A stretch of 64,000 nt of DNA from Chloroflexota bacterium (GTDB taxonomy: Bacteria; Chloroflexota; Anaerolineae; Anaerolineales; Villigracilaceae). Below, piece after piece: positions 1-64,000 of this stretch. How positions within the stretch are numbered: position 1 is the stretch's first letter; the number at the start of each line of letters is the position of its first letter. Both the position numbers and the translations under genes were made by a program. The stretch is taken from positions 1 to 64,000 of the forward strand of contig JACRBN010000017.1 of assembly GCA_016213105.1 (NCBI GenBank), given 5' to 3'. The notes under the pieces were generated by a model. It saw nothing but the letters and a program-made list of their open reading frames with translations, was not told the DNA's origin and did no database searches.

Positions 1-149
1 CCGATTACAAGAACCTGCTGGCCTCCACCGGCGAAGCCTCCGCTGCCGACCTGGCCGACCGCTTCGGCATCGACATCCGCACGCGCAAGTTCTGGGATGA
101 CAGCCTGGCCATCATTGGCAAGCGCATCGACCGTTATTGCGCGATCTAA
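1..149 (+). CDS. M3 family oligoendopeptidase, C-terminal end (partial)
   Basis: Reading frame open from the window edge (first full codon at 3) to TAA at 147-149. The 48 visible residues include LLASTGEASAADLADRFGID and a WDDSLAIIGKRID tail. This resembles the C-terminal helices of M3 (thimet/PepF-like) oligoendopeptidases, where an 'LL..G.....DL....GID....FW...L..I...ID' pattern is usual. The zinc site lies outside the window, so activity cannot be judged. A second, complete M3 peptidase is encoded at 24718-26436. The call rests on the C-terminal pattern only. Confidence 0.6.
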   Translation, partial: DYKNLLASTGEASAADLADRFGIDIRTRKFWDDSLAIIGKRIDRYCAI

Positions 150-156
150 CCAACAC

Positions 157-183
157 GCAGCGCAAGATGCCATCTTGCGCTGC
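157..183. repeat. Short perfect hairpin, TGCCA-type
   Basis: GCAGCGCAAGATG (157-169) and CATCTTGCGCTGC (171-183) are perfect complements around one base. It sits between the M3 peptidase stop and the rhodanese start. The core GCGCAAGATGCCATCTTGCGC closely resembles the hairpin at 10314-10334. There is no T-run, so it is more like a REP-type repeat than an intrinsic terminator. Confidence 0.6.
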
Positions 184-202
184 ATCCTAGTTTGGATTGA
201 CC

Positions 203-715
203 ATGAAAAAAACATTCACCAAGAAAGTCCTGGTTCTGGCGGCCCTGCTCCTGCTGCTGGCGACCACGGCCTGCAAGAAGGACGCCTACCCCAATCCGTA
301 TCCCAACCCCACGGCGCGTCAATCCACGCCGACGCTGGCTCCCACCGTCCAGCCGACGGCCACGCTCTTCGTGATGCCCGCCTCGGAGGATGCCGTTCCG
401 CGCATCAGCATCGAGGATGCCAAGGCAGCCTTGGACGCCGGGACCGCCATCTTCATTGATGTGCGCGGCACTGAAAATTACAACCTGGTGCATATCCCCG
501 GCGCGCTCGAGCTTTCGATGGATCAATACGAAACAGGCCTGGCGGATGTCGACCGCGACGCGCTGATCATCACCTACTGCACCTGAACGAACGAGCACAC
601 GAGCGCCGGTGCGGCGTTCATCCTGTACCAGCAAGGCTTTACCCGCGTCTACGCCCTCCTGGGCGGGTTGAATGTCTGGATCGCCGCGGGTTACCCGACC
701 GAATCAAATCCATGA
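203..715 (+). CDS. Rhodanese-like lipoprotein, candidate selenoprotein (in-frame TGA at 584-586)
   Basis: From ATG 203 (GGA 6 nt upstream; a TTG at 197 is the alternative) the protein has a lipoprotein-type signal ending near TTAC, a Thr/Pro linker and a rhodanese domain with IDVRGTENYNLVHIPGA. TGA at 584-586 would end it at YCT. The same frame continues with TNEHTSAGAAFILYQQGF and ALLGGLNVWIAAGYP, the normal second half of a rhodanese, to TGA 713-715. That stop overlaps the next ATG (ATGA, 712-715). The TGA falls where homologues of the 'YCxCPNEHTSA' type carry a second Cys, giving Cys126-Thr-Sec128. A SECIS-like hairpin follows at 601-619. Likely an envelope sulfurtransferase or redox protein. 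The alternative is a simple nonsense mutation or sequencing error. Confidence 0.72.
601..619 (+). promoter_or_regulatory. Candidate bacterial SECIS hairpin
   Basis: GAGCGCCG (601-608) pairs with CGGCGTTC (612-619) as an 8-bp stem with one G-U pair. The apical loop is the 3-nt GTG (609-611). The stem begins 14 nt, and the loop 22 nt, after the in-frame TGA at 584-586. Known bacterial SECIS elements have a small apical loop with a G (often GU) at its start, roughly 16-37 nt after UGA. The fit is good, but a hairpin in GC-rich coding sequence can arise by chance. Confidence 0.6.
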
Positions 716-1080
716 CGATTTACGCCCTCGGCCACGTGCAACTGTCCATGCCGGCCGGGCAGGAGGAGCGGGCGCGCGCGTTCTATATTTCCCTGCTGGG
801 ATTCAGCGAAGTCCCCAAGCCTGCCGAGCTTGCCAAACGCGGCGGCGCCTGGTTCGAGCAGGGAGCGGTGAAGCTGCACCTGGGCATCGAGGCGGATTTT
901 CGTCCCCTCCAAAAGGCGCATCCTGCCTTCCTGGTGGATGACCTGTCCATGTTGATTGCCCGCCTCCAGGCCAATAGCTGCGACGTGGACACCTCCCAGC
1001 CGCCCCTGGATGGTTATTGCCGCGCGCACGTGTTCGACCCCTTTGGGAACCGACTGGAACTGATGGAGAAAGTTGGATGA
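712..1080 (+). CDS. VOC (glyoxalase/bleomycin-resistance fold) family protein
   Basis: A 122-residue single VOC module: GHVQLSMPAGQEERARAFY at the start (first beta strand with the metal-site His), LGF, a central 'HLGIE' strand, then HPAFLVDD and a C-terminal VFDPFGNRLELME. These are hallmarks of small glyoxalase/extradiol-dioxygenase-like proteins. His and Glu at the usual metal positions are visible. The substrate is unknown. ATG 712 overlaps the rhodanese stop by ATGA and its own TGA overlaps the cupin ATG (1077), so the three genes are translationally coupled. This coupling supports read-through of the upstream TGA. Confidence 0.85.
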   Translation: MTIYALGHVQLSMPAGQEERARAFYISLLGFSEVPKPAELAKRGGAWFEQGAVKLHLGIEADFRPLQKAHPAFLVDDLSMLIARLQANSCDVDTSQPPLDGYCRAHVFDPFGNRLELMEKVG

Positions 1081-1388
1081 ACGAACCCCGCATTTCGCCC
1101 TGGACCTCCAGACTGCCCCCGTCCGAGACGGCGCTTCGGCGTCTGTTGGCGGAGGAGAATCTCCCGGCCTACGCCTGGTCCAACGGCCCATACGATCTCT
1201 ATGCCCCGCACACCCACGAGTATGACAAGGTGATTTACGTGGTGCGCGGTTCGATCACCTTCCAGTTGATCGAGCTGGGCACCTGGTACGTGCTCAACCC
1301 TGGCGACCGCCTCGACCTGCCCGCCGGCACTGTCCACGCCGCGGAGGTGGGCGCGGAGGGCGTCGTTTGCCTGGAGGCACATCGATAA
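1077..1388 (+). CDS. Small cupin-domain protein
   Basis: 103 residues from ATG 1077, chosen because it overlaps the VOC stop (ATGA) and because the earlier in-frame TTG lies inside the VOC gene. The conserved cupin pattern is present: HTHEYDKVIYVVRG (motif 1, two His and a downstream Glu), then NPGDRLDLPAGTVHAAEVG (motif 2). It folds as a single double-stranded beta-helix, probably metal binding. Function is not deducible. It is the last gene of the operon, followed by an intrinsic terminator at 1425. Confidence 0.85.
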   Translation: MNEPRISPWTSRLPPSETALRRLLAEENLPAYAWSNGPYDLYAPHTHEYDKVIYVVRGSITFQLIELGTWYVLNPGDRLDLPAGTVHAAEVGAEGVVCLEAHR

Positions 1389-1424
1389 CGGGACCCGCTT
1401 ACGGTCCAGGACCAAAATGAAAAA

Positions 1425-1458
1425 CGGACGCGCTCATCGGCGCGTCCGCTTTTTTTTT
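1425..1458 (+). terminator. Intrinsic terminator after the rhodanese-VOC-cupin operon
   Basis: CGGACGCGC (1425-1433) pairs with GCGCGTCCG (1440-1448), loop TCATCG, followed by CT and a run of eight or more T. It lies 37 nt after the cupin stop. Confidence 0.9.
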
Positions 1459-1460
1459 CT

Positions 1461-1515
1461 GGACTGCGGACTTTAGTCCGCATTTACAGAGGGCGCAGAC
1501 TGAAGTCTGCACTCC
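1461..1515. repeat. Double-hairpin intergenic repeat, copy 1
   Basis: Two small palindromes in tandem, GCGGACTTTAGTCCGC (1466-1481) and GCAGACTGAAGTCTGC (1495-1510), flanked by GGACT on the left and ACTCC on the right. Related elements lie at 23319, 47627 and 49322, with a single-hairpin form at 20696. It sits between two convergent genes. Confidence 0.75.
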
Positions 1516-1518
1516 GGG

Positions 1519-2817
1519 TTAGGCGTTGCCGGTCAACCAGCCGCGCAGTTCCATGGCCTTGACCACACGCGAGATGGCGACCATGTAAGCCGCATCGCGC
1601 ATGTAGACGCCTTCCTTCTCGCTCATTTCGAGCACGCCGTGGAAAGCGGAGGTCATCTTCTGGTCGAGCTTCTGCAGCACTTCGTCCTTGGGCCAGTAGA
1701 AGTTCATGTCGTTCTGGACCGATTCGAAGTAGGAGGTGGTCACGCCGCCGGCGTTGCACAGGAAGTCGGGGATGTTGAAGATCTTGTTGGCCTTGAAGAA
1801 GTCGTCGGCCTCGGGGGTGGTGGGGCCGTTCGCGCCTTCCGCGACGATCTTGACGCGGCTGGACATCTTCTTGATGGTGTCGGCGTTGACGTGGCCTTCG
1901 ATGGCCGCGGGGATCAACACGTCGGCTTCGTAGGTGATCCAGGCGTCGCCGTCCTCGACCTTGTAGCCGGCCTTCTCAGCCTTGGCCTGGTCGATGGTGC
2001 CGTACTCGTCCACGATGGAGAGCAGGAAGTGCGGGTCGATGCCGCCGACCTTGCTGTAGGTGAAGGATTTCTTGGCATGGCGGTCGTAGCAGGAGACGCA
2101 GGCGACGGTGCCGCCGAGCATTTCCACGAAGCCGATGGCCGCGTACTGGGCCACGTTGCCGAAGCCTTCGATGGCCGCGACGGATTTGGTCGAGTCCATC
2201 TTGAGGTGCTTCATGGCTTCGCGCACTGTGTAGATCACGCCGTAGCCGGTCGCTTCGGTGCGGCCCAGGGAGCCGCCGCCGCCAAGCGGCTTGCCGGTGA
2301 ACACACCGGGGGTGTACTGGCCGACCAGGCGGGAGTACTCATCCATCATCCAGCCCATCATCTGGGGGGTGGTGCCAACATCGGGGGCCGGCACATCATT
2401 GCGCGGGCCGATGTTCTTCCACATGGAGCGCACCCAACCGCGGCACAGTTCTTCCTTCTCGTTGACGGTCAGCGTGGAGGGATCCACGATGATGCCGCCC
2501 TTGCCGCCGCCCAACGGGATGTCGGCCACGGCGCACTTCCAGGTCATCCAGGTGGCCAGGGCGCGGACGGTGTCCATCGTCTCGGCCGGGTGGAAGCGGA
2601 TGCCGCCCTTGTTGGGGCCGCGGGCGTCGTTGTGTTGAACGCGATAGCCCTGGAAGACGCGCAGCGAGCCGTCATCCATGCGAACGGGAATGCGGAAGGA
2701 ATACTCCCGCATGGGCCAGCGCAGTACTTCGGCGATGCCAGGGTCGAGGTTCAACTGCTTGGCAACACCATCGAACTGCTTCTGCGCCATTTCAAAGGCA
2801 TTGATTGGTCCGGACAT
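1519..2817 (-). CDS. gdhA: Glu/Leu/Phe/Val dehydrogenase (glutamate dehydrogenase)
   Basis: A 432-residue enzyme of the usual hexameric GDH length. It interconverts glutamate with 2-oxoglutarate and ammonia using NAD(P). Visible elements are the substrate region GPNKGGIRFHP, the catalytic lysine motif PLGGGKGGI (about residue 105), NDVPAPDVGT, and the Rossmann loop IEGFGNVA (about 215). ATG 2817 is preceded by AGGAGA. It is encoded alone, between the repeat at 1461 and the hairpin at 2860. Cofactor preference cannot be read safely. Confidence 0.95.
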   Translation of the reverse strand: MSGPINAFEMAQKQFDGVAKQLNLDPGIAEVLRWPMREYSFRIPVRMDDGSLRVFQGYRVQHNDARGPNKGGIRFHPAETMDTVRALATWMTWKCAVADIPLGGGKGGIIVDPSTLTVNEKEELCRGWVRSMWKNIGPRNDVPAPDVGTTPQMMGWMMDEYSRLVGQYTPGVFTGKPLGGGGSLGRTEATGYGVIYTVREAMKHLKMDSTKSVAAIEGFGNVAQYAAIGFVEMLGGTVACVSCYDRHAKKSFTYSKVGGIDPHFLLSIVDEYGTIDQAKAEKAGYKVEDGDAWITYEADVLIPAAIEGHVNADTIKKMSSRVKIVAEGANGPTTPEADDFFKANKIFNIPDFLCNAGGVTTSYFESVQNDMNFYWPKDEVLQKLDQKMTSAFHGVLEMSEKEGVYMRDAAYMVAISRVVKAMELRGWLTGNA

Positions 2818-2859
2818 GGTTTTCTCCTAGGAGATAGTGGTGGATTGTGGCGAAAATAT

Positions 2860-2889
2860 AAGCGGGCAGCCCGGTACGGGTGCCCGCTT
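2860..2889 (-). terminator. GC-rich hairpin upstream of gdhA
   Basis: AAGCGGGCA (2860-2868) pairs with TGCCCGCTT (2881-2889), with a further CCCG/CGGG inside. On the minus strand it is followed by ATATTTT. It could end transcription from the gene at 3053-4777 or act as an attenuator in the gdhA leader. The remaining sequence to 3052 shows no gene. Confidence 0.55.
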
Positions 2890-3052
2890 TTATTTCAGAC
2901 TATGTACTGCCAGATGATCATATTATGTTACCTGTCAGACAACTCTGCTCAAGATTAACCGATAAGCAATCCAAAGTCAATATGACAAAACTCCACTCCT
3001 TTGTTGGAAAAATTGTGATGAATCTCACGAAAGTGGGCCAGGCTGTGAACAT

Positions 3053-4777
3053 TTAGGATACCCACAGGTCGACGGCGTCGTAAATCCACCACTCTCCGCT
3101 GGCACTTCTCTGCAGGTAGTAGAACAACCCATGCCCGCACAGTGGGCCGCAGGAGGCTCCGACGTAGATTTTTGCAGATCGAAGATCCTTGCCGATTTCA
3201 AGGATGCCAAAATCGTAGCTTCCCCAGGCAAAAATATCCGACTGCGGGTCATTCATGTAGATTTGCTCATATTCATCTATGGCTTTTTGCATATCCTCGA
3301 CTTTGGTGAGCTGATTATCGGCATACCACCACACGGAAATAGGATGATCTGAATCGATGTAGGACCACGAGTCATTAGAATTTTCTTTAGGCGGGGAGTA
3401 AACAATAATATTTGCTTGTGGGGCGGCATCCACCCAGGGCATACCGCTGGATTCTATGTAATTGGCTGTCCCGCCGATCTCATTGGTCACAATGAAATCC
3501 AGGACAAAAGAGATGATTTCCTCCCGGGCGGCATCTTCGTCGGCAGGGAGGCCGGCTCCTTCTGGAGGGGTGTAAGTTAGTGCCTGATCATATGAATAGA
3601 TCATGGCCTGTCCGCCCTGAATGAGGAGCAGTTCATTATTGGGCAATTTTTGCAGCAGGCCAGGGATGCCAGGCTTGTACACTTCCTGTTCCCATAAGAG
3701 TTTCCCGTTTTGGTCAAAAGCCATGAACTGCGCGCGGGAGCTTATCGCATAGATCGTTCCATCTTCCTGAGTGACGATGGAAACAACCCTGCCGACCTCG
3801 GGGTTGGACTCGCTTTGCCACAGGAGTTTTCCATCTTCGATGGCCACTGCTTGAAACAGGCCGTTATCGTGAGCAACGTAGAGAAAATCGCCACCATCAT
3901 ACAACAGGTTATATTGAATTCTTTTATCAGCATCCAGGTCCTTCCACTTGAAGCTCCAGACATCTGTGCAATCGGATTTAATGGCTTTGATGCTTTTCTC
4001 ATCGACCGCATAGATCAACAGATCGTCCGGCCCAACAACCAATTGGGTGACCGGTTTTTTTGTCTTGCATTGGAGTACTTCCTCGCCTGTAGAAGTCTGA
4101 ACAGCAATGACCTCGTTGTTCCACCACCCCCACCTGACGATGCCCCCGTTGGATAAAAAGGCGTGATCTTCCCAACGGTCAATCAATGAAATCGAGAAAT
4201 TTTCCACAGTACCGTCTGGGGCAAGACGATATATTTTATTGTCGAATGTTTTGCTCTCGCGATCAATGGTTTCCAGATAGATAGACCCATCTGGGCCAAC
4301 AGTTGGGAATGAAACAATGCGCGAGTCCGCCTTAAACCTCATGGTTTGTTTACCGCTGGTGTCCACTGCCAGGACTTGATCCTGGTCGTCGACCAGGTAG
4401 ATTGTCTTTTCATCCGGTGAAAGGAATGGCGTAGACGCAAATTCGTAATCCCCTTTGTAGTTCCACAATTCTGTCCCGTTCACATCGACGGCATGCAACG
4501 TTCCCGTCGTGTCGACCAGGTATATGACACCTTTGGAATCAGCAATGCCACCAACGATATTGGCGCCTTCCTGTGGCCAGATCATTCCCAGATGGATCAT
4601 CTCGCTTTTGACTTCAACCTCAACCGTCGATGTGGGTTGGGGCGTTGAAGTAGGGGGCCGGGTCGCCGTACTGGATGGGACGGGCGTTTCGGTCTGTATC
4701 GGTTGAAGACCTTCACAGGCTGAAACCAGCAGCATGACCAGGCTGAGCAGGAGTGCGGTTGTCGATTTCTTTATCAT
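3053..4777 (-). CDS. PQQ-like beta-propeller lipoprotein, unknown function
   Basis: 574 residues from ATG 4777, which follows GGAGGAAACC; the earlier in-frame GTG is inside that ribosome site. A signal peptide ends in a lipobox (LLVSAC) and is followed by a Thr/Pro-rich linker. Repeats such as GVIYLVDTTGTLHAVDVNG, KTIYLVDDQDQVLAVDTSG and GTIYAISSRAQFMAFDQNG are typical outer strands of a PQQ-type propeller (about residues 65-400). A C-terminal domain (about 420-574) has no recognisable family. It is expected on the outer face of the membrane. Base composition is visibly AT-richer than neighbours, suggesting later acquisition. Function unknown. Confidence 0.85.
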   Translation of the reverse strand: MIKKSTTALLLSLVMLLVSACEGLQPIQTETPVPSSTATRPPTSTPQPTSTVEVEVKSEMIHLGMIWPQEGANIVGGIADSKGVIYLVDTTGTLHAVDVNGTELWNYKGDYEFASTPFLSPDEKTIYLVDDQDQVLAVDTSGKQTMRFKADSRIVSFPTVGPDGSIYLETIDRESKTFDNKIYRLAPDGTVENFSISLIDRWEDHAFLSNGGIVRWGWWNNEVIAVQTSTGEEVLQCKTKKPVTQLVVGPDDLLIYAVDEKSIKAIKSDCTDVWSFKWKDLDADKRIQYNLLYDGGDFLYVAHDNGLFQAVAIEDGKLLWQSESNPEVGRVVSIVTQEDGTIYAISSRAQFMAFDQNGKLLWEQEVYKPGIPGLLQKLPNNELLLIQGGQAMIYSYDQALTYTPPEGAGLPADEDAAREEIISFVLDFIVTNEIGGTANYIESSGMPWVDAAPQANIIVYSPPKENSNDSWSYIDSDHPISVWWYADNQLTKVEDMQKAIDEYEQIYMNDPQSDIFAWGSYDFGILEIGKDLRSAKIYVGASCGPLCGHGLFYYLQRSASGEWWIYDAVDLWVS

Positions 4778-4834
4778 GGTTTCCTCCACTTTGTTGGGAT
4801 TCAGTGTGTTATTGGATGCTCTTGTTTTCTTGTT

Positions 4835-5611
4835 CTACACGTATTTTGGCCGGCGCTTTTCCAGAAAGGCCGCCACGCCCTCTTTGTGCTCGGGGTTGTG
4901 ACTGGCGACTTCCTGGACCTGGCCTTCGTATTCGAGGACTTCTTCCAGGTTGGGATACATGGCGCGGTTGAAGGCGCGCTTGGTCAGGCCATAGGCTCCC
5001 ACCGGACCCTGGGCCAGCATCGCCGCGATCTGGGCGGTTTCCGCGCCGAAAGCCTCGGCGGGGACCACGCGGTTGACCAGGCCCCAGTCCAGGGCTTTCT
5101 GGGCGGGGATGGGAGCGTTCGAGAAGGTGAACTCGGCGGCGCGTCCCAGGCCGATCAGGGCTGGCAGCAGCAGCGAGACGCCTGAATCGGGCGCGAGGGC
5201 AATGCCGTTGAAGCCGACCACGAAATTGGCGGTCTCGGAGGCGATGCGCAGGTCACAGGCCAGGGCAATCCCCAACGAGGCGCCCGCGCACGGCCCATTG
5301 ACCGCCGCGATGACCGGCTTCTCGATCTGGCGCAGCAGCAGGATCAGCGGATTGTAGGTCACGCGCAGGTGTTCCAGATACGAGAGCGACTCGCCGCCTG
5401 AGCGCATCTCCTCGATATCCTGTCCCGCGCTGAAGACGCGCCCCGCGCCGGTCAACACGATGACGCGCACCTCGGGATTTTTGGCCGCCTCGCGCAGGGC
5501 CTTGAGCAGGTCGGCGGTCAGCGCGGCGTTGAATGCGTTGGCGCGCTCGGGGCGGTTGAGGGTCAGGGTCAGGACATGGGATTGGAGGGTGGAGAGAAGC
5601 TGGGTGGACAC
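4835..5611 (-). CDS. Enoyl-CoA hydratase/isomerase family protein (PaaG-like)
   Basis: 258-residue crotonase. The oxyanion-hole segments FSAGQDIEEM and NGPCAGASLGIALACDLRIAS are clear. At the position of the second catalytic acid it has APDSG, with Asp rather than Glu, as in PaaG/PaaB-type isomerases. The C-terminal EHKEGVAAFLEKRRPKY is also typical of that subgroup. It may act in fatty-acid or phenylacetate-type CoA metabolism, but no other genes of such a pathway are present. It lies 32 nt downstream of the cyclase gene and may be cotranscribed with it. Confidence 0.88.
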   Translation of the reverse strand: MSTQLLSTLQSHVLTLTLNRPERANAFNAALTADLLKALREAAKNPEVRVIVLTGAGRVFSAGQDIEEMRSGGESLSYLEHLRVTYNPLILLLRQIEKPVIAAVNGPCAGASLGIALACDLRIASETANFVVGFNGIALAPDSGVSLLLPALIGLGRAAEFTFSNAPIPAQKALDWGLVNRVVPAEAFGAETAQIAAMLAQGPVGAYGLTKRAFNRAMYPNLEEVLEYEGQVQEVASHNPEHKEGVAAFLEKRRPKYV

Positions 5612-5643
5612 GAATCATCCTTTTTGGGGAATTGTACAACACT

Positions 5644-8600
5644 TCAGTCCAGGCGGTATTCCAGGATGGCGCGATTCACGGGGACATTGAGAAAGGCCGC
5701 GCGCATTTCGGGGTGGCTGATGCGTCCCGCCTGTTCGCCCAGCACGCGTTGGGCCTGTTCGAGCAGCGCGGATGCCCGCGGGTCGTTCAGGGCGTGCAGC
5801 GCACGGATGCAGGCCAGGTAGGCGCGCATGGGTTCGTTGGCCATTTCAAGGTAGGGACGGTCGCGCAGGGCGGCCAGCGCTTCTTCCATCTCCGCGTGTA
5901 CTTCCGGCAGGCGTCCGTGAAGATGGTGCAGGGCCAACAGTCCGCAGATGGATTCGATGTACAGCGGGATTTGCCCGATCTCGCGCCGCAGCGTCAGCGC
6001 CTCGCGATAGTGTGCGGCAGCTTCCTCGAAGCGTCCCAGCGCGGTTTGGATGTTGCCCAGGTTGGTGAGGGCGTAGGCCTGGACGTAGCGGTTGTTGAGG
6101 GAACGGGCGATCTCCAGCGCCGCGGTGGATTGATCCAACGCAAGCTGCTGCTGTCCGCGCGCGTGGTTGATCTGTCCGTAGTGCGAGAGGGCCATGCCCT
6201 CCGAACGCAGGTTCCCAATCTCCCTGTAGACGGCCAGGGCCTGCTCCAGGCGTTGGGCGGCGGACTCAAAGTCTCCGACGCTGTTGTCCACCAGCCCCAG
6301 GTTGAGGATGGCGTTGCCCGCGTAGAAGCGCTGTCCGACCTTTTCGCTGATTTCCAGCGATTGCTGGAAGAAGAGTTGGGCATTCCACAAGTCGCCCTGA
6401 TCCGAGTAGTTGGCGCCGATGTTGCCGAGCAGCATACTCTCGCCCTCGCGGTCGCCGATCAGGCGGCACAGGTCGATGCCGCGCTGGAAGCAGGCCTCGG
6501 AACTGGGATAATCGCCCAACTCGGCCTGGACGCTGCCCAGGCGGTTGAGCATCTCGATCTCCAGGCGCTGCTGCCCGCCGATCTCTGCCGCAATGGATAA
6601 GGCCTGTTCGATGGAAACGCGGCCCGACTGGAGGTTGCCTTCGAAATACTGGCAGGAGCCCAGGCTGGACAGGGCGCGGGCCTCACTGAGGCGCAGCCCG
6701 TTCTGGCGGCTGATCTCGATGCCCTGCTGCAAGACCTGCACGGCCTGGTCGGAATTGCCCTGGTAGACGAGGGTCTGGCCCCACAGGGTGAGTCCGTCGG
6801 CCTGGCCCTGTGTGTCGCCAGCCTCTTGCGCCAGGCGCACCGCCGTCCCGGCGTGGAGGATGGCTTGCGGGTACTGGCTGGTCAGCATGGCGTGGTTGGC
6901 CTGCCGCAGCGCCGCCGTGACGCGCTGTTGCAGGCTGCCCTGCGCGGCCAGTCCCGCCATCTCCTCCAGATCATGGGATTGGGCCTCGCGCTGCCCCAGG
7001 GTGTTGTAAACCTTTTCGCGCGCAACCAGGATGTCAAAGCGCGGGCCGGAACGGTTTGGCGGAGTCAGGTCGAGGGCGCGGCCCAGGTGGCGCAGGGCCT
7101 CCTGGTTGGAATATTTGTTGGCGGCGTGGATGCCTGCTTTGAGGAAGTAAACGGCGGCCCGCTCCGCATCGTTGGCCGCCTCCAGGTGGACGGCGATCAC
7201 GCTGTCGAATTCATCCGACCATTCCGCCGAGTGTTGGAGGTACCATTCGGCGGCCAGGCGGTGATACAGCCGCCGCTTGCGCAGCAGGGTGGTCTCGTAG
7301 GCCACGTCGCGCAGGATGGAGTGTTTGAAGATGTATTCGAGGGTTTCCTCGAAGCGCGATATCTTTTGATGAAAGACCAGTTCGCGCATCTCCAGATTGT
7401 TGAGGCTTTCGTTCAAATCGACGGGCTGGGGTTGGGGCAATTGCCTGCCCATGTATTGCAGGGCGCTCTGCCAGAAGGTGCGCCCCACCACCGAGGCCTG
7501 CTGCAATAGCTCGTTTTCGGCGGGGGGCAGGTTCTCCAGGCGGGTTTGCAGCACCTCCATCAGCGAGGAGGGGATATGCCATTGCAATGCGCGCCCGTCG
7601 GCGATGCGCCATTCGCTGCCTTCTGTGAGGATGACCCCATCCTCCATCAGCATCTTGATCAGTTCCTCGACGTAGAAGGGGTTGCCGTCCGATTGGGCGG
7701 CAATGGCCTGGCGCAGTTCGGGCGGGAGGTTGCGCACGCGGCTGAGCAGGCTGTCCACCAGCGCGAGGCAATCGGCCTGGTCGAGCGGCCCCAGGTCGAT
7801 GCGGACTTGGCGGGGCTGCTCCAGCCAGGCGGGGAATTGCTCAGCCAGCGCGGGGCGGGCCGTGGCCAACAGGAAGAGGCTCGCCCCGTCCGTTTCGCGC
7901 AGCAATTGCTGGATGAATTCCAGCGAACTGCGGTCGGCCCAGTGCAGATCGTCCAGCGAGATGACCAGCGGACGCTGGGCGGCCAGGGCCTGGAAATACT
8001 CAAGCAGGTAGCGCAGGCCGCGGTCGCGCACCTGGCGCGCATCCGTCAGGGCGGCCTGGATGTGCGGGCTGGCGCGCAGGTCAAAGCCGAGCAGGTAGCC
8101 GATGAAGTCGGCCTTCATCCCGCCTTCGGGGTCATCCAGCACCGCCTGGATGCCGTTCGACAGTTTGGCGCGGGCCTGCTCGGTCGGGTCACTTTCCTGG
8201 ATCTCGAAGCGGCGCATGAACAGGTCGCGCAGGAAGGAGTAGGGCGAATGTTGGATGCTCGGATGTGAGCGCGCCCGGAAATAGGTGATGCGCTGCGGGA
8301 GCAGGTCGAGCCAGTCTTCCACCTCGAATAGCAGGCGCGACTTGCCGATGCCCGCCTCGCCCACCAGGGTGACGGCCATGCCGCGCGCTTGGGCGACGGC
8401 GGATTCGAAGCATTGCTTGATGTCGTCCAACTGGGGGCGGCGTCCGACCAGGGGCGGGATGCCGCCCTCCAGTCCGCGCGTCAACGAGCGGAAGGGACGC
8501 TCCCGCCGCCGCAGGACGCGGTAGGCTTGCACCACTTCGTTCCGCCCCTTGAGCTGCAGCGCCTCAGTTTCCTCCACCTCGAAGATGCCGCGGATGTGAC

Positions 8601-9183
8601 GATAGGTTGATTTCGAGATCAGGGTTTCGCCCGGCTGGGCCGCGGAGGCCAGGCGGCTGGTGACGTTGACCGTGTCGCCGATGGCGGTATATTCGGCCTT
8701 GCTGCCCACCGCGCCCACCAGCGCCGGGCCGGTATTGACCCCGATATGCAGGCGCAGGGAGTGTCCGCGTTCGCGGAAGAAGGCTCCCATTTGATCCTGC
8801 AATTCGAGCGCCGCCAGCACGGCCTGTTCGGGGTCGTTCTCGCGGACGGTGTGCAGGCCCCAGACCGCCATGAGCGCGTCTCCGATGTGCTTGTCCACCG
8901 CGCCGCCGCAGCGCAGGACGACCGCGTCCAGCCGCGACCATAGCTCGTTCAGCAGGTCGGTGACCTCCTCCGCGTCGGCTTTTTCGGAAAGGGCGGTAAA
9001 GCCCGAGAGGTCGGCAAATAAAACAGAAACCTGCCGACGCCGCTGTTCAGGGACAGGCGAGGGCAGGTTATCCAATTCTTTGATCAGGGCGGTGATGGCC
9101 GTGTCCGCTGCTTCATCTCCCAACAGCGCGCGCTGGGCTTCTATCTGCTGGATGGTGTTGCGGATCTGCTCTGCGGTTTTCAT
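5644..9183 (-). CDS. Adenylate/guanylate cyclase - AAA ATPase - TPR regulator
   Basis: 1179-residue signalling protein. Residues about 50-215 form a class III cyclase domain with both metal Asp sites (FADLSGFT; HIGDALMAVWG), the base-recognition region KAEYTAIGD and the transition-state pair in NVTSR, so it should be active. An AAA/STAND-type ATPase domain follows (Walker A GEAGIGKS near 275; Walker B-like LVISLDDLHW near 415). From about 640 to 1150 there are TPR-like helical repeats (for example EARALSSLGSCQYFEGN and YALTNLGNIQTALGRFEEA). No membrane segment or signal peptide is seen, so it is cytoplasmic. The input signal is unknown. Confidence 0.92.
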   Translation of the reverse strand: MKTAEQIRNTIQQIEAQRALLGDEAADTAITALIKELDNLPSPVPEQRRRQVSVLFADLSGFTALSEKADAEEVTDLLNELWSRLDAVVLRCGGAVDKHIGDALMAVWGLHTVRENDPEQAVLAALELQDQMGAFFRERGHSLRLHIGVNTGPALVGAVGSKAEYTAIGDTVNVTSRLASAAQPGETLISKSTYRHIRGIFEVEETEALQLKGRNEVVQAYRVLRRRERPFRSLTRGLEGGIPPLVGRRPQLDDIKQCFESAVAQARGMAVTLVGEAGIGKSRLLFEVEDWLDLLPQRITYFRARSHPSIQHSPYSFLRDLFMRRFEIQESDPTEQARAKLSNGIQAVLDDPEGGMKADFIGYLLGFDLRASPHIQAALTDARQVRDRGLRYLLEYFQALAAQRPLVISLDDLHWADRSSLEFIQQLLRETDGASLFLLATARPALAEQFPAWLEQPRQVRIDLGPLDQADCLALVDSLLSRVRNLPPELRQAIAAQSDGNPFYVEELIKMLMEDGVILTEGSEWRIADGRALQWHIPSSLMEVLQTRLENLPPAENELLQQASVVGRTFWQSALQYMGRQLPQPQPVDLNESLNNLEMRELVFHQKISRFEETLEYIFKHSILRDVAYETTLLRKRRLYHRLAAEWYLQHSAEWSDEFDSVIAVHLEAANDAERAAVYFLKAGIHAANKYSNQEALRHLGRALDLTPPNRSGPRFDILVAREKVYNTLGQREAQSHDLEEMAGLAAQGSLQQRVTAALRQANHAMLTSQYPQAILHAGTAVRLAQEAGDTQGQADGLTLWGQTLVYQGNSDQAVQVLQQGIEISRQNGLRLSEARALSSLGSCQYFEGNLQSGRVSIEQALSIAAEIGGQQRLEIEMLNRLGSVQAELGDYPSSEACFQRGIDLCRLIGDREGESMLLGNIGANYSDQGDLWNAQLFFQQSLEISEKVGQRFYAGNAILNLGLVDNSVGDFESAAQRLEQALAVYREIGNLRSEGMALSHYGQINHARGQQQLALDQSTAALEIARSLNNRYVQAYALTNLGNIQTALGRFEEAAAHYREALTLRREIGQIPLYIESICGLLALHHLHGRLPEVHAEMEEALAALRDRPYLEMANEPMRAYLACIRALHALNDPRASALLEQAQRVLGEQAGRISHPEMRAAFLNVPVNRAILEYRLD

Positions 9184-9219
9184 GCTGCCTCCACCGCCGT
9201 TCAGGCAAGGTCAATTTCG

Positions 9220-9585
9220 CTACGCGTCCGGGGCTTCTCCCGTGTCGTCGTCATCGTCGGTGTAGAACTCGTATTCCACCTGCTCCTTGTCGAGGTAGAC
9301 CCACAGGAGCAGCACGTGTCCCTCCTCGGTTTCCACGTTGCGGGCGGCCAAGATGGGGGCGGTCTGTTCGAGACCGATGTCGTTGCGGTAATGCAGGCGA
9401 ATGGGCGCCTGGTTGTGCCAGGCGCGATAGCAGCGCTCCACCAGTGCGGGACCGTTGAAGGTGCGCAGGCGGGTGAGCGCGGGGACGGATAATTGCGGGC
9501 CTTCGTTCAGGCCGAGCGCCCAGCCATCCTGAGATAATTCAAAAATGGGCGGGGGTCCTTCGATAATTGTGATTTTGTCATCCAT
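9220..9585 (-). CDS. Conserved hypothetical acidic protein
   Basis: 121 residues starting at ATG 9585, which follows CACAGGTAAAACCT; an in-frame upstream start is poorer. The protein starts MDDKITIIEGPPP and ends in a very acidic tail (YTDDDDDTGEAPDA). There is no signal peptide, membrane segment or known catalytic motif. It is divergent from the P-loop gene at 9689 and 36 nt upstream of the cyclase start on the same strand. Function unknown. Confidence 0.7.
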   Translation of the reverse strand: MDDKITIIEGPPPIFELSQDGWALGLNEGPQLSVPALTRLRTFNGPALVERCYRAWHNQAPIRLHYRNDIGLEQTAPILAARNVETEEGHVLLLWVYLDKEQVEYEFYTDDDDDTGEAPDA

Positions 9586-9688
9586 AGGTTTTACCTGTGT
9601 CGGGAATATACCATACAATGCCCACTTGCCCCTTTCAATTGCACATCAGAAGTTCATTAGAGAATTTGTCTGGAATTATAATTATTCC

Positions 9689-10315
9689 ATGTCTAAACTC
9701 ACCCCCAAGATCATCCTCGAAGGCACACGCCTGACTTTCAAGACTGAAATTGCGTTTGAGCTTAACGAACATCCACGCGTCGTTGGGCCGCGCAAGTATC
9801 GCTACCATTCGCCGCTTATCTCGGCGGAGTGGTGCGCGTTCACCAATTTCCCCTGGGGCCGCGGGCCGATCAACTTCGAGCCGCACGAGGAGTCCCAGGC
9901 GATGGAGACCTACGCCACCTGGGCGCGCATGTTCGAGTTGCAGCGCTATTACTCGTGGATCGTGGATCGCTTTCACATCTCCACGCGCGCGTATCAGTTG
10001 CAGACCTACAACAGGGATTATGATTTCCGCTGGCTGGAGGAACGCCTGGCCCCGCTCAATTTTCGGATGGTGCTGCTGACGCGCTCGCCCGAGTCCTTTG
10101 CCGCCGCGCGCGCGGAGCGTCTCAAGGTGTCGGGCAATCCCTCGCAGTACGACAATCTGGATGTGTTCATCGAGCAACAGGAGTTGATGCGCCGCCTGGT
10201 GCGCGAGTCCATGCTGCCTGTGCTGGAAGTGGACATCTCGTACAATGATATCCCCTGCGCCGTCGAGCGCATCGCCGACTGGATGGAGTCGACGGGCGGG
10301 TTGTATATGCCGTAG
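9689..10315 (+). CDS. P-loop kinase-like protein with degenerate Walker A
   Basis: 208 residues from ATG 9689; the longer upstream frame overlaps the divergent gene's start and looks non-coding. The N-terminus KIILEGTRLTFKTEIAFEL aligns with the P-loop of thymidylate or deoxynucleoside kinases (ILEG-x4-GKT), but the conserved Gly before Lys is Phe. Other kinase-like traits are WIVDRFHIST (the DR motif of dNMP kinases) and VLLTRSPESFAAARAERL followed by a C-terminal VLEVDISYND strand. It is probably a divergent member of that fold. Catalytic activity is uncertain. Confidence 0.75.
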   Translation: MSKLTPKIILEGTRLTFKTEIAFELNEHPRVVGPRKYRYHSPLISAEWCAFTNFPWGRGPINFEPHEESQAMETYATWARMFELQRYYSWIVDRFHISTRAYQLQTYNRDYDFRWLEERLAPLNFRMVLLTRSPESFAAARAERLKVSGNPSQYDNLDVFIEQQELMRRLVRESMLPVLEVDISYNDIPCAVERIADWMESTGGLYMP

Positions 10316-10337
10316 CGCAAATTGCCAATTTGCGTTA
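10312..10337. repeat. Hairpin between convergent stops, TGCCA-type
   Basis: GCGCAAATTGCCAATTTGCGT forms a near-perfect hairpin spanning the 19-nt gap between the P-loop gene stop (10313-10315) and the pyrD stop (10335-10337). It resembles the element at 157-183. It may limit convergent transcription, but has no T-run. Confidence 0.55.
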
Positions 10338-11414
10338 CAGAACCTTCACAATCTCCCTCACCAACCCAGGCCCGCGATAGATCAGACCCGTGTAGACTTG
10401 CACCAGCGCCGCCCCCATGTCGAGGCGGCGTTTTGCATCCTCGGGACTCATAATGCCGCCCACACTGACGATGGGGAGACGGCCTTCCGCGCGTTTCACA
10501 ATCTGATGGAGGAACTCTTCACTGCGGACCCGCAGCGGGGCGCCGCTTAATCCGCCTGACTCGCCCCTTTGGCTGGAGCGCAGTCCCTCGCGGGCGAGAG
10601 TCGTATTGGTGGCGATGACGCCGTCCATGCAGGTGCGCAGGATCACGTCCAGGGCGTCGTCCAACTCTCCTGCGGCGAGATCAGGCGCGAGCTTGACCAG
10701 CAGTGGGAGCTTCTTCTCCCAACGTTTTTCCTCCAGCAGGCGCTGTTCGTGCAGATGGATCAGCAGCGATTCCAGGGCGGCGCGTCCTTGCAGTTGGCGC
10801 AATCCCACCGTGTTGGGTGAGCTGACGTTGATGGTCAGGTAGTCCGCCAGACGCGAATAGTTTTGCAGGAGCGAGAGGTAATCGAAGACCGCCTCTTCGT
10901 TGGGTGTGGTTTTGTTTTTGCCGAGGTTTACGCCGAGGATCGCCTGGGTGGGCCGCCGATGCGCCACGTAGAAGCGCGGACGAAATCCGAACGTGCGCTC
11001 CACAAAACCCATGTGCAGATTCGGGTCGAGCTGGGTCTGCACGAACTCGGTGCCGCGGCTGGGAAAGCCCATGCGGTTGATGACAGCTTCATCCTCCACC
11101 AGGCGGAAGACGCGCGGCCTGGGGTTGCCCTCCTGCGGCAGGGGCGTGACTGTGCCGATCTCGATGTGCCCGAAGCCCAGCGTGTCCAGGCCGTGGATGG
11201 CAACGCCGTCCTTATCGTAGCCGGCCGCCAATCCCACGGGATTCCTGAACTTCAGCCCGAAGACTTCCACAGGCTTGGCGGGCGCCTTGAAAAGCTGCGA
11301 GAGCATCCAGCCCACAGGGCGGACTTTGCCTGCCAGGCGGATCGCGCGCAGTGTCAGTTCGTGGGCGCGTTCAGGGTCGAGCCGAAAGAGGAGGGAGCGA
11401 ATGGAGTCATACAT
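10335..11414 (-). CDS. pyrD: Quinone-dependent dihydroorotate dehydrogenase (class 2)
   Basis: 359-residue FMN enzyme that oxidises dihydroorotate to orotate in pyrimidine synthesis, passing electrons to membrane quinone. The N-terminal helical extension MYDSIRSLLFRLDPERAHEL marks class 2. FMN and substrate motifs follow: NPVGLAAGYDKDG, the catalytic-base region NVSSPNT, VKLAPDL, ATNTT, and VSVGGI ending in VQVYTGLIYRGP. The ATG at 11414 overlaps the stop of the upstream ydeI-like remnant by one base (TGATG), so the two were once coupled. Other pyr genes lie at 14032, 15837 and 16752. Confidence 0.96.
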   Translation of the reverse strand: MYDSIRSLLFRLDPERAHELTLRAIRLAGKVRPVGWMLSQLFKAPAKPVEVFGLKFRNPVGLAAGYDKDGVAIHGLDTLGFGHIEIGTVTPLPQEGNPRPRVFRLVEDEAVINRMGFPSRGTEFVQTQLDPNLHMGFVERTFGFRPRFYVAHRRPTQAILGVNLGKNKTTPNEEAVFDYLSLLQNYSRLADYLTINVSSPNTVGLRQLQGRAALESLLIHLHEQRLLEEKRWEKKLPLLVKLAPDLAAGELDDALDVILRTCMDGVIATNTTLAREGLRSSQRGESGGLSGAPLRVRSEEFLHQIVKRAEGRLPIVSVGGIMSPEDAKRRLDMGAALVQVYTGLIYRGPGLVREIVKVL

Positions 11415-11575
11415 CAGCGGGTTGGTTTGCCTTGTTTCAACATCTGGATGGTTTTCAGGACGCGCGCCTGGCGGGTCTCAGCCTTCTTGGCCTCGGTGAT
11501 CCAGGTCGCGTATTCCCGTTTGTGAGTATAGGATAGTTTATCAAAGAAAGCGGCTGCTTCCGTGTCTTTCTTCAA
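11414..11575 (-). pseudogene. Truncated YdeI/OmpD-associated family remnant
   Basis: In the frame ending at 11414-11416 the minus strand encodes AAFFDKLSYTHKREYATWIT and ends VLKTIQMLKQGKPTR. This is the C-terminal helical domain of YdeI/OmpD-associated ('bacteriocin-protection') proteins. The usual N-terminal domain is absent: going upstream, the frame runs into the end of the unrelated ORF at 11586. A TTG at 11575 with an AGGGA-like site could still start a 53-residue fragment. It is probably the 3' end of a gene once upstream of pyrD that lost its 5' part. Confidence 0.6.
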
Positions 11576-11585
11576 TTCGGCTTCC

Positions 11586-11843
11586 CTAATATGTAAAGGG
11601 CCCAGTGAAAGAAATTATCAGGCTCAATGAAACCACTATCAACGCAAGAATCGATAGGGCTTTTACAAGGGGCCAGTTTACATATCCGTTTGTCCAATAT
11701 GAAAATCCCAGTAGCTCTTTCATGAAGTTTCTATGGGAATCCAACCTCTTTACAAATTTCACGGGGGCAAACCATATTTCATAGGAAAGTATGGAAAGGT
11801 AAATAAATGCCATAAAGGACGAGATAAACATAAAGAGGTTCAT
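11586..11843 (-). CDS. Small membrane protein, unknown
   Basis: 85 residues with two predicted membrane helices (FMFISSFMAFIYLSILSYEI and LVKALSILALIVVSLSLIIS) and a basic middle segment. The DNA is clearly AT-richer than its surroundings, and its 3' end touches the truncated ydeI remnant, consistent with an insertion at this point. No family recognised. It may not be a real gene. Confidence 0.45.
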   Translation of the reverse strand: MNLFMFISSFMAFIYLSILSYEIWFAPVKFVKRLDSHRNFMKELLGFSYWTNGYVNWPLVKALSILALIVVSLSLIISFTGPFTY

Positions 11844-11934
11844 TTTTTTCTTTACAAGTCGTTATCCGGCCAATTTATAGCACACTCGTCTGCATCCGTG
11901 ATTCGGATGATGGCTTTGAAAGTATGTTGATTTT

Positions 11935-12612
11935 TCATTTGCCAGCCAGTTCTTGTTTCTCAGGTTTCGAGAAGACCAGACAATAGCTGTGCTCATATCC
12001 GAATCCGTACTGATCCCAGCAGACAACGATCTCGCCTTCGAAGGTTAGCACCTGGGAAATCTCGCGGGCCACGTCCCAGGCCAGCGGGGTGACGCCCTGT
12101 TTGGTCTTCAAGTTGGCAATTTCAATCACTGCATGAGCAGATGGTTTGAGCAGTTGCGCGACCTGTTCGTAGATGTGACGCAATTCCTGCAAGTAGGCAG
12201 CATAGCTAAAGCCCTGCTCGGAATAATCTGTGAACGGATTCTCAGTATCCTCCCTCGGCGTGTAGGGCGGGGAAGTCAGGCAGAAATCGAAGGCAGGCAA
12301 ATCATAGCTACCAAGCTGGCGCGAGTCGCCGTGGATGAGTCGTTCGGGGTGCGCCAGCCGCGAGCGAATGAATTCCGCCTTGGTTGCGGTGTATTCGATC
12401 CCATAACCGATCCGTCCCAGCGCTTCGGCCACGTACAGAGTCGTCCCAAAGCCCGCGAAGGGATCGAGCACGCAATCCCCTTCTTTTGTGAACTCACGCA
12501 GCAGATATTCCACCAACTCATCCGCCATGCGGACATCGTCCGAGCGGTATTCGGGCGGGATTTCGTAGCGATGGGTGTTTTGCAAATGAAGATGGGTGCG
12601 CATCGGATTCAT
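11935..12612 (-). CDS. DNA (cytosine-N4 or adenine-N6) methyltransferase, orphan
   Basis: 225 residues with the AdoMet motif DPFAGFGTT (about residue 50) and the catalytic motif TSPPYTP (about 115). TSPPY is typical of N4-cytosine enzymes and of some N6-adenine enzymes. No restriction endonuclease is adjacent. The ATG overlaps the Nudix stop (ATGA, 12609-12612), placing it last in a pyrE-GNAT-Nudix-methylase operon. Target sequence is unknown; host-type or phage-derived regulation is possible. Confidence 0.85.
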   Translation of the reverse strand: MNPMRTHLHLQNTHRYEIPPEYRSDDVRMADELVEYLLREFTKEGDCVLDPFAGFGTTLYVAEALGRIGYGIEYTATKAEFIRSRLAHPERLIHGDSRQLGSYDLPAFDFCLTSPPYTPREDTENPFTDYSEQGFSYAAYLQELRHIYEQVAQLLKPSAHAVIEIANLKTKQGVTPLAWDVAREISQVLTFEGEIVVCWDQYGFGYEHSYCLVFSKPEKQELAGK

Positions 12613-13154
12613 TCGGCTGGCTGGATTTCAACCGTTTCGCTGTATACCGCCTGCTCCATGAGCTTCACGTAAAACTGCTGACGGGATAACCCGGACTGAT
12701 CGCGCATCTCCATCAACTCACTTCGGGTTGGACTCTCGGGGAACTCAGGCAGGTTGATCTCTTGCAACACGACTACGCCACAGGCGCCCGAGATGGCGTC
12801 TTCGACGCGACGCTTGTGTCCCGCCGAAAGCGGACTGGGCAGTTGGTCGAAGTCAAACCACTGCACGGCAATGGTTTCGCCTGGCTGGCATTTGATTTCC
12901 CCGCCCATCGGCCTGGCCGCGAACAGGATCATGTATCCCGGGGAGAAGCTGCCCAAGCGGGAATACACGCCGACCAGGCGTGTCAGTTCCACGTCCAGGC
13001 CGGTCTCTTCCTTCGTTTCTCGTAGCGCGGCTTGAGCCAGGCTTTCCCCTTCCTCCACGCCGCCGCTGGGCAGGATCCAGGTTTCGAAATCCTCACGCTG
13101 GGTCAGGAGGATTTTGTTTTCGTGCATGACCGCGACGTTGACTGCCAGTCCCAT
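12609..13154 (-). CDS. Nudix hydrolase
   Basis: 181 residues with a complete Nudix box, GGVEEGESLAQAALRETKEE followed by TG (about residues 31-52), fitting GX5EX7REUXEEXGU. It hydrolyses a nucleoside diphosphate linked to another group; substrate not predictable. A C-terminal extension (about 140-181, ELMEMRDQSGLSRQQFYVKL) is not part of the Nudix fold. It starts 2 nt after the GNAT stop and overlaps the methylase start. Confidence 0.92.
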   Translation of the reverse strand: MGLAVNVAVMHENKILLTQREDFETWILPSGGVEEGESLAQAALRETKEETGLDVELTRLVGVYSRLGSFSPGYMILFAARPMGGEIKCQPGETIAVQWFDFDQLPSPLSAGHKRRVEDAISGACGVVVLQEINLPEFPESPTRSELMEMRDQSGLSRQQFYVKLMEQAVYSETVEIQPAE

Positions 13155-13156
13155 GC

Positions 13157-14035
13157 TTACTCGACTTTCTTCCGATACCCGCGCATCACCCGCTCGGTGA
13201 CAAAACCGAACTTTTCGTACAGGCCGCGCGCGATGCGATTGTTCGCGTTGACGGTGAGGCTGACTTTTTGAGTCGTGGGCGCGGAGAGCATCCAGTCGAT
13301 GCCTGCGGCCAGCAGGTCCGCGCCAATACCGCGGCCGCGGGCGGATTCGTCGGTACCGATGAAGTCCACGTAGCCCGATTCCGCTGCGGGGTCGAACTTG
13401 CCGTAGTGATAGCCGAGCAGTCGCTCCCCCTCCACGGCCAGCAGGAGTTGGTGGGTTTCACCCAGTTTTTCGACGATCTGGCGGGCGGTGAAGTATGTGC
13501 CAGGGAAGACTGCGTTGTGCAGGCGCTCGAAGTCAGCGAAGAAACCTTCCTCGAACGGAATGACCTTCGTTGCCCTTTTGGCGGCGGGATTGTAATCGCC
13601 GCGCGCCAGGGTCATGACCGCATTTGCGGAATGCAGCGGGAAGCCGTGCCGCGCGGCAAATTCGTCCAAGCGGACGTTTTGCTCATCGCAGAACAGGTCG
13701 AAGCTGTGGATACCCGCGGGGATCAAGGCTTGGACTTGGCGATACAGTTCATCCGCCAGCGGATGCCAGTCTGCATGTTCGACGAGCGGGCCATACAACC
13801 AGGCGCGGTCGACCTCCTGGTCGGCATCCACGCCGAAGACGCCAACGAGCGTGTCTCCGTCGTACGCCAGTAGAAATCCCTCGGCGGTCGGGATGACACA
13901 TTCCTCCAGCGAGGCGCGCACGTCCGCATCGCCTTCACCGAAGAATCCGACGTGATGTACTCCGTCGCTGTTGAGGCGGACGGCGAATTGGACGAGTTCT
14001 TCGTAACGATCCTTGCAGGGGATGATCTGAATCAT
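13157..14035 (-). CDS. GNAT acetyltransferase, two-domain
   Basis: 292 residues. The C-terminal half carries a canonical GNAT acetyl-CoA loop, DESARGRGIGADLLAAGIDW, then VNANNRIARGLYEKFGF. The N-terminal half has strands GFLLAYDGDTLVGVFGVD and looks like a second, degenerate GNAT domain. Acceptor unknown. ATG 14035 overlaps the pyrE stop by four bases. Confidence 0.9.
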   Translation of the reverse strand: MIQIIPCKDRYEELVQFAVRLNSDGVHHVGFFGEGDADVRASLEECVIPTAEGFLLAYDGDTLVGVFGVDADQEVDRAWLYGPLVEHADWHPLADELYRQVQALIPAGIHSFDLFCDEQNVRLDEFAARHGFPLHSANAVMTLARGDYNPAAKRATKVIPFEEGFFADFERLHNAVFPGTYFTARQIVEKLGETHQLLLAVEGERLLGYHYGKFDPAAESGYVDFIGTDESARGRGIGADLLAAGIDWMLSAPTTQKVSLTVNANNRIARGLYEKFGFVTERVMRGYRKKVE

Positions 14036-14643
14036 TGGTTCTCCAATAGGAATTTACGTGTCGCCTCGATTTTTTCCTTCCCGACCATGCCGGACTTTTC
14101 CCAATAATCCAGCAAGGCGGAGATGGTCAGAACTGCGTGCAAAGAGTACCCTGCCTGCTCCAGCGACTCTTTCGCGCCCGACTGGCGGTCGACCAGCACG
14201 ACTACGTCCTTGACGACCAGCCCGACGCCGGTCAGCTTTTCGATGGCTTCGAATTTGCTGCCGCCGGTGGTGGCCAGGTCATCGATCACCACGACCGTCT
14301 CGCCTGTGTGAAATTCGCCTTCGATCTCGGCCTTCGTGCCATAAGCCTTGGCCTCCTTGCGCGGATAGATCATTGGGTAGTCGCCCGCCAGCGAGATGGC
14401 GGTGGCGATGGGAATGGCCGCATAGGGCAGGCCCGCGATGCGTGAGAATTGGAGTTCGGAAAGCAAAGGCAAATAGGCTTGTGCAATATCTGCCAGCAAT
14501 TTGGGGTGGGAGATGACCTGCCGCAGGTCGATGTAGATCGGCGACTTGAGTCCCGACTTGAGGGTGAACTCGCCGAACTTGATGCAGCCTGCGGAGAGCA
14601 GGCCGTCGGCAATTGAAGACAAAGTGACATTAAGTTCTGACAT
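14032..14643 (-). CDS. pyrE: Orotate phosphoribosyltransferase
   Basis: 203 residues. It transfers ribose-5-phosphate from PRPP to orotate, giving OMP. The PRPP-binding motif is VVVIDDLATTGGSK (about residues 117-130), preceded by the flexible-loop region YPRKEAKAYGT and the N-terminal FTLKSGLKSPIYIDLR. It is first gene of the operon with GNAT, Nudix and methylase. A TATAAT box lies at 14685-14690. Its product is the substrate of PyrF (15837). Confidence 0.95.
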   Translation of the reverse strand: MSELNVTLSSIADGLLSAGCIKFGEFTLKSGLKSPIYIDLRQVISHPKLLADIAQAYLPLLSELQFSRIAGLPYAAIPIATAISLAGDYPMIYPRKEAKAYGTKAEIEGEFHTGETVVVIDDLATTGGSKFEAIEKLTGVGLVVKDVVVLVDRQSGAKESLEQAGYSLHAVLTISALLDYWEKSGMVGKEKIEATRKFLLENQ

Positions 14644-14684
14644 AAAAACTCCTTTGCAGGTCGTTCGAAAGTCGAACAGGAGGG

Positions 14685-14690
14685 ATTATA
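14685..14690 (-). promoter_or_regulatory. Candidate -10 box for the pyrE operon
   Basis: TATAAT on the minus strand, 42 nt upstream of the pyrE ATG, with an AGGAGT ribosome site in between. No convincing -35 is seen; the box lies just downstream of where transcription of 14703-15761 begins its 3' end. Confidence 0.4.
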
Positions 14691-14702
14691 ACTTTATGCC
14701 GA

Positions 14703-15761
14703 TTACCAGCCCAAAAAAGAGCGGATCTTATCGTAGTGCGTCAGGAAGAAGGCCATGCCGGGAAACAGGAGCGAATTGACCAACGTGACTCCCACGCGCC
14801 AGTCAAAAACCGAGCTGTTTGCATTTTTGACACGGTCATAGTAACTCATCATGGCATTTGCCTGGCTGATCAGCGACGGGTCATCGAAATGATGCTCGAT
14901 GTCCAGCCCTTCGATCTGTCCGCGCAAACGATCCAGTAGGATGGTGCGCGCCCGGGCAATGATGCGCGAAAGGGCGACCTGGCGGGTTATGAAAATTCCG
15001 CCGAGCGGTAACACATAGAGCAGAGCCAGTGGGAAAATGGGTATCTTCAGGTAATACATGTAAAAGGTGAACAATGTGGCGTACAGGCTCAAAATATAGG
15101 TGGAGTTACGAATGACGGCTGCGATCTCACGTATGGAGGGGGATGCGCCCGGGTCCAACTCGTACAGGTCAATGTGATAACGGCTCAAAATGAGCGGAAA
15201 ACACATCATCGCCAAAAGATGGTGAACCACAATTGCCATGACCAGATGGCCGCTTAGGGAATTGATCCAACCGGCCAATCCGCCGAGACCGTGCGTGGAG
15301 GCCAGGATAGGTTGCAGATAAATGGTGACTGGTGGAACATATACGATAATCGCTATCAATATCCAGCCCCAACTTGAAAAACGCTCCAGCCAGCGGGCCA
15401 GGTCGCGGATGTCGTCGGGGCGGGTGAACGCATCGACGACATCCTTATAAAGAATCTGATAAAGCTGGCGAAATAAACGGGCGTATAGAGCCAACCCCGT
15501 ATAGAAGATGACTGCCGCCGATGCTCCAAATGGCAGCCATGCATTGAACGTTTCAACGCCGTTTATGAGACACAACAAAAGGGAAAAAATAAAATGGGCG
15601 CATCCCAACACCAGAACGGGAGTCATGTCTCCCTGTGGCAGGTGCGGAAAAGTTCGATGCACCCACTTGAAGATCCGCTCCGCCAGAACATCGTACTCGC
15701 CGCTGGCGAGCTTTTGTTTCAACTCCCTGCGCAAAATGGAAAGTTCATTTGTTTTTGACAT
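14703..15761 (-). CDS. Multi-pass membrane protein, unknown
   Basis: 352 residues from ATG 15761, which has GGAG six bases upstream; earlier in-frame starts lie inside the hairpin at 15789-15829. About six to eight hydrophobic helices are visible (for example VLVLGCAHFIFSLLLCLI, ILIAIIVYVPPVTIYL, LSLYATLFTFYMYYL, FPLALLYVLPLGGIF), with cytoplasmic-looking charged segments between them. No transporter or enzyme signature was recognised. It lies between pyrF and pyrE on the same strand, but the hairpin upstream may separate it from pyrF. Confidence 0.8.
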   Translation of the reverse strand: MSKTNELSILRRELKQKLASGEYDVLAERIFKWVHRTFPHLPQGDMTPVLVLGCAHFIFSLLLCLINGVETFNAWLPFGASAAVIFYTGLALYARLFRQLYQILYKDVVDAFTRPDDIRDLARWLERFSSWGWILIAIIVYVPPVTIYLQPILASTHGLGGLAGWINSLSGHLVMAIVVHHLLAMMCFPLILSRYHIDLYELDPGASPSIREIAAVIRNSTYILSLYATLFTFYMYYLKIPIFPLALLYVLPLGGIFITRQVALSRIIARARTILLDRLRGQIEGLDIEHHFDDPSLISQANAMMSYYDRVKNANSSVFDWRVGVTLVNSLLFPGMAFFLTHYDKIRSFLGW

Positions 15762-15788
15762 GCTCATCTCCACACCCAAATTATCATA

Positions 15789-15829
15789 CTCAGCAGGGAA
15801 ACTTGTGCCATGCAAGTTTCCCTGCTGAG
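15789..15829. repeat. 17-bp perfect hairpin between pyrF and the membrane-protein gene
   Basis: CTCAGCAGGGAAACTTG (15789-15805) is perfectly complementary to 15813-15829, with loop TGCCATG. No T-run follows on the minus strand, so it is not a classical terminator. It may stabilise the pyrF mRNA end or be a mobile palindrome. Confidence 0.7.
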
Positions 15830-15836
15830 CCAAAAA

Positions 15837-16670
15837 TTATCCGTTCAAATTTCTTTTGACATCCAAAATTTGATCGCGAATCTCGGCTGCGGCACGGGCA
15901 GGTTTTTCCGCCCGTGAAATGGCCCGCGACATGGGCAACAGGATGCCCTTCCCATCCTTGCGCAGGCCTGTCTTCAGCGTGGACTCCAACTCCCCACCCT
16001 GGGCGCCGACGCCGGGCGCGAGGAACCACAGGTTGGGCGCCGCCTCGCGGACACGCCGCATGGCGTCCACGTGAGTCGCGCCGACCACCAGACCGATGTT
16101 GTTCTTGGTGTTCCAGTTTTGGGCCAGGTGCGCCACGTGGACATATAGCGGCATGGGCGGACGGCCGTCCGCCCCTACAACGGTTACATCCTGCAAATCC
16201 CCACTCCCCGCATTCGAAGTCTTGCACAGCAGGAACACGCCTTTCTCTGAATTTTGCAGGAACGGGTCGATGGAGTCTTTGCCCAGATAGGGGCTTAGCG
16301 TGATGCAGTGCGCGCCCAGACCCTCGAACGCGGATTTGGCATAGGCTTCTGCCGTGGAGGCGATGTCGCCGCGTTTGGCGTCGAGGATGACGGGGATCAG
16401 TGAGCCGAGCCGATTCGATTCGGCCTGCACCGCTTCGACGACCTGCTTGAGGGCGATCCAGCCGTCCGCGCCGAAGACTTCGAAGAAGGCGGCGTTGGGC
16501 TTGAAGGCCGCAGCGTAGGGCGCAGTCTGTTTGATGAGATTTAGGCAGAAGTCCAGGGCGGCTTCGGCGGTGGGCGCTTTCAGGTCGGAGACATGCGGGT
16601 CGAGTCCCACGCACAGCAGCGAAGAGCAATCATCCACGCGTTTTTCGAGGAAGGTGAAGAAGGATTCCAT
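15837..16670 (-). CDS. pyrF: Orotidine-5'-phosphate decarboxylase (type 2)
   Basis: 277 residues from ATG 16670, preceded by AGGAGA; the longer frame starts inside a hairpin repeat. It decarboxylates OMP to UMP. The length and LLCVGLDPHVSDL start fit the longer type 2 family. The catalytic Asp/Lys pair is in VILDAKRGDI, and the phosphate-binding ends are FLAPGVGAQGG and ILLPMSRAI. Residues near GDLQDVTVVGADGRPPMPLY are partly encoded by a 20-bp palindrome (16155-16174), lengthening a surface loop. Downstream of pyrB, 81 nt apart. Confidence 0.95.
   Translation of the reverse strand: MESFFTFLEKRVDDCSSLLCVGLDPHVSDLKAPTAEAALDFCLNLIKQTAPYAAAFKPNAAFFEVFGADGWIALKQVVEAVQAESNRLGSLIPVILDAKRGDIASTAEAYAKSAFEGLGAHCITLSPYLGKDSIDPFLQNSEKGVFLLCKTSNAGSGDLQDVTVVGADGRPPMPLYVHVAHLAQNWNTKNNIGLVVGATHVDAMRRVREAAPNLWFLAPGVGAQGGELESTLKTGLRKDGKGILLPMSRAISRAEKPARAAAEIRDQILDVKRNLNG
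16155..16174. repeat. REP-like perfect palindrome inside pyrF
   Basis: GGGCGGACGGCCGTCCGCCC is a 20-bp perfect palindrome inside the pyrF reading frame. With its flanks it encodes VGADGRPPM in a loop where related PyrF proteins are shorter. Such 'GTAGGGGCGG...' palindromes are usually intergenic. Confidence 0.65.
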
Positions 16671-16682
16671 GACTCTCCTGTT

Positions 16683-16751
16683 TAAAAGTTTGAAGGTTGG
16701 AAGGTTGACAAGTTGGAACATTCCAACCTGTCAACCTTTCAACTTGTAAAC
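16683..16751. repeat. Imperfect inverted repeat between pyrB and pyrF
   Basis: AGGTTGACAAGTTGGAA and TTCCAACCTGTCAACCT form a long imperfect hairpin filling most of the gap between pyrB and pyrF. The outer arms also pair (AAGTTTGAAGG with CTTTCAACTT). There is no T-run; it could tune pyrF expression. Confidence 0.55.
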
Positions 16752-17735
16752 TCAGGCTTTGCCGAGAACCATTGCCAGCAGGGCCATTCTGACGTACAGG
16801 CCGTATTCCATCTGGCGGAAGTAGGCGGCGCGCGGATCGTCGTCGAAGTCGGGGCTGATCTCGCCGACGCGCGGCAGCGGGTGCATCACGATCATATCCT
16901 GTTTGGCGGATTTCATCACGTCGGGGTCGATCACGTACGCGCCCTTGACCTTTTCGTAGTCGGCAGGGTCTTCGAAGCGTTCCTTCTGCACGCGCGTGAC
17001 GTACAGCACGTCGGTCTGTGGCAGGACTTCGGCCAGGGTGGAATATTCGGCCTGAGGGATGCCCTTGGCGGCAACCTCGTCCATCACCTCGCGCGGCATG
17101 CGCAGGATCTCGGGCGAGACGTAGTTGATCTTGACATCATACAACGAAAGCAGGCGCGCCAGCGAGTGGACGGTGCGGCCGTATTTCAGGTCGCCCAGCA
17201 TGGTGACGGTCAGCCCGTCGATGCGGCCCACGCCGAGTTCCTCGAAGATGGTGAAGGTGTCAAGCAGCGCCTGGGTGGGATGTTCGCCCACGCCGTCGCC
17301 CGCGTTGATGACGGGCTTGCGCGCGGCCTTGGCCGCGATGGCCGCCGAGCCCGTCTCGGGGTGGCGCAGTACGATCACGTCTGCGTAGCATTCCAGCGTG
17401 CGGATGGTGTCGGGCAGGCTCTCGCCCTTCGATACCGACGAGTACTTGACCTCGTTGATCGGGATGACCGAGCCGCCCAGTCGCTCCATCGCAGCAGTGA
17501 AGGAGGATGAGGTGCGCGTGGACGGTTCGTAGAACAGGTTGGCCAGGATCTTGCCCTTGAGCAGGTCGAAGGTGCCGAGGCGCTCGACCATGCCGCGCAT
17601 TTCGTGCGCCACGCCGAAGACGTAATCGAGGTCTTCGCGCTTGAACTGTTTGACGGAAATGATGTCCTTGCCGTACCACTCGGCGTTCTTGTTTTCGCCA
17701 AACGGCAGGTGCGGGTTGGTGGATGAAGTGGGCAT
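16752..17735 (-). CDS. pyrB: Aspartate carbamoyltransferase, catalytic chain
   Basis: 327 residues. It condenses carbamoyl phosphate with aspartate to carbamoyl aspartate, the first committed pyrimidine step. Signature carbamoyl-phosphate motif [12 protein letters not shown] (about 69-80), HPTQALLDT, and HPLPRVGEI near the C-terminus are all present. No regulatory chain (pyrI) or pyrC is adjacent. ATG 17735 follows AGGAGAGATAGCA. A 210-nt leader with a terminator-like hairpin precedes it. Confidence 0.96.
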
Positions 17736-17960
17736 TGCTATCTCTCCTTTGGATATTGAATTGGTTTTGACGGCTCGGGATGAGTTGGTCGGATCCCGTT
17801 GATCACAGGGCGGACAGGCAGGTTAAGAAAAGACCTGACAGGTATCTGTCAGGTCTAAGGGACATTTCTTGGATGGGGAAAATCGGGAGGCCCAACCTCA
17901 CGGTCGGTTCCTTGGGTTTGGTGGGGCGGAATGGGCTGCTCATAAATCGCGCCCATTATA
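17736..17960 (-). promoter_or_regulatory. pyrB leader with -10 box and possible attenuator
   Basis: TATAAT (17955-17960, minus) with an imperfect upstream -35 gives a predicted start near 17948 and a leader of about 210 nt. The leader contains a first hairpin (CCCAA/TTGGG, 17891-17916, with an inner loop GACCGTGA next to GAGGTT) and then the terminator at 17826-17856, well before the ribosome site. This order resembles pyr attenuation. GTGAGGTT is only partly like the PyrR-binding consensus, and no pyrR is in view. Confidence 0.5.
17826..17856 (-). terminator. Terminator/attenuator hairpin in the pyrB leader
   Basis: AGACCTGACAG pairs with CTGTCAGGTCT (11 bp, 4-nt loop) and is followed on the minus strand by TTTTCTT. 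It lies about 100 nt upstream of pyrB and about 90 nt downstream of the -10 box, so it would cut pyrB transcription unless overcome. Confidence 0.7.
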
Positions 17961-17985
17961 CAACAATTGTCTGGTCAACCCAGAC

Positions 17986-18459
17986 TCATTCTGGCGTGAC
18001 CAGAAAACTGACGCGATAGTCCGAATCCCTGATCTCGGATTTGGATCTGACGGGATACGGCAGCACGCTGGTCACCTTGATGCGATAGCCCCCGAACAAA
18101 GTTTGACTCTGGATGCCTTCGAATTCCATCGTGGGCGCCAGGCCATCGTTGCTGGTGAAGGTTTTCAGGACGAGATCGGTCGCCTCGCCTGAGCCTTTCT
18201 GCGCGGACACGCTCAACGTCACTGGGCCGCTGGCGAAACATTCGATCTTGCTCGGGCAGCGTTCGTCGCTCGAGACAGCGATGAGCTTGAGAGTCAGCCC
18301 CGCCTCTTCGATCACCGCGGATTGGCCCGGGGCGAGGGTGAACTCCGCCCCCACGGAGGCCGTCAGCGGCGGGGGCGGGGTGGCGGGCGCGAAGAGCTGG
18401 CATCCCAACAGGAACAGGGTCAGCGCCAGAAGCGAAAGGAGTAGTTTCGATCTATGCAT
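17986..18459 (-). CDS. Conserved lipoprotein, unknown
   Basis: 157 residues. Signal peptide MHRSKLLLSLLALTLFLLGC with lipobox LLGC, then a Pro-rich linker. The mature part has SSDERCPSKIECFASGPVTL, a two-cysteine pattern (RCP...C) seen in many uncharacterised secreted beta-rich proteins, followed by regular beta strands. Probably exported and lipid anchored. The pyrB promoter begins about 25 nt after its stop. Confidence 0.8.
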   Translation of the reverse strand: MHRSKLLLSLLALTLFLLGCQLFAPATPPPPLTASVGAEFTLAPGQSAVIEEAGLTLKLIAVSSDERCPSKIECFASGPVTLSVSAQKGSGEATDLVLKTFTSNDGLAPTMEFEGIQSQTLFGGYRIKVTSVLPYPVRSKSEIRDSDYRVSFLVTPE

Positions 18460-18553
18460 GATTTCTCCACAAGATGTTCAGTTTATGGAGGATATTCAAA
18501 TACAGGTTTATGCGACTGAGCATCCCCCGTTGATCCTGCAAGTGTGTAAATCA

Positions 18554-18583
18554 AAAAGCGGACATGTTTCCATGCCCGCTTTT
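18554..18583 (-). terminator. Intrinsic terminator after the slipin gene
   Basis: AAAAGCGGACATG pairs with CATGCCCGCTTTT (one mismatch), loop TTTC. On the minus strand it ends in CTTTTTG and lies 20 nt after the stop at 18603. Confidence 0.7.
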
Positions 18584-18602
18584 GCTTACGGATTCTCATA
18601 CG

Positions 18603-19406
18603 CTATTTTGCGGCTGGGGGTCTGGGCGCGGCCTGCGGGGCGATGCGCTGGGAGATGTCCTTGGCCAGCGTGACGAAGTCGGAGGGCAGCAGGATGATGG
18701 TGGTAGAGTTTTGTTCCGAACCAACCTCGGAGATCATCTGCATGCGGCGCAGTTCGAGCGCCATCGGATTGTCGGCAATGCGCTGGGCGCCCTGTGAGAG
18801 CTTCTCGGAGGCTTCCAGTTCGGCCTCGGCCTTGATGATGCGGGCGCGCTTTTCACGTATGGCTTCCGCCTCCTGCGCCATCGCCCTCTGCATAGACACG
18901 GGGATTTCCACATCCTTCATCTCGACCGTTTCCACCTTGATGCCCCACGGTTCGGTGGCATCATCCACGAGTTTTTGCAGGGTGCGATTGATGGTGTCGC
19001 GTTCCTTGAGCACTTCGTCGAGCATGTGCTGGCCGACGATGTTGCGCAGGGAGGTCAGGGCCATCTGGTGGACGGCATTACGATAATCCGCCACGGACAG
19101 AATGGCGCGCGCCGGGCTGACGATGCGATACCACAAGACCGCGTCGATCTTGACCGAGACGCTGTCCTTGGTGATGGTTTCCTGCCGCTCGATGGGCACG
19201 GTGATAGTGCGAATGTCCACTTTGCGGAGTTGTTCGATGCCTGGGAATATCCAGTTCAACCCCGCGTTGACGTTGCGAACCACCCGCCCGAGCCGAAAGA
19301 CGATCCCGCGCTCATATTCCTGGACGATCCTCAGTCCTGAGAAGACAAAGAACACGAATGCCAGGAACAGGCTTCCACCGCAAAACCACCAGGTTACTTC
19401 GTACAT
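18603..19406 (-). CDS. Slipin / stomatin-type SPFH protein
   Basis: 267 residues. One N-terminal membrane helix (SLFLAFVFFVFSGLRIVQ) is followed by the SPFH domain: EYERGIVFRLGRV, VDIRTITVPIERQETITKDS, VLWYRIVSPARAI, and the helical EPWGIKVETVEMKDVEIP with an Ala/Glu-rich coiled coil (AQEAEAIREKRARIIKAEAE). This fits bacterial slipins, which organise membrane microdomains. The usual partner NfeD protease is not adjacent. Confidence 0.93.
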   Translation of the reverse strand: MYEVTWWFCGGSLFLAFVFFVFSGLRIVQEYERGIVFRLGRVVRNVNAGLNWIFPGIEQLRKVDIRTITVPIERQETITKDSVSVKIDAVLWYRIVSPARAILSVADYRNAVHQMALTSLRNIVGQHMLDEVLKERDTINRTLQKLVDDATEPWGIKVETVEMKDVEIPVSMQRAMAQEAEAIREKRARIIKAEAELEASEKLSQGAQRIADNPMALELRRMQMISEVGSEQNSTTIILLPSDFVTLAKDISQRIAPQAAPRPPAAK

Positions 19407-19473
19407 GTTTCCTCCAGGGGCATTGAATTTTTACCCAAAGTTATCTACGGAATATTTCGAGACAGGTTTCCCG

Positions 19474-20640
19474 CTATTTTTCTTCCGGGATGAGGGGAGT
19501 CTGATCCCCAGTTTCCAAGTCTAGCAACCAGATCTTGTCTGGATAATAAATACGCGCGTCTCCGCGTTTTTCTTTGAGTTCATGCGCTGTAAAAGCTATA
19601 TTTTTACCATCTGGAGACCAGTATAGAAAAAAGGATGTTGATCGTTCTTTTACGAAATAGGTTTTCTCCTTTGTAATGGTGGCAGAAAACGGATTTGTTT
19701 CGAATAGGACATCCAGTATTGTGATGGTTTCTTCATTTGTTTTTATAGCTATTTTGTTTCCAGCAGGAGACCATGATAAGGTGATGCCGGTATAATCTTT
19801 TGGCTTGAAATTAACAAATTCTCCGGATGGAGCATAGAGAAGAACGTATTCTTCGATAAGTTCTCCTGCATCGTAGCTGTATTGCTCGTATAAAAGAATG
19901 GGCGCCCAAGGAACCCATTCAAATGGTATGCTGTATACATAAGAGCCACTTTGAAAAAACTCCTTCCCATTCTTTTTTAATACCATTACAGTGTCCCACG
20001 TGGATTTGTTGACGTAACGAGTGTATGCCAGATATTGACCATCGGGGGATGAAAATACAGAAGCGCTATTCGCTGGAACAGGAAAATAGTTTATGTCCAG
20101 CGCCTGGATATTTATTTCCACATCCCCGCATAAAGACACCAGTTTTTTGCTATCTTGCGAGAACCTATATCCACACCAGGGAGTGTTTTGTTTGATTTGT
20201 GCAAAGACTTCCCCTTTTTCGAAGTTATAGATGACCAACATGTTATTCCTATAATCGGGCCAGGCGAGCAAGCTACCATCCGGTGACCAAAAAGGCTTTC
20301 CTTTATCCCGCCCATAGGTCAAGCGTTTCACCTCTTTCGTTCTTAAATTCAGGATGCAAACTTCGCGGGTTTCATCTCCCCACTGTGGATTGTTGAAGGA
20401 TCGGTTGTCCCATCCATCGGATGGATAGTAATACCCGCAAGAAAATGCGATATGTTCCCCGTCGGGAGACCAGACAGGTGCATCTTCGAAAGTCTTTTGT
20501 GGGTGGCCGATCACGTAGATGGATGAATAGTTTTCAAACCAATATCGGAATGCAAGACCGCATCCATACCCAATCCCCAAAGCTGTAAGCAGGGTAAGGA
20601 GTGAAACCGCCACGGGACGAGAGAAGAGTTTGTTGAGCAT
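19474..20640 (-). CDS. WD40/PD40-like beta-propeller membrane-anchored protein
   Basis: 388 residues from ATG 20640, preceded by GGCGG; the longer frame starts in a repeat. An N-terminal hydrophobic helix (VSLLTLLTALGIGYGCG) anchors an extracytoplasmic propeller with repeated 'WSPDG' strands: APVWSPDGEHIAFSCG, KPFWSPDGSLLAW, LSWSPAGNKIAIK and LYWSPDGKNIAFTAHEL. These resemble TolB-like PD40 repeats. DNA is AT-richer than neighbours, as for the propeller gene at 3053. Function unknown. Confidence 0.82.
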   Translation of the reverse strand: MLNKLFSRPVAVSLLTLLTALGIGYGCGLAFRYWFENYSSIYVIGHPQKTFEDAPVWSPDGEHIAFSCGYYYPSDGWDNRSFNNPQWGDETREVCILNLRTKEVKRLTYGRDKGKPFWSPDGSLLAWPDYRNNMLVIYNFEKGEVFAQIKQNTPWCGYRFSQDSKKLVSLCGDVEINIQALDINYFPVPANSASVFSSPDGQYLAYTRYVNKSTWDTVMVLKKNGKEFFQSGSYVYSIPFEWVPWAPILLYEQYSYDAGELIEEYVLLYAPSGEFVNFKPKDYTGITLSWSPAGNKIAIKTNEETITILDVLFETNPFSATITKEKTYFVKERSTSFFLYWSPDGKNIAFTAHELKEKRGDARIYYPDKIWLLDLETGDQTPLIPEEK

Positions 20641-20695
20641 ATATTCCGCCTTTCCAACTTGCTTGCCCAATTGTAGCGGATATTCCAACCGGTGG

Positions 20696-20726
20696 GGACT
20701 CGACTGCGGAATAAATTCCGCACTCC
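20696..20726. repeat. Single-hairpin form of the GGAG...ACTCC repeat
   Basis: GCGGAATAAATTCCGC (20706-20721) flanked by GGACTCGACT and ACTCC. It looks like one half of the double-hairpin repeats at 1461, 23319 and 47627. Confidence 0.55.
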
Positions 20727-20737
20727 ACAATTAAATC

Positions 20738-20766
20738 AAAAGCGGGCACGTTGCCATGCCCGCTTT
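20738..20766 (-). terminator. Intrinsic terminator after the aminotransferase gene
   Basis: AAAGCGGGCA pairs with TGCCCGCTTT around CGTTGCCA; on the minus strand the stem ends in CTTTTGATTT. It lies 14 nt after the stop at 20780. Confidence 0.75.
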
Positions 20767-20779
20767 GGTTCCATTCAGG

Positions 20780-21958
20780 TTAGCCGTGCCTGCTCATGAA
20801 CCTTTCCATGCGGTGCAGGGCTTCCTCGATCTTGCTGTATTCGGTGGCGTAGCAGGCGCGCACGAAGCCGTCGCCGCCGGGGCCGAAGGCATTGCCCGGG
20901 ACGACCGCCACGCCTTCCTCTTTCAGCAGGGACTCGGCGAAGGTCTCGTCGTCCATGCCCGAGGCGCTGATGTTGGGGAAGGTGTAGAACGCGCCGCGCG
21001 GCTCGAAGGTCGCGAGCCCCAGGCGGTTGAGGCCCGTCACCAGCAGTTTGCGGCGGCGGTTGTACTCGGCCACCATTTCTTCGACGTAGGGATTGCCGCT
21101 CTTCAGCGCTTCGATGGCTGCGTCCTGCGCGGTGGTCGGCGCGGACATGATGGTGTACTGGTGAATGCGCACCAGTCCCTGGATGATGTCGGCGGGGCCG
21201 CAGGCGTAGCCGATGCGCCAGCCCGTCATGGCGTAATCCTTCGAGAAGCCGCCCAGCAGCACGGTGCGGCGTTTGATGCTTTCGTCCAGCGCGGGGAAAC
21301 AGACGTGTTCGAAGTCGTAGACCAGGCGGTCGTAGATTTCGTCCGAGACCACCAGCAGGTCATATTCCTCGGCGATCTTGGCAATTTCGAGCAGCACTTC
21401 GCGGGTTGCCACCGCCCCGGTCGGGTTGGAGGGATAACCGATAAAGATGCATTTGGTGCGCGGCGTGATGGCCTTGCGGATGTCGGCCGGGTCGACCATG
21501 AACTGGTTATCGAGCCGCGCCGGGATTTCCACCGGCACGCCGCCTGCCAGGATGACCTCGGCCTGGTCGGAAACAAAGCAGGGCGTCGGGACGATGACCT
21601 CATCGCCCGGGTCGAGGATGGCCACAAAGGTCAGGTACAGCGCCTCCGAGACCCCCACTGTGGCGACCACCTCCGTGGCGGGGTCATACTTCACGCCATA
21701 ACGGTTTTGCAGATTCTCCGCGATGCCCCGTCGCAATTCCATCTTGCCCCAGTTCGAGGTGTAATGCGTCTCGCCGTTCTGCAGCGAGCGGATGCCCGCA
21801 TCCAGGATCGGCTTGGGCGTGGTGAAATCGGGTTCGCCGATGCCAAGCGAGATCACATCCTTCATGGTTGCGACGATGTCGAAGAACTTGCGGATGCCGC
21901 TGGGTTTCAGCCCGGCCACCCGTTTCGAGAGTCTTTGAACGTTTGTTACTTCCTGCAT
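20780..21958 (-). CDS. Class I/II pyridoxal-phosphate aminotransferase
   Basis: 392 residues, fold type I. Visible sites: GIGEPDF near the N-terminus, the PLP-contact region YPSNPTGA, VVSDEIYDRLVYD (Asp and Tyr contacting PLP) and the Schiff-base lysine in GGFSKDYAMTGWRIGY (about residue 237), then an Arg near the C-terminus (GFVRACYA). Typical of aspartate or aromatic aminotransferases of the 'PatA' kind. Amino-acid specificity cannot be read. The small gene at 21971 is immediately upstream. Confidence 0.94.
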   Translation of the reverse strand: MQEVTNVQRLSKRVAGLKPSGIRKFFDIVATMKDVISLGIGEPDFTTPKPILDAGIRSLQNGETHYTSNWGKMELRRGIAENLQNRYGVKYDPATEVVATVGVSEALYLTFVAILDPGDEVIVPTPCFVSDQAEVILAGGVPVEIPARLDNQFMVDPADIRKAITPRTKCIFIGYPSNPTGAVATREVLLEIAKIAEEYDLLVVSDEIYDRLVYDFEHVCFPALDESIKRRTVLLGGFSKDYAMTGWRIGYACGPADIIQGLVRIHQYTIMSAPTTAQDAAIEALKSGNPYVEEMVAEYNRRRKLLVTGLNRLGLATFEPRGAFYTFPNISASGMDDETFAESLLKEEGVAVVPGNAFGPGGDGFVRACYATEYSKIEEALHRMERFMSRHG

Positions 21959-21970
21959 GGAACCTCCAAA

Positions 21971-22189
21971 TTATGATCTTTCGATGGGTTGGATTTGCCA
22001 TTCGTCGGCAATCTCCCGATAGGTCAATTCAAACGCCTGGCCGTCGGCGGTCTTGACACGGAAGCCCTTCTCGCCCGGGCCACGCCAGCGCGCCAGGATT
22101 TCGGCGATCTCGAAGCGCCGCCCCTCCCAAAGCAGGGACAGCGGGCGTTCCACATATTCGCTGTCCGAGCGGCATTCGACGATGTCCAT
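21971..22189 (-). CDS. Small conserved hypothetical protein
   Basis: 72 residues, rich in aromatic and charged residues (RPLSLLWEGRRFEIAEILAR, then DGQAFELTYREIADEWQI). It looks like a small beta-barrel protein of a conserved uncharacterised family. It lies 12 nt upstream of the aminotransferase and 42 nt downstream of the nucleotidyltransferase, so it is probably in the same transcript. Confidence 0.65.
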   Translation of the reverse strand: MDIVECRSDSEYVERPLSLLWEGRRFEIAEILARWRGPGEKGFRVKTADGQAFELTYREIADEWQIQPIERS

Positions 22190-22231
22190 ACTTTATCAAG
22201 TCCGAAGAAAAAAGGGTAGGACAAAAAGTCA

Positions 22232-23266
22232 CTACCCCGAGATGACACTGCTATTATCGCCGATGTTCAGCCTGGCGGCCTCCATCGCGTTGGACTGCCC
22301 TTCCACCACGCAGCCGCGCCCGATCAGCGAGTGGGCCAGGGCGGCCCGTTCGATGCGCGTATCGGCCTCGATGATGCTGTCGGAGATGACGGCCTGGCGG
22401 ATGATGCAGTTCGCGCCGATGGAAACGTGCGGCCCGATGACCGCCTGGCTCACTTCTGCGCTCGGGTGGATGAAGACCGGCGGCACGATCTGGACCTGCG
22501 GCCGGGTCCCGTTTTCGGAGCTGTTGCCCGCCCCCCGCTCCAGCAGGATGCGATTCGTCTCCAGTGTGGCGTCGATGGTGCCGGTATCCAGCCAGGAGGC
22601 GATGCGCTCCGTCCGCACCTTTGCGCCGCCCTCGATCATCAGCGAGATGGTGTCGGTCAGGAAGTACTCGCCCTTGAGCGTGATGCCGCGCTGCATCTGG
22701 TCTTCGATGGCGGCCAGCAGACTCTCGGCCTTCTGGAAGTAATAACACCCAACCACCACAAGGTTGTTGTCCATCGCCTGCGGCTTTTCGATGAAACGCG
22801 TCACCCAGTTGTCCGGGCCGAGTTCCGCCACCCCAAAGCGGCGCGGATCGGGCACGGGCATCACCCAGGCCACCCCGTCGGCGCTCTCCCGCGCGAGGAA
22901 GGAGAAGTCTGTTTCCATCAACGTGTCCGCGAAGCACACGATCATCGGCCCGTGCAGGTGTTCGCGCGCCAGCCACAGGGCATGGCTCTGTCCCTTCATC
23001 TCGTGCTGCACCACGAAGTGCGCGTTCATGTTGGGATAGTTTTCCTTGATGAAGGACGGCACCTGCATCTCGCCCAGGTATGGCCCAAGGATGAAGATGT
23101 ATTCCACGTTTTCGCGGTCGGGCAGACTCTTGAACATGTCCAGCAGGTGTTCGAGCGAGGTCTTGCCCGCCACACTGACCAGCGGCTTGGGCTTGCTCCA
23201 AGTATGCGGGCGCATACGCGTGCCCCAGCCAGCCATCGGGATGAAGATCTTGAGGGTTTCGGTCAA
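22232..23266 (-). CDS. Sugar-phosphate nucleotidyltransferase with left-handed beta-helix
   Basis: 344 residues if translation starts at TTG 23266, which has CGGAG seven bases upstream. The longer frame runs back into the double-hairpin repeat. The signature is IPMAGWGTRMRPHTWSKPKP (GXGTRXRPXTXXXPK). Residues about 80-245 form the nucleotidyltransferase core (ADTLMETD, IEKPQ, GEYFLTDTISLMI, WLDTGTIDATLETN). The C-terminus has hexapeptide-like repeats (IHPSAEVSQAVIGPHVSIGA). It activates a sugar phosphate, glucose-1-P type most likely, for glycan synthesis. Confidence 0.9.
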   Translation of the reverse strand: MTETLKIFIPMAGWGTRMRPHTWSKPKPLVSVAGKTSLEHLLDMFKSLPDRENVEYIFILGPYLGEMQVPSFIKENYPNMNAHFVVQHEMKGQSHALWLAREHLHGPMIVCFADTLMETDFSFLARESADGVAWVMPVPDPRRFGVAELGPDNWVTRFIEKPQAMDNNLVVVGCYYFQKAESLLAAIEDQMQRGITLKGEYFLTDTISLMIEGGAKVRTERIASWLDTGTIDATLETNRILLERGAGNSSENGTRPQVQIVPPVFIHPSAEVSQAVIGPHVSIGANCIIRQAVISDSIIEADTRIERAALAHSLIGRGCVVEGQSNAMEAARLNIGDNSSVISG

Positions 23267-23407
23267 GGGAATTCTCCGTTTGAAAGGATGTGGACATGGT
23301 GCCCATCCGAAACTTCGTGGAGCGCGGACTTCAGTCCGCAATGTGAAAGCAGACTAAAGTCTGCACTCCGATTTTTCGGATAGGCTCATAAATCTCATTC
23401 TTGTTTC
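23267..23407. other. First part of a 388-nt gene-free gap
   Basis: Non-coding between the nucleotidyltransferase start and the aldo/keto reductase stop (gap 23267-23654). It holds the double-hairpin repeat at 23319, the divergent AACCTT element at 23408-23490 and, after that, GGACGGTGGACAGTGGACCG and the reductase terminator at 23624. No supported gene. Confidence 0.6.
23319..23369. repeat. Double-hairpin intergenic repeat, copy 2
   Basis: GGAGC, then GCGGACTTCAGTCCGC (23324-23339), a 9-nt spacer, GCAGACTAAAGTCTGC (23349-23364) and ACTCC. Same design as copies at 1461 and 47627. Confidence 0.8.
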
Positions 23408-23490
23408 ACCCTTGCGAGGTTTTTGCCGCACGCGGCTGTTTTTTCAAAGAGCAATAGCGATTGCAGATCGAACCAAACCTTCGCAAGGCT
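23408..23490. repeat. Divergent copy of the AACCTTGCGAAGGTT-bounded element
   Basis: Left end ACCCTTGCGAGGTT and right end AACCTTCGCAAGGCT resemble the perfect 15-bp ends of the 97-bp elements at 56816 and 63169. The interior shares GATTGCAGAT and AACCAAACCTTCGC with the reverse complement of the 63169 copy. It is about 14 bp shorter and its ends are decayed. Confidence 0.5.
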
Positions 23491-23623
23491 TTATGCAAGG
23501 TACGTGGCTATTGTACCAACTTAAAGACGATGGACGGTGGACAGTGGACCGTAAAAAATGCTTACAGTCCGCTTACCAGTGTTCTTGAGGAATCCGCAAG
23601 CTCTGGTTGCGAATTAAAAGCAA

Positions 23624-23648
23624 AGTCCAGAAGCAGAGCTTCTGGACT
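23624..23648 (-). terminator. Terminator after the aldo/keto reductase gene
   Basis: AGTCCAGAAGC pairs with GCTTCTGGACT (11 bp, loop AGA); on the minus strand TTTGCTTTTAATT follows. It starts 7 nt after the stop at 23655. Confidence 0.85.
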
Positions 23649-23654
23649 CCAAAG

Positions 23655-24638
<984 letters not shown>

Positions 24639-24683
24639 GTTTGTCTCCGATCTTTACCGAATAAAAAGAGTGGATTGTGGAGT

Positions 24684-24703
24684 CCAACGTCTCCTGACGT
24701 TGG
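24684..24703. repeat. Short hairpin after the M3 peptidase gene
   Basis: CCAACGTC (24684-24691) pairs with GACGTTGG (24696-24703), loop TCCT, with GGAGT on the left. No T-run; similar in style to the other small intergenic palindromes. Confidence 0.5.
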
Positions 24704-24717
24704 CCCCTTTTGGAGGC

Positions 24718-26436
24718 TCAGTGGAGGATCTGTTCGAGTTTCTCGATCTCTGTTTCGATCAAGTCAACGAAGGTCTTGAGCGTTTTCGCATCGAAGGCGA
24801 ATTTTGCGCCCGCCGCCTGGAACAACTCGGGCAGGGAGACGGTCGAGCCGAGGGCCAGCGCCTTGCGATAGTCTGCCACGGCCTGCTTCTGATCCTTGAG
24901 TGCGTTGGCCCAAACCTGCACCGCGCCCAACTGTGCCAGCCCGTATTCGATGTAATAGAAGGGCGCGGTATGAATGTGTCCCTGGCGATGCCAGTAGGTA
25001 TTTCTGGCATCCTCGTATCCGCTGTAGTCGATGCCGGGCATGAATCGCCCCCACAGTTCGCCCCATTTTTCCTCGCACTGGAGCGGGTCTGCGCCCTGCT
25101 GCGGGTTCTCGTAGATCCAATGCTGGAAGGCGTCCACCAGCGCCATGTAGGGCCAGAAGGTGACGAGACCTTCCAGGTGTTCCAGGCGGGCGCGGGCTGC
25201 CTCGCGCTCGGTGTAGAAGCCGCCCTGTTCCTTGGTGATGTACGGGGAGCCGAGCAACTCCATCGCCATCGAGGCCACTTCGGCGAATTCGGCCGGGACG
25301 TAGGTCTCGGCGCGTTCATGGAAGTACGGAACGACCGCCGCCTCGAATGCGTGGAAGGCGTGCCCGCCCTCGTGCAGGATCGTTTCCACGTCGAGGTGGG
25401 TCTTCGTATCGCTCATGAAAATGAAGGGTTTACGGGTGACGCCGTAGATCAGGTTGTACGCGCCAGGCGCCTTGTTCTTGCGATTGTCCAGGTCGAGCAA
25501 ATCTCCGTCCATCATGGCCTGGAAATATTCGCCAAACTGCGGGTCGACTTTTGTGAAGATATCCCTGGCCTTGGATTTGAATTCATCCAGCGTGTCGAAC
25601 GGCTTGAGCGGTTCGTCGTGGGAGGTATCCACCAACTGGTCCCAGGGGCGGAAGGTATCCAGCCCCAGTTTTTGCCTGTGGCGTTCGTAGATGCGCGTCG
25701 CAAGCGGCACCACCACCTGCTCGATGGCGGCGTGGAAGGTCTTGCAGTCTTCAGGCGAATAATCGAAGCGGAATTTTTGGGCCCAGGCATATGCGCGATA
25801 ATCCCCCAGCCCGGCGTTTTGGACGATCTTTGAGCGCACGGCCATGAATTTCGTCCACAGGTCGTTGACCGCTTCGCGGTTTCTCAGGCGCTCCGCCACG
25901 ACCAGTTTCCAGGCCTTTTCGCGGGTGGCGCGATCGCTGGCTTTTTGCAGCGGGTACATTTGGGAGAGGGTGAGTTCTTCACCTTCCCACAGGACTGTTT
26001 GTGCGCCAAGGATCTTGTTGTACTCGGCGTTCAGCTTTTGCTCCTCGACCAGCAGGTCCAGGTTGGCTGCGCTGAAGATGTCCGCTTCGGCGCGCATCTT
26101 CTTCAAGCCCATTTTGAAGTGCGGCGACTCCAGTCCACTGGCGAGCAGCTTCTCCTTCAGCTTTTGTTCCTCCACGCGCGATGGCGGCTGGACGGTCTCG
26201 ATAAAGTGATTGAAGCGTTTTTCGATTTCGGCATCGTCGGTGTGCTGTGTGGTGGCGACAAAGAGACGGGTGTACTGCTCGTCCAGGCGGTCCGCGATGG
26301 CTGACCAGTCGAGCAGCCATTCGTCCAGGCTGGCCTGGGTCAGTTCACGCGCCTGCAAATCCTTGAAATAGGTTTCGTAGTCCGCCCATTCCATGGCGAG
26401 AATGGTTTCGGCGGTTGTGGGAAGATCTTTGAACAT
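24718..26436 (-). CDS. M3 family oligoendopeptidase
   Basis: 572 residues, a cytoplasmic zinc metallopeptidase that cuts oligopeptides. The zinc motif is ETILHEGGHAFHAFE (HExxH-like form HEGGH, about residue 357), with the third ligand Glu expected about 25 residues on in PAEFAEVASMAMELL. C-terminal HRQGHIHTAPFYYIEYGLAQ is the substrate-binding Tyr/His stretch of the family. It lies 15 nt downstream of the chromate transporter gene. The partial gene at the window start is a relative. Confidence 0.95.
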   Translation of the reverse strand: MFKDLPTTAETILAMEWADYETYFKDLQARELTQASLDEWLLDWSAIADRLDEQYTRLFVATTQHTDDAEIEKRFNHFIETVQPPSRVEEQKLKEKLLASGLESPHFKMGLKKMRAEADIFSAANLDLLVEEQKLNAEYNKILGAQTVLWEGEELTLSQMYPLQKASDRATREKAWKLVVAERLRNREAVNDLWTKFMAVRSKIVQNAGLGDYRAYAWAQKFRFDYSPEDCKTFHAAIEQVVVPLATRIYERHRQKLGLDTFRPWDQLVDTSHDEPLKPFDTLDEFKSKARDIFTKVDPQFGEYFQAMMDGDLLDLDNRKNKAPGAYNLIYGVTRKPFIFMSDTKTHLDVETILHEGGHAFHAFEAAVVPYFHERAETYVPAEFAEVASMAMELLGSPYITKEQGGFYTEREAARARLEHLEGLVTFWPYMALVDAFQHWIYENPQQGADPLQCEEKWGELWGRFMPGIDYSGYEDARNTYWHRQGHIHTAPFYYIEYGLAQLGAVQVWANALKDQKQAVADYRKALALGSTVSLPELFQAAGAKFAFDAKTLKTFVDLIETEIEKLEQILH

Positions 26437-26451
26437 AGGGGTCTCCTTGTG

Positions 26452-27015
26452 CTATCTATAAACGATCAATCCCAGGATCGCGCCCGCCAGCACCAGCCAG
26501 ACGGGGTTGATCTCTGTCAGGGTCAACAGGGCAAAGGCCGCCAGGGCGATCAGCACCTTGTCCGCGTTTTGGGCCAGGCCCTGCATCCAGCCCACCTTGC
26601 TGACGTTGAAGACCGAGAAGGCCATGATGTAGGCCGTCCACAACAGCAGTCCCACTACAACGGGCCGCACCGCCTTGAGCATGGCCTGAACCTTGGGGCT
26701 GTCCTTGATCCCAAAGAAGAACACGACCATGACCAGCATCAACAGCGTGGTCGGCAGGACCGTGCCCGTCACGGCGGAAATCGCGCCGGGCAGCCCGGCC
26801 ATCTTGTAGCCAATGTAGGCCGAGACCTGCGGCGCGATCGGTCCGGGCAGGGCGTTGCCGATGGCCAGCGAGTCCGCGAAGTCCTCGACGGTGACCCAGC
26901 CGGCTGTCACCACCTCGCGCTGCATCAAGCCCATCGAGGCGGGGCCCCCGCCCCAGGAGAACAACGCCACGCGGCTGAATACGATGAAGATATCCCAGAG
27001 TAATTTCCAGTTCAT
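26452..27015 (-). CDS. Chromate transporter family protein, single half
   Basis: 187 residues with about five membrane helices. The ChrA hallmark is at the start: FSRVALFSWGGGPASMGLMQ, then ADSLAIGNALPGPIAPQVSAYIGYKMAG. Short ChrA proteins of this size usually occur as adjacent pairs of two halves; only one is present here. Anion efflux (chromate/sulfate) is the family assignment, not proven for the half form. It is in a run with the helicase, Nudix and M3 genes. Confidence 0.9.
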   Translation of the reverse strand: MNWKLLWDIFIVFSRVALFSWGGGPASMGLMQREVVTAGWVTVEDFADSLAIGNALPGPIAPQVSAYIGYKMAGLPGAISAVTGTVLPTTLLMLVMVVFFFGIKDSPKVQAMLKAVRPVVVGLLLWTAYIMAFSVFNVSKVGWMQGLAQNADKVLIALAAFALLTLTEINPVWLVLAGAILGLIVYR

Positions 27016-27039
27016 GTGATTCCTTTTGGACTCCGTGAC

Positions 27040-27492
27040 CTACCACCGTCCAAACGCGGGACTCTGCGCGCCGTCGGCGTACTCCTCGATGCGGCGACGG
27101 TGACCGGGTTGTAGGTCTTCGGGCAGGGATGTTAATGGAAAGAAGCGCGCCTCGGCAATCTCGCGGTCATGGGTGCAGTCTGCCGTGAAGTCGGTGCAGA
27201 GGAAGAGGATGTTGTGGTCGCTGCGATTCAACTCGAAGTTGGAATAGGCCCCCAGCAGGCGGATGTCGCCCAGCTCCGCGCCCACTTCCTCGCGGGCCTC
27301 GCGGCGGGCGGTCTCATCCAGCGTTTCGCCGCGCTTGACCCCGCCCCCAGGCAGGTACCAGCCTTTCAGGTACGTGTGACGCACCAGCAGCACCTGTCCT
27401 TCCTGCACCAACAGGACTCGCACCCCGCTCACAACCGGGCGGACGAAAAAGGTATAGATGCGATACAGCAAATACAGCAGGCGGATGTACAT
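27040..27492 (-). CDS. Nudix hydrolase
   Basis: 150 residues with GGGVKRGETLDETARREARE followed by EVG, a full Nudix box (about 49-71). A hydrophobic N-terminal stretch (LLYLLYRIYTFFVRPVV) could be a membrane-associated segment. Substrate unknown. It starts 1 nt after the helicase stop, so the two are likely cotranscribed. Confidence 0.9.
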   Translation of the reverse strand: MYIRLLYLLYRIYTFFVRPVVSGVRVLLVQEGQVLLVRHTYLKGWYLPGGGVKRGETLDETARREAREEVGAELGDIRLLGAYSNFELNRSDHNILFLCTDFTADCTHDREIAEARFFPLTSLPEDLQPGHRRRIEEYADGAQSPAFGRW

Positions 27493-27493
27493 C

Positions 27494-30400
27494 TCAAAGG
27501 ATTTTCAAGTTGGCGAGCGAGGCGGCCAGGCGTTTGATGCCGACCGATTCGAAGACCACGTCCATGATTTCGTCATCGTCCTGGATGCGGCTGTTGAGGA
27601 TGATGCCCTCGCCCCAGAGCGGGTGCTTGATGCGCATCCCGGCGCGGAATTTTGTTTCCATAACGGGAGCCGGCTGGGAGCGGGAGGGCGCTCCCCATTT
27701 CGTCTCCGGCAGGGCGCTCCGCGAGCCTCCCCTGAACGAACTCGAAAGGGCGCGTCCCGTGCGCGTTTTTCCCGTAATCAGGTCCGCTGGGATGTCGCCC
27801 AGGAAGCGCGAGGGATAGGTCTCCTCGGCCATGCCGCGTCCGCCGCGCAGGATGGCGCGCAGGATGTAGAGGCGATCCTTGGCGCGCGTGATGCCTACGT
27901 AAAAGAGGCGGCGCTCCTCCTCCATCGCTTCGGGCTCGTCGAAGGAGCGGCTGTGCGGCAGGATGCCGTCATCCAGGCCGACGAGGAAAACCGTACCGAA
28001 CTCCAGTCCTTTCGCGGCGTGCAGCGTGAGCAGGGTCGGCGCGTTCGCGTCGGTGATGGTGTCCTGGTCGGCGACGAGCGCCACGTTTTCGAGGAACTCC
28101 TCCAGTGTGCGTGTGGAAAACTCAAGGGCCAGGCGGCGCAGTTCGAGCACGTTCTCCCAGCGCTCCTGGCTTTCCTCGCTGCCGTCGTCCTCGATGTAGA
28201 CTTTGTAATTGATGTCGGCGGCGACGCGGTCGAATAATTCGCCCGCGGTCAGTGTTTCCGCTGCGGCCTTCCAATTGGCGAACATGCCGCCGAAGTCTGC
28301 AAGCGGCAGGGCGGCGCGGCCTGTAAAGGAAGCCCAGAACGGGGAGTTCGATCCGCGTGCCAGGTCCATCAGGACCGTGCCGGCGTCCGTGCCCGCCTGG
28401 CGGGCGACGAGGTGCAGCGTGGTGAGCGTCTTCTCGCCGATGCCGCGCGGCGGGACGTTGATGACACGGTCCAGGCTGGCCGCGTCCATGGGGTTGTGGA
28501 CCAGGCGCAGGAAGGCGATCATATCCTTGACTTCGCGGCGGCCATAGAAACGCTGCGCGCCGACCAGGCGATAGGGCAGCCTGGCTTGCAGGAAGGCTTC
28601 CTCGATCAGGCGGGACATGGCGTTGGTGCGATACATCACCGCGCATTCACCCGGCTCGAATTGACGGCTCGCCACCAGTTGCGCGATGGTATCCACCACG
28701 AAGGAGGCCTCGCTGTAATCGTCGGGCGCTTCGTAGAAGAAGATCTTTTCACCCGCGCCGCGGTCGCTGTACAGGCGTTTCTTGCGGCGGTTCTGGGCGC
28801 GGTCGATCACGCCCGTGGCGGCGTCCAGGATGTTCTGGCGTGAGCGGTAATTCTGTTCGAGCAGGATCACCTGCGCCTCGGGGAAATCCTCCTCGAAGCG
28901 CTTGACGTTGCGATAGTCCGCGCCGCGCCAGCGGTAAACCGAGTTGTGGACAACGATTCCCCCGGCAATGTAGTTATGAAGGTTTTCCACTTCAAAGTCG
29001 TAAACAGGGCCGTGATAGGGCACCCTTTGAACATCTACTATTTCATCGTCGATAATCTCCCCTCTGCTTTCAATCGCAACGATCATGGATGGGTGCAGAT
29101 GGCTGGCTGGCATTAAACTGAAACGCGGCGCCAGTGGTAAATTTCCTTTATCCACCAGGAAAGCCCCAACCACAATATCTGCGCCATCGGCTGCATCGCT
29201 GAGTTTCTGAGCGGCAGATTGAATATCGTCATAATGCAGGCGATTTACACCTACCCGCCAATTATTTCTACTGCGAACACGCGGATTGTAGCCCATCGCT
29301 TTAAGTTGCTCGGCCAGTTCAAGATCGCTGCTCCACAAGTCTACGCGATGTGCATGCCAGGGGGATTCATCTGTTTGACGACCGTCTCCAAAATAGCGCA
29401 CATTGACAGTGTTTCGAAAGGTTCCTTGCGGGGTGTAATGAGGATACTGACTATTCATTTCAAGATCGATTAATAGAGCCTCAGCGTTGGACGTGGTGTC
29501 AATGCTGCTGTATAGTTGATCTATATATTCCTGTGTCATGCGCATTCTGCGCCCACGCACGTGGAATACCGTTGTTGGGATGCCGTAGGAAAAAGAAAAA
29601 AACGCTTCCCAGTAGTGGGCTTCTTCTCTATTCTCGCATACTTTCAGCACCCAAATTTTGTCGGCATTTTCTGCGTTACTGCGAACTCGCAGCCCAATTT
29701 GCAAATCAGGGCTTACACCATCGCTGCGCGCGTGGGATGCGATTCCAATACGGAACCCCTTATCTTTTCGATACATCAAGTACACGTAATGCAAACCTGG
29801 AATTAAACCAAGTCTTGCAAAAACAATATGATTGGGCGTGGATTGAAAAGTGAGTCCCTGTCTTGTGGTTACTTTAACCAGGTTGCCATTAAAAGACCGC
29901 CTGCCAACGTGAGCGACACGCGACGCCAGGGTCGAGCCACGTCCGCTTGCGGAAAGGACGAAATCCCCCGCTTTGAGCTTCTCAATGTCTTTTTGGCCAT
30001 TCGATGTTTGGATCGATGTTCCGGCAGGAAAACATTGATCCGGGTCCCCAACGCAAAAAATATTGTGATGATAGGAGGATAAGTGCTTGACCAGCGCGTA
30101 TTGCGCCATGTTGGTATCCTGGAACTCGTCCACCAGGACGTGGATAAAGCGCCGCGCGTATTTTTCGCGCACGCTCGGGTTGTCGTCCAATAACTTTGCC
30201 GTGTAGACCAGCAGGTCGTCGAAGTCCACGGCGTTGCTGGCCACCAGCCGTTTCTGGTACTCGACGTATACGCGCTTGACCACCTCGTCGCGGTAGGTGT
30301 TGAGCGGATAATCCTCCGGGCCGATCAGGTCATTCTTGGCCTTCGAGATCGAGGCATGCACGGCGGCGGCGCGGTACAGCTTGTCGTTAAGATTGAACTC

Positions 30401-30781
30401 CTTGATGATGCCCTTGACGATGCGCTCCTGGTCGTCGGAATCGAAAATAACGTAGTTCGACGACACGGGCAGCAGGTCCGCTTCACGGCGCAGCAGGCGG
30501 GCGCAAATGGAGTGGAAGGTGCCCAGCATCATGCCCTCGGTGGCGCCCTCGCCGAGCGCCGCCTGGACGCGCCCTTCCATTTCACGCGCCGCCTTGTTGG
30601 TGAACGTCACCGCCAGTATCTGCCACGGGCGGACGCCTTCGGCTGCGATCAGGTAGGCCACGCGCTGGGTCAGCACCCGCGTCTTCCCGGACCCCGGGCC
30701 GGCCACCACCAAAACGGGCCCGTTCCCGGCCGAGACGGCCTGTCGTTGTTGAGGGTTGAGTTTATCGAGGAAGTCCATCAT
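27494..30781 (-). CDS. pcrA: PcrA/UvrD-type DNA helicase with an intein
   Basis: 1095 residues including a 364-residue intein; the spliced helicase is 731 residues, normal for PcrA. SF1A motifs: Walker A AGPGSGKT (27-34), AVTFTNKAAREM, VDEFQDTN (motif II), GDPDQ|SVYRWRGAD (motif III, split by the intein), EQNYRS (motif IV), LLTLHAAKGLEF (V) and FYVGITRAKDRL (VI). A C-terminal KHPLWGEGIILN segment is the tudor-like domain of PcrA. It unwinds DNA 3'-5' in repair and replication. First gene of a run with Nudix, chrA half and M3 peptidase. Confidence 0.96.
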   Translation of the reverse strand: MMDFLDKLNPQQRQAVSAGNGPVLVVAGPGSGKTRVLTQRVAYLIAAEGVRPWQILAVTFTNKAAREMEGRVQAALGEGATEGMMLGTFHSICARLLRREADLLPVSSNYVIFDSDDQERIVKGIIKEFNLNDKLYRAAAVHASISKAKNDLIGPEDYPLNTYRDEVVKRVYVEYQKRLVASNAVDFDDLLVYTAKLLDDNPSVREKYARRFIHVLVDEFQDTNMAQYALVKHLSSYHHNIFCVGDPDQCFPAGTSIQTSNGQKDIEKLKAGDFVLSASGRGSTLASRVAHVGRRSFNGNLVKVTTRQGLTFQSTPNHIVFARLGLIPGLHYVYLMYRKDKGFRIGIASHARSDGVSPDLQIGLRVRSNAENADKIWVLKVCENREEAHYWEAFFSFSYGIPTTVFHVRGRRMRMTQEYIDQLYSSIDTTSNAEALLIDLEMNSQYPHYTPQGTFRNTVNVRYFGDGRQTDESPWHAHRVDLWSSDLELAEQLKAMGYNPRVRSRNNWRVGVNRLHYDDIQSAAQKLSDAADGADIVVGAFLVDKGNLPLAPRFSLMPASHLHPSMIVAIESRGEIIDDEIVDVQRVPYHGPVYDFEVENLHNYIAGGIVVHNSVYRWRGADYRNVKRFEEDFPEAQVILLEQNYRSRQNILDAATGVIDRAQNRRKKRLYSDRGAGEKIFFYEAPDDYSEASFVVDTIAQLVASRQFEPGECAVMYRTNAMSRLIEEAFLQARLPYRLVGAQRFYGRREVKDMIAFLRLVHNPMDAASLDRVINVPPRGIGEKTLTTLHLVARQAGTDAGTVLMDLARGSNSPFWASFTGRAALPLADFGGMFANWKAAAETLTAGELFDRVAADINYKVYIEDDGSEESQERWENVLELRRLALEFSTRTLEEFLENVALVADQDTITDANAPTLLTLHAAKGLEFGTVFLVGLDDGILPHSRSFDEPEAMEEERRLFYVGITRAKDRLYILRAILRGGRGMAEETYPSRFLGDIPADLITGKTRTGRALSSSFRGGSRSALPETKWGAPSRSQPAPVMETKFRAGMRIKHPLWGEGIILNSRIQDDDEIMDVVFESVGIKRLAASLANLKIL
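28943..30034 (-). mobile_element. Intein in the PcrA/UvrD helicase
   Basis: Starts at Cys250 (codon 30032-30034) with CFPAGTSIQT (block A) and ends YIAGGIVVHN (block G, HN) before Ser+1 of the extein. Also visible: a block B-like TPNHIVFAR and block F-like VYDFEVENLHNYIAGG. Between them lies HYVYLMYRKDKGFRIGIAS, then about 50 residues later IWVLKVCENREEAHYWEAF. This spacing looks like a degenerate GIY-YIG nuclease core rather than a LAGLIDADG enzyme. All splicing residues (Cys1, terminal Asn, Ser+1) are intact. DNA is AT-richer than the helicase parts, consistent with transfer. Confidence 0.9.
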
Positions 30782-30807
30782 GGGGAAAGAGAGAATACCA
30801 GAGAAAA

Positions 30808-30852
30808 GAGAATAGAGAGTAGTCGATCATCTTACGACTACTCTCTATTCTC
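30808..30852 (-). terminator. Terminator after mscL
   Basis: GAGAATAGAGAGTAGTCG (30808-30825) is perfectly complementary to 30835-30852 (18 bp, 9-nt loop) and on the minus strand is followed by TTTTCTC. It starts 15 nt after the mscL stop, upstream of the helicase. Confidence 0.85.
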
Positions 30853-30866
30853 CACTCATCCAATCG

Positions 30867-31262
30867 CTAGAGTTCCGAGGTGCAGTTCGGGCAGCGGGTG
30901 GCTTTGATGTTGATGCTGGAAAAACAGTGCGGACATTCCTTGGTGGTCGGCGCAGCAGGCGCGGGTGCCGGGGCGGGCTTCTTCATCGCGTTGGCTGATT
31001 TGATGATCAGGAAGATGACGAAGGCCACGATCAGAAAGTCCACGATGGTCTGGATGAACATGCCGTATTTAATGATGGCGTTGCCGACAGGCGCTTCCAG
31101 TCCGCTGAAGTTGACGCCGCCCATCAGCACCCCGATCAGCGGCATGATCACGTCGTTGACCAGCGAAGCGACGATCTTCCCAAACGCGCCGCCGATGATG
31201 ACCGCCACGGCCAGGTCGAGCACGTTGCCGCGCATGACGAAATCCTTGAATTCTTTTAACAT
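30867..31262 (-). CDS. mscL: Large-conductance mechanosensitive channel with C-terminal zinc ribbon
   Basis: 131 residues from ATG 31262, preceded by [29 protein letters not shown] is the MscL N-terminal helix and TM1 start; [20 protein letters not shown] is the pore helix; the second helix is [20 protein letters not shown]. It opens under membrane tension to release solutes. In place of the usual C-terminal helix bundle there is an Ala/Pro linker and [19 protein letters not shown], a four-Cys zinc ribbon. Confidence 0.96.
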
Positions 31263-31293
31263 TGCTCCTCCGAAAACAAAAAGATGTAACTGT

Positions 31294-31322
31294 ATTCTAC
31301 TTTTCGGAAAGGGGACTGTCAA
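31294..31322 (-). promoter_or_regulatory. mscL promoter
   Basis: Minus-strand TTGACA (31317-31322), 17-nt spacer, TAGAAT (31294-31299), 32 nt upstream of the mscL ATG. A near-consensus housekeeping promoter. Confidence 0.75.
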
Positions 31323-31611
31323 TCGGACAGCTATAGTTTGATGGACTTTTCATGAAATTCGACGAAGTCTGGAAGTTCCGCTTTCGCCTTCCGTGCTCTT
31401 CAAGCGCATATTATGTCGGCCAATCGGTTGTCAAGACAAGTATCCTCTCCAAAGACCGCTTTTTGGGGATTTTCCCGGTTTTCAGGAATCCCCTCCCGGG
31501 GAGGAGGTCCTTACCCTACCCCGGTAGTACCTGGGGACTGTTTAATACCATCCTTCAGGACTGTTTTCATCCCAACGATAGCCCTACGATACACCTACGC
31601 TTGTACTGACG
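31323..31611. other. Gene-free gap between mscL and the peptide ABC locus
   Basis: No convincing gene. Contains a GGAATCCCCTCCCGGGGAGG palindromic patch and CTACCCCGGTAGTACC. Short open frames here have no ribosome site or family features. Confidence 0.5.
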
Positions 31612-31639
31612 TTGACGCTCGGGTAGAATTAGGTATAAT
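31612..31639 (+). promoter_or_regulatory. Promoter of the peptide ABC locus
   Basis: TTGACG (31612-31617), 16-nt spacer, TATAAT (31634-31639); predicted start near 31646, 66 nt before the first ATPase ATG. Confidence 0.75.
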
Positions 31640-31711
31640 TTGCCGTGCTTTGTCAGGTGCGGGTACGCTGGTATCGCATCTCAAAATTTGTTCCAGCAAA
31701 GGAATACGCGG

Positions 31712-32700
<989 letters not shown>

Positions 32701-32704
<4 letters not shown>

Positions 32705-33468
32705 GCAACAATAACAACGCAGAGATCCTGCTCAAGGTCGACGACCTGATGATGCACTTCCCCATCTACCGCGGCGTTTTCCAGCGCCAGGTGGGCGCTG
32801 TCCGCGCGGTGGACGGGGTCAGTTTCGATGTTTTTCGCGGCGAGACCCTTGGCCTGGTGGGTGAATCGGGTTGCGGCAAGTCCACCACTGGGCGCGCCAT
32901 CCTTCAACTCTATAAACCCACGGCCGGCAATATCCACTTCGAGGGCGCCGACCTGATCAAACTGCGCGGCGAGGAACTGCGCAGGATGCGCCGCAAGATG
33001 CAGATGATCTTCCAGGATCCGTACGCCAGCCTCAACCCGCGCATGACCGTGGAACAGATCGTCGGCGAGCCGCTCGTGGTTCACAGCGTGGCGACCGGCA
33101 AGGAGATCCAGGACCGCGTCAAGCACCTGCTCGAGATTGTGGGCCTGAACCCGTCCTTTGCCAGCCGCTACCCGCACGAGTTCTCCGGCGGCCAGCGCCA
33201 GCGCATCGGCGTGGCGCGCGCCCTGGCGTTGCAGCCTTCCTTTATTATCTGCGACGAGCCCATCTCTGCGCTGGATGTTTCCATCCAGGCCCAGGTGGTG
33301 AACCTGCTCGAGGAATTGCAGGAACAATTTAACCTGACGTACCTGTTCATCGCCCATGATCTCTCGATGGTGCGCCACATCAGCAAGCGTGTGGCCGTGA
33401 TGTACCTGGGCGTGATCGTGGAGTTGACCACACGCGATGAGTTGTACTTGAATCCCCTGCACCCCTAG
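32701..33468 (+). CDS. Peptide ABC transporter ATPase, DppF/OppF type, truncated by an amber codon
   Basis: 255 residues ending at TAG 33466-33468 within [19 protein letters not shown]. Homologues, including the second copy here, have Tyr at this place ([10 protein letters not shown]), so a single TAC-to-TAG change explains it. All ATPase motifs precede the stop: [47 protein letters not shown]. Only the C-terminal oligopeptide-family domain is lost. It may be partly functional, a pseudogene, or a sequencing error. The paralogue at 43952 could substitute. Confidence 0.85.
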
Positions 33469-33690
33469 ACCCAGGCGCTGCTCTCGGCGGTGCCCGTCCC
33501 CGACCCCATCCTGGATTCCCAGCGCAAACGCATCATCCTCGAAGGCGACGTGCCCTCGCCGGCCAACCCGCCCTCGGGCTGCCGCTTCCGCACCCGCTGC
33601 CCCATTGCGCAGGGCCTTTGCGCCGAATCCCGCCCCGAGTTCCGTGAAGTGAAACCAGGTCATTTTGTGGCCTGTCACTTGGTCAAGTAA
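33469..33690 (+). pseudogene. C-terminal remnant of the interrupted DppF-type ATPase
   Basis: Same frame as the upstream ATPase and free of further stops for 73 codons. It encodes [33 protein letters not shown] and CHLVK, matching the end of the intact DppF at 43952-44944. Its clean conservation suggests the stop is recent or an error. Confidence 0.8.
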
Positions 33691-33725
33691 CATCAAATCG
33701 TGAGATAACCCCTCGAAAGGAGGTG

Positions 33726-33821
33726 ATGGTTTCAGGCGAAAAAAATATGTGCCGCACCATCCAGTACGTTTGTTGTATCCGAATCCATTTACTAGATCGT
33801 GAGGAGAAGAAAGATGCGTAA
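33726..33821 (+). CDS. Possible leader ORF before the binding-protein gene
   Basis: ATG 33726 begins one base after AAAGGAGGTG, an unusually complete Shine-Dalgarno core, so a better-spaced start may be ATG 33747 (MCRTIQYVCC...). The frame ends at TAA 33819-33821, overlapping the ATG of the binding protein (33814). The 24-31 residue product is Cys- and base-rich and resembles no known protein. It could couple or attenuate translation; it may also be chance. Confidence 0.3.
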   Translation: MVSGEKNMCRTIQYVCCIRIHLLDREEKKDA

Positions 33822-35826
33822 ACTGTTTGCTTTGTTGAGCCTGCTGGTCGTCGCCAGCATGTTGCTCGCAGCCTGCGGCACCACCGCGCCCACCGCGGCT
33901 CCCGCTGAACCCGAAGTTGTCGAGCCGGCTCCCACCGATGCCCCCGAAGTTACCGAGCCCACCGCCGCTCCCGAGACCCCTGGTTTCACTTCCCCCGACG
34001 CGACGACCTTCGTCATCGCTGAGTCCGAAGTCGGTATCGACACCCTCGATCCCGCTCTGGCCTATGACACCGCTTCGGCTGAAGTCATCCAGAACACCTA
34101 CGAAACCCTCGTCTTCTACGATGGCGAAGCTACCGATGCCTTCGTGCCCATGCTGGCCGAGTCCTGGGAAGTTTCCGAAGACGGCTCTGTCTACACCTTC
34201 AAGATCCGCTCCGGTGTGAAGTTCCACCAGGGTGGCGACATGACCCCCTCGGACGTCGCTTATTCCTTCCAGCGCGGCCTGCTCCAGGGTGGTTACTCCT
34301 CCCCGCAGTGGCTGCTCGCCGAGCCTTTCTTCGGCGTCGGCAATGATGACGTCTCCATCGTCGTGGATGGCGAAGGCGCCTGCGCGGATGACCGCGAATG
34401 CCTGTCCGCTCTTCCCGCTGAAGATCTCGTGGCCGCCTGCGAAAAAGTTCAGGGCGCAATCGTGGCTGATGATGCCGCTGGCACCGTCACCATGACCCTG
34501 GCTGGCCCTTGGGGCCCCTTCCTGCCCACCATCGCCCAGACCTGGGGTTCCGTTATGGACAAGGAATGGGTCATTGAGACTGGCGGCTGGGATGGCTCCT
34601 GCGATACCTGGCAGAACTTCTACGGCATGAGCTCCGCTGACGATCCGTTCAGCACCATTGCCAACGGCACCGGCCCCTTCACCCTCGAGAAATTCGCCAA
34701 CGGCGAAGAGATCATCCTGGCCCGCAATGAGAGCTACTGGCGCGAACCCGCCAAGCTCGAGCGTGTCGTGCTCAAGTCCGTGCCTGAATGGGGCACCCGC
34801 TTCTCCATGATGCAGGCCGGCGATGCCGACCTGGCCACTGTGCCTTCCGCCAACCGCTCGCAGATGGACGAACTCGTCGGCGAGAAGTGCGTCTTCAGCA
34901 TCGAGACCAATGCATACACCTGCGAAGTTGTCGATGACACCATGCCCTTCCGCGTCCGCCTTGGCCGCCCGGGCATCAGCCAGGACGTGATCCTGTACAA
35001 CTGGAATATCGCCACCTCCGAGGAAAGCCCGAACCCCTACATCGGCTCCGGCACCATGGACGGCAACGGCGTGCCCGCTGACTTCTTCAGCGATGTCCAC
35101 GTCCGCCGTGGTTTCTCCTATGCCTTCGATTGGGAGACCTTCATCTCCGACGTGTACAACGGCGAAGCCACCCAGTCCTTCCAGCTGACCCTGCCCGGCA
35201 TGCCCGGCTTCTTCCTGGATACCCCGCACTATACCCTCGACCTCGAGAAATCCGCTGAGGAATTCAAGATGGCCGACCTGGACAAGGACGGCATTCCCGC
35301 TGGTGAGGATCCCGAAGGTGACGTTTGGACTGTCGGTTTCCGCGTTCAGATGGCCTACAACCAGGGCAACCCCACCCGCCAGACCACTGCCGAAATCCTG
35401 GCTGGTAACCTGGCCGAAGTCAATGAACTGTTCGTGGTCGAGACCCTCGGTCTGCCGTGGCCTGCTTACCTGCGCTCGCAGCGCGCCAAGCAGATCCCGC
35501 TCATGACCGGTGGCTGGCTCGAAGACATCCACGACCCGCATAACTGGTACCAGCCCTACACCACCGGCACCTACGGTGGTCGCCAGAGCCTGCCCCAGGA
35601 TGTGAAGGATCAGTTCAGCGCCATTCTCGACCGCGGCGTTTCTGAGACCGATCCCGCTGCCCGCGCCGAGATCTACAAGGAAGCCAACCAGCTTTACTAC
35701 GATCTCGCTGTCGGCACCCCGCTTGTCCTGGCCACCGGCCACGGCTTCTCGCAGCGCTGGGTACAGGGCGTGATCCTGAACCCGATCTTCCCCGGCCTGT
35801 ACTACTACACCATCTACAAAGACTAA
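33814..35826 (+). CDS. Peptide ABC transporter substrate-binding lipoprotein (family 5)
   Basis: 670 residues from ATG 33814 with AGGAGAAGAAAG before it; the upstream GTG lies in this site. Signal peptide with lipobox LLAAC, a Pro/Glu/Thr linker, then the SBP_bac_5 fold: LDPALAYDTASAEVIQNTYE, LAESWEVSEDGSVYTFKIRS, SDVAYSFQRG, GTGPFTLEKFANGEEI, DVHVRRGFSYAFDWE. It binds peptides or similar ligands outside the membrane. Codon use is strongly biased to C-ending codons, suggesting high expression. Followed by a GAAA-capped hairpin. Confidence 0.95.
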   Translation: MRKLFALLSLLVVASMLLAACGTTAPTAAPAEPEVVEPAPTDAPEVTEPTAAPETPGFTSPDATTFVIAESEVGIDTLDPALAYDTASAEVIQNTYETLVFYDGEATDAFVPMLAESWEVSEDGSVYTFKIRSGVKFHQGGDMTPSDVAYSFQRGLLQGGYSSPQWLLAEPFFGVGNDDVSIVVDGEGACADDRECLSALPAEDLVAACEKVQGAIVADDAAGTVTMTLAGPWGPFLPTIAQTWGSVMDKEWVIETGGWDGSCDTWQNFYGMSSADDPFSTIANGTGPFTLEKFANGEEIILARNESYWREPAKLERVVLKSVPEWGTRFSMMQAGDADLATVPSANRSQMDELVGEKCVFSIETNAYTCEVVDDTMPFRVRLGRPGISQDVILYNWNIATSEESPNPYIGSGTMDGNGVPADFFSDVHVRRGFSYAFDWETFISDVYNGEATQSFQLTLPGMPGFFLDTPHYTLDLEKSAEEFKMADLDKDGIPAGEDPEGDVWTVGFRVQMAYNQGNPTRQTTAEILAGNLAEVNELFVVETLGLPWPAYLRSQRAKQIPLMTGGWLEDIHDPHNWYQPYTTGTYGGRQSLPQDVKDQFSAILDRGVSETDPAARAEIYKEANQLYYDLAVGTPLVLATGHGFSQRWVQGVILNPIFPGLYYYTIYKD

Positions 35827-35846
35827 GCCGGATCGCAAGTGAATTT

Positions 35847-35874
35847 TCCGGGGGCCTGGAAACAGGCCCCCGGA
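35847..35874 (+). terminator. GAAA-tetraloop hairpin after the binding-protein gene
   Basis: TCCGGGGGCCTG (35847-35858), loop GAAA, CAGGCCCCCGGA (35863-35874): 12 perfect pairs. No T-run. It lies 21 nt after the stop and before the permeases; such hairpins often protect the binding-protein mRNA and lower downstream expression. Confidence 0.7.
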
Positions 35875-35983
35875 TTTCCCTCCCACAACCCCATCCGAAT
35901 TCCGGGTTGCTTAGCGGGAACGTACTCCTGTCATTCCCGCTACGGAAGTCAGAATTCAACTCCTCACGAAAAGAGGTTGCCCA

Positions 35984-37048
35984 ATGGTTAACTATATTAT
36001 CCGCCGCCTGTTGCTGGTGCCCCTGCTGCTCTTTGGCGTCACGGTGCTCATCTTTGTCATGATGAGCTTCCTGCAGCCGGTCGAGCGGCTTGCGTTATAC
36101 ATGCGTGATTTCCCCAAAAACGAAAAGGCCATCCCGGCCCTGATTGCCAAGTATGACCTGGATAAACCCATCTACGTTCAGTATTGGAACTGGCTGATGG
36201 GAAAGGTGGACTCGGCCTCTGGGGAACGTTCCGGCGGCATCCTCTTCGGCGATTTTGGTTATTCGCGTTCCCAGTCCCAGCCGGTTTCGGAGTTGATCAA
36301 GCGCCGCTTCCCCGCCACGCTCGAATTGACGATCTGGGCCGTGGCCCCGGTCATTTTGGTGGGCATCTGGTTGGGCGTCCAGGCGGCCGTTCACCACAAT
36401 GGGTTCATTGACCAGGCTGCGCGCGTCTTCAGCATTATTGGCACCTCCTTCCCGACCTTCGTATTTGGCCTGTTGATGCTGATGATCTTTTACGCCAACC
36501 TGCAATGGTTTCCACCAGGGCGCATATCGGATGAGTTTGCCCGCATCATCGAGTCGGAAGCCTTCCACCGCTACACCACCCTCTACACCTTCGACGCCAT
36601 CCTGAACGGACGCTTCGATATCTTCCTGGATGCCATGCGCCACCTGCTCATGCCGATCCTGACCCTGTCCTACATCAGTTGGGCCACCTTCCTGCGCGTG
36701 ACGCGCGGCTCCATGCTCGAAACCCTGCGCATGGAATACGTGACCACCGCCCGCGCCAAGGGTCTGCCCGAGCGCGACGTGATCTACAAGCACGCCCAGC
36801 CCAACGCCATGCTGCCGGTGGTGACCATGGCCGGCTTCAGCGTGGTCGGCCTGCTGGCGGGCGCGGTCATGACCGAGACCGTCTTCAACTACCCGGGCAT
36901 CGGTTCGGCCGCCGTGCGCGCCGCCACCAGCTTGGACGTGGTGGCCATGCTCGGTTTTGCCCTGTTCGACGGCTTCATCCTGATCATCGCCGCCCTGGTG
37001 GTCGATATCATGTATGCCCTGGTTGACCCGCGCGTCCGACTTTCGTAA
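35984..37048 (+). CDS. Peptide ABC transporter permease, DppB/OppB type
   Basis: 354 residues. N-terminal IIRRLLLVPLLLFGVTVLIF helix, periplasmic loop with DLDKPIYVQYWNWL, then the BPD_transp_1 domain with six helices. The EAA loop that meets the ATPase is EYVTTARAKGLPERDVIYKH. C-terminal YPGIGSAAVRAA and DPRVRLS are typical of DppB. An insertion near ISDEFARIIESEAFHRYTTL enlarges the external loop. 12 nt before the DppC-type gene. Confidence 0.95.
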   Translation: MVNYIIRRLLLVPLLLFGVTVLIFVMMSFLQPVERLALYMRDFPKNEKAIPALIAKYDLDKPIYVQYWNWLMGKVDSASGERSGGILFGDFGYSRSQSQPVSELIKRRFPATLELTIWAVAPVILVGIWLGVQAAVHHNGFIDQAARVFSIIGTSFPTFVFGLLMLMIFYANLQWFPPGRISDEFARIIESEAFHRYTTLYTFDAILNGRFDIFLDAMRHLLMPILTLSYISWATFLRVTRGSMLETLRMEYVTTARAKGLPERDVIYKHAQPNAMLPVVTMAGFSVVGLLAGAVMTETVFNYPGIGSAAVRAATSLDVVAMLGFALFDGFILIIAALVVDIMYALVDPRVRLS

Positions 37049-37060
37049 AAGGAGTTTTCC

Positions 37061-38095
37061 ATGGCACAGACTGTTCCCTCTGGTGATAATAACTTATTGC
37101 GCGATGCCATTCCTGTGCGGAATATCGGGCGTGTAGAGCGTTTCCTCGGCCCCGAAAATTATCGCATCATGCAGGGCCTGATGAAGACCCCGGCTTCGAT
37201 TGCCGGCTTCTCGCTGGTGGTGTTCTTCGTCCTGATCGCGATCCTGGCCCCGGTCATCATCCCCTCCGTGGGCAAGGATCCTTACTCCATTCCGCGCGAT
37301 GGCTTCAAGTCCGACCCGCAGCCAATGGGCACCGAATGGAAGAAAAATGCGCCGGATGCCCCCTTCTGGTTCGCGATCACCGGCCAGGAGAAGTGGACGC
37401 ACATCTTCGGCACCTCGGAAGGTCAGTACGATATTTTCTATGGCATCATCTGGGGCACGCGCACGGCTTTCTATGCCAGCCTGATTGTGACCCTTTCCAC
37501 CCTGCTGATCGGCGTCGTCTACGGTTCCATCGCGGCCTTCTACGGCGGTTGGGTGGACATGGTGCTGATGCGTATCGTGGACGTGCTGTCCATTCTGCCG
37601 GGCGTGCTGGCGGCCCTGATCCTGGCGGCCATCATCACCCCCCTGGTGGGAAAAAGCACCCTGCCGGTTATGATCGCGCTGATCGCCTTCGGCTGGACGG
37701 GTTACTCGCGCTTCATCCGCGCCGACATCCTCTCGGTGCGCGAACGCGATTACGTGCTGGCCGCCCGCGTGGTGGGCGTGCCCGACAGCCGCATCCTCTT
37801 CCAGCACATCCTGCCGAACGCCATCTTCCCGACCCTGATCCTGGCCTCCATGGCCATCGGTGACGTGGTGCTGAGCTTCGCCGGCCTGTCCTTCCTGGGC
37901 GTCGGCGTGGAAATCGGGTATGCCGACTGGGGCCAGCTGCTGTCCTTTGCCCGCAACTGGATCACCAGCCTCAATACCTACTGGTACATCATCGCCTGGC
38001 CTGGCTTCACCCTGGTGCTCTTCGTCATGGGCTGGAACCTGATCGGCGACGCCCTGCGCGATGTGCTCGACCCGCGCATGCGCGGCAAGATGTAG
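37061..38095 (+). CDS. Peptide ABC transporter permease, DppC/OppC type
   Basis: 344 residues. Cytoplasmic N-terminus, first helix IAGFSLVVFFVLIAILAPVI, a periplasmic loop with WTHIFGTSEGQYDIF, and the permease core with EAA loop RDYVLAARVVGVPDSRILFQ. Ends LIGDALRDVLDPRMRGKM, characteristic of DppC. Partner of the preceding permease. The cytochrome gene starts 4 nt after its stop. Confidence 0.95.
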   Translation: MAQTVPSGDNNLLRDAIPVRNIGRVERFLGPENYRIMQGLMKTPASIAGFSLVVFFVLIAILAPVIIPSVGKDPYSIPRDGFKSDPQPMGTEWKKNAPDAPFWFAITGQEKWTHIFGTSEGQYDIFYGIIWGTRTAFYASLIVTLSTLLIGVVYGSIAAFYGGWVDMVLMRIVDVLSILPGVLAALILAAIITPLVGKSTLPVMIALIAFGWTGYSRFIRADILSVRERDYVLAARVVGVPDSRILFQHILPNAIFPTLILASMAIGDVVLSFAGLSFLGVGVEIGYADWGQLLSFARNWITSLNTYWYIIAWPGFTLVLFVMGWNLIGDALRDVLDPRMRGKM

Positions 38096-38099
38096 GCCT

Positions 38100-38816
38100 G
38101 TGCAAACCAAAATACTGTTCCGCATTACCCTGCTCTCCCTTGGAATAGCCCTGCTTTTCGCAGGGCTATTCTTCGATAATGGGCGGGCCGGGCCGCTGGC
38201 ACAAGCCACGCCGACGCGTGACCGCCTGGCCGAGCCGACCCTCCCCCCGGCCCCCTCCCAGGCGGACCGCGGCGCACAGGTGTACTGGCTCTCCTGCCTG
38301 CCCTGTCACGGTGACTTCGGCCAGGGGTTGACTGACGAATTCCGCGCGGCCTACCCCGAAGAGGACCGCAATTGCTGGGACTCGGGCTGCCACGGCGAAC
38401 GTCCGTACGACAACGGCTTCAAACTGCCCAAAAGCATACCAGCGGTGGTGGGCCCGGGCACCCTGCAGAAATACGCCGACGCATCCATCCTGCAGGCCTA
38501 TATCCGCGTGGCCATGCCGTTCTGGAAACCCGGCAGCCTGACCGAGGAGGAGGCCTGGTCGGTGACGGCCTTCGTGCTGCGACAGAACGGGTTGTGGGAT
38601 GAGCGCGTGGAATTGAACGAGTCGAATGCGGGGCAGGTGCGGGTGGGGGCCGTTGCCGCTCCCACTCCCACATCCACGCCGACCCCTGCTAAAACGGAAC
38701 CAGACGGGGACGGGGGGGCTTCCATTCAGGTGGCCTGGCCGGTTATCCTGGGCGGCGTGCTCCTGCTCGCCCTGACCCTGTTCTTCATCCTATCTCCGAA
38801 GAAGTCGTCCCAGTGA
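38100..38816 (+). CDS. Membrane-anchored cytochrome c, with CxxCH and CX4CH motifs
   Basis: 238 residues from GTG 38100; the longer frame overlaps dppC. N-terminal signal/anchor ITLLSLGIALLFAGLFF, then a cytochrome c domain with CLPCHGD (CxxCH) and a second, unusual CWDSGCHGE (CX4CH). A distal Met ligand may be in AMPFWKPG. Pro/Thr linker and a C-terminal helix (VAWPVILGGVLLLALTLFFI) follow. It should be an extracytoplasmic heme protein. Its place within a peptide ABC operon is unexpected. Weak ribosome site suggests coupling to dppC. Confidence 0.85.
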   Translation: MQTKILFRITLLSLGIALLFAGLFFDNGRAGPLAQATPTRDRLAEPTLPPAPSQADRGAQVYWLSCLPCHGDFGQGLTDEFRAAYPEEDRNCWDSGCHGERPYDNGFKLPKSIPAVVGPGTLQKYADASILQAYIRVAMPFWKPGSLTEEEAWSVTAFVLRQNGLWDERVELNESNAGQVRVGAVAAPTPTSTPTPAKTEPDGDGGASIQVAWPVILGGVLLLALTLFFILSPKKSSQ

Positions 38817-38859
38817 GTGCGTCCGCCAATTTTCCGCGCCGCCAGGGATGGCGGCTTGA

Positions 38860-38888
38860 TTGTAGACCGCACCCGGGTATTATATAAT
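38860..38888 (+). promoter_or_regulatory. Promoter before the second binding-protein gene
   Basis: TTGTAG (38860-38865), 17-nt spacer, TATAAT (38883-38888). Predicted start near 38895, which favours ATG 38919 over 38898 as the start of the next gene. Confidence 0.6.
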
Positions 38889-38918
38889 GGGCACACCATG
38901 CAAAGAAGGGACCGCCCC

Positions 38919-40865
38919 ATGAAATTCAGACTCAGCCTGCTTATTGCCCTGACTCTTTCCCTGGCCCTCTCGGCCTGTGGATCATTACCCTTTGGAGGAG
39001 ATGAGCAACCGACGGTGTCCCCGTCTCCTGCCGCTACCCTCCTGCCCGAGACGACGGCCACGCCCGCGCCGCGTGCGTTGACCGTGTGTCTGGGTGAGGA
39101 ACCCAATACGCTTTATCCGTACGCGGGGCCGAATACCGCCGCCCGCAGTGTGCTGGCTGCCGTGTACGATGGCCCGATCGACCAGGTGGGGTACGAATAC
39201 CAGCCCGTGATCCTGACCCAGCTTCCCAGCCTGGAAAACGGGGACGCGCAGATCAACGCTGTGCCTGTGACCCTGGGCAGTGAGATCGTGAATGCGGATG
39301 GCGACCTGGTGAATTTGGCCTCGGGGATGAAGGTGCGCCCGGCCGGCTGCCGCGCCAGCGATTGCGCGATCACCTACGACGGCGCCACGCCGCTCAGCCT
39401 CGACCAGATGGTGGTGACCTTCCACATGCGCCCCGACCTGACCTGGTCCGACGGCACGCCGGTGACCTCCGACGACTCGGTCTACGGTTTCAGCCTGGCC
39501 TCGGACGCCTCGGCGATTGGCTCAACCTACGTCATTGACCGCACCCAGACCTATGAAGCTGCCGACTCGCTCACGATCCAGTGGTGGGGCAAGCCCGGCT
39601 TCATCGACTCTACCTATTTCACCAATTTCTGGGCGCCCGCTCCCAAGCACCAGTGGAGTCAGTTCGAGGTGGCTGCCTTGCAGACCACCGACATTTCCTC
39701 CCGCACACCGATGGGCTGGGGCCCATACATCCTCCAGGAATGGCTGCCCGCTGATCACATCACCCTGGTGAAGAACCCCAACTATTTCCTGGCCAGCCTG
39801 GGCTATCCAAAATTCGACACGCTCATCTTCCGCTTCATCGCCGACCCGAACTCGGCCATCTCGGAACTGGCGGCGGGACGCTGTGACGTGCTCGACCCCA
39901 CCGTGCGCCTCGACAGCCAGTCGGCCCTGCTCCTGCAAATGCAGGCCAGCAACCAGCTTCAGGCGCACTTTGCCCCGGGCATGATCATCGAATGGCTCGG
40001 CCTGGGCATCACCCCGGCCACCTACGACGACGGCTACGATACGCTCTACGAACGCGACCGCCCCGACATCCTCTCGGACCTGCGCACGCGTCAGGCCATC
40101 GCGCTTTGCATGGACCGCCAGAAGATCGTGGATACCGTGCTCTTCGGCCAGACGACCGTTCCGACCACCTACCTGCCCACCGATCATCCGCTCTACAACG
40201 ACGCCGCGGAGACCTACCTTTACGACCCGACCACCGGCGCGGCCCTGCTCGATGAAGCCGGCTGGCGCGACACCGACGGCAATCCCGCCACGCCGCTCCA
40301 GGCCTTTGCGGTCAAGAATGTGCCGGCCGGCACGCCGTTGCTGCTCAACTACTACACCACCACGGCCACCCAGCGCCGCCAGGTGGTTGAGATCATCAGC
40401 CAGTCGCTGGCGGGCTGCGGCATCGGCCTGAACGTTCAGTATTTCTCGCAGAACGACCTGTATTCGTCGGGACCCAGCGGCCTGCTCTTTGGCCGCCGCT
40501 TCGACCTCGTCGAGTTTGCCATGGGGGTCAACAGCTTCGAGCCGCCCTGTGACTGGTTCTCCACGAAGCAGATCCCCACCTCGAAGAATCAATGGATCGG
40601 CACCAACGTGACCGGCTACTCGAATCCCGGCTACGATGCGGCCTGCGCCACCGCCCAGGTCTCCCTGCCCGATGAGGCCGCCTATGTCGAGTCTTATCGC
40701 CAGACCCAGTTGATCTTTGCCTCCGATCTGCCGGCAATTCCGCTGTATTACCGCCTGCGCGTGGCTGCCTCGCGCCCGGACTTCTGCCATTTCGATCTCG
40801 ATCCCTCCGCCAACCCGCTCTGGAATATCGAGGCCTTCGATTACGGGGCGTCCTGCGGAAATTAG
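38919..40865 (+). CDS. ABC transporter substrate-binding lipoprotein (family 5), second copy
   Basis: 648 residues from ATG 38919 (GAAGGGA upstream). Signal MKFRLSLLIALTLSLALSAC with lipobox LSAC. SBP_bac_5 features: TVCLGEEPNTLYPYAGPNTA, LDQMVVTFHMRPDLTWSDGT, GWGPYILQEWLPADHITLVKN (split here as GWGPYILQEW and ADHITLVKN), DLRTRQAIALCMDRQKIVDT and LLDEAGWRDTDGNP. Acts outside the membrane as ligand receptor. Its own promoter precedes it. The third binding protein follows without a gap. Confidence 0.93.
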   Translation: MKFRLSLLIALTLSLALSACGSLPFGGDEQPTVSPSPAATLLPETTATPAPRALTVCLGEEPNTLYPYAGPNTAARSVLAAVYDGPIDQVGYEYQPVILTQLPSLENGDAQINAVPVTLGSEIVNADGDLVNLASGMKVRPAGCRASDCAITYDGATPLSLDQMVVTFHMRPDLTWSDGTPVTSDDSVYGFSLASDASAIGSTYVIDRTQTYEAADSLTIQWWGKPGFIDSTYFTNFWAPAPKHQWSQFEVAALQTTDISSRTPMGWGPYILQEWLPADHITLVKNPNYFLASLGYPKFDTLIFRFIADPNSAISELAAGRCDVLDPTVRLDSQSALLLQMQASNQLQAHFAPGMIIEWLGLGITPATYDDGYDTLYERDRPDILSDLRTRQAIALCMDRQKIVDTVLFGQTTVPTTYLPTDHPLYNDAAETYLYDPTTGAALLDEAGWRDTDGNPATPLQAFAVKNVPAGTPLLLNYYTTTATQRRQVVEIISQSLAGCGIGLNVQYFSQNDLYSSGPSGLLFGRRFDLVEFAMGVNSFEPPCDWFSTKQIPTSKNQWIGTNVTGYSNPGYDAACATAQVSLPDEAAYVESYRQTQLIFASDLPAIPLYYRLRVAASRPDFCHFDLDPSANPLWNIEAFDYGASCGN

Positions 40866-42782
40866 ATGCGACGTCTGATCCTGTCTGCCGCCCTGGGCGC
40901 GCTGCTGCTGGCCGCCTGCTCGGAGCCGACGCCTGCTCCCGTTACCCTGGCATTGCCTGCGCCTGTCGTCGCGGATCCGCCCACCATCACCCCGATTCCC
41001 CATGCCGAGGCCCTGCGCTTTGCCCTGGTGGGCGCCCCGACGGAGGTCAACGCCTGGGCCCTGTTCGACGAGCCGGGCGCGAACTACGCCAACTATGCCC
41101 TGCGCGCGGATGAATATCCGCGCCTGTACCGCCTCTCGATCCCCGCGCGGGAGTTCGAGCCTTTCATCGCGGAAGGCATGCCCAGCGCTGTGATGCAGGA
41201 GGGAGTTTTCACGGTGGCATCGGCCGCCCTGCGCCCCGACCTGCAATGGAGTGATGGCTCCCCGCTCACCGCGCAGGACGTCATCTTCACGATCAACACC
41301 GCCTTGACCTTCCAGCTTGGTTTGGATTGGCTTTCCGCCTACCCTCCCGACCTGCTGGACCACGTCGAGGCTGTGAATGCCGCGATGGTCAAGTTTTATT
41401 TCAAGCGGCCGATCCACGTGGGGAATTGGCAATACGGCGCCTTGCAGGGGCCGATTGTCAGCCAGGCCTATTGGTCGCCCAGGCTGACCGTGGCCGCCGC
41501 CCGGCTCCCCTCCGCGGAATTGATCACCGCGCTCAACGAGCTGAAAGCCAGCGCGGCGGAACTTCAATCCCGCATCGATACCGACAACGCGCAACTGCTG
41601 GCCGCCGTGCCCAACTCGGCGGACGCGGCCGAGTTGAACGCGCGCATCAACCGCAACCAGGCCGACCTCAATTCGGTCAATGGGAAGCTTTCCAAAACGC
41701 AGGACCAGTACGATGCGGCGGTGGCCGAGGCGCGCGCCGCGCTTTTTGCGTTGGATGATGAGAACGAACCGACCTTCGGCCCGTTCCTGCGCGCGACCCG
41801 CGACGGGGACACCTACACACGCGAGGCCAACCCGAAGTATCCCTTCGAGAGACCCAATTACGACCGCGTCGTGTACACGCTGTACGACGGTTTCGCGGCG
41901 GCCAACCAGGCCCTGGATCAGGCCAGCGCGGAGGTTCTACTCACTTCGTCCGGCGCAGGCCAGACGCCGGGCTTCCCCTCCTATCCGACCGGCAGCGCCC
42001 GTTTCCTGGTGTTCAACCCGTCCAACCGCCTGTTTGCTGAACATGCGCTGCGCGCGGCGTTGTCATGCCTCCTCGACAAGGACAGCGCCCTCGCGGGCCA
42101 GGAATGGGCCTACGACGGTTTCATCCTGCCCGGGCCGTGGCAGGAGGGCGAGCCCCGTTCGAACTGTTCGGGCCTGTCGCGTGGGGAGCGGATCCGCAAG
42201 TCGGTCGACCTCCTCAAGGAGGCGGGCTATACCTGGCTCCAGGAGCCGACCACGGACCAGGCCGGGGCCGGGTTGAGTCTGCCCGACGGTACAAACTTCC
42301 CCGCGGTCAGCCTGTTGACCACCTCCCCCGAATACGATCTGTGGCGGGCCAACCTGGGCGTGTACATCCAAACGCAGGCCCAGTATCTGGGCATTCCGCT
42401 GATCCGCCAGGAACTGGACATCGCATCGCTTCGTTATGCCGTGTACAGCAGCGGCGAATACGACATGGCCATCCTCGGCTGGCAGTTGAGCGAGTACCCG
42501 GGCTATCTGTGCGAATGGTTTGGGACTGGCGGACTGTTCACTTACTCCAACGAGAAACTAACCTCCGCCTGCCTGACGCTCGGCTGGAGCGCCGACCTAG
42601 CGACCGCGCGGCAGGCGGCCCGCACGATCCAGTCCATTTTGATGACCGACCTGCCTTTCATCCCACTCTACCTGCACCAGGGTTTCGACGGACGCCGCGG
42701 CGTGACCTATCCGTTTGGCGCGGTGTTGAACGGCTTGTCGGGCTTGTACGGCGCGCCCTCCCTGGCGATTCCTGCGCCCTGA
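40866..42782 (+). CDS. ABC transporter substrate-binding lipoprotein with coiled-coil insertion
   Basis: 638 residues; ATG 40866 directly follows the previous TAG. Lipobox LLLAACS. The family-5 fold is recognisable (LRPDLQWSDGSPLTAQDVIF, LRAALSCLLDKDS, YDMAILGWQLSEYPGYLCEW). Between about residues 218 and 300 it carries a long heptad-like helix (LITALNELKASAAELQSRID, LNARINRNQADLNSVNGKL, AAVAEARAALFAL) that ordinary binding proteins lack. A dimerising or partner-binding role is possible. A tandem relative of the gene before it, perhaps a heteromeric receptor. Confidence 0.88.
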   Translation: MRRLILSAALGALLLAACSEPTPAPVTLALPAPVVADPPTITPIPHAEALRFALVGAPTEVNAWALFDEPGANYANYALRADEYPRLYRLSIPAREFEPFIAEGMPSAVMQEGVFTVASAALRPDLQWSDGSPLTAQDVIFTINTALTFQLGLDWLSAYPPDLLDHVEAVNAAMVKFYFKRPIHVGNWQYGALQGPIVSQAYWSPRLTVAAARLPSAELITALNELKASAAELQSRIDTDNAQLLAAVPNSADAAELNARINRNQADLNSVNGKLSKTQDQYDAAVAEARAALFALDDENEPTFGPFLRATRDGDTYTREANPKYPFERPNYDRVVYTLYDGFAAANQALDQASAEVLLTSSGAGQTPGFPSYPTGSARFLVFNPSNRLFAEHALRAALSCLLDKDSALAGQEWAYDGFILPGPWQEGEPRSNCSGLSRGERIRKSVDLLKEAGYTWLQEPTTDQAGAGLSLPDGTNFPAVSLLTTSPEYDLWRANLGVYIQTQAQYLGIPLIRQELDIASLRYAVYSSGEYDMAILGWQLSEYPGYLCEWFGTGGLFTYSNEKLTSACLTLGWSADLATARQAARTIQSILMTDLPFIPLYLHQGFDGRRGVTYPFGAVLNGLSGLYGAPSLAIPAP

Positions 42783-42793
42783 TGGGTTGAGAT

Positions 42794-42825
42794 ATGTAAA
42801 ACAAGTTCATGGACTTGTTTTACAT
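42794..42825. terminator. 13-bp hairpin after the third binding-protein gene
   Basis: ATGTAAAACAAGT (42794-42806) pairs with ACTTGTTTTACAT (42813-42825). It lies 11 nt after the stop. Its T-tract is within the stem, so termination is possible but not classical. Confidence 0.5.
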
Positions 42826-42837
42826 GCTGGAGCGCTG

Positions 42838-42868
42838 TTTACAAGTTTGCCGCAAGTCGCAGTATAAT
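42838..42868 (+). promoter_or_regulatory. Promoter before the second ATPase pair
   Basis: TATAAT (42863-42868) with TTTACA at 42838-42843 (19-nt spacer) or TTACAA (18-nt). 32 nt upstream of GTG 42901. Confidence 0.5.
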
Positions 42869-42900
42869 GAACGAGTTATTCCAGAAACAGGAGTTATCCC

Positions 42901-43932
<1,032 letters not shown>

Positions 43933-43951
43933 CCCATTGGAGAATGCAAAG

Positions 43952-44944
43952 ATGAGTGACCAAGCAGTAGCCACCCTGGGGCAGGACCTGGTTCAAGTGG
44001 AACACCTGACGAAATATTTCCCCGTGCGCGCGGGATTGATGCAGCGCATTGTCAACTGGGTGAAGGCCGTGGACGATGTCTCCTTCACCGTGAAAAAAGG
44101 AGAGACCCTCGGCCTGGTTGGTGAATCCGGCTGCGGCAAGACGACCGTCGGCCGTTCGATGCTGCGGCTGATCGAACCCACCTCGGGCTCGGTGCAATTC
44201 GACGGCAAGGATGTGCTCAAACTGCGCGGCGGCGATCTCAAGCGCGTCCGCCGCGATATGCAGATCATCTTCCAGGACCCGTATGCCTCGCTCGATCCGC
44301 GCGTGCCCATCGGTGAATCGGTCATGGAGGGCCTGCACATCCACAACATCGGCTCGCCCAAGGAGCGCTTCGAGATGATGCTCGATACGCTCAAGAAGGT
44401 GGGCCTCGAGGATTACCACGCCCGCCGTTACCCGCATGAGTTCTCGGGCGGACAGCGCCAGCGCATCGGCATCGCCCGCGCCCTGGCCCTGCGCCCCAAG
44501 TTCATCGTCTGCGACGAGCCGGTCTCGGCGCTGGATGTGTCGATCCAGTCGCAGGTGTTGAACATCCTCAACGACCTGCAGGCCGAGTTCGGACTCACCT
44601 ATCTGTTCGTGGCGCACAACCTGAGCGTGGTCGAGCACATCTCCACCCGCGTGGCGGTGATGTATCTCGGCAAGATCGTGGAATTGACCGGGCGCGAGGA
44701 ACTTTATCGCAACCCCCTGCATCCCTATACCAAGGCGTTGATGACGGCCATCCCCGTCCCGAACCCGAAGTTGAAACGCCAGCGCACGATCCTGAAAGGG
44801 GACGTGCCCAGTCCGCTCAACCCGCCCAAGGGCTGCCGCTTCCACCCGCGCTGTCCCGTTGCGGAAAAAATCTGCGGCGAGCAGGAACCCGAGTTCCGCG
44901 AAGCCCAGCCCGGGCATTTCGTAGCTTGTTGGATGGTTAAGTAA
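43952..44944 (+). CDS. Peptide ABC transporter ATPase, DppF/OppF type, intact copy
   Basis: 330 residues from ATG 43952 (GGAG about 10 nt upstream; the in-frame TTG at 43937 is in the ribosome site). [41 protein letters not shown] and VAHNLSVV are present, and it continues normally through [19 protein letters not shown] to the end. Very similar to the interrupted copy at 32701 and probably covers for it. Confidence 0.95.
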
Positions 44945-44956
44945 AAGGGCTTTTTC

Positions 44957-46021
44957 ATGGCTGCTTCGATCCTGCTTGTCGACGATCAGCGCGATATTCT
45001 GCGTCTCCTGCGTTCCGCATTGAATACCATCGGACACGAACTCGATATCAGCGAGGCGCCTTCGGGCGAGGAGGCATTGCTCGAATCGTCGCGCCGCCGC
45101 GTGGACCTGCTGGTATCGGATTTCCTCCTGCCCGGCATGAACGGCATCGAACTGATGCACAAGATCCGCGCGCGCAATCCCGAGGTCAAGGTGATCCTGA
45201 TCACGGGCATGACCGACCGCAAGGTGCGCGACCAGATCCTCAATGCCGGGGCGTTTGCCATCTTCGACAAGCCCATCTCCCTGGCCGATTTCCTGGATTC
45301 GGTGGAACGCAGCCTGGGTTTGGTGCGCACCATCTTCCCCCCCGAAAGCACGGATAAATCCTCACCCAGCAGCCAGAGCCGCGTCTCGGACCTGCTGGCC
45401 AATTTCAGGCAGGACGTCGGCGCCCAGGCCGTGTTCCTGATCAGCGACCGCGCCCGTGTGCTGGCCCGCGCCGGCGAGTTGTACGACAGCAGCATGGAAG
45501 TGTCCCTGCTCTCCGCGTTGATGGCCATCTTCAGCGCGGGCTTGAAAGTTTCCAAGTTCATCCACCAGGAGCAGCTCGAAAACTATCACGTTTTCAGCAG
45601 CGGCGAACAGGATCTGTTGTTCATTCCCGTCAACTCGATGTATGCGCTCCTGCTGGCGGGCAAGGGACTGTCCAGCCGCGAACGCGTGGTGGAGACGGTC
45701 ATGTCCATGCTCTCCCTGCGTGACGAGGTCGACAAGTCCCTGAAGCATCTCGGCGTTTCCGATCACAGCCCCGTTGAGGTGGAGGCGCCCGTCCCGCCCA
45801 AACCGGTTGAAACCAAGGAGTCTCTCAAATATGTCGAGCCTCCCACGGTGACCGAGTTCGAAAACCTCTTCAAACAGGCCGGTCGAAAGAAGATGAAGAC
45901 CGGCGAGCTGGATGAGTTTTGGGGGCAGGCCGCCGAAAAACACGGCAAGGCGCCTGCCAGCCCGGACGTGATTTCCTATGACCAGGCGCGCCAGCTTGGA
46001 TTGATGACAGATGATGAGTAG
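44957..46021 (+). CDS. Response-regulator receiver with roadblock-like domain
   Basis: 354 residues. Residues 1-125 are a receiver domain: Asp10, phospho-acceptor Asp55 (LVSDFLLPGMNG) and Lys105 (AIFDKPIS). A helical linker leads to about residues 145-265 (VSDLLANFRQDVGAQAVFLI, SGEQDLLFIPVNSMYALLLA), with the strand-helix pattern of roadblock/LC7 or GAF-like modules. No DNA-binding domain is seen. The C-terminal tail is disordered and charged. 12 nt after the ATPase gene; may sense or regulate the transporter state. No histidine kinase adjacent. Confidence 0.8.
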   Translation: MAASILLVDDQRDILRLLRSALNTIGHELDISEAPSGEEALLESSRRRVDLLVSDFLLPGMNGIELMHKIRARNPEVKVILITGMTDRKVRDQILNAGAFAIFDKPISLADFLDSVERSLGLVRTIFPPESTDKSSPSSQSRVSDLLANFRQDVGAQAVFLISDRARVLARAGELYDSSMEVSLLSALMAIFSAGLKVSKFIHQEQLENYHVFSSGEQDLLFIPVNSMYALLLAGKGLSSRERVVETVMSMLSLRDEVDKSLKHLGVSDHSPVEVEAPVPPKPVETKESLKYVEPPTVTEFENLFKQAGRKKMKTGELDEFWGQAAEKHGKAPASPDVISYDQARQLGLMTDDE

Positions 46022-46026
46022 CCGTA

Positions 46027-46055
46027 TTGCCCGCCTGTCCACCCTGTGATACAAT
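46027..46055 (+). promoter_or_regulatory. tRNA-Gln promoter
   Basis: TTGCCC (46027-46032), 17-nt spacer, TACAAT (46050-46055); predicted start about 5 nt before the tRNA. Confidence 0.65.
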
Positions 46056-46066
46056 TTCGGCCGCAC

Positions 46067-46140
46067 TGGGGCATGGTGCAACGGCAGCACACCAGCCTTT
46101 GGAGCTGTGGATCTTGGTTCGAGTCCAGGTGCCCCAGCCA
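46067..46140 (+). tRNA. tRNA-Gln (anticodon TTG)
   Basis: Acceptor arms TGGGGCA (46067-46073) and TGCCCCA (46130-46136) pair fully; discriminator G, encoded CCA 46138-46140. The anticodon loop CTTTGGA gives TTG. T-loop GGTTCGAGTCC is standard. One anticodon-stem pair (27-43) is a mismatch. Length 74. Confidence 0.95.
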
Positions 46141-46146
46141 GAAATT

Positions 46147-46167
46147 CCCGCATACGCGGGGCTTTTT
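46147..46167 (+). terminator. Terminator after tRNA-Gln
   Basis: CCCGC, loop ATAC, GCGGG, then GCTTTTT. It begins 7 nt after the tRNA CCA. Confidence 0.75.
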
Positions 46168-46171
46168 CTCT

Positions 46172-46217
46172 AAACAGGTCTCACGGCCCCTGCGGGCGTG
46201 GACCTGTTTTATTTTTC
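46172..46217 (+). terminator. Second hairpin with T-rich tail before glmU
   Basis: AAACAGGTC (46172-46180) pairs with GACCTGTTT (46201-46209), with inner CACG/CGTG pairs, followed by TATTTTT. Backup terminator for the tRNA unit. Next to it is a CCCCTCT...AGAGGGG inverted repeat (about 46232-46256). Confidence 0.6.
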
Positions 46218-46266
46218 ACCTCACCCCCAGCCCCTCTTCTGAAAGGAGAGGGGAGAGGAGATACCT

Positions 46267-47622
46267 ATGAAAATTACAGCCATCCTGCTCGCCGCTGGGC
46301 AGGGCACACGCATGAAGTCCAGCCTGCCCAAGGTGCTGCACCCGGTGGCGGGCCAGCCGATGATTTGGCACGCGCTGGAGGCGATCAAGATGTCCACCAC
46401 CGAGAAGCCCGTGGTGGTGGTCGGCCACGGCGCGGAGGCGGTGACGAAGTTCCTGAATGGCCAGGCGCAGACGGTGTTGCAGGAACCGCAGCTCGGCACC
46501 GGTCACGCCGTGATGCAGGCCGAGTCCCTGCTCAAGGGGAATACCGACTATGTGGTCGTCTGTTACAGCGACATGCCGCTGCTGCGCGGCGAGACCCTGC
46601 AAGCGCTGGTTGCAACGCAGATGGCAAACAAAGGCCCGTTCTCCATGTTGACCGTGGTGGCCGACGATCCGCGCGGCTTCGGGCGCATCGTCCGCAGAGA
46701 GGATGGGACCGTCTCCGCCATCGTGGAGGAGTACGTCGCCAGCGAGGAGCAGAAGCGCATCAAGGAGCTCAACGTGGGCGGCTACTGCTTCGAGGCAAAC
46801 TGGCTGTGGCAGGCCCTGCATCGCATCCCGCTTTCGCCCAAGGGCGAGTATTTCCTGACCGACACGGTGGAACTGGCCGTACAGGACGGACTGCCTGTGC
46901 TTGCCACGGTGATGGATGATCTCGAAGAGACCATCGGCGTCAATACGCGCATCCATCTGGCCGAGGTCGAGACCGCCATGCGCAGGCGCATCAACCGTCA
47001 GCACATGCTCAACGGCGTGACCATGATCGACCCCGCCGCGACCTACGTCGACGCGGGTGTGACGATCGGCCGCGACACCACGCTCATGCCCAATACCTAT
47101 TTGCAGGGAAAAACCGAGATCGGCGAAGGCAGCGTGCTCGGCCCGAACACCATCATCCGCAATTCGAAGATCGGGAATCGCTGCAAGGTGCTGGCCGCCG
47201 ACCTGGAAGGGGCCTGGCTCGAAGACGACGTGGACATGGGGCCGTTCGCCCGTCTGCGCAAGGGCGCGCACCTGGGCAACCACGTCCACATGGGGAACTT
47301 CGGCGAGGTCAAGGACTCATACCTGCATGACGGCGTCAAGATGGGTCACTTCTCGTACATCGGCAACGCCGATATCGGGTCTGAGACCAACATCGGTGCG
47401 GGTACCATCACCTGCAATTATGACGGTGAAAAGAAACATCCCACCACCATCGGCGAGGGCGTGTTCATTGGCTCGGATACGATGCTGGTCGCCCCGCTCA
47501 AGATCGGGGATGGCGCGCGCACGGGGGCGGGCGCCGTGGTGACCAAGGATGTCCCCGCCGATACGCTGGTGGTCGGCGTCCCCGCCCGCGCGATCAGGAA
47601 ACTGGAACGCAGGAAAAAATAG
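46267..47622 (+). CDS. glmU: Bifunctional UDP-GlcNAc pyrophosphorylase / glucosamine-1-P acetyltransferase
   Basis: 451 residues. The N-terminal uridyltransferase has LLAAGQGTRMKSSLPKVLHP, and CYSDMPLL; the linker helix is followed from about residue 250 by the left-handed beta-helix acetyltransferase (YVDAGVTIGRDTTLMPNTY, IGSETNIGAGTITCNYDG). It makes UDP-GlcNAc for wall or surface glycans in two steps. Usual length (about 450) and all motifs intact. Confidence 0.97.
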   Translation: MKITAILLAAGQGTRMKSSLPKVLHPVAGQPMIWHALEAIKMSTTEKPVVVVGHGAEAVTKFLNGQAQTVLQEPQLGTGHAVMQAESLLKGNTDYVVVCYSDMPLLRGETLQALVATQMANKGPFSMLTVVADDPRGFGRIVRREDGTVSAIVEEYVASEEQKRIKELNVGGYCFEANWLWQALHRIPLSPKGEYFLTDTVELAVQDGLPVLATVMDDLEETIGVNTRIHLAEVETAMRRRINRQHMLNGVTMIDPAATYVDAGVTIGRDTTLMPNTYLQGKTEIGEGSVLGPNTIIRNSKIGNRCKVLAADLEGAWLEDDVDMGPFARLRKGAHLGNHVHMGNFGEVKDSYLHDGVKMGHFSYIGNADIGSETNIGAGTITCNYDGEKKHPTTIGEGVFIGSDTMLVAPLKIGDGARTGAGAVVTKDVPADTLVVGVPARAIRKLERRKK

Positions 47623-47626
47623 CGGC

Positions 47627-47683
47627 GGAGCGCGGACTTCAGTCCGCAGTTCCTTGAACCATGCAGGCTGAAGCCTGCACTCC
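47627..47683. repeat. Double-hairpin intergenic repeat, copy 3
   Basis: GGAGC, GCGGACTTCAGTCCGC (47632-47647), 15-nt spacer, GCAGGCTGAAGCCTGC (47663-47678), ACTCC. The second hairpin shows compensatory change (AGACT...AGTCT to AGGCT...AGCCT) against copies 1 and 2. Confidence 0.8.
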
Positions 47684-47709
47684 AGTACTATGTTACCCGA
47701 GGATATATC

Positions 47710-48123
47710 ATGACCATCACCCTGACCGATCAGGAACGCCAACACCTGATCCAGCTTGCCAACGAAATTCGCAGAAACGCGTACGTGCCATACTCCAATT
47801 ACCGCGTCGGTGCCGCACTGCGCAGTATCAGCGGGCGCATCTTTACCGGCGTCAACGTGGAGAGCGCGGCCTATCCCACCACCATGTGCGCCGAACGGAC
47901 GGCAGTCTTCAAGGCCGTCTCGGAGGGCGAACGCGAGTTCGACGCCATCGCGGTCGTCACCGACAACGGCGGCTCGCCGTGCGGGTCCTGCCGCCAGGTG
48001 CTGGCCGAGTTTGGACTGGATATCGTGGTTCTGATCGCCGACGGGGAGGGAAAACTCCATCACGAGATGACGCTCTCCGAACTGCTGCCTGAGGCCTTCA
48101 CCCCCAGGCATCTGCCCGGTTAG
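47710..48123 (+). CDS. cdd: Cytidine deaminase
   Basis: 137 residues. Zinc and catalytic motifs NVESAAYPTTMCAERTA (Cys, catalytic Glu) and SPCGSCRQVL. It deaminates cytidine or deoxycytidine to uridine in pyrimidine salvage, complementing the de novo genes at 10-18 kb. recO starts 2 nt after its stop. Confidence 0.96.
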   Translation: MTITLTDQERQHLIQLANEIRRNAYVPYSNYRVGAALRSISGRIFTGVNVESAAYPTTMCAERTAVFKAVSEGEREFDAIAVVTDNGGSPCGSCRQVLAEFGLDIVVLIADGEGKLHHEMTLSELLPEAFTPRHLPG

Positions 48124-48125
48124 CC

Positions 48126-48884
48126 GTGGACGATTTCCGCTCGCTTCGCGCCGAGGCCGTTGTCCTCCGTCACAGTGACTGGGGTGAGGCCGACCGCCTG
48201 TTGACGCTCTACACGCGTGAACATGGCAAGGTGCGCGCGATTGCCAAGGGCGCGCGCAAGATCAATTCGCGCAAGGCCGGGCATCTCGAACCGTTCACGC
48301 GCGTCAAGTTGCAGCTTGCCCGCGGCCGCGATCTGTTGATCGTGACCCAGGTCGAGACGGTTGACCCGTACCAGCCTCTGCGCGAAGACCTGACCCGCAT
48401 GGGCCAGGCCTCGTATGTGATCGAGCTGCTCGACCGCTTCGTCCCGAACGAGGAGATCGCGGTCCCGTCCCTCTACCGCCTGCTGACCGAGACGCTCTCC
48501 CGCCTGTCCGCGGAGGCTGACGCGTGGCTGCCGGTGCGCTACTATGAGATGCGCCTGCTGGATTTCCTGGGCTTCCGCCCGCAGCTTTTCGAGTGCGTCA
48601 ACTGCGGACGCGAGATACTGCCCGAGGACCAGTTCTTTTCGTTCAGCGCGGGCGGCGCCATTTGTCCGCGCTGCGGCGAAGGCTTGAAGGGGCTGCGCAA
48701 AATTTCCATCGAAGCGCTCAAGTATCTGCGGCATTTTCAGCGCAGCGCCTATCGCGAGGCCTCGCGCGCCCATCCCGAAGCGGATACGAAACGGGAGTTG
48801 GAAGCGCTCATGCAGGGTTATTTCACCCACCTGCTCGAACGCGAATTGAACACGCCGGGCTTCATCAAATCCGTCCGAAAATAG
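48126..48884 (+). CDS. recO: DNA repair protein RecO
   Basis: 252 residues from GTG 48126, 2 nt after cdd. N-terminal OB-fold with EAVVLRHSDWGEADRLLTLY and TREHGKVRAIAKGARK, helical middle, and the C-terminal zinc-binding CVNCGREI...ICPRCGEGL. RecO loads RecA on gapped DNA together with RecR. Family length and motifs normal. Confidence 0.95.
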   Translation: MDDFRSLRAEAVVLRHSDWGEADRLLTLYTREHGKVRAIAKGARKINSRKAGHLEPFTRVKLQLARGRDLLIVTQVETVDPYQPLREDLTRMGQASYVIELLDRFVPNEEIAVPSLYRLLTETLSRLSAEADAWLPVRYYEMRLLDFLGFRPQLFECVNCGREILPEDQFFSFSAGGAICPRCGEGLKGLRKISIEALKYLRHFQRSAYREASRAHPEADTKRELEALMQGYFTHLLERELNTPGFIKSVRK

Positions 48885-48892
48885 AGGGACAC

Positions 48893-49264
48893 GTGCGCGA
48901 GATCGTTTTTGTCCGCCGTCAGGATGTTTCCAAAATTCACACACTGACCGCCTGCCTGGGACTGGATGGTGCGCTGGTCTTCGAAGAGGGCGATGATTAT
49001 CTCCCGCTGGGCGGGGACCTTGGCGGTGAGGTGGACGATATTTTAGCCGTCCACGCCGCGCACAAGCCCGTTGTGTACCGCCAGTTGGAACGGGCCTTCG
49101 ACGGGATTAGCGACACCTGCGGCGAACACCCCGATGAGCGTCTGTTGAGCGCCCTGCAAACCCTGGCCGAGCTTGGCCACTGGCAGAGCCTGGGCGAGAT
49201 CGAGGCTTGGCTGTCGGAACGCGACATTCCCTTCACCAAACAACGCTGGTCGAAAATGGAATAG
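48893..49264 (+). CDS. Conserved hypothetical protein downstream of recO
   Basis: 123 residues from GTG 48893, preceded by GAGGG; the longer upstream frame overlaps recO out of frame. Begins VREIVFVRRQDVSKIHTL, with a C-terminal helical half (DERLLSALQTLAELGHWQSL). No known domain. Tightly linked to cdd-recO. Its stop lies in the next hairpin. Confidence 0.65.
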   Translation: MREIVFVRRQDVSKIHTLTACLGLDGALVFEEGDDYLPLGGDLGGEVDDILAVHAAHKPVVYRQLERAFDGISDTCGEHPDERLLSALQTLAELGHWQSLGEIEAWLSERDIPFTKQRWSKME

Positions 49265-49291
49265 GACACAGGCGACAAGCCTGTGTCCTAT
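49261..49291. repeat. 13-bp perfect hairpin at the end of the recO operon
   Basis: ATAGGACACAGGC pairs with GCCTGTGTCCTAT, loop GACAA. It contains the stop codon of the preceding gene. No T-run; possible transcript-end structure. Confidence 0.6.
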
Positions 49292-49321
49292 TCATACCGA
49301 TGGTTACCTATTGCGTTTTTT

Positions 49322-49374
49322 GGGAGTGCGCAAGTTCTACTTGCGTATTATCCCGAAGTAGAACTTCGGGACTC
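49322..49374. repeat. Double-hairpin repeat, copy 4 (different arms)
   Basis: GGGAGT, CGCAAGTTCTACTTGCG (49329-49345), short spacer, CCCGAAGTAGAACTTCGGG (49352-49370), ACTC. Same frame as the other copies (GGAG...two hairpins...ACTC) but the arms differ. Confidence 0.65.
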
Positions 49375-49412
49375 AGAACACGCCCCAAAAATTGGGAGGA
49401 TACGTGGGAATG

Positions 49413-50171
49413 CTATCTTTTCTTCATCTTCATGAGAAAGGATTTGGTCATGCGCTGCGTGTTGACCGGCTGCGCCGCCGAGTGGGTGTCGGTTGCATAG
49501 CCAAGCCTGCGCAATATCATGTAACGGAACCAACTCAGGAAGATCCGCGGCGTGAATTTGTCCTCGTCCAGGATCGGCACCGTGGTGTTGCGATTCAAGG
49601 CTTCGCGCAGGTCGAGAGCCGTCCGCCCGGGAAATTCGGTGCGGGCGTGGCCGATGGTCCAATACACGTGCGAGTCGCTTGCGCCGATCCGCGCGAGCGG
49701 CAGATAGATGGACAGTTTTTGCGCCACCCCGTTGAAGGACATGGTGCCCAGGTTGTGTGTCTCGATACCCCTGACGATGCTCTTGGTGGCGGGGGACGCC
49801 AGCGCCTTGAGCACCGACTCCATGCTGAGGCTGCCCGGCAGGTTGGTGAACGGGTGCGGAATGATGGCCGTCCCGCCGTGCTTGCCGATGAAGACCAGCG
49901 TATCGTGCAGCGATGCGCCCACCGGCGGCATGGCCTCGATGAACAGCCCGATCACGTGCCCCTCGGCGGTCGAGACTTCCACGCCGGGGATGGATTCGAT
50001 CCCGAATTGCGGCGCGAGGTCGCGCGCCTCCAGCGAGCCGCGGATATTATCGTGGTCCGTGACGGCGATGATATCCAGTTCGGCGTCCGTGGCTTGTTTC
50101 AGGATGGCGCGAACCGTGGAGGCAGAATCGGGGGAATAGGTGCTGTGGATGTGCAGGTCTGCGTAGCCCAT
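49413..50171 (-). CDS. PHP-domain phosphoesterase-like protein
   Basis: 252 residues. Metal-binding PHP motifs: DLHIHSTYSPDS at the start, AVTDHDNIRG, EVSTAEGHVIGL, IPHPF and a C-terminal GASDSHVYWTIG. These form the trinuclear metal site of PHP phosphoesterases (as in histidinol phosphatase-like and YciV-like enzymes). Substrate unknown. Hydrophobic segments are absent, so cytoplasmic. Confidence 0.92.
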   Translation of the reverse strand: MGYADLHIHSTYSPDSASTVRAILKQATDAELDIIAVTDHDNIRGSLEARDLAPQFGIESIPGVEVSTAEGHVIGLFIEAMPPVGASLHDTLVFIGKHGGTAIIPHPFTNLPGSLSMESVLKALASPATKSIVRGIETHNLGTMSFNGVAQKLSIYLPLARIGASDSHVYWTIGHARTEFPGRTALDLREALNRNTTVPILDEDKFTPRIFLSWFRYMILRRLGYATDTHSAAQPVNTQRMTKSFLMKMKKR

Positions 50172-50235
50172 GCGATTTTTCCAGTGTTTTATTATAGCGA
50201 GTGATGTTGGGTTTCCCCACTTTTGTTAGCTGTTT

Positions 50236-51408
50236 CTAAAGTCGCCTGCCCCAGTTTAACACGAAAAGCCATGCCACGGCGATCACGACCGGTTTTAAGC
50301 CGCGCCACAGCAGCATTTGAAACCATTTCCATTTGAGGAGATAGATGATCTGCGCGATGATCCAGCGCGCGACCAGGGTTTGTCCCAGCCCGCTCGCCAG
50401 GACCCTGCGCCTGTACCCGCCAAACGAGAAGTCGCCGCGCCGAAAGGCCGCGCCGATTTCCCTGGCTGCCACACAGCCGTATCCCAGCGCCATGCTGATG
50501 CCCTCGCCGAAAATGGGATCCGCCCCGGCGGCGTCGCCGGCCAGCAGCACGCGCGGCACCGCAAGCGGATGCGTCGGCTCGAACCAGCGGATGGGATGTC
50601 CCTTCAGTTCGTATTCGTCCAGGTCGAAGCCGTGGCGCGCCATCTCCTCGGACAGCGGTTGTTTGAGCGGGGGACGCGTTTCGCTGGCCAGCAGGTTCGT
50701 ATCGTAGACGCCCCAGCAGCGCATCGGCTGCCCTCCGACCTGCGTGGGAAAATCCCACACGTAGCCGGCAATGCCATCAGGCACCGGGAAGAAATCGAAA
50801 TAGGCCCCCTTCCGTCCTCCCTCCAATTCGGAGAATTTGGGGGAGCTGCCCGCAGGGCGGTGGGGGTTCAAGGGGGTCAACACCTCCAGCACCCGCGCCG
50901 TGGAGACGGGCGCATTTGGCAGCACACAGCGCCGCGTCACCCCGTTCGAGCCGTCCGCGCCGACGACGACCTGCGCGCGAAAAACTCCCTGGTCGGTTTC
51001 CACGCTGACGCCATCCCCGTCGGGGATTACCTTTTTGACCTGCGCCCCTTCCCGAATCTGGATGCCCGCAGTCCTGGCCTTTTGCGCCAGCCAGTGGTCG
51101 AACTCGTCGCGGCGGATGATGCGCAGGGTGTGGCGTTTCGGCACGCTGACGGTCAGACCCCTGCCCGCGAAATCGAAGTGCGCCGCAGAGGCGTCCACGT
51201 GCGGCACCTCGCGCACGTCCAGCCCGAGGCGTTCGAGGATGATCTCCGCGTCGATGACCAGGCCGCCGGCGCACAGCTTGGGGCGGGGATAATGCTCCTT
51301 TTCCAGGACCAGGATGCGGGGCGTCAGGGCTGGGTAGTCCCGCGCCAGGTGCAGGGCGGTGGAGAGTCCCGCGGGTCCGCCGCCGAGAATCAGGATGTCG
51401 GTTTGCAT
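50236..51408 (-). CDS. Geranylgeranyl reductase family FAD protein
   Basis: 390 residues. FAD-binding ILGGGPAGLSTALHLARD, an RRDEFDHWLAQKA segment, VVGADGSNGVTRR (the second FAD motif GADG) and LLAGDAAGADPIFGEGISMA (GDAAG). This arrangement defines the geranylgeranyl reductase/flavin monooxygenase-like group, which saturates isoprenoid chains of lipids or quinones. A C-terminal hydrophobic stretch (LKPVVIAVAWLFVLNWG) may tie it to the membrane. Divergent from the GntR gene. Confidence 0.9.
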   Translation of the reverse strand: MQTDILILGGGPAGLSTALHLARDYPALTPRILVLEKEHYPRPKLCAGGLVIDAEIILERLGLDVREVPHVDASAAHFDFAGRGLTVSVPKRHTLRIIRRDEFDHWLAQKARTAGIQIREGAQVKKVIPDGDGVSVETDQGVFRAQVVVGADGSNGVTRRCVLPNAPVSTARVLEVLTPLNPHRPAGSSPKFSELEGGRKGAYFDFFPVPDGIAGYVWDFPTQVGGQPMRCWGVYDTNLLASETRPPLKQPLSEEMARHGFDLDEYELKGHPIRWFEPTHPLAVPRVLLAGDAAGADPIFGEGISMALGYGCVAAREIGAAFRRGDFSFGGYRRRVLASGLGQTLVARWIIAQIIYLLKWKWFQMLLWRGLKPVVIAVAWLFVLNWGRRL

Positions 51409-51476
51409 GGAAGCATTTTAACCAAAAACGCTTCAAAGCCGTCCAGGCGGGCTTCCTTAAAAAATCGAAGGGGTGC

Positions 51477-51506
51477 TTGACTCTGGTTATTCAATTATGC
51501 TATTCT
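51477..51506 (+). promoter_or_regulatory. Promoter of the GntR-cyanophycinase operon
   Basis: TTGACT (51477-51482), 18-nt spacer, TATTCT (51501-51506). The dyad operator begins at 51505, so a bound repressor would cover the -10/+1 region. Confidence 0.65.
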
Positions 51507-51533
51507 GATATTAGATATAATATCTAATATCAG
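51505..51533. promoter_or_regulatory. Perfect 29-bp palindrome, probable GntR operator
   Basis: CTGATATTAGATAT (51505-51518), centre A, ATATCTAATATCAG (51520-51533). It is AT-rich within GC-rich DNA and lies 12 nt before the gntR ATG. FadR-type GntR proteins bind such dyads, commonly at their own promoter, so autoregulation is likely. Confidence 0.75.
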
Positions 51534-51545
51534 GTCAACCCCATC

Positions 51546-52220
51546 ATGGACGAACTCTCCTCCCATCGCCAACTCCGCAAACTCGTCGCCGACCAGCTTC
51601 GCGCGGCCATCCTCGACGGCCGCTTCAAGCCGGGCGAGTGGCTGCGCCAGGAGCGGGTGGCCCAGGAGTTGGGCGTCAGTCAGATGCCCGTGCGTGAGGC
51701 GCTCAAGGAACTGGCCGCGGAGGGATTGATCGAGCACGTACCTTATCGCGGGGTGCGCGTGGTGGCGCTCTCGGTCGAAGACATCGAGGATTTGTACGAA
51801 CAGCGCGCCTTCCTCGAAAGCCGCGCCGCCGAGAAAGCCGCAGAACAAATCACCGCAGGAGAACTTGCCGAGTTAAAGATGATGCTGGCGGAGATGGAAT
51901 CCCTGCCGCCGGAGCAGATCGCCCAGTACCGCAAGGTCAATCGCAATTTTCACGAGATGATCTTCCACATCAGCCGCCGCGAATATTTGATCCGCACCCT
52001 GACGCAGATGTGGGAGGCCTTCCCCACCATGTTGATTGGCAACTTCGCCGGCACCGCGCGCCAGCCCCTGCCCCAGCGCGATCAGCAGGATCAGTTGGAG
52101 CATCGCGCCCTTGTGGCGGCCCTTGAAGCCCACGATGGGAAACGCGCGGGCGAGGCCATGAAAGTTCACATCCTCTCGGCGGCCAGCCACTTGATCGAAT
52201 CGCTCAAGGTGACGGCGTGA
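51546..52220 (+). CDS. GntR family regulator, FadR (FCD) type
   Basis: 224 residues. Winged helix in residues about 8-75 (LVADQLRAAILDGRFKPGEW, ERVAQELGVSQMPVREALKE), then an FCD ligand domain with EQRAFLESRAAEKAA, NRNFHEMIFHIS (metal-site Asp/His region) and EHRALVAALEAHDG. It likely represses the operon and responds to a small carboxylate or amino-acid derivative. The TGA overlaps the next start (GTGA). Confidence 0.93.
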   Translation: MDELSSHRQLRKLVADQLRAAILDGRFKPGEWLRQERVAQELGVSQMPVREALKELAAEGLIEHVPYRGVRVVALSVEDIEDLYEQRAFLESRAAEKAAEQITAGELAELKMMLAEMESLPPEQIAQYRKVNRNFHEMIFHISRREYLIRTLTQMWEAFPTMLIGNFAGTARQPLPQRDQQDQLEHRALVAALEAHDGKRAGEAMKVHILSAASHLIESLKVTA

Positions 52221-53029
52221 CGACCACGTTGATGCCCATGGGCGGCGCGCTCGATGAGCGCAAGGATCCCGCCGTGCTGATGGAATTCCTGCGCCGCGCG
52301 GGCGGGAAGAAGGCGCGCATCCTGATCCTGCCGCAGGCTTCGGCGCGGCGCGACACGGGCCGCGAATACGTGGAGATGTTCAAGGATTTCGGCGCGAAGG
52401 AGGCCGTCTCGCTGGAGTTCCGCCAGCGCGCCGAGGCTGGCACGAGCGAACAAATCAAGCTGCTGCGCAAGGCCACGGGCATCTTCTTTTCGGGCGGCAC
52501 GCAGATGCGCATTGCGACGATCATCGGCGGGATGCCGCTCGAAGCGGAATTGCAGGCGGCTTATCGCCGCGGCTGTATCGTCGGCGGGACCAGCGCCGGG
52601 GCCTCGATCCTCTCGAAGACCATGATCGCCTACGGCAGGGGCGGGCCGACTCCGCGTGAGCGCATCGTCCAGTTTTCGGCGGGGCTGGGATTCACCGACA
52701 GGTTCATCTTCGACCAGCACTTCCGCCAGCGCGACCGCCTGGGACGGCTGATCTACGCCGTCTCCTCGCACCCGGGCGTCTTTGGCGTGGGCATCGACGA
52801 GGACACCGCCGCCATCGTGGAGGACGATGCGCATTTAACGGTGGTCGGCTCGGGGGCGGTCACGATCGTGGACGGCTTCCAGATCACGGATACGGACATT
52901 GCCGAGATCGAGCACGGGGGCGCGGTGGCAGTATCCAATTTGATCGTGCATGTGTTAACGAAGGGTAGTGTGTATGACGGGCGGACGCGCGCCGCGTCCC
53001 TTCCGCTAAAACCGCTCCTGGTGGATTAG
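52217..53029 (+). CDS. Cyanophycinase-family peptidase (S51), cytoplasmic
   Basis: 270 residues, the length of CphB. Start GTG 52217 overlaps the gntR stop. The nucleophile is Ser126 in GGTSAGAS, with FFSGGTQ upstream and FIFDQHFRQRDRLGRL later, all typical of cyanophycinases. No signal peptide. The family hydrolyses cyanophycin to beta-Asp-Arg dipeptides; S51 also includes PepE dipeptidases, so internal dipeptide cleavage is possible. No cyanophycin synthetase gene is present. Confidence 0.9.
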   Translation: MTTTLMPMGGALDERKDPAVLMEFLRRAGGKKARILILPQASARRDTGREYVEMFKDFGAKEAVSLEFRQRAEAGTSEQIKLLRKATGIFFSGGTQMRIATIIGGMPLEAELQAAYRRGCIVGGTSAGASILSKTMIAYGRGGPTPRERIVQFSAGLGFTDRFIFDQHFRQRDRLGRLIYAVSSHPGVFGVGIDEDTAAIVEDDAHLTVVGSGAVTIVDGFQITDTDIAEIEHGGAVAVSNLIVHVLTKGSVYDGRTRAASLPLKPLLVD

Positions 53030-53054
53030 GAGCACAGACCAAAAGGAGAAGAAC

Positions 53055-54794
53055 ATGAGATTTTTGAAGATTGCCTTGACGTTGTTGTTCGCCGCGTCGT
53101 TCGTGCTGGCTGCCTGCGGAGGCCCCGCCGCCACGCAGACGGCTGCGCCCGAGGAACCCGCTGCGACCGAGCCGGCCGCGACGGAACCCGCCGCCACCGA
53201 AGCGCCCGTTGACCCGAATGCCCCGGTCAGCGGCGGCACGGTCATCATCGGCACACCGCAGGAACCCGGCATGATGAACACCCTGTTGACCTCCTCGTCC
53301 ATCGAGGATGCCGTCACGTCGCTGTTCGTGGAGGGCCTGGTCTCGGTCAACGAGAAGGGTGAGTACGTGCCCGTGCTGGCCAAGGAACTGCCGACCGTTT
53401 CGGAAGACGGCCTGGTCGTGACCTGGAAGCTGCTCGAAGGCGTCAAGTGGTCGGACGGCTCCGACTTCAACTGTGACGATGTCAAGTTCACCATGGACGG
53501 CGCTCTGTCCGACCTGTCGCAGGTGAGCGCCTCGGGCTATCGCGACATCGAGACCCTCGAATGCCCCGATCCCTACACCGTGGTGGCCACCTTTGGCGAG
53601 ATCTATGCCCCCTACCTGCGCCTGTTTGCCTACCTCGTGCCCGATACGGCCGGCCCGCTCGAGCAGATGGAAACCTGGGATATCAACCGCAATCCCGTTG
53701 GCACCGGCCCGTTCATCCTGGGTGAGTGGGAGCCTGGCGACCACCTGACCTTTGTCCGCAACCCGTACTACCGCGAAGAAGGCAAGCCCTATCTCGACAG
53801 CGTCATCATCAAGATCCTGCCTTCGCGCGAAGTGGGCATGCAGCTGCTCGGCACCGGTGAGATCGACGCCCTGTGGGACGTGACCGAAGCCGACTTCCCC
53901 GCCCTGGAGCAGATGTCTGCCGATGGCGTGACCTTCGTCAGCACCGTGACCGGTGAGAACGAACTGCTCTCCTTCAACTTCGGCGCCAACGATGGCACCG
54001 CGCCCGCCGACCCCGCCACCGCCCCGCACCCGATCCTTTACGATTTGAAGGTGCGCGAAGCCATCCAGTACGCCATCGACAAGCAGATGATCGTGGACAC
54101 CCTGCTGTACGGCAACGTCAAGCCTGGCAACAGCGCGGTCCCGGTGGGCACCTTCGGCTGCCCGCAGCCCGTCAGTGAGTTCAGCGTCGACAAGGCCAAT
54201 GCCCTGCTCGATGAGGCTGGCTGGGTCATGGGCGCCGACGGTATCCGCGAAAAGGATGGCGTGCGCATGAGCCTCAAGATCGCCACCACCACTGGCAACC
54301 AGCTGCGCGAGCAGACCGAGCAGGTGCTGGCCGAAATGCTCAAGGCCGTGGGTATCGAACTCGTGATCGAGAACGTGCCCTCCGACGTGCTGTTCGCCAG
54401 TTGGGAGAGCGACGGCATGCGCGATCACGGCACCTATGACATCGTGATGTACACCACTGGCCCGGGCACCGATCCCGACAGTCACCTGTATTCGAGCTAT
54501 CACAGCACCCAGATCCCCACTGCCGAGAACGAAGGCACCGGCGCGAACTTCGCCCGCTACATCAATGCCGACGTGGACACCTGGCTGGATGAAGCCGCCA
54601 CCATCACCGACACCGCCCAGCGCAGGGACCTGTACTGCCAGGTCGTCGAACAGATCAACAAGGATCTGCCGCGCCTGTTCCTGTACGAGCGCCTGTCCAT
54701 CATGGGCCACCGCGTCGACTTCCACGGCCTGAAGATTTCCCCGACCTTCGTGGACTTCGCCTGGGACGCCGCCAACTGGTGGTCTTCCAAGTAA
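53055..54794 (+). CDS. Peptide ABC transporter substrate-binding lipoprotein (family 5)
   Basis: 579 residues, AAAAGGAGAAGAAC before ATG. Lipobox VLAAC, a repeated Pro-Ala-Ala-Thr-Glu linker, then an SBP_bac_5 domain: VIIGTPQEPGMMNTLL, VTWKLLEGVKWSDGSDFNCD, NPVGTGPFILGEWEPGDHLT, LKVREAIQYAIDKQMIVDTL, LLDEAGWVMGADGI. Dipeptide/oligopeptide receptor. 25 nt after the cyanophycinase and before two permeases, so ligand release and capture appear linked. Confidence 0.94.
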   Translation: MRFLKIALTLLFAASFVLAACGGPAATQTAAPEEPAATEPAATEPAATEAPVDPNAPVSGGTVIIGTPQEPGMMNTLLTSSSIEDAVTSLFVEGLVSVNEKGEYVPVLAKELPTVSEDGLVVTWKLLEGVKWSDGSDFNCDDVKFTMDGALSDLSQVSASGYRDIETLECPDPYTVVATFGEIYAPYLRLFAYLVPDTAGPLEQMETWDINRNPVGTGPFILGEWEPGDHLTFVRNPYYREEGKPYLDSVIIKILPSREVGMQLLGTGEIDALWDVTEADFPALEQMSADGVTFVSTVTGENELLSFNFGANDGTAPADPATAPHPILYDLKVREAIQYAIDKQMIVDTLLYGNVKPGNSAVPVGTFGCPQPVSEFSVDKANALLDEAGWVMGADGIREKDGVRMSLKIATTTGNQLREQTEQVLAEMLKAVGIELVIENVPSDVLFASWESDGMRDHGTYDIVMYTTGPGTDPDSHLYSSYHSTQIPTAENEGTGANFARYINADVDTWLDEAATITDTAQRRDLYCQVVEQINKDLPRLFLYERLSIMGHRVDFHGLKISPTFVDFAWDAANWWSSK

Positions 54795-54806
54795 TCTGAC
54801 CTGAAG

Positions 54807-54842
54807 GCATGCCCCTCCCGCCTGAAAATGGGAGGGGCATGC
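54807..54842 (+). terminator. Hairpin after the binding-protein gene
   Basis: GCATGCCCCTCCC (54807-54819) pairs with GGGAGGGGCATGC (54830-54842), 13 bp, loop of 10. No T-run. Same position relative to its gene as the hairpin at 35847; likely an mRNA-stabilising or partial-termination element. Confidence 0.65.
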
Positions 54843-54923
54843 GCCCAAAGCAAGTAAAATACTCCCTGCATCACCCATCTCCCGGGAGTCCTTCGTGGAA
54901 GTTACCCGTTCCACCCCAATCCT

Positions 54924-55895
54924 ATGGTCATCTATTTCACCCGCCGCATCCTGCAATCCATCTTTACGCTGATCGTGATCAGCATGATCCTGTACGGCCT
55001 GATCTCCTCCGTGCCGGGCGGGTTCATGAGCGCCTACACCGAGCGCGCCGATTTCACGCCCGAGGATCTGGCGCGCATCCGCGCCAAGTTCGGGCTGGAC
55101 GACCCCATCCCGGTGCGCTACGCCAAATGGCTGATGAACATGCTCAAGGGTGACATGGGCAATTCGTTCACCACCAAACGGCCCGTGATGCAGGAAATCG
55201 CAGACCGCCTGCCGAACACGCTGCTGCTGATGAGCCTGATGCTGGTCTGCACCCTGCTGGTGGCGATACCACTGGGAATTCTATCGGCGGTCAAGCAATA
55301 CACCTGGTTCGACCATATTGCCACCACGGCCGCCTTTGCGGGGCAATCCCTGCCTGTTTTCTGGTTTGGACTTTTACTCATCATTGTTTTTGCCGTCACC
55401 CTGCGCGGCGGGGACGGGAAGCCGCTGCTGCCCGGCTCCGGCATGTACACGCTGGGCGAGCCGTTCTCCCTGTGGGACCGCATCCGCCACCTGATCCTGC
55501 CGGTCTCCATGCTGACTTTCGTCTCGGCGGCGGAGTACATGCGCTACCTGCGCTCCTCCATGCTCGACGTGATTCACGAGGATTATGTCCGCACGGCGCG
55601 CGCCAAGGGATTGCGCGAAACGCTGGTCATCTACAAGCATGCCCTGCGCAATGCCATCATCCCGCTGGTAACGTTGATCGCCCTCGACCTGCCTGCGCTG
55701 TTCGGCGGGGCGCTCTTCACCGAAACGATCTTTGCCTGGCCAGGCATTGGCCGCCTGTATTTCACCGCTGCGCTCAAAACGGACTATCCGCTGGTCATGG
55801 CGATCCTGATGATCGAATCGGCTTTGATCATCGGCTCCAGCCTGCTGGTGGATTTCCTGTACGCGACCCTCGATCCCCGCATCCGGTTATCGTAA
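54924..55895 (+). CDS. Peptide ABC transporter permease, DppB type
   Basis: 323 residues. N-terminal FTRRILQSIFTLIVISMILY helix, DDPIPVRYAKWLMNMLKGDM loop, six-helix permease core, EAA loop EDYVRTARAKGLRETLVIYK, and C-terminal WPGIGRLYFTAA and DPRIRLS. Usual DppB length. The next permease starts 1 nt after its stop. Confidence 0.95.
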   Translation: MVIYFTRRILQSIFTLIVISMILYGLISSVPGGFMSAYTERADFTPEDLARIRAKFGLDDPIPVRYAKWLMNMLKGDMGNSFTTKRPVMQEIADRLPNTLLLMSLMLVCTLLVAIPLGILSAVKQYTWFDHIATTAAFAGQSLPVFWFGLLLIIVFAVTLRGGDGKPLLPGSGMYTLGEPFSLWDRIRHLILPVSMLTFVSAAEYMRYLRSSMLDVIHEDYVRTARAKGLRETLVIYKHALRNAIIPLVTLIALDLPALFGGALFTETIFAWPGIGRLYFTAALKTDYPLVMAILMIESALIIGSSLLVDFLYATLDPRIRLS

Positions 55896-55896
55896 T

Positions 55897-56814
55897 ATGG
55901 CAGCCACCATCCCATTCACGGAAAAAAAGAGCGTGCGTGAACAATCCCTGTTCCTGTTCTTCTGGTCGCGCTTCATCAAGCATCGCATGGCCCTCATCGG
56001 CGGGGCTGTCACCCTGTTCATCATCCTGCTGGTGACTCTCGCCCCCCTCGTCGCCCCATACGACCCGATGACCCAGGACCTGCTCCACCGCTTCCAGCCG
56101 CCCTCCGCGGCGCATTGGATGGGCACCGATGACCTGGGCCGCGACATGTTTGCGCGCGTGCTGTACGGCGGGCGCATCTCCCTGAGCGTTGGTCTGTTTG
56201 CCATGTCCATTTCGATCCTGCTCGGTTCGACCATCGGCCTGGCGGCTGGGTACTACGGCGGCTGGGCAGACAGCATCCTGATGCGCATGACCGAGACCTT
56301 CATGTCCATTCCGCGCCTGTTCGTGTTGATCGCGATGGGCATGTTCCTGCGCACGCTCGATCTGCCCTTCCTGCAGGCGGGTTCCTTCCTGCCGATCTCG
56401 CTGGTCATCGGCGCGCTCTCGTGGATGGGCACTGCCCGCCTGGTGCGCGCCTCGACACTGGAGTTGCGCGAGCGCGAGTTCGTGCTGGCCACCCGCGCCC
56501 TGGGCGGTTCGGATGCGCGCATCCTCTTCCGCCGCATCTTCCCCAACATCGCCAGCCCGATCATCGTCTCGGCCACGCTGGGATTGGCAGGCGCCATCAT
56601 CAGCGAGAGCGGCCTGTCATATCTCGGCTTCGGCGTGCAGCTTCCGACTCCCACCTGGGGCAACATGCTCTCGAACACGCAGAGCCAGATGACCACCGCC
56701 CCGTGGACGGCCGTATTCCCCGGCCTGATGATCTTCATCATCGTGATTGCCATCAACTACCTCGGCGACGGCCTGCGCGATGCGCTCGATCCGCGACATA
56801 CTGTGAAAAAGTAA
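55897..56814 (+). CDS. Peptide ABC transporter permease, DppC type
   Basis: 305 residues. Helix MALIGGAVTLFIILLVTLAP, the DppC landmark HWMGTDDLGRDMFARVLYGG, six helices, EAA loop EREFVLATRALGGSDARILF, end YLGDGLRDALDPRH. Partner of the preceding permease. No ATPase genes accompany them; the intact DppD/DppF pair at 42901-44944 is a plausible energiser. Confidence 0.95.
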   Translation: MAATIPFTEKKSVREQSLFLFFWSRFIKHRMALIGGAVTLFIILLVTLAPLVAPYDPMTQDLLHRFQPPSAAHWMGTDDLGRDMFARVLYGGRISLSVGLFAMSISILLGSTIGLAAGYYGGWADSILMRMTETFMSIPRLFVLIAMGMFLRTLDLPFLQAGSFLPISLVIGALSWMGTARLVRASTLELREREFVLATRALGGSDARILFRRIFPNIASPIIVSATLGLAGAIISESGLSYLGFGVQLPTPTWGNMLSNTQSQMTTAPWTAVFPGLMIFIIVIAINYLGDGLRDALDPRHTVKK

Positions 56815-56815
56815 C

Positions 56816-56912
56816 AACCTTGCGAAGGTTATTCCATTGCCAGGCTCTGCTGTTGAAACCAGTGCATTGAATATTCTGCATATTGAATTTGTGCCTTAAC
56901 CTTCGCAAGGTT
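56816..56912. repeat. 97-bp element with 15-bp inverted ends, copy A
   Basis: Left end AACCTTGCGAAGGTT (56816-56830) and right end AACCTTCGCAAGGTT (56898-56912) are exact inverted repeats; each end also folds on itself. A same-length copy with identical ends is at 63169-63265. Non-coding; it looks like a miniature mobile element or REP doublet. Confidence 0.75.
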
Positions 56913-57037
56913 CAAGGCTGTCCATGCATCTGCCGCCGTCCCCGGCGGCGGAATGTTAAAAGAGATTACGCCCTGAGCGGAGCGACGAGTGAAACGAGGA
57001 GCGCAGTCGAAGGGCAAAAAAAGAAGGAGAATTTCCG

Positions 57038-59074
57038 ATGAAAATCCGTCTTGCCACCCTGTTCATTTTGCTGACATTGATCCTTGCCGTCCCGATGCAG
57101 ACCTCCGCCCAGGCGAAGCCGGGCCTGCTGCTGCCCATCGGGGCGGGCTACACGGACACGTACGCCGGCCTGGGCCAGCACGCCGTGGCCAACGCGCGCG
57201 GCGACGTGGTGCATATCCTCGTGCTGGCCACACCCTACGCGACCGACGCCCAGCACATCTCCACGGGCGAGTTCGCGCAGAATATGAAGGACGCCGAGGA
57301 GCGCCGTCTGCAGACGGATGGCGCCTGTCAGCGCAGCCTGCCCGAAGGTTCCACGCTGACCTGCAAGGTGGAACTGCTGCCCATCTTCACCCAGGAGGAT
57401 GCGCTCAAGCCCGAGAACCTGGCCTACTTCACCGATGACGTGTCCCTCATCTTCATCCTGGGCGGCGACCAGGAGACCGGCATGGGCGCGATCCTCGGCA
57501 CGCCCATCGAGGAGCGCATCAATGAATTGCATGCGATGGGTACCATCATCGCCGGTACCAGCGCCGGCGCGGCCATGCAGTCGAAGATCATGATCGCCTC
57601 GCTGTCCACCAACTACGGCATCAACGACAGCCTGCGCGTGGGCGCGGTGCGCTACTGGAACACCGAGGAACAGCACGGTCTCAGCTTCGGCCTCCAGAAT
57701 GCCGTGCTCGACCAGCACTTCTTCCAGCGCGCGCGCATGGGACGCCTGTTGAACGTCATCACCCAGCCGGGCATGCCGCACCTGGGCGTGGGCGTGGACG
57801 CCTATACTGGCGTCGTCTCCGATAGCGAAGTGTTGCGCGACGTCTTTGGCCTCTACACCGTGACCGTGCTGGACGCCGAGACCTATCACTCCGCCGATGC
57901 GGTTAAGTACGTTACCGTCGAGGCGAACCGCCCGCCCATCATCAGCATCCGCAACGTGGTGGTCAACCTGCTCTCGCCGGGCGACGTGACCTACGACCTC
58001 AACACGCGCAGCTCGTCCATCGCGAATCCGCCCGCAGTGTGGGAACGCTCCTTCGAAACACTGACCATCCCCCAGGGCGCAGGCCCGCTCCTCCTGGGCG
58101 GCGACATCCTCGAAACGGTGGCCGACAGTCCCATCCTGAAGCAGTTCAAGGAACTGGCGGGTGACAATATCCTGATCGTGGCTTCGGGCTATCCCTCGGG
58201 ACGCTCGGCCGAGACCGCCATCAAGAAATACACCGACGGCCTGGGTGTGACCGTCCAGTCCATCGTGGTGGGCGACGCGCCTATCGTCATCCCCGCGGAC
58301 GTGACCGGCGTGCTGGTCATCGGCAAGGATCAGTCCAAGGTCAAGACGGCCTCGCTGGCCCCGCTGAAGGATTTCTGGCTCTCGGGCAAGCCCGTCATGG
58401 CCGACAACGCTGTCACGCCCATCCTCGGCGCGTTCTACTCGAACCACGAGCCGACCCCCTCTGACTCTGAGCTGGAGGAACTCGCCATACAGAAATCCTT
58501 CTGGCAGGGACGCACCAAGATGCTGCCCGGCCTGGGTTGGCTGAACGTGACTCTCGAACCGCAGTTGATCGGCGACCTGCGCTTCGGCCGCCTGTTCTCG
58601 CTGGCCTACAACCACCCCGACCTGCTGTCCATTGGCCTGAACCAGAACACCGCCATCCTGCTGACCGCCGACGGTGCGACCGCGCTCGGCAGCGACGGCG
58701 TCTACGTCTTCGACCTGCGCAAGGCTGTGACCCAACTTGGCACCAACGAAGGCTTCATCATCTCGAACGCCATGCTGGATGTCTTCGTGCCTGGCGACGT
58801 GATCCAGCCCGAGGTGGCGGATGTGAACGCCCAATTCGACCCCGCCCCCACGCCGCTCCTGCCGACCCCCGCGCCGACCGCCACCCAGACGCCTCCCGCC
58901 ACCCCCATCCCGCCTGCCACGCCCACCCAGCCTGCGCCGACGGCTACGAGCGCCCCTGCCGAGACGCCCGCGCCTGCGGCAGAGCCTGAGGCCGCCCTGC
59001 CCATCTGGGTCATGGTTATTGCCGCGGGGGCGGCCATCGTTGCCGCCCTGTGGTATTCCAGAAAACGCAGGTAA
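57038..59074 (+). CDS. Secreted, membrane-anchored tandem cyanophycinase-family protein
   Basis: 678 residues. Signal peptide (about 1-24, ending AQA). Residues about 28-300 are an S51 domain with ILGGDQETG and the nucleophile Ser175 in AGTSAGAA, then LDQHFFQRARMGRLLNV. Residues about 345-600 repeat the fold (LLLGGDILETVADSPILKQF, VLVIGKDQSKVKTA) but at the nucleophile place have MADNAVTP, so this half seems inactive. A Pro/Thr linker leads to a C-terminal helix (WVMVIAAGAAIVAALWY) and RKRR. It should work outside the cell, attached to the membrane, near the peptide importer. Confidence 0.88.
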   Translation: MKIRLATLFILLTLILAVPMQTSAQAKPGLLLPIGAGYTDTYAGLGQHAVANARGDVVHILVLATPYATDAQHISTGEFAQNMKDAEERRLQTDGACQRSLPEGSTLTCKVELLPIFTQEDALKPENLAYFTDDVSLIFILGGDQETGMGAILGTPIEERINELHAMGTIIAGTSAGAAMQSKIMIASLSTNYGINDSLRVGAVRYWNTEEQHGLSFGLQNAVLDQHFFQRARMGRLLNVITQPGMPHLGVGVDAYTGVVSDSEVLRDVFGLYTVTVLDAETYHSADAVKYVTVEANRPPIISIRNVVVNLLSPGDVTYDLNTRSSSIANPPAVWERSFETLTIPQGAGPLLLGGDILETVADSPILKQFKELAGDNILIVASGYPSGRSAETAIKKYTDGLGVTVQSIVVGDAPIVIPADVTGVLVIGKDQSKVKTASLAPLKDFWLSGKPVMADNAVTPILGAFYSNHEPTPSDSELEELAIQKSFWQGRTKMLPGLGWLNVTLEPQLIGDLRFGRLFSLAYNHPDLLSIGLNQNTAILLTADGATALGSDGVYVFDLRKAVTQLGTNEGFIISNAMLDVFVPGDVIQPEVADVNAQFDPAPTPLLPTPAPTATQTPPATPIPPATPTQPAPTATSAPAETPAPAAEPEAALPIWVMVIAAGAAIVAALWYSRKRR

Positions 59075-59091
59075 ATCCTTTTCAATACCCT

Positions 59092-59126
59092 CACCCCGAA
59101 GCATGGCCTTCGGGGTGTTTTTTTTT
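59092..59126 (+). terminator. Intrinsic terminator of the cyanophycinase/ABC operon
   Basis: CACCCCGAAG (59092-59101) pairs with CTTCGGGGTG (59108-59117), followed by nine T. Confidence 0.92.
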
Positions 59127-59228
59127 GTAAGAAACGAACTGCGCCACTTTGCAAAGCGCTACTTGCAAAACAAGAGTAAAAATGTCAGAATAGTTAACTG
59201 TAACCTTACTGGATTTGAGGAGAAAGCC

Positions 59229-60923
59229 ATGAAGAAAAGGGTTGTATATCTGACGGTCGTTTTATTGTTTGTTTCGCTTGCATGTCAGGTCGTCACGGGA
59301 CCTGTGGTGGGCACAGAGCCGACGTCTGGCCCCGCGGTTCCAACGACGAGCCCGCAGCCGGCCATCGCGCTTCCAGAGCCGACGTCCACCCTGGAGCCTG
59401 TGTCGGAGAAGTCCCTGGCCGGGCTGATCGTTAGCAGTCCCGCCTTTGGCGCGCAGCAGGGGGGCGGGTATTGGCGCGGCCTGGGAATCGTCAATGAAGC
59501 CGGGGAACTCATCCACGTGGCCAACGAGGCCTGGTATCTGGGCTATTCCCCCACAGGGCTGCTGGTCTATCAGCACGGATATGGGTATGGTCTCGAGCGC
59601 TATGCCTATAATTTGAAGGTTTATCATGCCGCTACGGGCCGCACACTCGAGATCAACGACGGCCTGGAAGGCATCAAGGAATTTTTGGGGTGGGTGGATC
59701 CCGCCCGGTTCGTTTACGTCAACCACTATGAATGGCTGCTTTTCGAGGCCTACGGATATTTCGAAGGGTCGGAGGTGCTGCTGGCGGATGGTGAAAGCGG
59801 GGAGGCATCCCTGCTGTTCGAGCACGCCTTCCAATTCAAGGCCAGCCCGGACCGCTCCAGGATCGCCTATACCACGGGGACGAAAATGGAAGCGGAGAGC
59901 GAAACCATGCAGCCGGGCGCCGGGTGTTTCGAAGCGCACATCTACGACCTGGCTTCGTCCACCAGCACCCGCTTCGAAACAGACGGCTTGACGGAGCCCC
60001 CGCTGTGCATGGGCTACCCCGAATGGTCGCCGGATGGAAAGCGCATCGCCTGGATCGGTTATTTCCAGGACGGGACATTCCACCCGATTATTTTCAACCT
60101 GCAGGATGGAACGGGAGTCGCTTACCCCGAAATCCAGGTTCATGGAAGCAGCCAGTTCCCCGGCGGATGGAGCATGGGGTACGGCCCCGCCTGGATCGAT
60201 GAGCATACTTTTTGGACGGAAGCCTATGAGGTCGACGTTCTGACCGGGCAGGAGGCCAGTCCGCGCGAAAACACCTGGACCTTTCTCAGCTCGCCCGCGG
60301 TCACAAGGGCGGATGGCCGCTTGGCCGTGGAGTTGAACGATGGCGTGCTCGAGATACAGGCTGTGAACGGTGCGGCCCTGGCCTCGTATGCACTCGACGA
60401 TCTGTATCATGGCGGACGGAACCGGATCGGTTTCGATGCGGGGGAGGAATTTCAGGCCCTTATCGAGGATTGGGGCTTGTTTGCGCCCCCGGCCGGCGTC
60501 GAAAGCGAGCTCCAGGCTGGGAGCGTTCCAGCGACAGCGGAAAACCCCGACGCGGCGGGAGATTGTTCCACCGGAGTGGTCATCACCACGCGGGACACGT
60601 CCAAGGGCGATTACCTCCAGATCTGCGCCAACGATGAGCAATATGAGATCGGCCCCGTGGCAAAGGGCGCCTTTGGCGTTGCGCCCACGGGCACGTTCTT
60701 TGTGTATTGCGCCAATAACGGCGCCGTCTATGCGGCGCTCGTCGGGGATCTCACCCTGCACGTCATCGGCAGCGTCAAGGATTTTGCCGTCATCCAGCGC
60801 GGCGATGTCCCGCAATTCGTCATCGAATTCGATGAGAACGATCTCTCCACTGTGACCATTCGGGAGCTTTCCTACAATCAGAGCCAGGTCATCTCGATCC
60901 CCAGGAGCATTTCCACCCCTTGA
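59229..60923 (+). CDS. Beta-propeller (PD40-like) lipoprotein
   Basis: 564 residues from ATG 59229 with GAGGAGAAAGCC before it; the longer frame crosses the terminator. Lipobox SLAC, Thr/Pro linker, then strands such as FKASPDRSRIAYTTGTK and YPEWSPDGKRIAWIGYFQDG, which are TolB-like PD40 repeats, and a C-terminal region with a possible disulfide pair (DCSTGVV...QICAND). Exported, lipid anchored, function unknown. Similar in plan to the proteins at 3053 and 19474. Confidence 0.82.
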   Translation: MKKRVVYLTVVLLFVSLACQVVTGPVVGTEPTSGPAVPTTSPQPAIALPEPTSTLEPVSEKSLAGLIVSSPAFGAQQGGGYWRGLGIVNEAGELIHVANEAWYLGYSPTGLLVYQHGYGYGLERYAYNLKVYHAATGRTLEINDGLEGIKEFLGWVDPARFVYVNHYEWLLFEAYGYFEGSEVLLADGESGEASLLFEHAFQFKASPDRSRIAYTTGTKMEAESETMQPGAGCFEAHIYDLASSTSTRFETDGLTEPPLCMGYPEWSPDGKRIAWIGYFQDGTFHPIIFNLQDGTGVAYPEIQVHGSSQFPGGWSMGYGPAWIDEHTFWTEAYEVDVLTGQEASPRENTWTFLSSPAVTRADGRLAVELNDGVLEIQAVNGAALASYALDDLYHGGRNRIGFDAGEEFQALIEDWGLFAPPAGVESELQAGSVPATAENPDAAGDCSTGVVITTRDTSKGDYLQICANDEQYEIGPVAKGAFGVAPTGTFFVYCANNGAVYAALVGDLTLHVIGSVKDFAVIQRGDVPQFVIEFDENDLSTVTIRELSYNQSQVISIPRSISTP

Positions 60924-60997
60924 GGCTGTCTGGTTCCTCCACCGCGAGGAGCTGGTCTTTCGCACGTAGCGGCGATAGGGGATATGACAGAAAATCA

Positions 60998-61030
60998 AAA
61001 GAGGCGCTTGCACATGGCAGGCGCCTCTTT
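60998..61030. terminator. Bidirectional terminator between convergent genes
   Basis: AAAGAGGCGC (60998-61007) pairs with GCGCCTCTTT (61021-61030). The A/T ends give U-tracts on both strands. It serves the lipoprotein gene (+) and the esterase gene (-). Confidence 0.75.
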
Positions 61031-61044
61031 GATCGAGTGGTTGT

Positions 61045-62931
61045 TTACTTCTGTGTGACCTCGATCACCCAGGCGATGAAGTTGGCAGTGGAATCCCCGC
61101 TGCGTTCCGCTTTGGTGTGAGCCTGGCCCCAGACGGTGGCGAAGTCGACACTTTCCACGCCGCTGTAGTTTTCGAGCGCCAGCGCCAGGTTCATTTCGAC
61201 GGTGGTCGCCGTGTCGCCCTGCATGATGCCGGTGCGGATGCGCCAGTGCGGCGCGACGGCGGCGGTCTGGTAGCCTGCGTAGTACGGCAGCAGGTAGTAC
61301 ATGGGGTTGTATGCGTTCAGGCGGTACTGAATGCTGTTGCCGAACTTGTCCAGCGCCAGCAGGTCGGCGGCGTAGGCGTCCACGTAGGCGGCGTCCCAGT
61401 CGGGATAGGCGGCGTAGGCAGCCTGGTTGGCAGACAGGAGGTTGGCCAGGACAGAGTCGAAGTGCAGGAAGTCGTTCGCTTCGTTGCCGAACACGCTGTT
61501 CTCCGCCGTGCTGCGATCCAGCGCATCGAACGCGCCCACGTTCTTGGAGGGATCCTTCTGGCTGTTGACGAAACCCGCCAGGCTGGTGACTTTGGCCGTG
61601 TTGGTCGCGGCATCGTAGGTCACCCACTGCCCGTCCTGGTTCAGCGCATCGATGTATTCCTGCACGGTCTGATACGTGGTGGCGGTCGCGTCCGCCGAGG
61701 AATTGTCGCCGCCGGGCATCATGCCGGCCGGCGGGGTTCCGCCCTCGGGCAGACCGCCGTCAGGCGCTCCGCCCGCGAAACCGCCATCCGGGAAGCCGCC
61801 CGGAAATCCACCGGCAGTTTCCGTGTACGGGAAGGTGGTATCGGCCAGGAAATTATTCAGGGAGGTCTCGATGGTCTTCATCAGGTAGTTGTGGTAATTG
61901 CCCGAGGCATAAATGCCGGCGTCCGACTGTTCGAGGGTCAGAACGTTGCCGTTTTCATCCTGGATACCCAGCGCGTTGATGTATTCCGCGTAGGCCGTTG
62001 CCAGATCCTTGGACAGGGCGGAGGTGAAGGTACTGTCGGCGCGCGTGCCTTCGGTCGAGTACTGTCCCATGTTCCATTCGTAGGCTTCATTGGCATAGTC
62101 GAGGCTGGTGATCGGGCACCAGGCCATCACGCCGTTGACCGCGTCGCTGATGTATTGTCCGTCCGCGTCGTACATGGCGGCCTGGATGGACTCAAGGTAC
62201 GGGAAATACAGTTCACTGTCGCCGGTGGCGCCGATCAACGTGCTTTGCGCGCCGCCGCCGCTCATGCCGAAGACGAAGATGCTGTCGGTGCTGCCGGGCA
62301 AAATATCCTTGTTGTAGCGCACGTAGCGGATCGCGGCCTTGAAGTCGGTCACGCCCCAGGGCGCGCCGCCGCTGTAGGTCAGGTTTCCGCCGGCGTCGTA
62401 GCCGTTTTCCTTGCCGCGCGCGCCGGCATAGACGTAGATGAAGCCCGCGCTCAGGTAGCTGGACAGCCCGTCATAGCTGTAGGCAGTGGGGGCTTTCTGG
62501 GCGGCATATCCGCCCGTGTTGACCGGGAACACGATCGGGGCGGTTTTAGCCGTGAAGCCGTTGAGCGTGCCCGCCTCGTTGATCGCGGCGGTATAGGTTC
62601 CGTCGCCGTTGGCGGTGGCGGTCATGTATGCGCCGGGTACGTAGATGCCCAGGGTCTCGTAGTCGGTCGTCTCGGGCGTGGCAGCGTACTGCACGCCGAT
62701 CTGCCAGTAGACATCGTTATCGGCATCGTAATTCCAGGCCGAGTTGTCGAAGGTCAACGCTTCGGCATAGGCATCATCCTTGGCGGGATCCATGGGGTTT
62801 CCTTCCGTTGTCGTGGCGGCGGTGGACGAGGCCACTGCCGTGGGGGCGGTTGTCGATGGGGCGGCGCAGCCCGACAGGACGGACAGCGCCAGCGTCATCA
62901 AGAGAAATATGGACATGCTTTTGTGATTCAT
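61045..62931 (-). CDS. Tannase-like alpha/beta-hydrolase lipoprotein
   Basis: 628 residues. Signal with lipobox LSGC (Cys22). The nucleophile elbow is FGMSGGGAQS (Ser224). Near the C-terminus HWRIRTGIMQGDTATTVEMN and VWGQAHTKAERSG supply the probable Asp and His, in the layout of bacterial tannase/feruloyl-esterase proteins. Between about residues 385 and 420 there is a Gly/Pro-rich stretch (GGFPGGFPDGG...) that may be a flexible lid or linker. Probably an exported esterase on plant-type phenolic esters; substrate is inference. Strong GGAG ribosome site. Confidence 0.85.
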   Translation of the reverse strand: MNHKSMSIFLLMTLALSVLSGCAAPSTTAPTAVASSTAATTTEGNPMDPAKDDAYAEALTFDNSAWNYDADNDVYWQIGVQYAATPETTDYETLGIYVPGAYMTATANGDGTYTAAINEAGTLNGFTAKTAPIVFPVNTGGYAAQKAPTAYSYDGLSSYLSAGFIYVYAGARGKENGYDAGGNLTYSGGAPWGVTDFKAAIRYVRYNKDILPGSTDSIFVFGMSGGGAQSTLIGATGDSELYFPYLESIQAAMYDADGQYISDAVNGVMAWCPITSLDYANEAYEWNMGQYSTEGTRADSTFTSALSKDLATAYAEYINALGIQDENGNVLTLEQSDAGIYASGNYHNYLMKTIETSLNNFLADTTFPYTETAGGFPGGFPDGGFAGGAPDGGLPEGGTPPAGMMPGGDNSSADATATTYQTVQEYIDALNQDGQWVTYDAATNTAKVTSLAGFVNSQKDPSKNVGAFDALDRSTAENSVFGNEANDFLHFDSVLANLLSANQAAYAAYPDWDAAYVDAYAADLLALDKFGNSIQYRLNAYNPMYYLLPYYAGYQTAAVAPHWRIRTGIMQGDTATTVEMNLALALENYSGVESVDFATVWGQAHTKAERSGDSTANFIAWVIEVTQK

Positions 62932-62989
62932 TCTAGCTCCTTTTTCGATGATTGGTTTTTACTAACTACCTGATACTTTTGAAACTAAA

Positions 62990-63113
62990 GGTGGTCGAGT
63001 AGCCCCGAGTGTTCTTCGAGGGGCGTATCGAGACCACACAGTCCCAAAATTTTGAGCATTTTGCTTACTTGGTGGTTTCGATACGGCGGAAGAACGCCGC
63101 CTACTCGACCACC
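62990..63113. repeat. Inverted pair of GGTGGTCGAGTAG-type palindromic repeats
   Basis: Copy 1: GGTGGTCGAGTAG (62990-63002) ... CGTATCGAGACCAC (63024-63037). Copy 2, opposite orientation: GGTGGTTTCGATACG (63071-63085) ... CTACTCGACCACC (63101-63113). Each copy folds on itself and the two copies can pair with each other. Confidence 0.7.
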
Positions 63114-63132
63114 GAAATACTCTTTAAACAAA

Positions 63133-63154
63133 CTGGCGGGTCGCCAGCTTTTTT
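63133..63154 (+). terminator. Intrinsic terminator upstream of the response regulator
   Basis: CTGGCG, loop GGT, CGCCAG, then CTTTTTTAT. No plus-strand gene lies immediately before it; it may insulate the regulator gene from the repeat region. Confidence 0.7.
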
Positions 63155-63168
63155 ATACCTGTTCAGCC

Positions 63169-63265
63169 AACCTTGCGAAGGTTGGTTTGCGTCAACAAAA
63201 CGGCTGCATCTGCAATCCTTTTTCGCGGCAACAGGCCTGGAAGCAGCGATAACCTTCGCAAGGTT
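63169..63265. repeat. 97-bp element with 15-bp inverted ends, copy B
   Basis: AACCTTGCGAAGGTT (63169-63183) and AACCTTCGCAAGGTT (63251-63265). Ends and total length equal copy A (56816); the interior differs. Confidence 0.75.
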
Positions 63266-63420
63266 GAATGGTTTCTGCTTCTCGTTGTGTTGCCCGTATT
63301 ATGGCAAATGATTCTGAAGGAAATCTCAAGGAAATTTGAGCATTTCCTGTGTGCGGAAGGCAATTTCTTCAGATTTTCTCGAGAATGGTGTGCCAAGATG
63401 GGCGGTGAAAAAGAGGCCGC

Positions 63421-64000
63421 ATGACGCAAAGAATCCTTGTCGTGGACGATGACCGCTCGATCGTCAAAGTCCTGTCTTCCTATCTCGAAGCATCGGGCTT
63501 CCAGGCCCTGACCGCCTATGACGGCGAAATGGCGCTGCACCAGATCCGCCGCGAACGCCCCGACCTGGTGATCCTCGACCTGATGATGCCCAACCGCAGC
63601 GGCTGGGAGGTGACCCAGATCCTGCGCGCCGACCGCGCCCTGGCCGCCACGCCTGTCATCATGCTCACCGCCCGCGTGGAGGACACCGACAAGATCGTCG
63701 GCCTGGAGTTGGGCGCGGACGATTACATCACCAAGCCGTTCAACGCGCACGAGGTGGTGGCGCGGGTCAAGTCGCTGCTGCGGCGCATCAAACTGGATCG
63801 ATCCCCGCAGGCCGCGCCGCGCATCCTGGCGCATGGCGCGTTGAAACTCGACCTCGACCAGCGCGCCCTGTCCGTGGACTCTGCGCCCGTCGAACTCACG
63901 CGCACCGAGTTCAACCTGCTCGAAGTGTTCCTGTCCAACCCGGGCTACACGCTGACGCGCGATGAACTCTTGGAGAAGGCCCTGGGCTACGCCTATGAAG
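63421..64000 (+). CDS. OmpR-type response regulator (partial, runs off the window)
   Basis: 193 visible residues from ATG 63421 (GAGG upstream). Receiver domain with Asp10, Asp53 (VILDLMMP) and Lys105 (DDYITKPFNAHEV), linker, then the start of a winged-helix domain (LKLDLDQRALSVDSAPVELT, RTEFNLLEVFLSNPG, RDELLEKALGY). Phosphorylation by an unseen kinase would drive DNA binding. The last residues and any partner kinase lie beyond 64000. Confidence 0.93.
   Translation, partial: MTQRILVVDDDRSIVKVLSSYLEASGFQALTAYDGEMALHQIRRERPDLVILDLMMPNRSGWEVTQILRADRALAATPVIMLTARVEDTDKIVGLELGADDYITKPFNAHEVVARVKSLLRRIKLDRSPQAAPRILAHGALKLDLDQRALSVDSAPVELTRTEFNLLEVFLSNPGYTLTRDELLEKALGYAYE

Follow-up and report, generated by a model that had tools for sequence, protein, structure and literature searches.

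The window that we analysed is a stretch of 64,000 nucleotides (bases 1-64000 of contig C16) from a genome of 5.39 Mb in 28 contigs, estimated to be 97.55% complete. Close to its start, on the forward strand, lies a gene for a rhodanese lipoprotein (203-715) that encodes 170 amino acids plus a stop if the in-frame TGA at 584-586, which is codon 128, is read through. The frame then stays open for 42 codons before ending at the TGA at 713-715, and a genome of the same genus (G592) contains the same frame with the same TGA. Its first codons (203-274, forward strand) specify a lysine-rich signal peptide whose lipobox, by the usual pattern, ends in Cys24, the probable lipid-modified residue. The PF00581 rhodanese domain covers residues 70-161 and crosses the TGA, scoring 53.8 bits against a Pfam gathering threshold of 22.2. 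With the TGA translated as selenocysteine (Sec), the active-site loop reads YCTU (Cys126-Thr-TGA128), in which the codon at 578-580 of the forward strand specifies the probable canonical rhodanese cysteine. A first-pass annotation of this DNA had placed the TGA inside the active-site loop of a rhodanese and had described the frame as open for 42 further codons, and both statements were borne out.

Two genes follow on the same strand, one of the VOC/glyoxalase family (712-1080; PF00903, 26.4 bits) and one for a small cupin (1077-1388; PF07883, 32.9 bits), neither of which matched an NCBIfam model. As had been described earlier, the rhodanese stop overlaps the VOC start in an ATGA at 712-715, and the VOC stop overlaps the cupin start in a second ATGA at 1077-1080; the overlap of the rhodanese and VOC genes is also present in G592. 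Convergent with this putative operon is a glutamate dehydrogenase gene (1519-2817, reverse strand), which is 94.7% identical in G592 and is placed after the cupin gene there as well. The contig start truncates a further gene, of which the 3' end remains at 3-149 of the forward strand; a similar end precedes the rhodanese gene in G592.

Homologues were searched for with a query in which the TGA was entered as Cys. Matches with E 1e-15 or better occurred in 75 of 396 genomes sampled from the class and 145 of 400 sampled from the order, two samples that overlap, and an in-frame TGA was present in nearly all of the rows listed for the order-genome matches. We aligned 110 loci and left one (L084) out of the codon count, as it did not cover codon 128. 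Among the other 109, codon 128 was TGA in 98, TGC in two, TGT in two and a serine codon in seven; these loci are a non-random draw, so 98/109 cannot serve as an estimate of frequency. The set consisted of best matches from the searches (L017, L028-L056 and L058-L078), to which we deliberately added 11 stop-free rows from the class search, nine rows with two TGA codons, and then rows mostly with one TGA. As judged from the alignment, the recurrence of TGA at this one codon in 98 of 109 homologous loci is beyond chance. Close homologues carry TGA here rather than TGC, including the G592 protein, which is 74% identical to that of the window.

Where the TGA was not conserved, it was in some homologues swapped for Cys: three distant loci (L081, L085 and L088) have Cys at the place of codon 128, forming a CxC loop. 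Of the remaining eight loci without TGA, seven are more distant rhodaneses with an ordinary loop of the CRSGxRS type, and one (L079) has a DLS loop. Of the 98 TGA loci, 91 have a Cys codon at position 126, while the other seven have TGA there as well (L055, L091, L092, L093, L095, L096 and L097), giving a UTU loop; this share is inflated by the deliberate retrieval of two-TGA rows. These homologues are possibly double-Sec rhodaneses served by a single hairpin. A further scan of contigs returned one distant match, from Arenimonas (31% identity), which we left out of the analysis. The source genome also contains, on its contig C6, a TGA-free frame of 604 residues in which three stretches resemble rhodanese (L023 and L024).

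In bacteria, a SECIS element is a conserved hairpin that lies just after the UGA and has a G in its apical loop. The window contains a SECIS-like hairpin at 601-619 (forward strand), with eight base pairs and the loop GUG, that begins 14 nt after the TGA. Folded by itself, this 19-nt segment had a free energy of -11.6 kcal/mol, and none of 200 shuffled sequences was as stable. However, the 47 nt from the TGA onward preferred a different structure when folded freely and were no more stable than shuffles (z -0.39), which we counted against the argument for a hairpin from the single sequence. An Rfam scan of window positions 1-3000 at E 10 gave eight weak matches, all outside the hairpin, and thus no independent support.

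Comparison among loci was more informative. The 48 nt from the TGA onward aligned without gaps across all 98 TGA loci, and RNAalifold, without guidance, predicted five core pairs (603-607 with 613-617). These were paired in 98.8% of 485 cells from 97 distinct rows, against 95.4% in shuffles, and compensatory changes were seen at three of the five pairs, with 16 doubly changed cells versus a shuffled mean of 1.6 (none of 500 shuffles reached as many). When the partner strand was slid, at most 59.2% of the cells were paired and at most six were doubly changed. The G at +25 in the loop was invariant in all 98 loci, and in one locus (L090) the serine codon TCA replaced AGC with the stem pairing kept. 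Pairs outside the core were not general: those at offsets 24-28, 18-34 and 17-35 could form in 15, 60 and 57 of the 98 loci, respectively. The eight-pair hairpin with the GTG loop, given in the first-pass annotation as lying 14 nt after the TGA, is real in the window, but only its five inner pairs are general, and the full form belongs to the window and its same-genus relative. What the family has in common is a SECIS-type hairpin after the UGA, conserved in its core and in its apical-loop G.

Codon use in this segment was likewise constrained. At each of five hairpin codons a single synonym predominated (85/98, 90/97, 80/83, 85/88 and 89/98 loci), while the same synonyms made up 23-37% of the codons for their amino acids elsewhere in the same genes. 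Over 1000 random pairs, the seven codons preceding the TGA showed a mean synonymous difference of 0.477, which fell to 0.167 within the hairpin and reached 0.709 further downstream. Relative to G592, codons +6 to +11 contained no synonymous change over 5.0 synonymous sites and one change of the other kind. The segment 3' of the TGA is very probably translated and under purifying selection, since its dN/dS against G592 was 0.12, compared with 0.082 in a 38-codon upstream block; the value of 0.301 for the 11 codons directly before the TGA comes from just two changes, one of them synonymous, which are too few to weigh.

The source genome contains the complete set of genes for Sec insertion, selA, selB, selC and selD. 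The selB, selA and selD matches scored 326, 527 and 351 bits (cut-offs 242, 268 and 125), and the tRNA-Sec scored 70.4 bits (gathering threshold 47) and was called by ARAGORN as tRNA-SeC with the anticodon TCA (UCA). Among 14 control genomes, two passed the cut-off for selB, five for tRNA-Sec, one for selA and two for selD; because five controls passed it, the tRNA-Sec score, taken by itself, discriminates least among the four, whereas the UCA anticodon is specific. One in-frame TGA interrupts the selD match (L026, contig C2, 28955-29887), so that the selD of this organism is probably itself a selenoprotein. SelB was over its cut-off in 59 of 61 genomes tested, comprising all 32 with a Sec-rhodanese match at E 1e-15 and 27 of the 29 without one. 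Because selB is nearly universal in this set, its co-occurrence with the Sec rhodanese hardly discriminates; its absence only from two genomes that also have no rhodanese match (G253 and G003) fits but proves little.

An AlphaFold2 model made with 72 aligned sequences had a mean pLDDT of 84.6, with ten-residue blocks at 92 to 98 over the domain. The best Foldseek matches in the PDB were rhodaneses (E 7.4e-9), and the protein thus combines a Pfam rhodanese score over the gathering threshold with a predicted rhodanese fold. In the predicted secondary structure, a strand (121-125) is followed by a loop (126-131) and a helix (132-143), and position 126, directly after the strand, is where we take the catalytic cysteine of rhodaneses usually to lie. 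Profile alignments put the catalytic-cysteine place at Cys126 for 3tp9 and BH2092 and at residue 128 for GlpE, and Cys126 is likely, although not certain, to be the standard catalytic cysteine in the modelled fold. In the alignment A2, which comprises 72 of the 98 TGA loci (the window protein with 71 relatives), the invariant positions were Arg67, Asp86, Arg88, 126, 128, Glu131, Ser134, Ala138, Gly154, Gly155 and Trp159, where 126 and 128 are Cys or TGA, read as C.

The rhodanese had earlier been assigned to the outer membrane face, which was not borne out. An Omp85 search gave no match in the source genome (97.55% complete) but matched seven of 14 control genomes, all seven of which we take to have an outer membrane. 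As no Omp85 was found, an outer membrane is probably absent from this organism, an outer-membrane location of the rhodanese was rejected, and the lipoprotein more likely faces outward on the cytoplasmic membrane. The lipobox pattern was matched in 39 of the 98 TGA loci; because it is crude and at least one match (L040) is doubtful, the occurrence of a lipobox or N-terminal hydrophobic stretch in many relatives suggests a trend only.

Together, the Sec machinery, the TGA in 98 of 109 aligned loci and the conserved hairpin core strongly support the earlier proposal of Sec insertion, and none of the findings that the first-pass annotation had listed as contrary to it was obtained. From these comparisons we regard it as nearly certain that codon 128 would be read as Sec. 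To the more complete reading, in which the UGA at 584-586 is decoded as Sec by the hairpin route to give a 170-residue Cys126-Thr-Sec128 rhodanese lipoprotein, we assign a probability of about 0.9. SelB and tRNA-Sec would insert Sec at the UGA under the guidance of the hairpin at 601-619, and the product would be anchored in the cytoplasmic membrane, facing outward. There, Cys126 may react with a thiol oxidant or accept sulfane sulfur, with thiosulfate, polysulfide or a persulfide as the donor. Sec128 may then attack the Cys126 adduct, closing a selenenylsulfide within the protein, and the Cys126/Sec128 pair may be reset by a thiol reductant of the membrane. The protein could in this way act at the cell surface as a persulfide reductase or a sulfur-transfer redox enzyme. 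We propose this Cys/Sec persulfide or thiol redox role tentatively, at somewhat under even odds.

The VOC and cupin genes are probably co-translated with the rhodanese gene in a small operon. The UGA might then also be a selenium switch: without selenium, translation would stop at codon 128 and less VOC and cupin protein would be made, an idea that agrees with the ATGA overlaps linking three genes in the window and the rhodanese and VOC genes in G592. Among 37 family loci including that of the window, however, an ATGA overlap occurs at the rhodanese stop in only four; 17 have a VOC relative downstream and 20 a cupin relative, at least one of the two follows in 25, and in 12 neither was found. 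Flanks were shorter than 1000 bases in four of the 37 (L066, L067, L069 and L078) and under 250 bases in two of the 12 without either neighbour. The operon organisation, in which VOC and cupin genes follow the rhodanese, is real in the window but present in only part of the family, translational coupling is not general, and we consider such a switch unlikely.

That the protein handles selenium itself, as a selenide carrier or in selenite reduction, instead of sulfur, appears less probable again. It would be in keeping with the formation of a rhodanese perselenide in vitro, known to us from the title of Ogasawara 2001 as cited in PMC5877670, and with the rhodanese-like protein ExtH, which according to the consulted part of the same source is encoded in a gene cluster of Geobacter linked to the reduction of selenite, but the neighbouring genes that could be assigned encode VOC, cupin and glutamate dehydrogenase proteins.

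Reading of the TGA as some other amino acid, through a reassigned code or general read-through, would fit any frame that is open through a TGA. It would not explain why the hairpin is conserved or why the genome has the full Sec machinery, and the distant homologues with a CxC loop have Cys at this very place; moreover, the rhodanese and VOC genes both appear to end in TGA, at stops that overlap the start of the gene after them, so that reassignment was rejected and this reading as a whole is very improbable. Least credible, with a probability close to nil, is a true stop in a decayed or mis-sequenced gene with a truncated product, which would suit translation table 11, in which the gene terminates at codon 128, and the free fold without a strong hairpin, but the same TGA in 98 of 109 loci, including that of the same-genus genome, and the purifying selection 3' of it led us to reject a pseudogene or sequencing error.

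Selenocysteine decoding of codon 128 places the protein near known rhodanese selenoproteins. In the portions of the sources consulted, a rhodanese-like selenoprotein form 3 with the motif CxU corresponds to NF041203 (PMC13188914), a 'COG0607 form 2' with CxU appears in a review that refers for SECIS search to an article in Bioinformatics from 2005 (PMC9312934), rhodanese-type selenoproteins are tabulated from marine metagenomes (PMC1088965, PMC2398784), a 'Sulfurtransferase homologous to a rhodanese-like protein' is tabulated as a selenoprotein of bacterial genomes (PMC5029168), and three selenoprotein families were counted in Chloroflexi in 2006 (PMC1794560). With CxU rhodanese selenoproteins listed in two of these sources, both reviews (PMC13188914, PMC9312934), and represented by an NCBIfam model, the novelty claimed for this selenoprotein context was overstated. 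The clade itself was not found in the consulted parts of the mostly open-access literature on rhodanese and Chloroflexota selenoproteins.

The window protein shares with NF041203 (rhodanese_LYCAU) a rhodanese domain with a Cys-x-Sec motif, its YCTU agreeing with the CxU of that family, but differs in having YCTU in place of LYCAU and a lipoprotein anchor. It scored 88.5 bits against the curated cut-off of 115 and so falls outside the model as it stands, while each of the 72 members of A2 matched the model with an E value of at most 1e-10 (the best being 4.8e-30). No genome among 400 from the phylum passed the 115-bit cut-off in a six-frame search, in which an unread TGA lowers the score (81.9 for the window; 107.2 for L139, or 114.4 if read through), and a few members of the phylum might come near or over the cut-off with the TGA read through. 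By these scores, the window protein looks like the same kind as NF041203, on a sister branch most of which lies below the present cut-off. TsoB (NF045694, rhodanese/DsbD fusion-like) also has a rhodanese domain with Sec, but the match was weak (25.7 bits) and covered only positions 60-160 of the 572 in that model, and TsoB is described in the consulted part of PMC13188914 as having a UxxxxU motif with two Sec. Another comparison is with the thiosulfate sulfurtransferase GlpE (1gmx; E 1.6e-6), which resembles the window protein in its single rhodanese fold (Foldseek TM 0.86, target-normalised) and differs in that its active-site stretch, as aligned, is two residues shorter. GlpE presumably has neither Sec nor a lipoprotein anchor.

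In six of eight loci from the phylum search (L141-L146), the Sec rhodanese forms the C-terminal part of an antiporter-like frame of 567-628 residues. All six have YCTU and a similar hairpin sequence, and the three that were scanned matched both PF00999 and PF00581, as a cation/proton antiporter fusion. It is conceivable, although we rate it as somewhat improbable, that the window protein belongs to a large unmodelled branch of membrane-anchored Sec rhodaneses active at the cell surface, with one strongly conserved hairpin serving both CxU and double-Sec UxU and with fusions of the same Sec module to cation/proton antiporters in other lineages of the phylum. If so, the Sec module may link ion transport to persulfide or redox conditions at the membrane.

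Translation table 11 would end genes of this type at codon 127, and the second half of the domain would be lost. As 145 of 400 order genomes were matched and nearly all listed rows have an in-frame TGA, the use of selenium at the surface of these bacteria has probably been under-counted. The natural CxC, CxU and UxU variants of a similar loop would also offer a clean system for the contribution of Sec to rhodanese.
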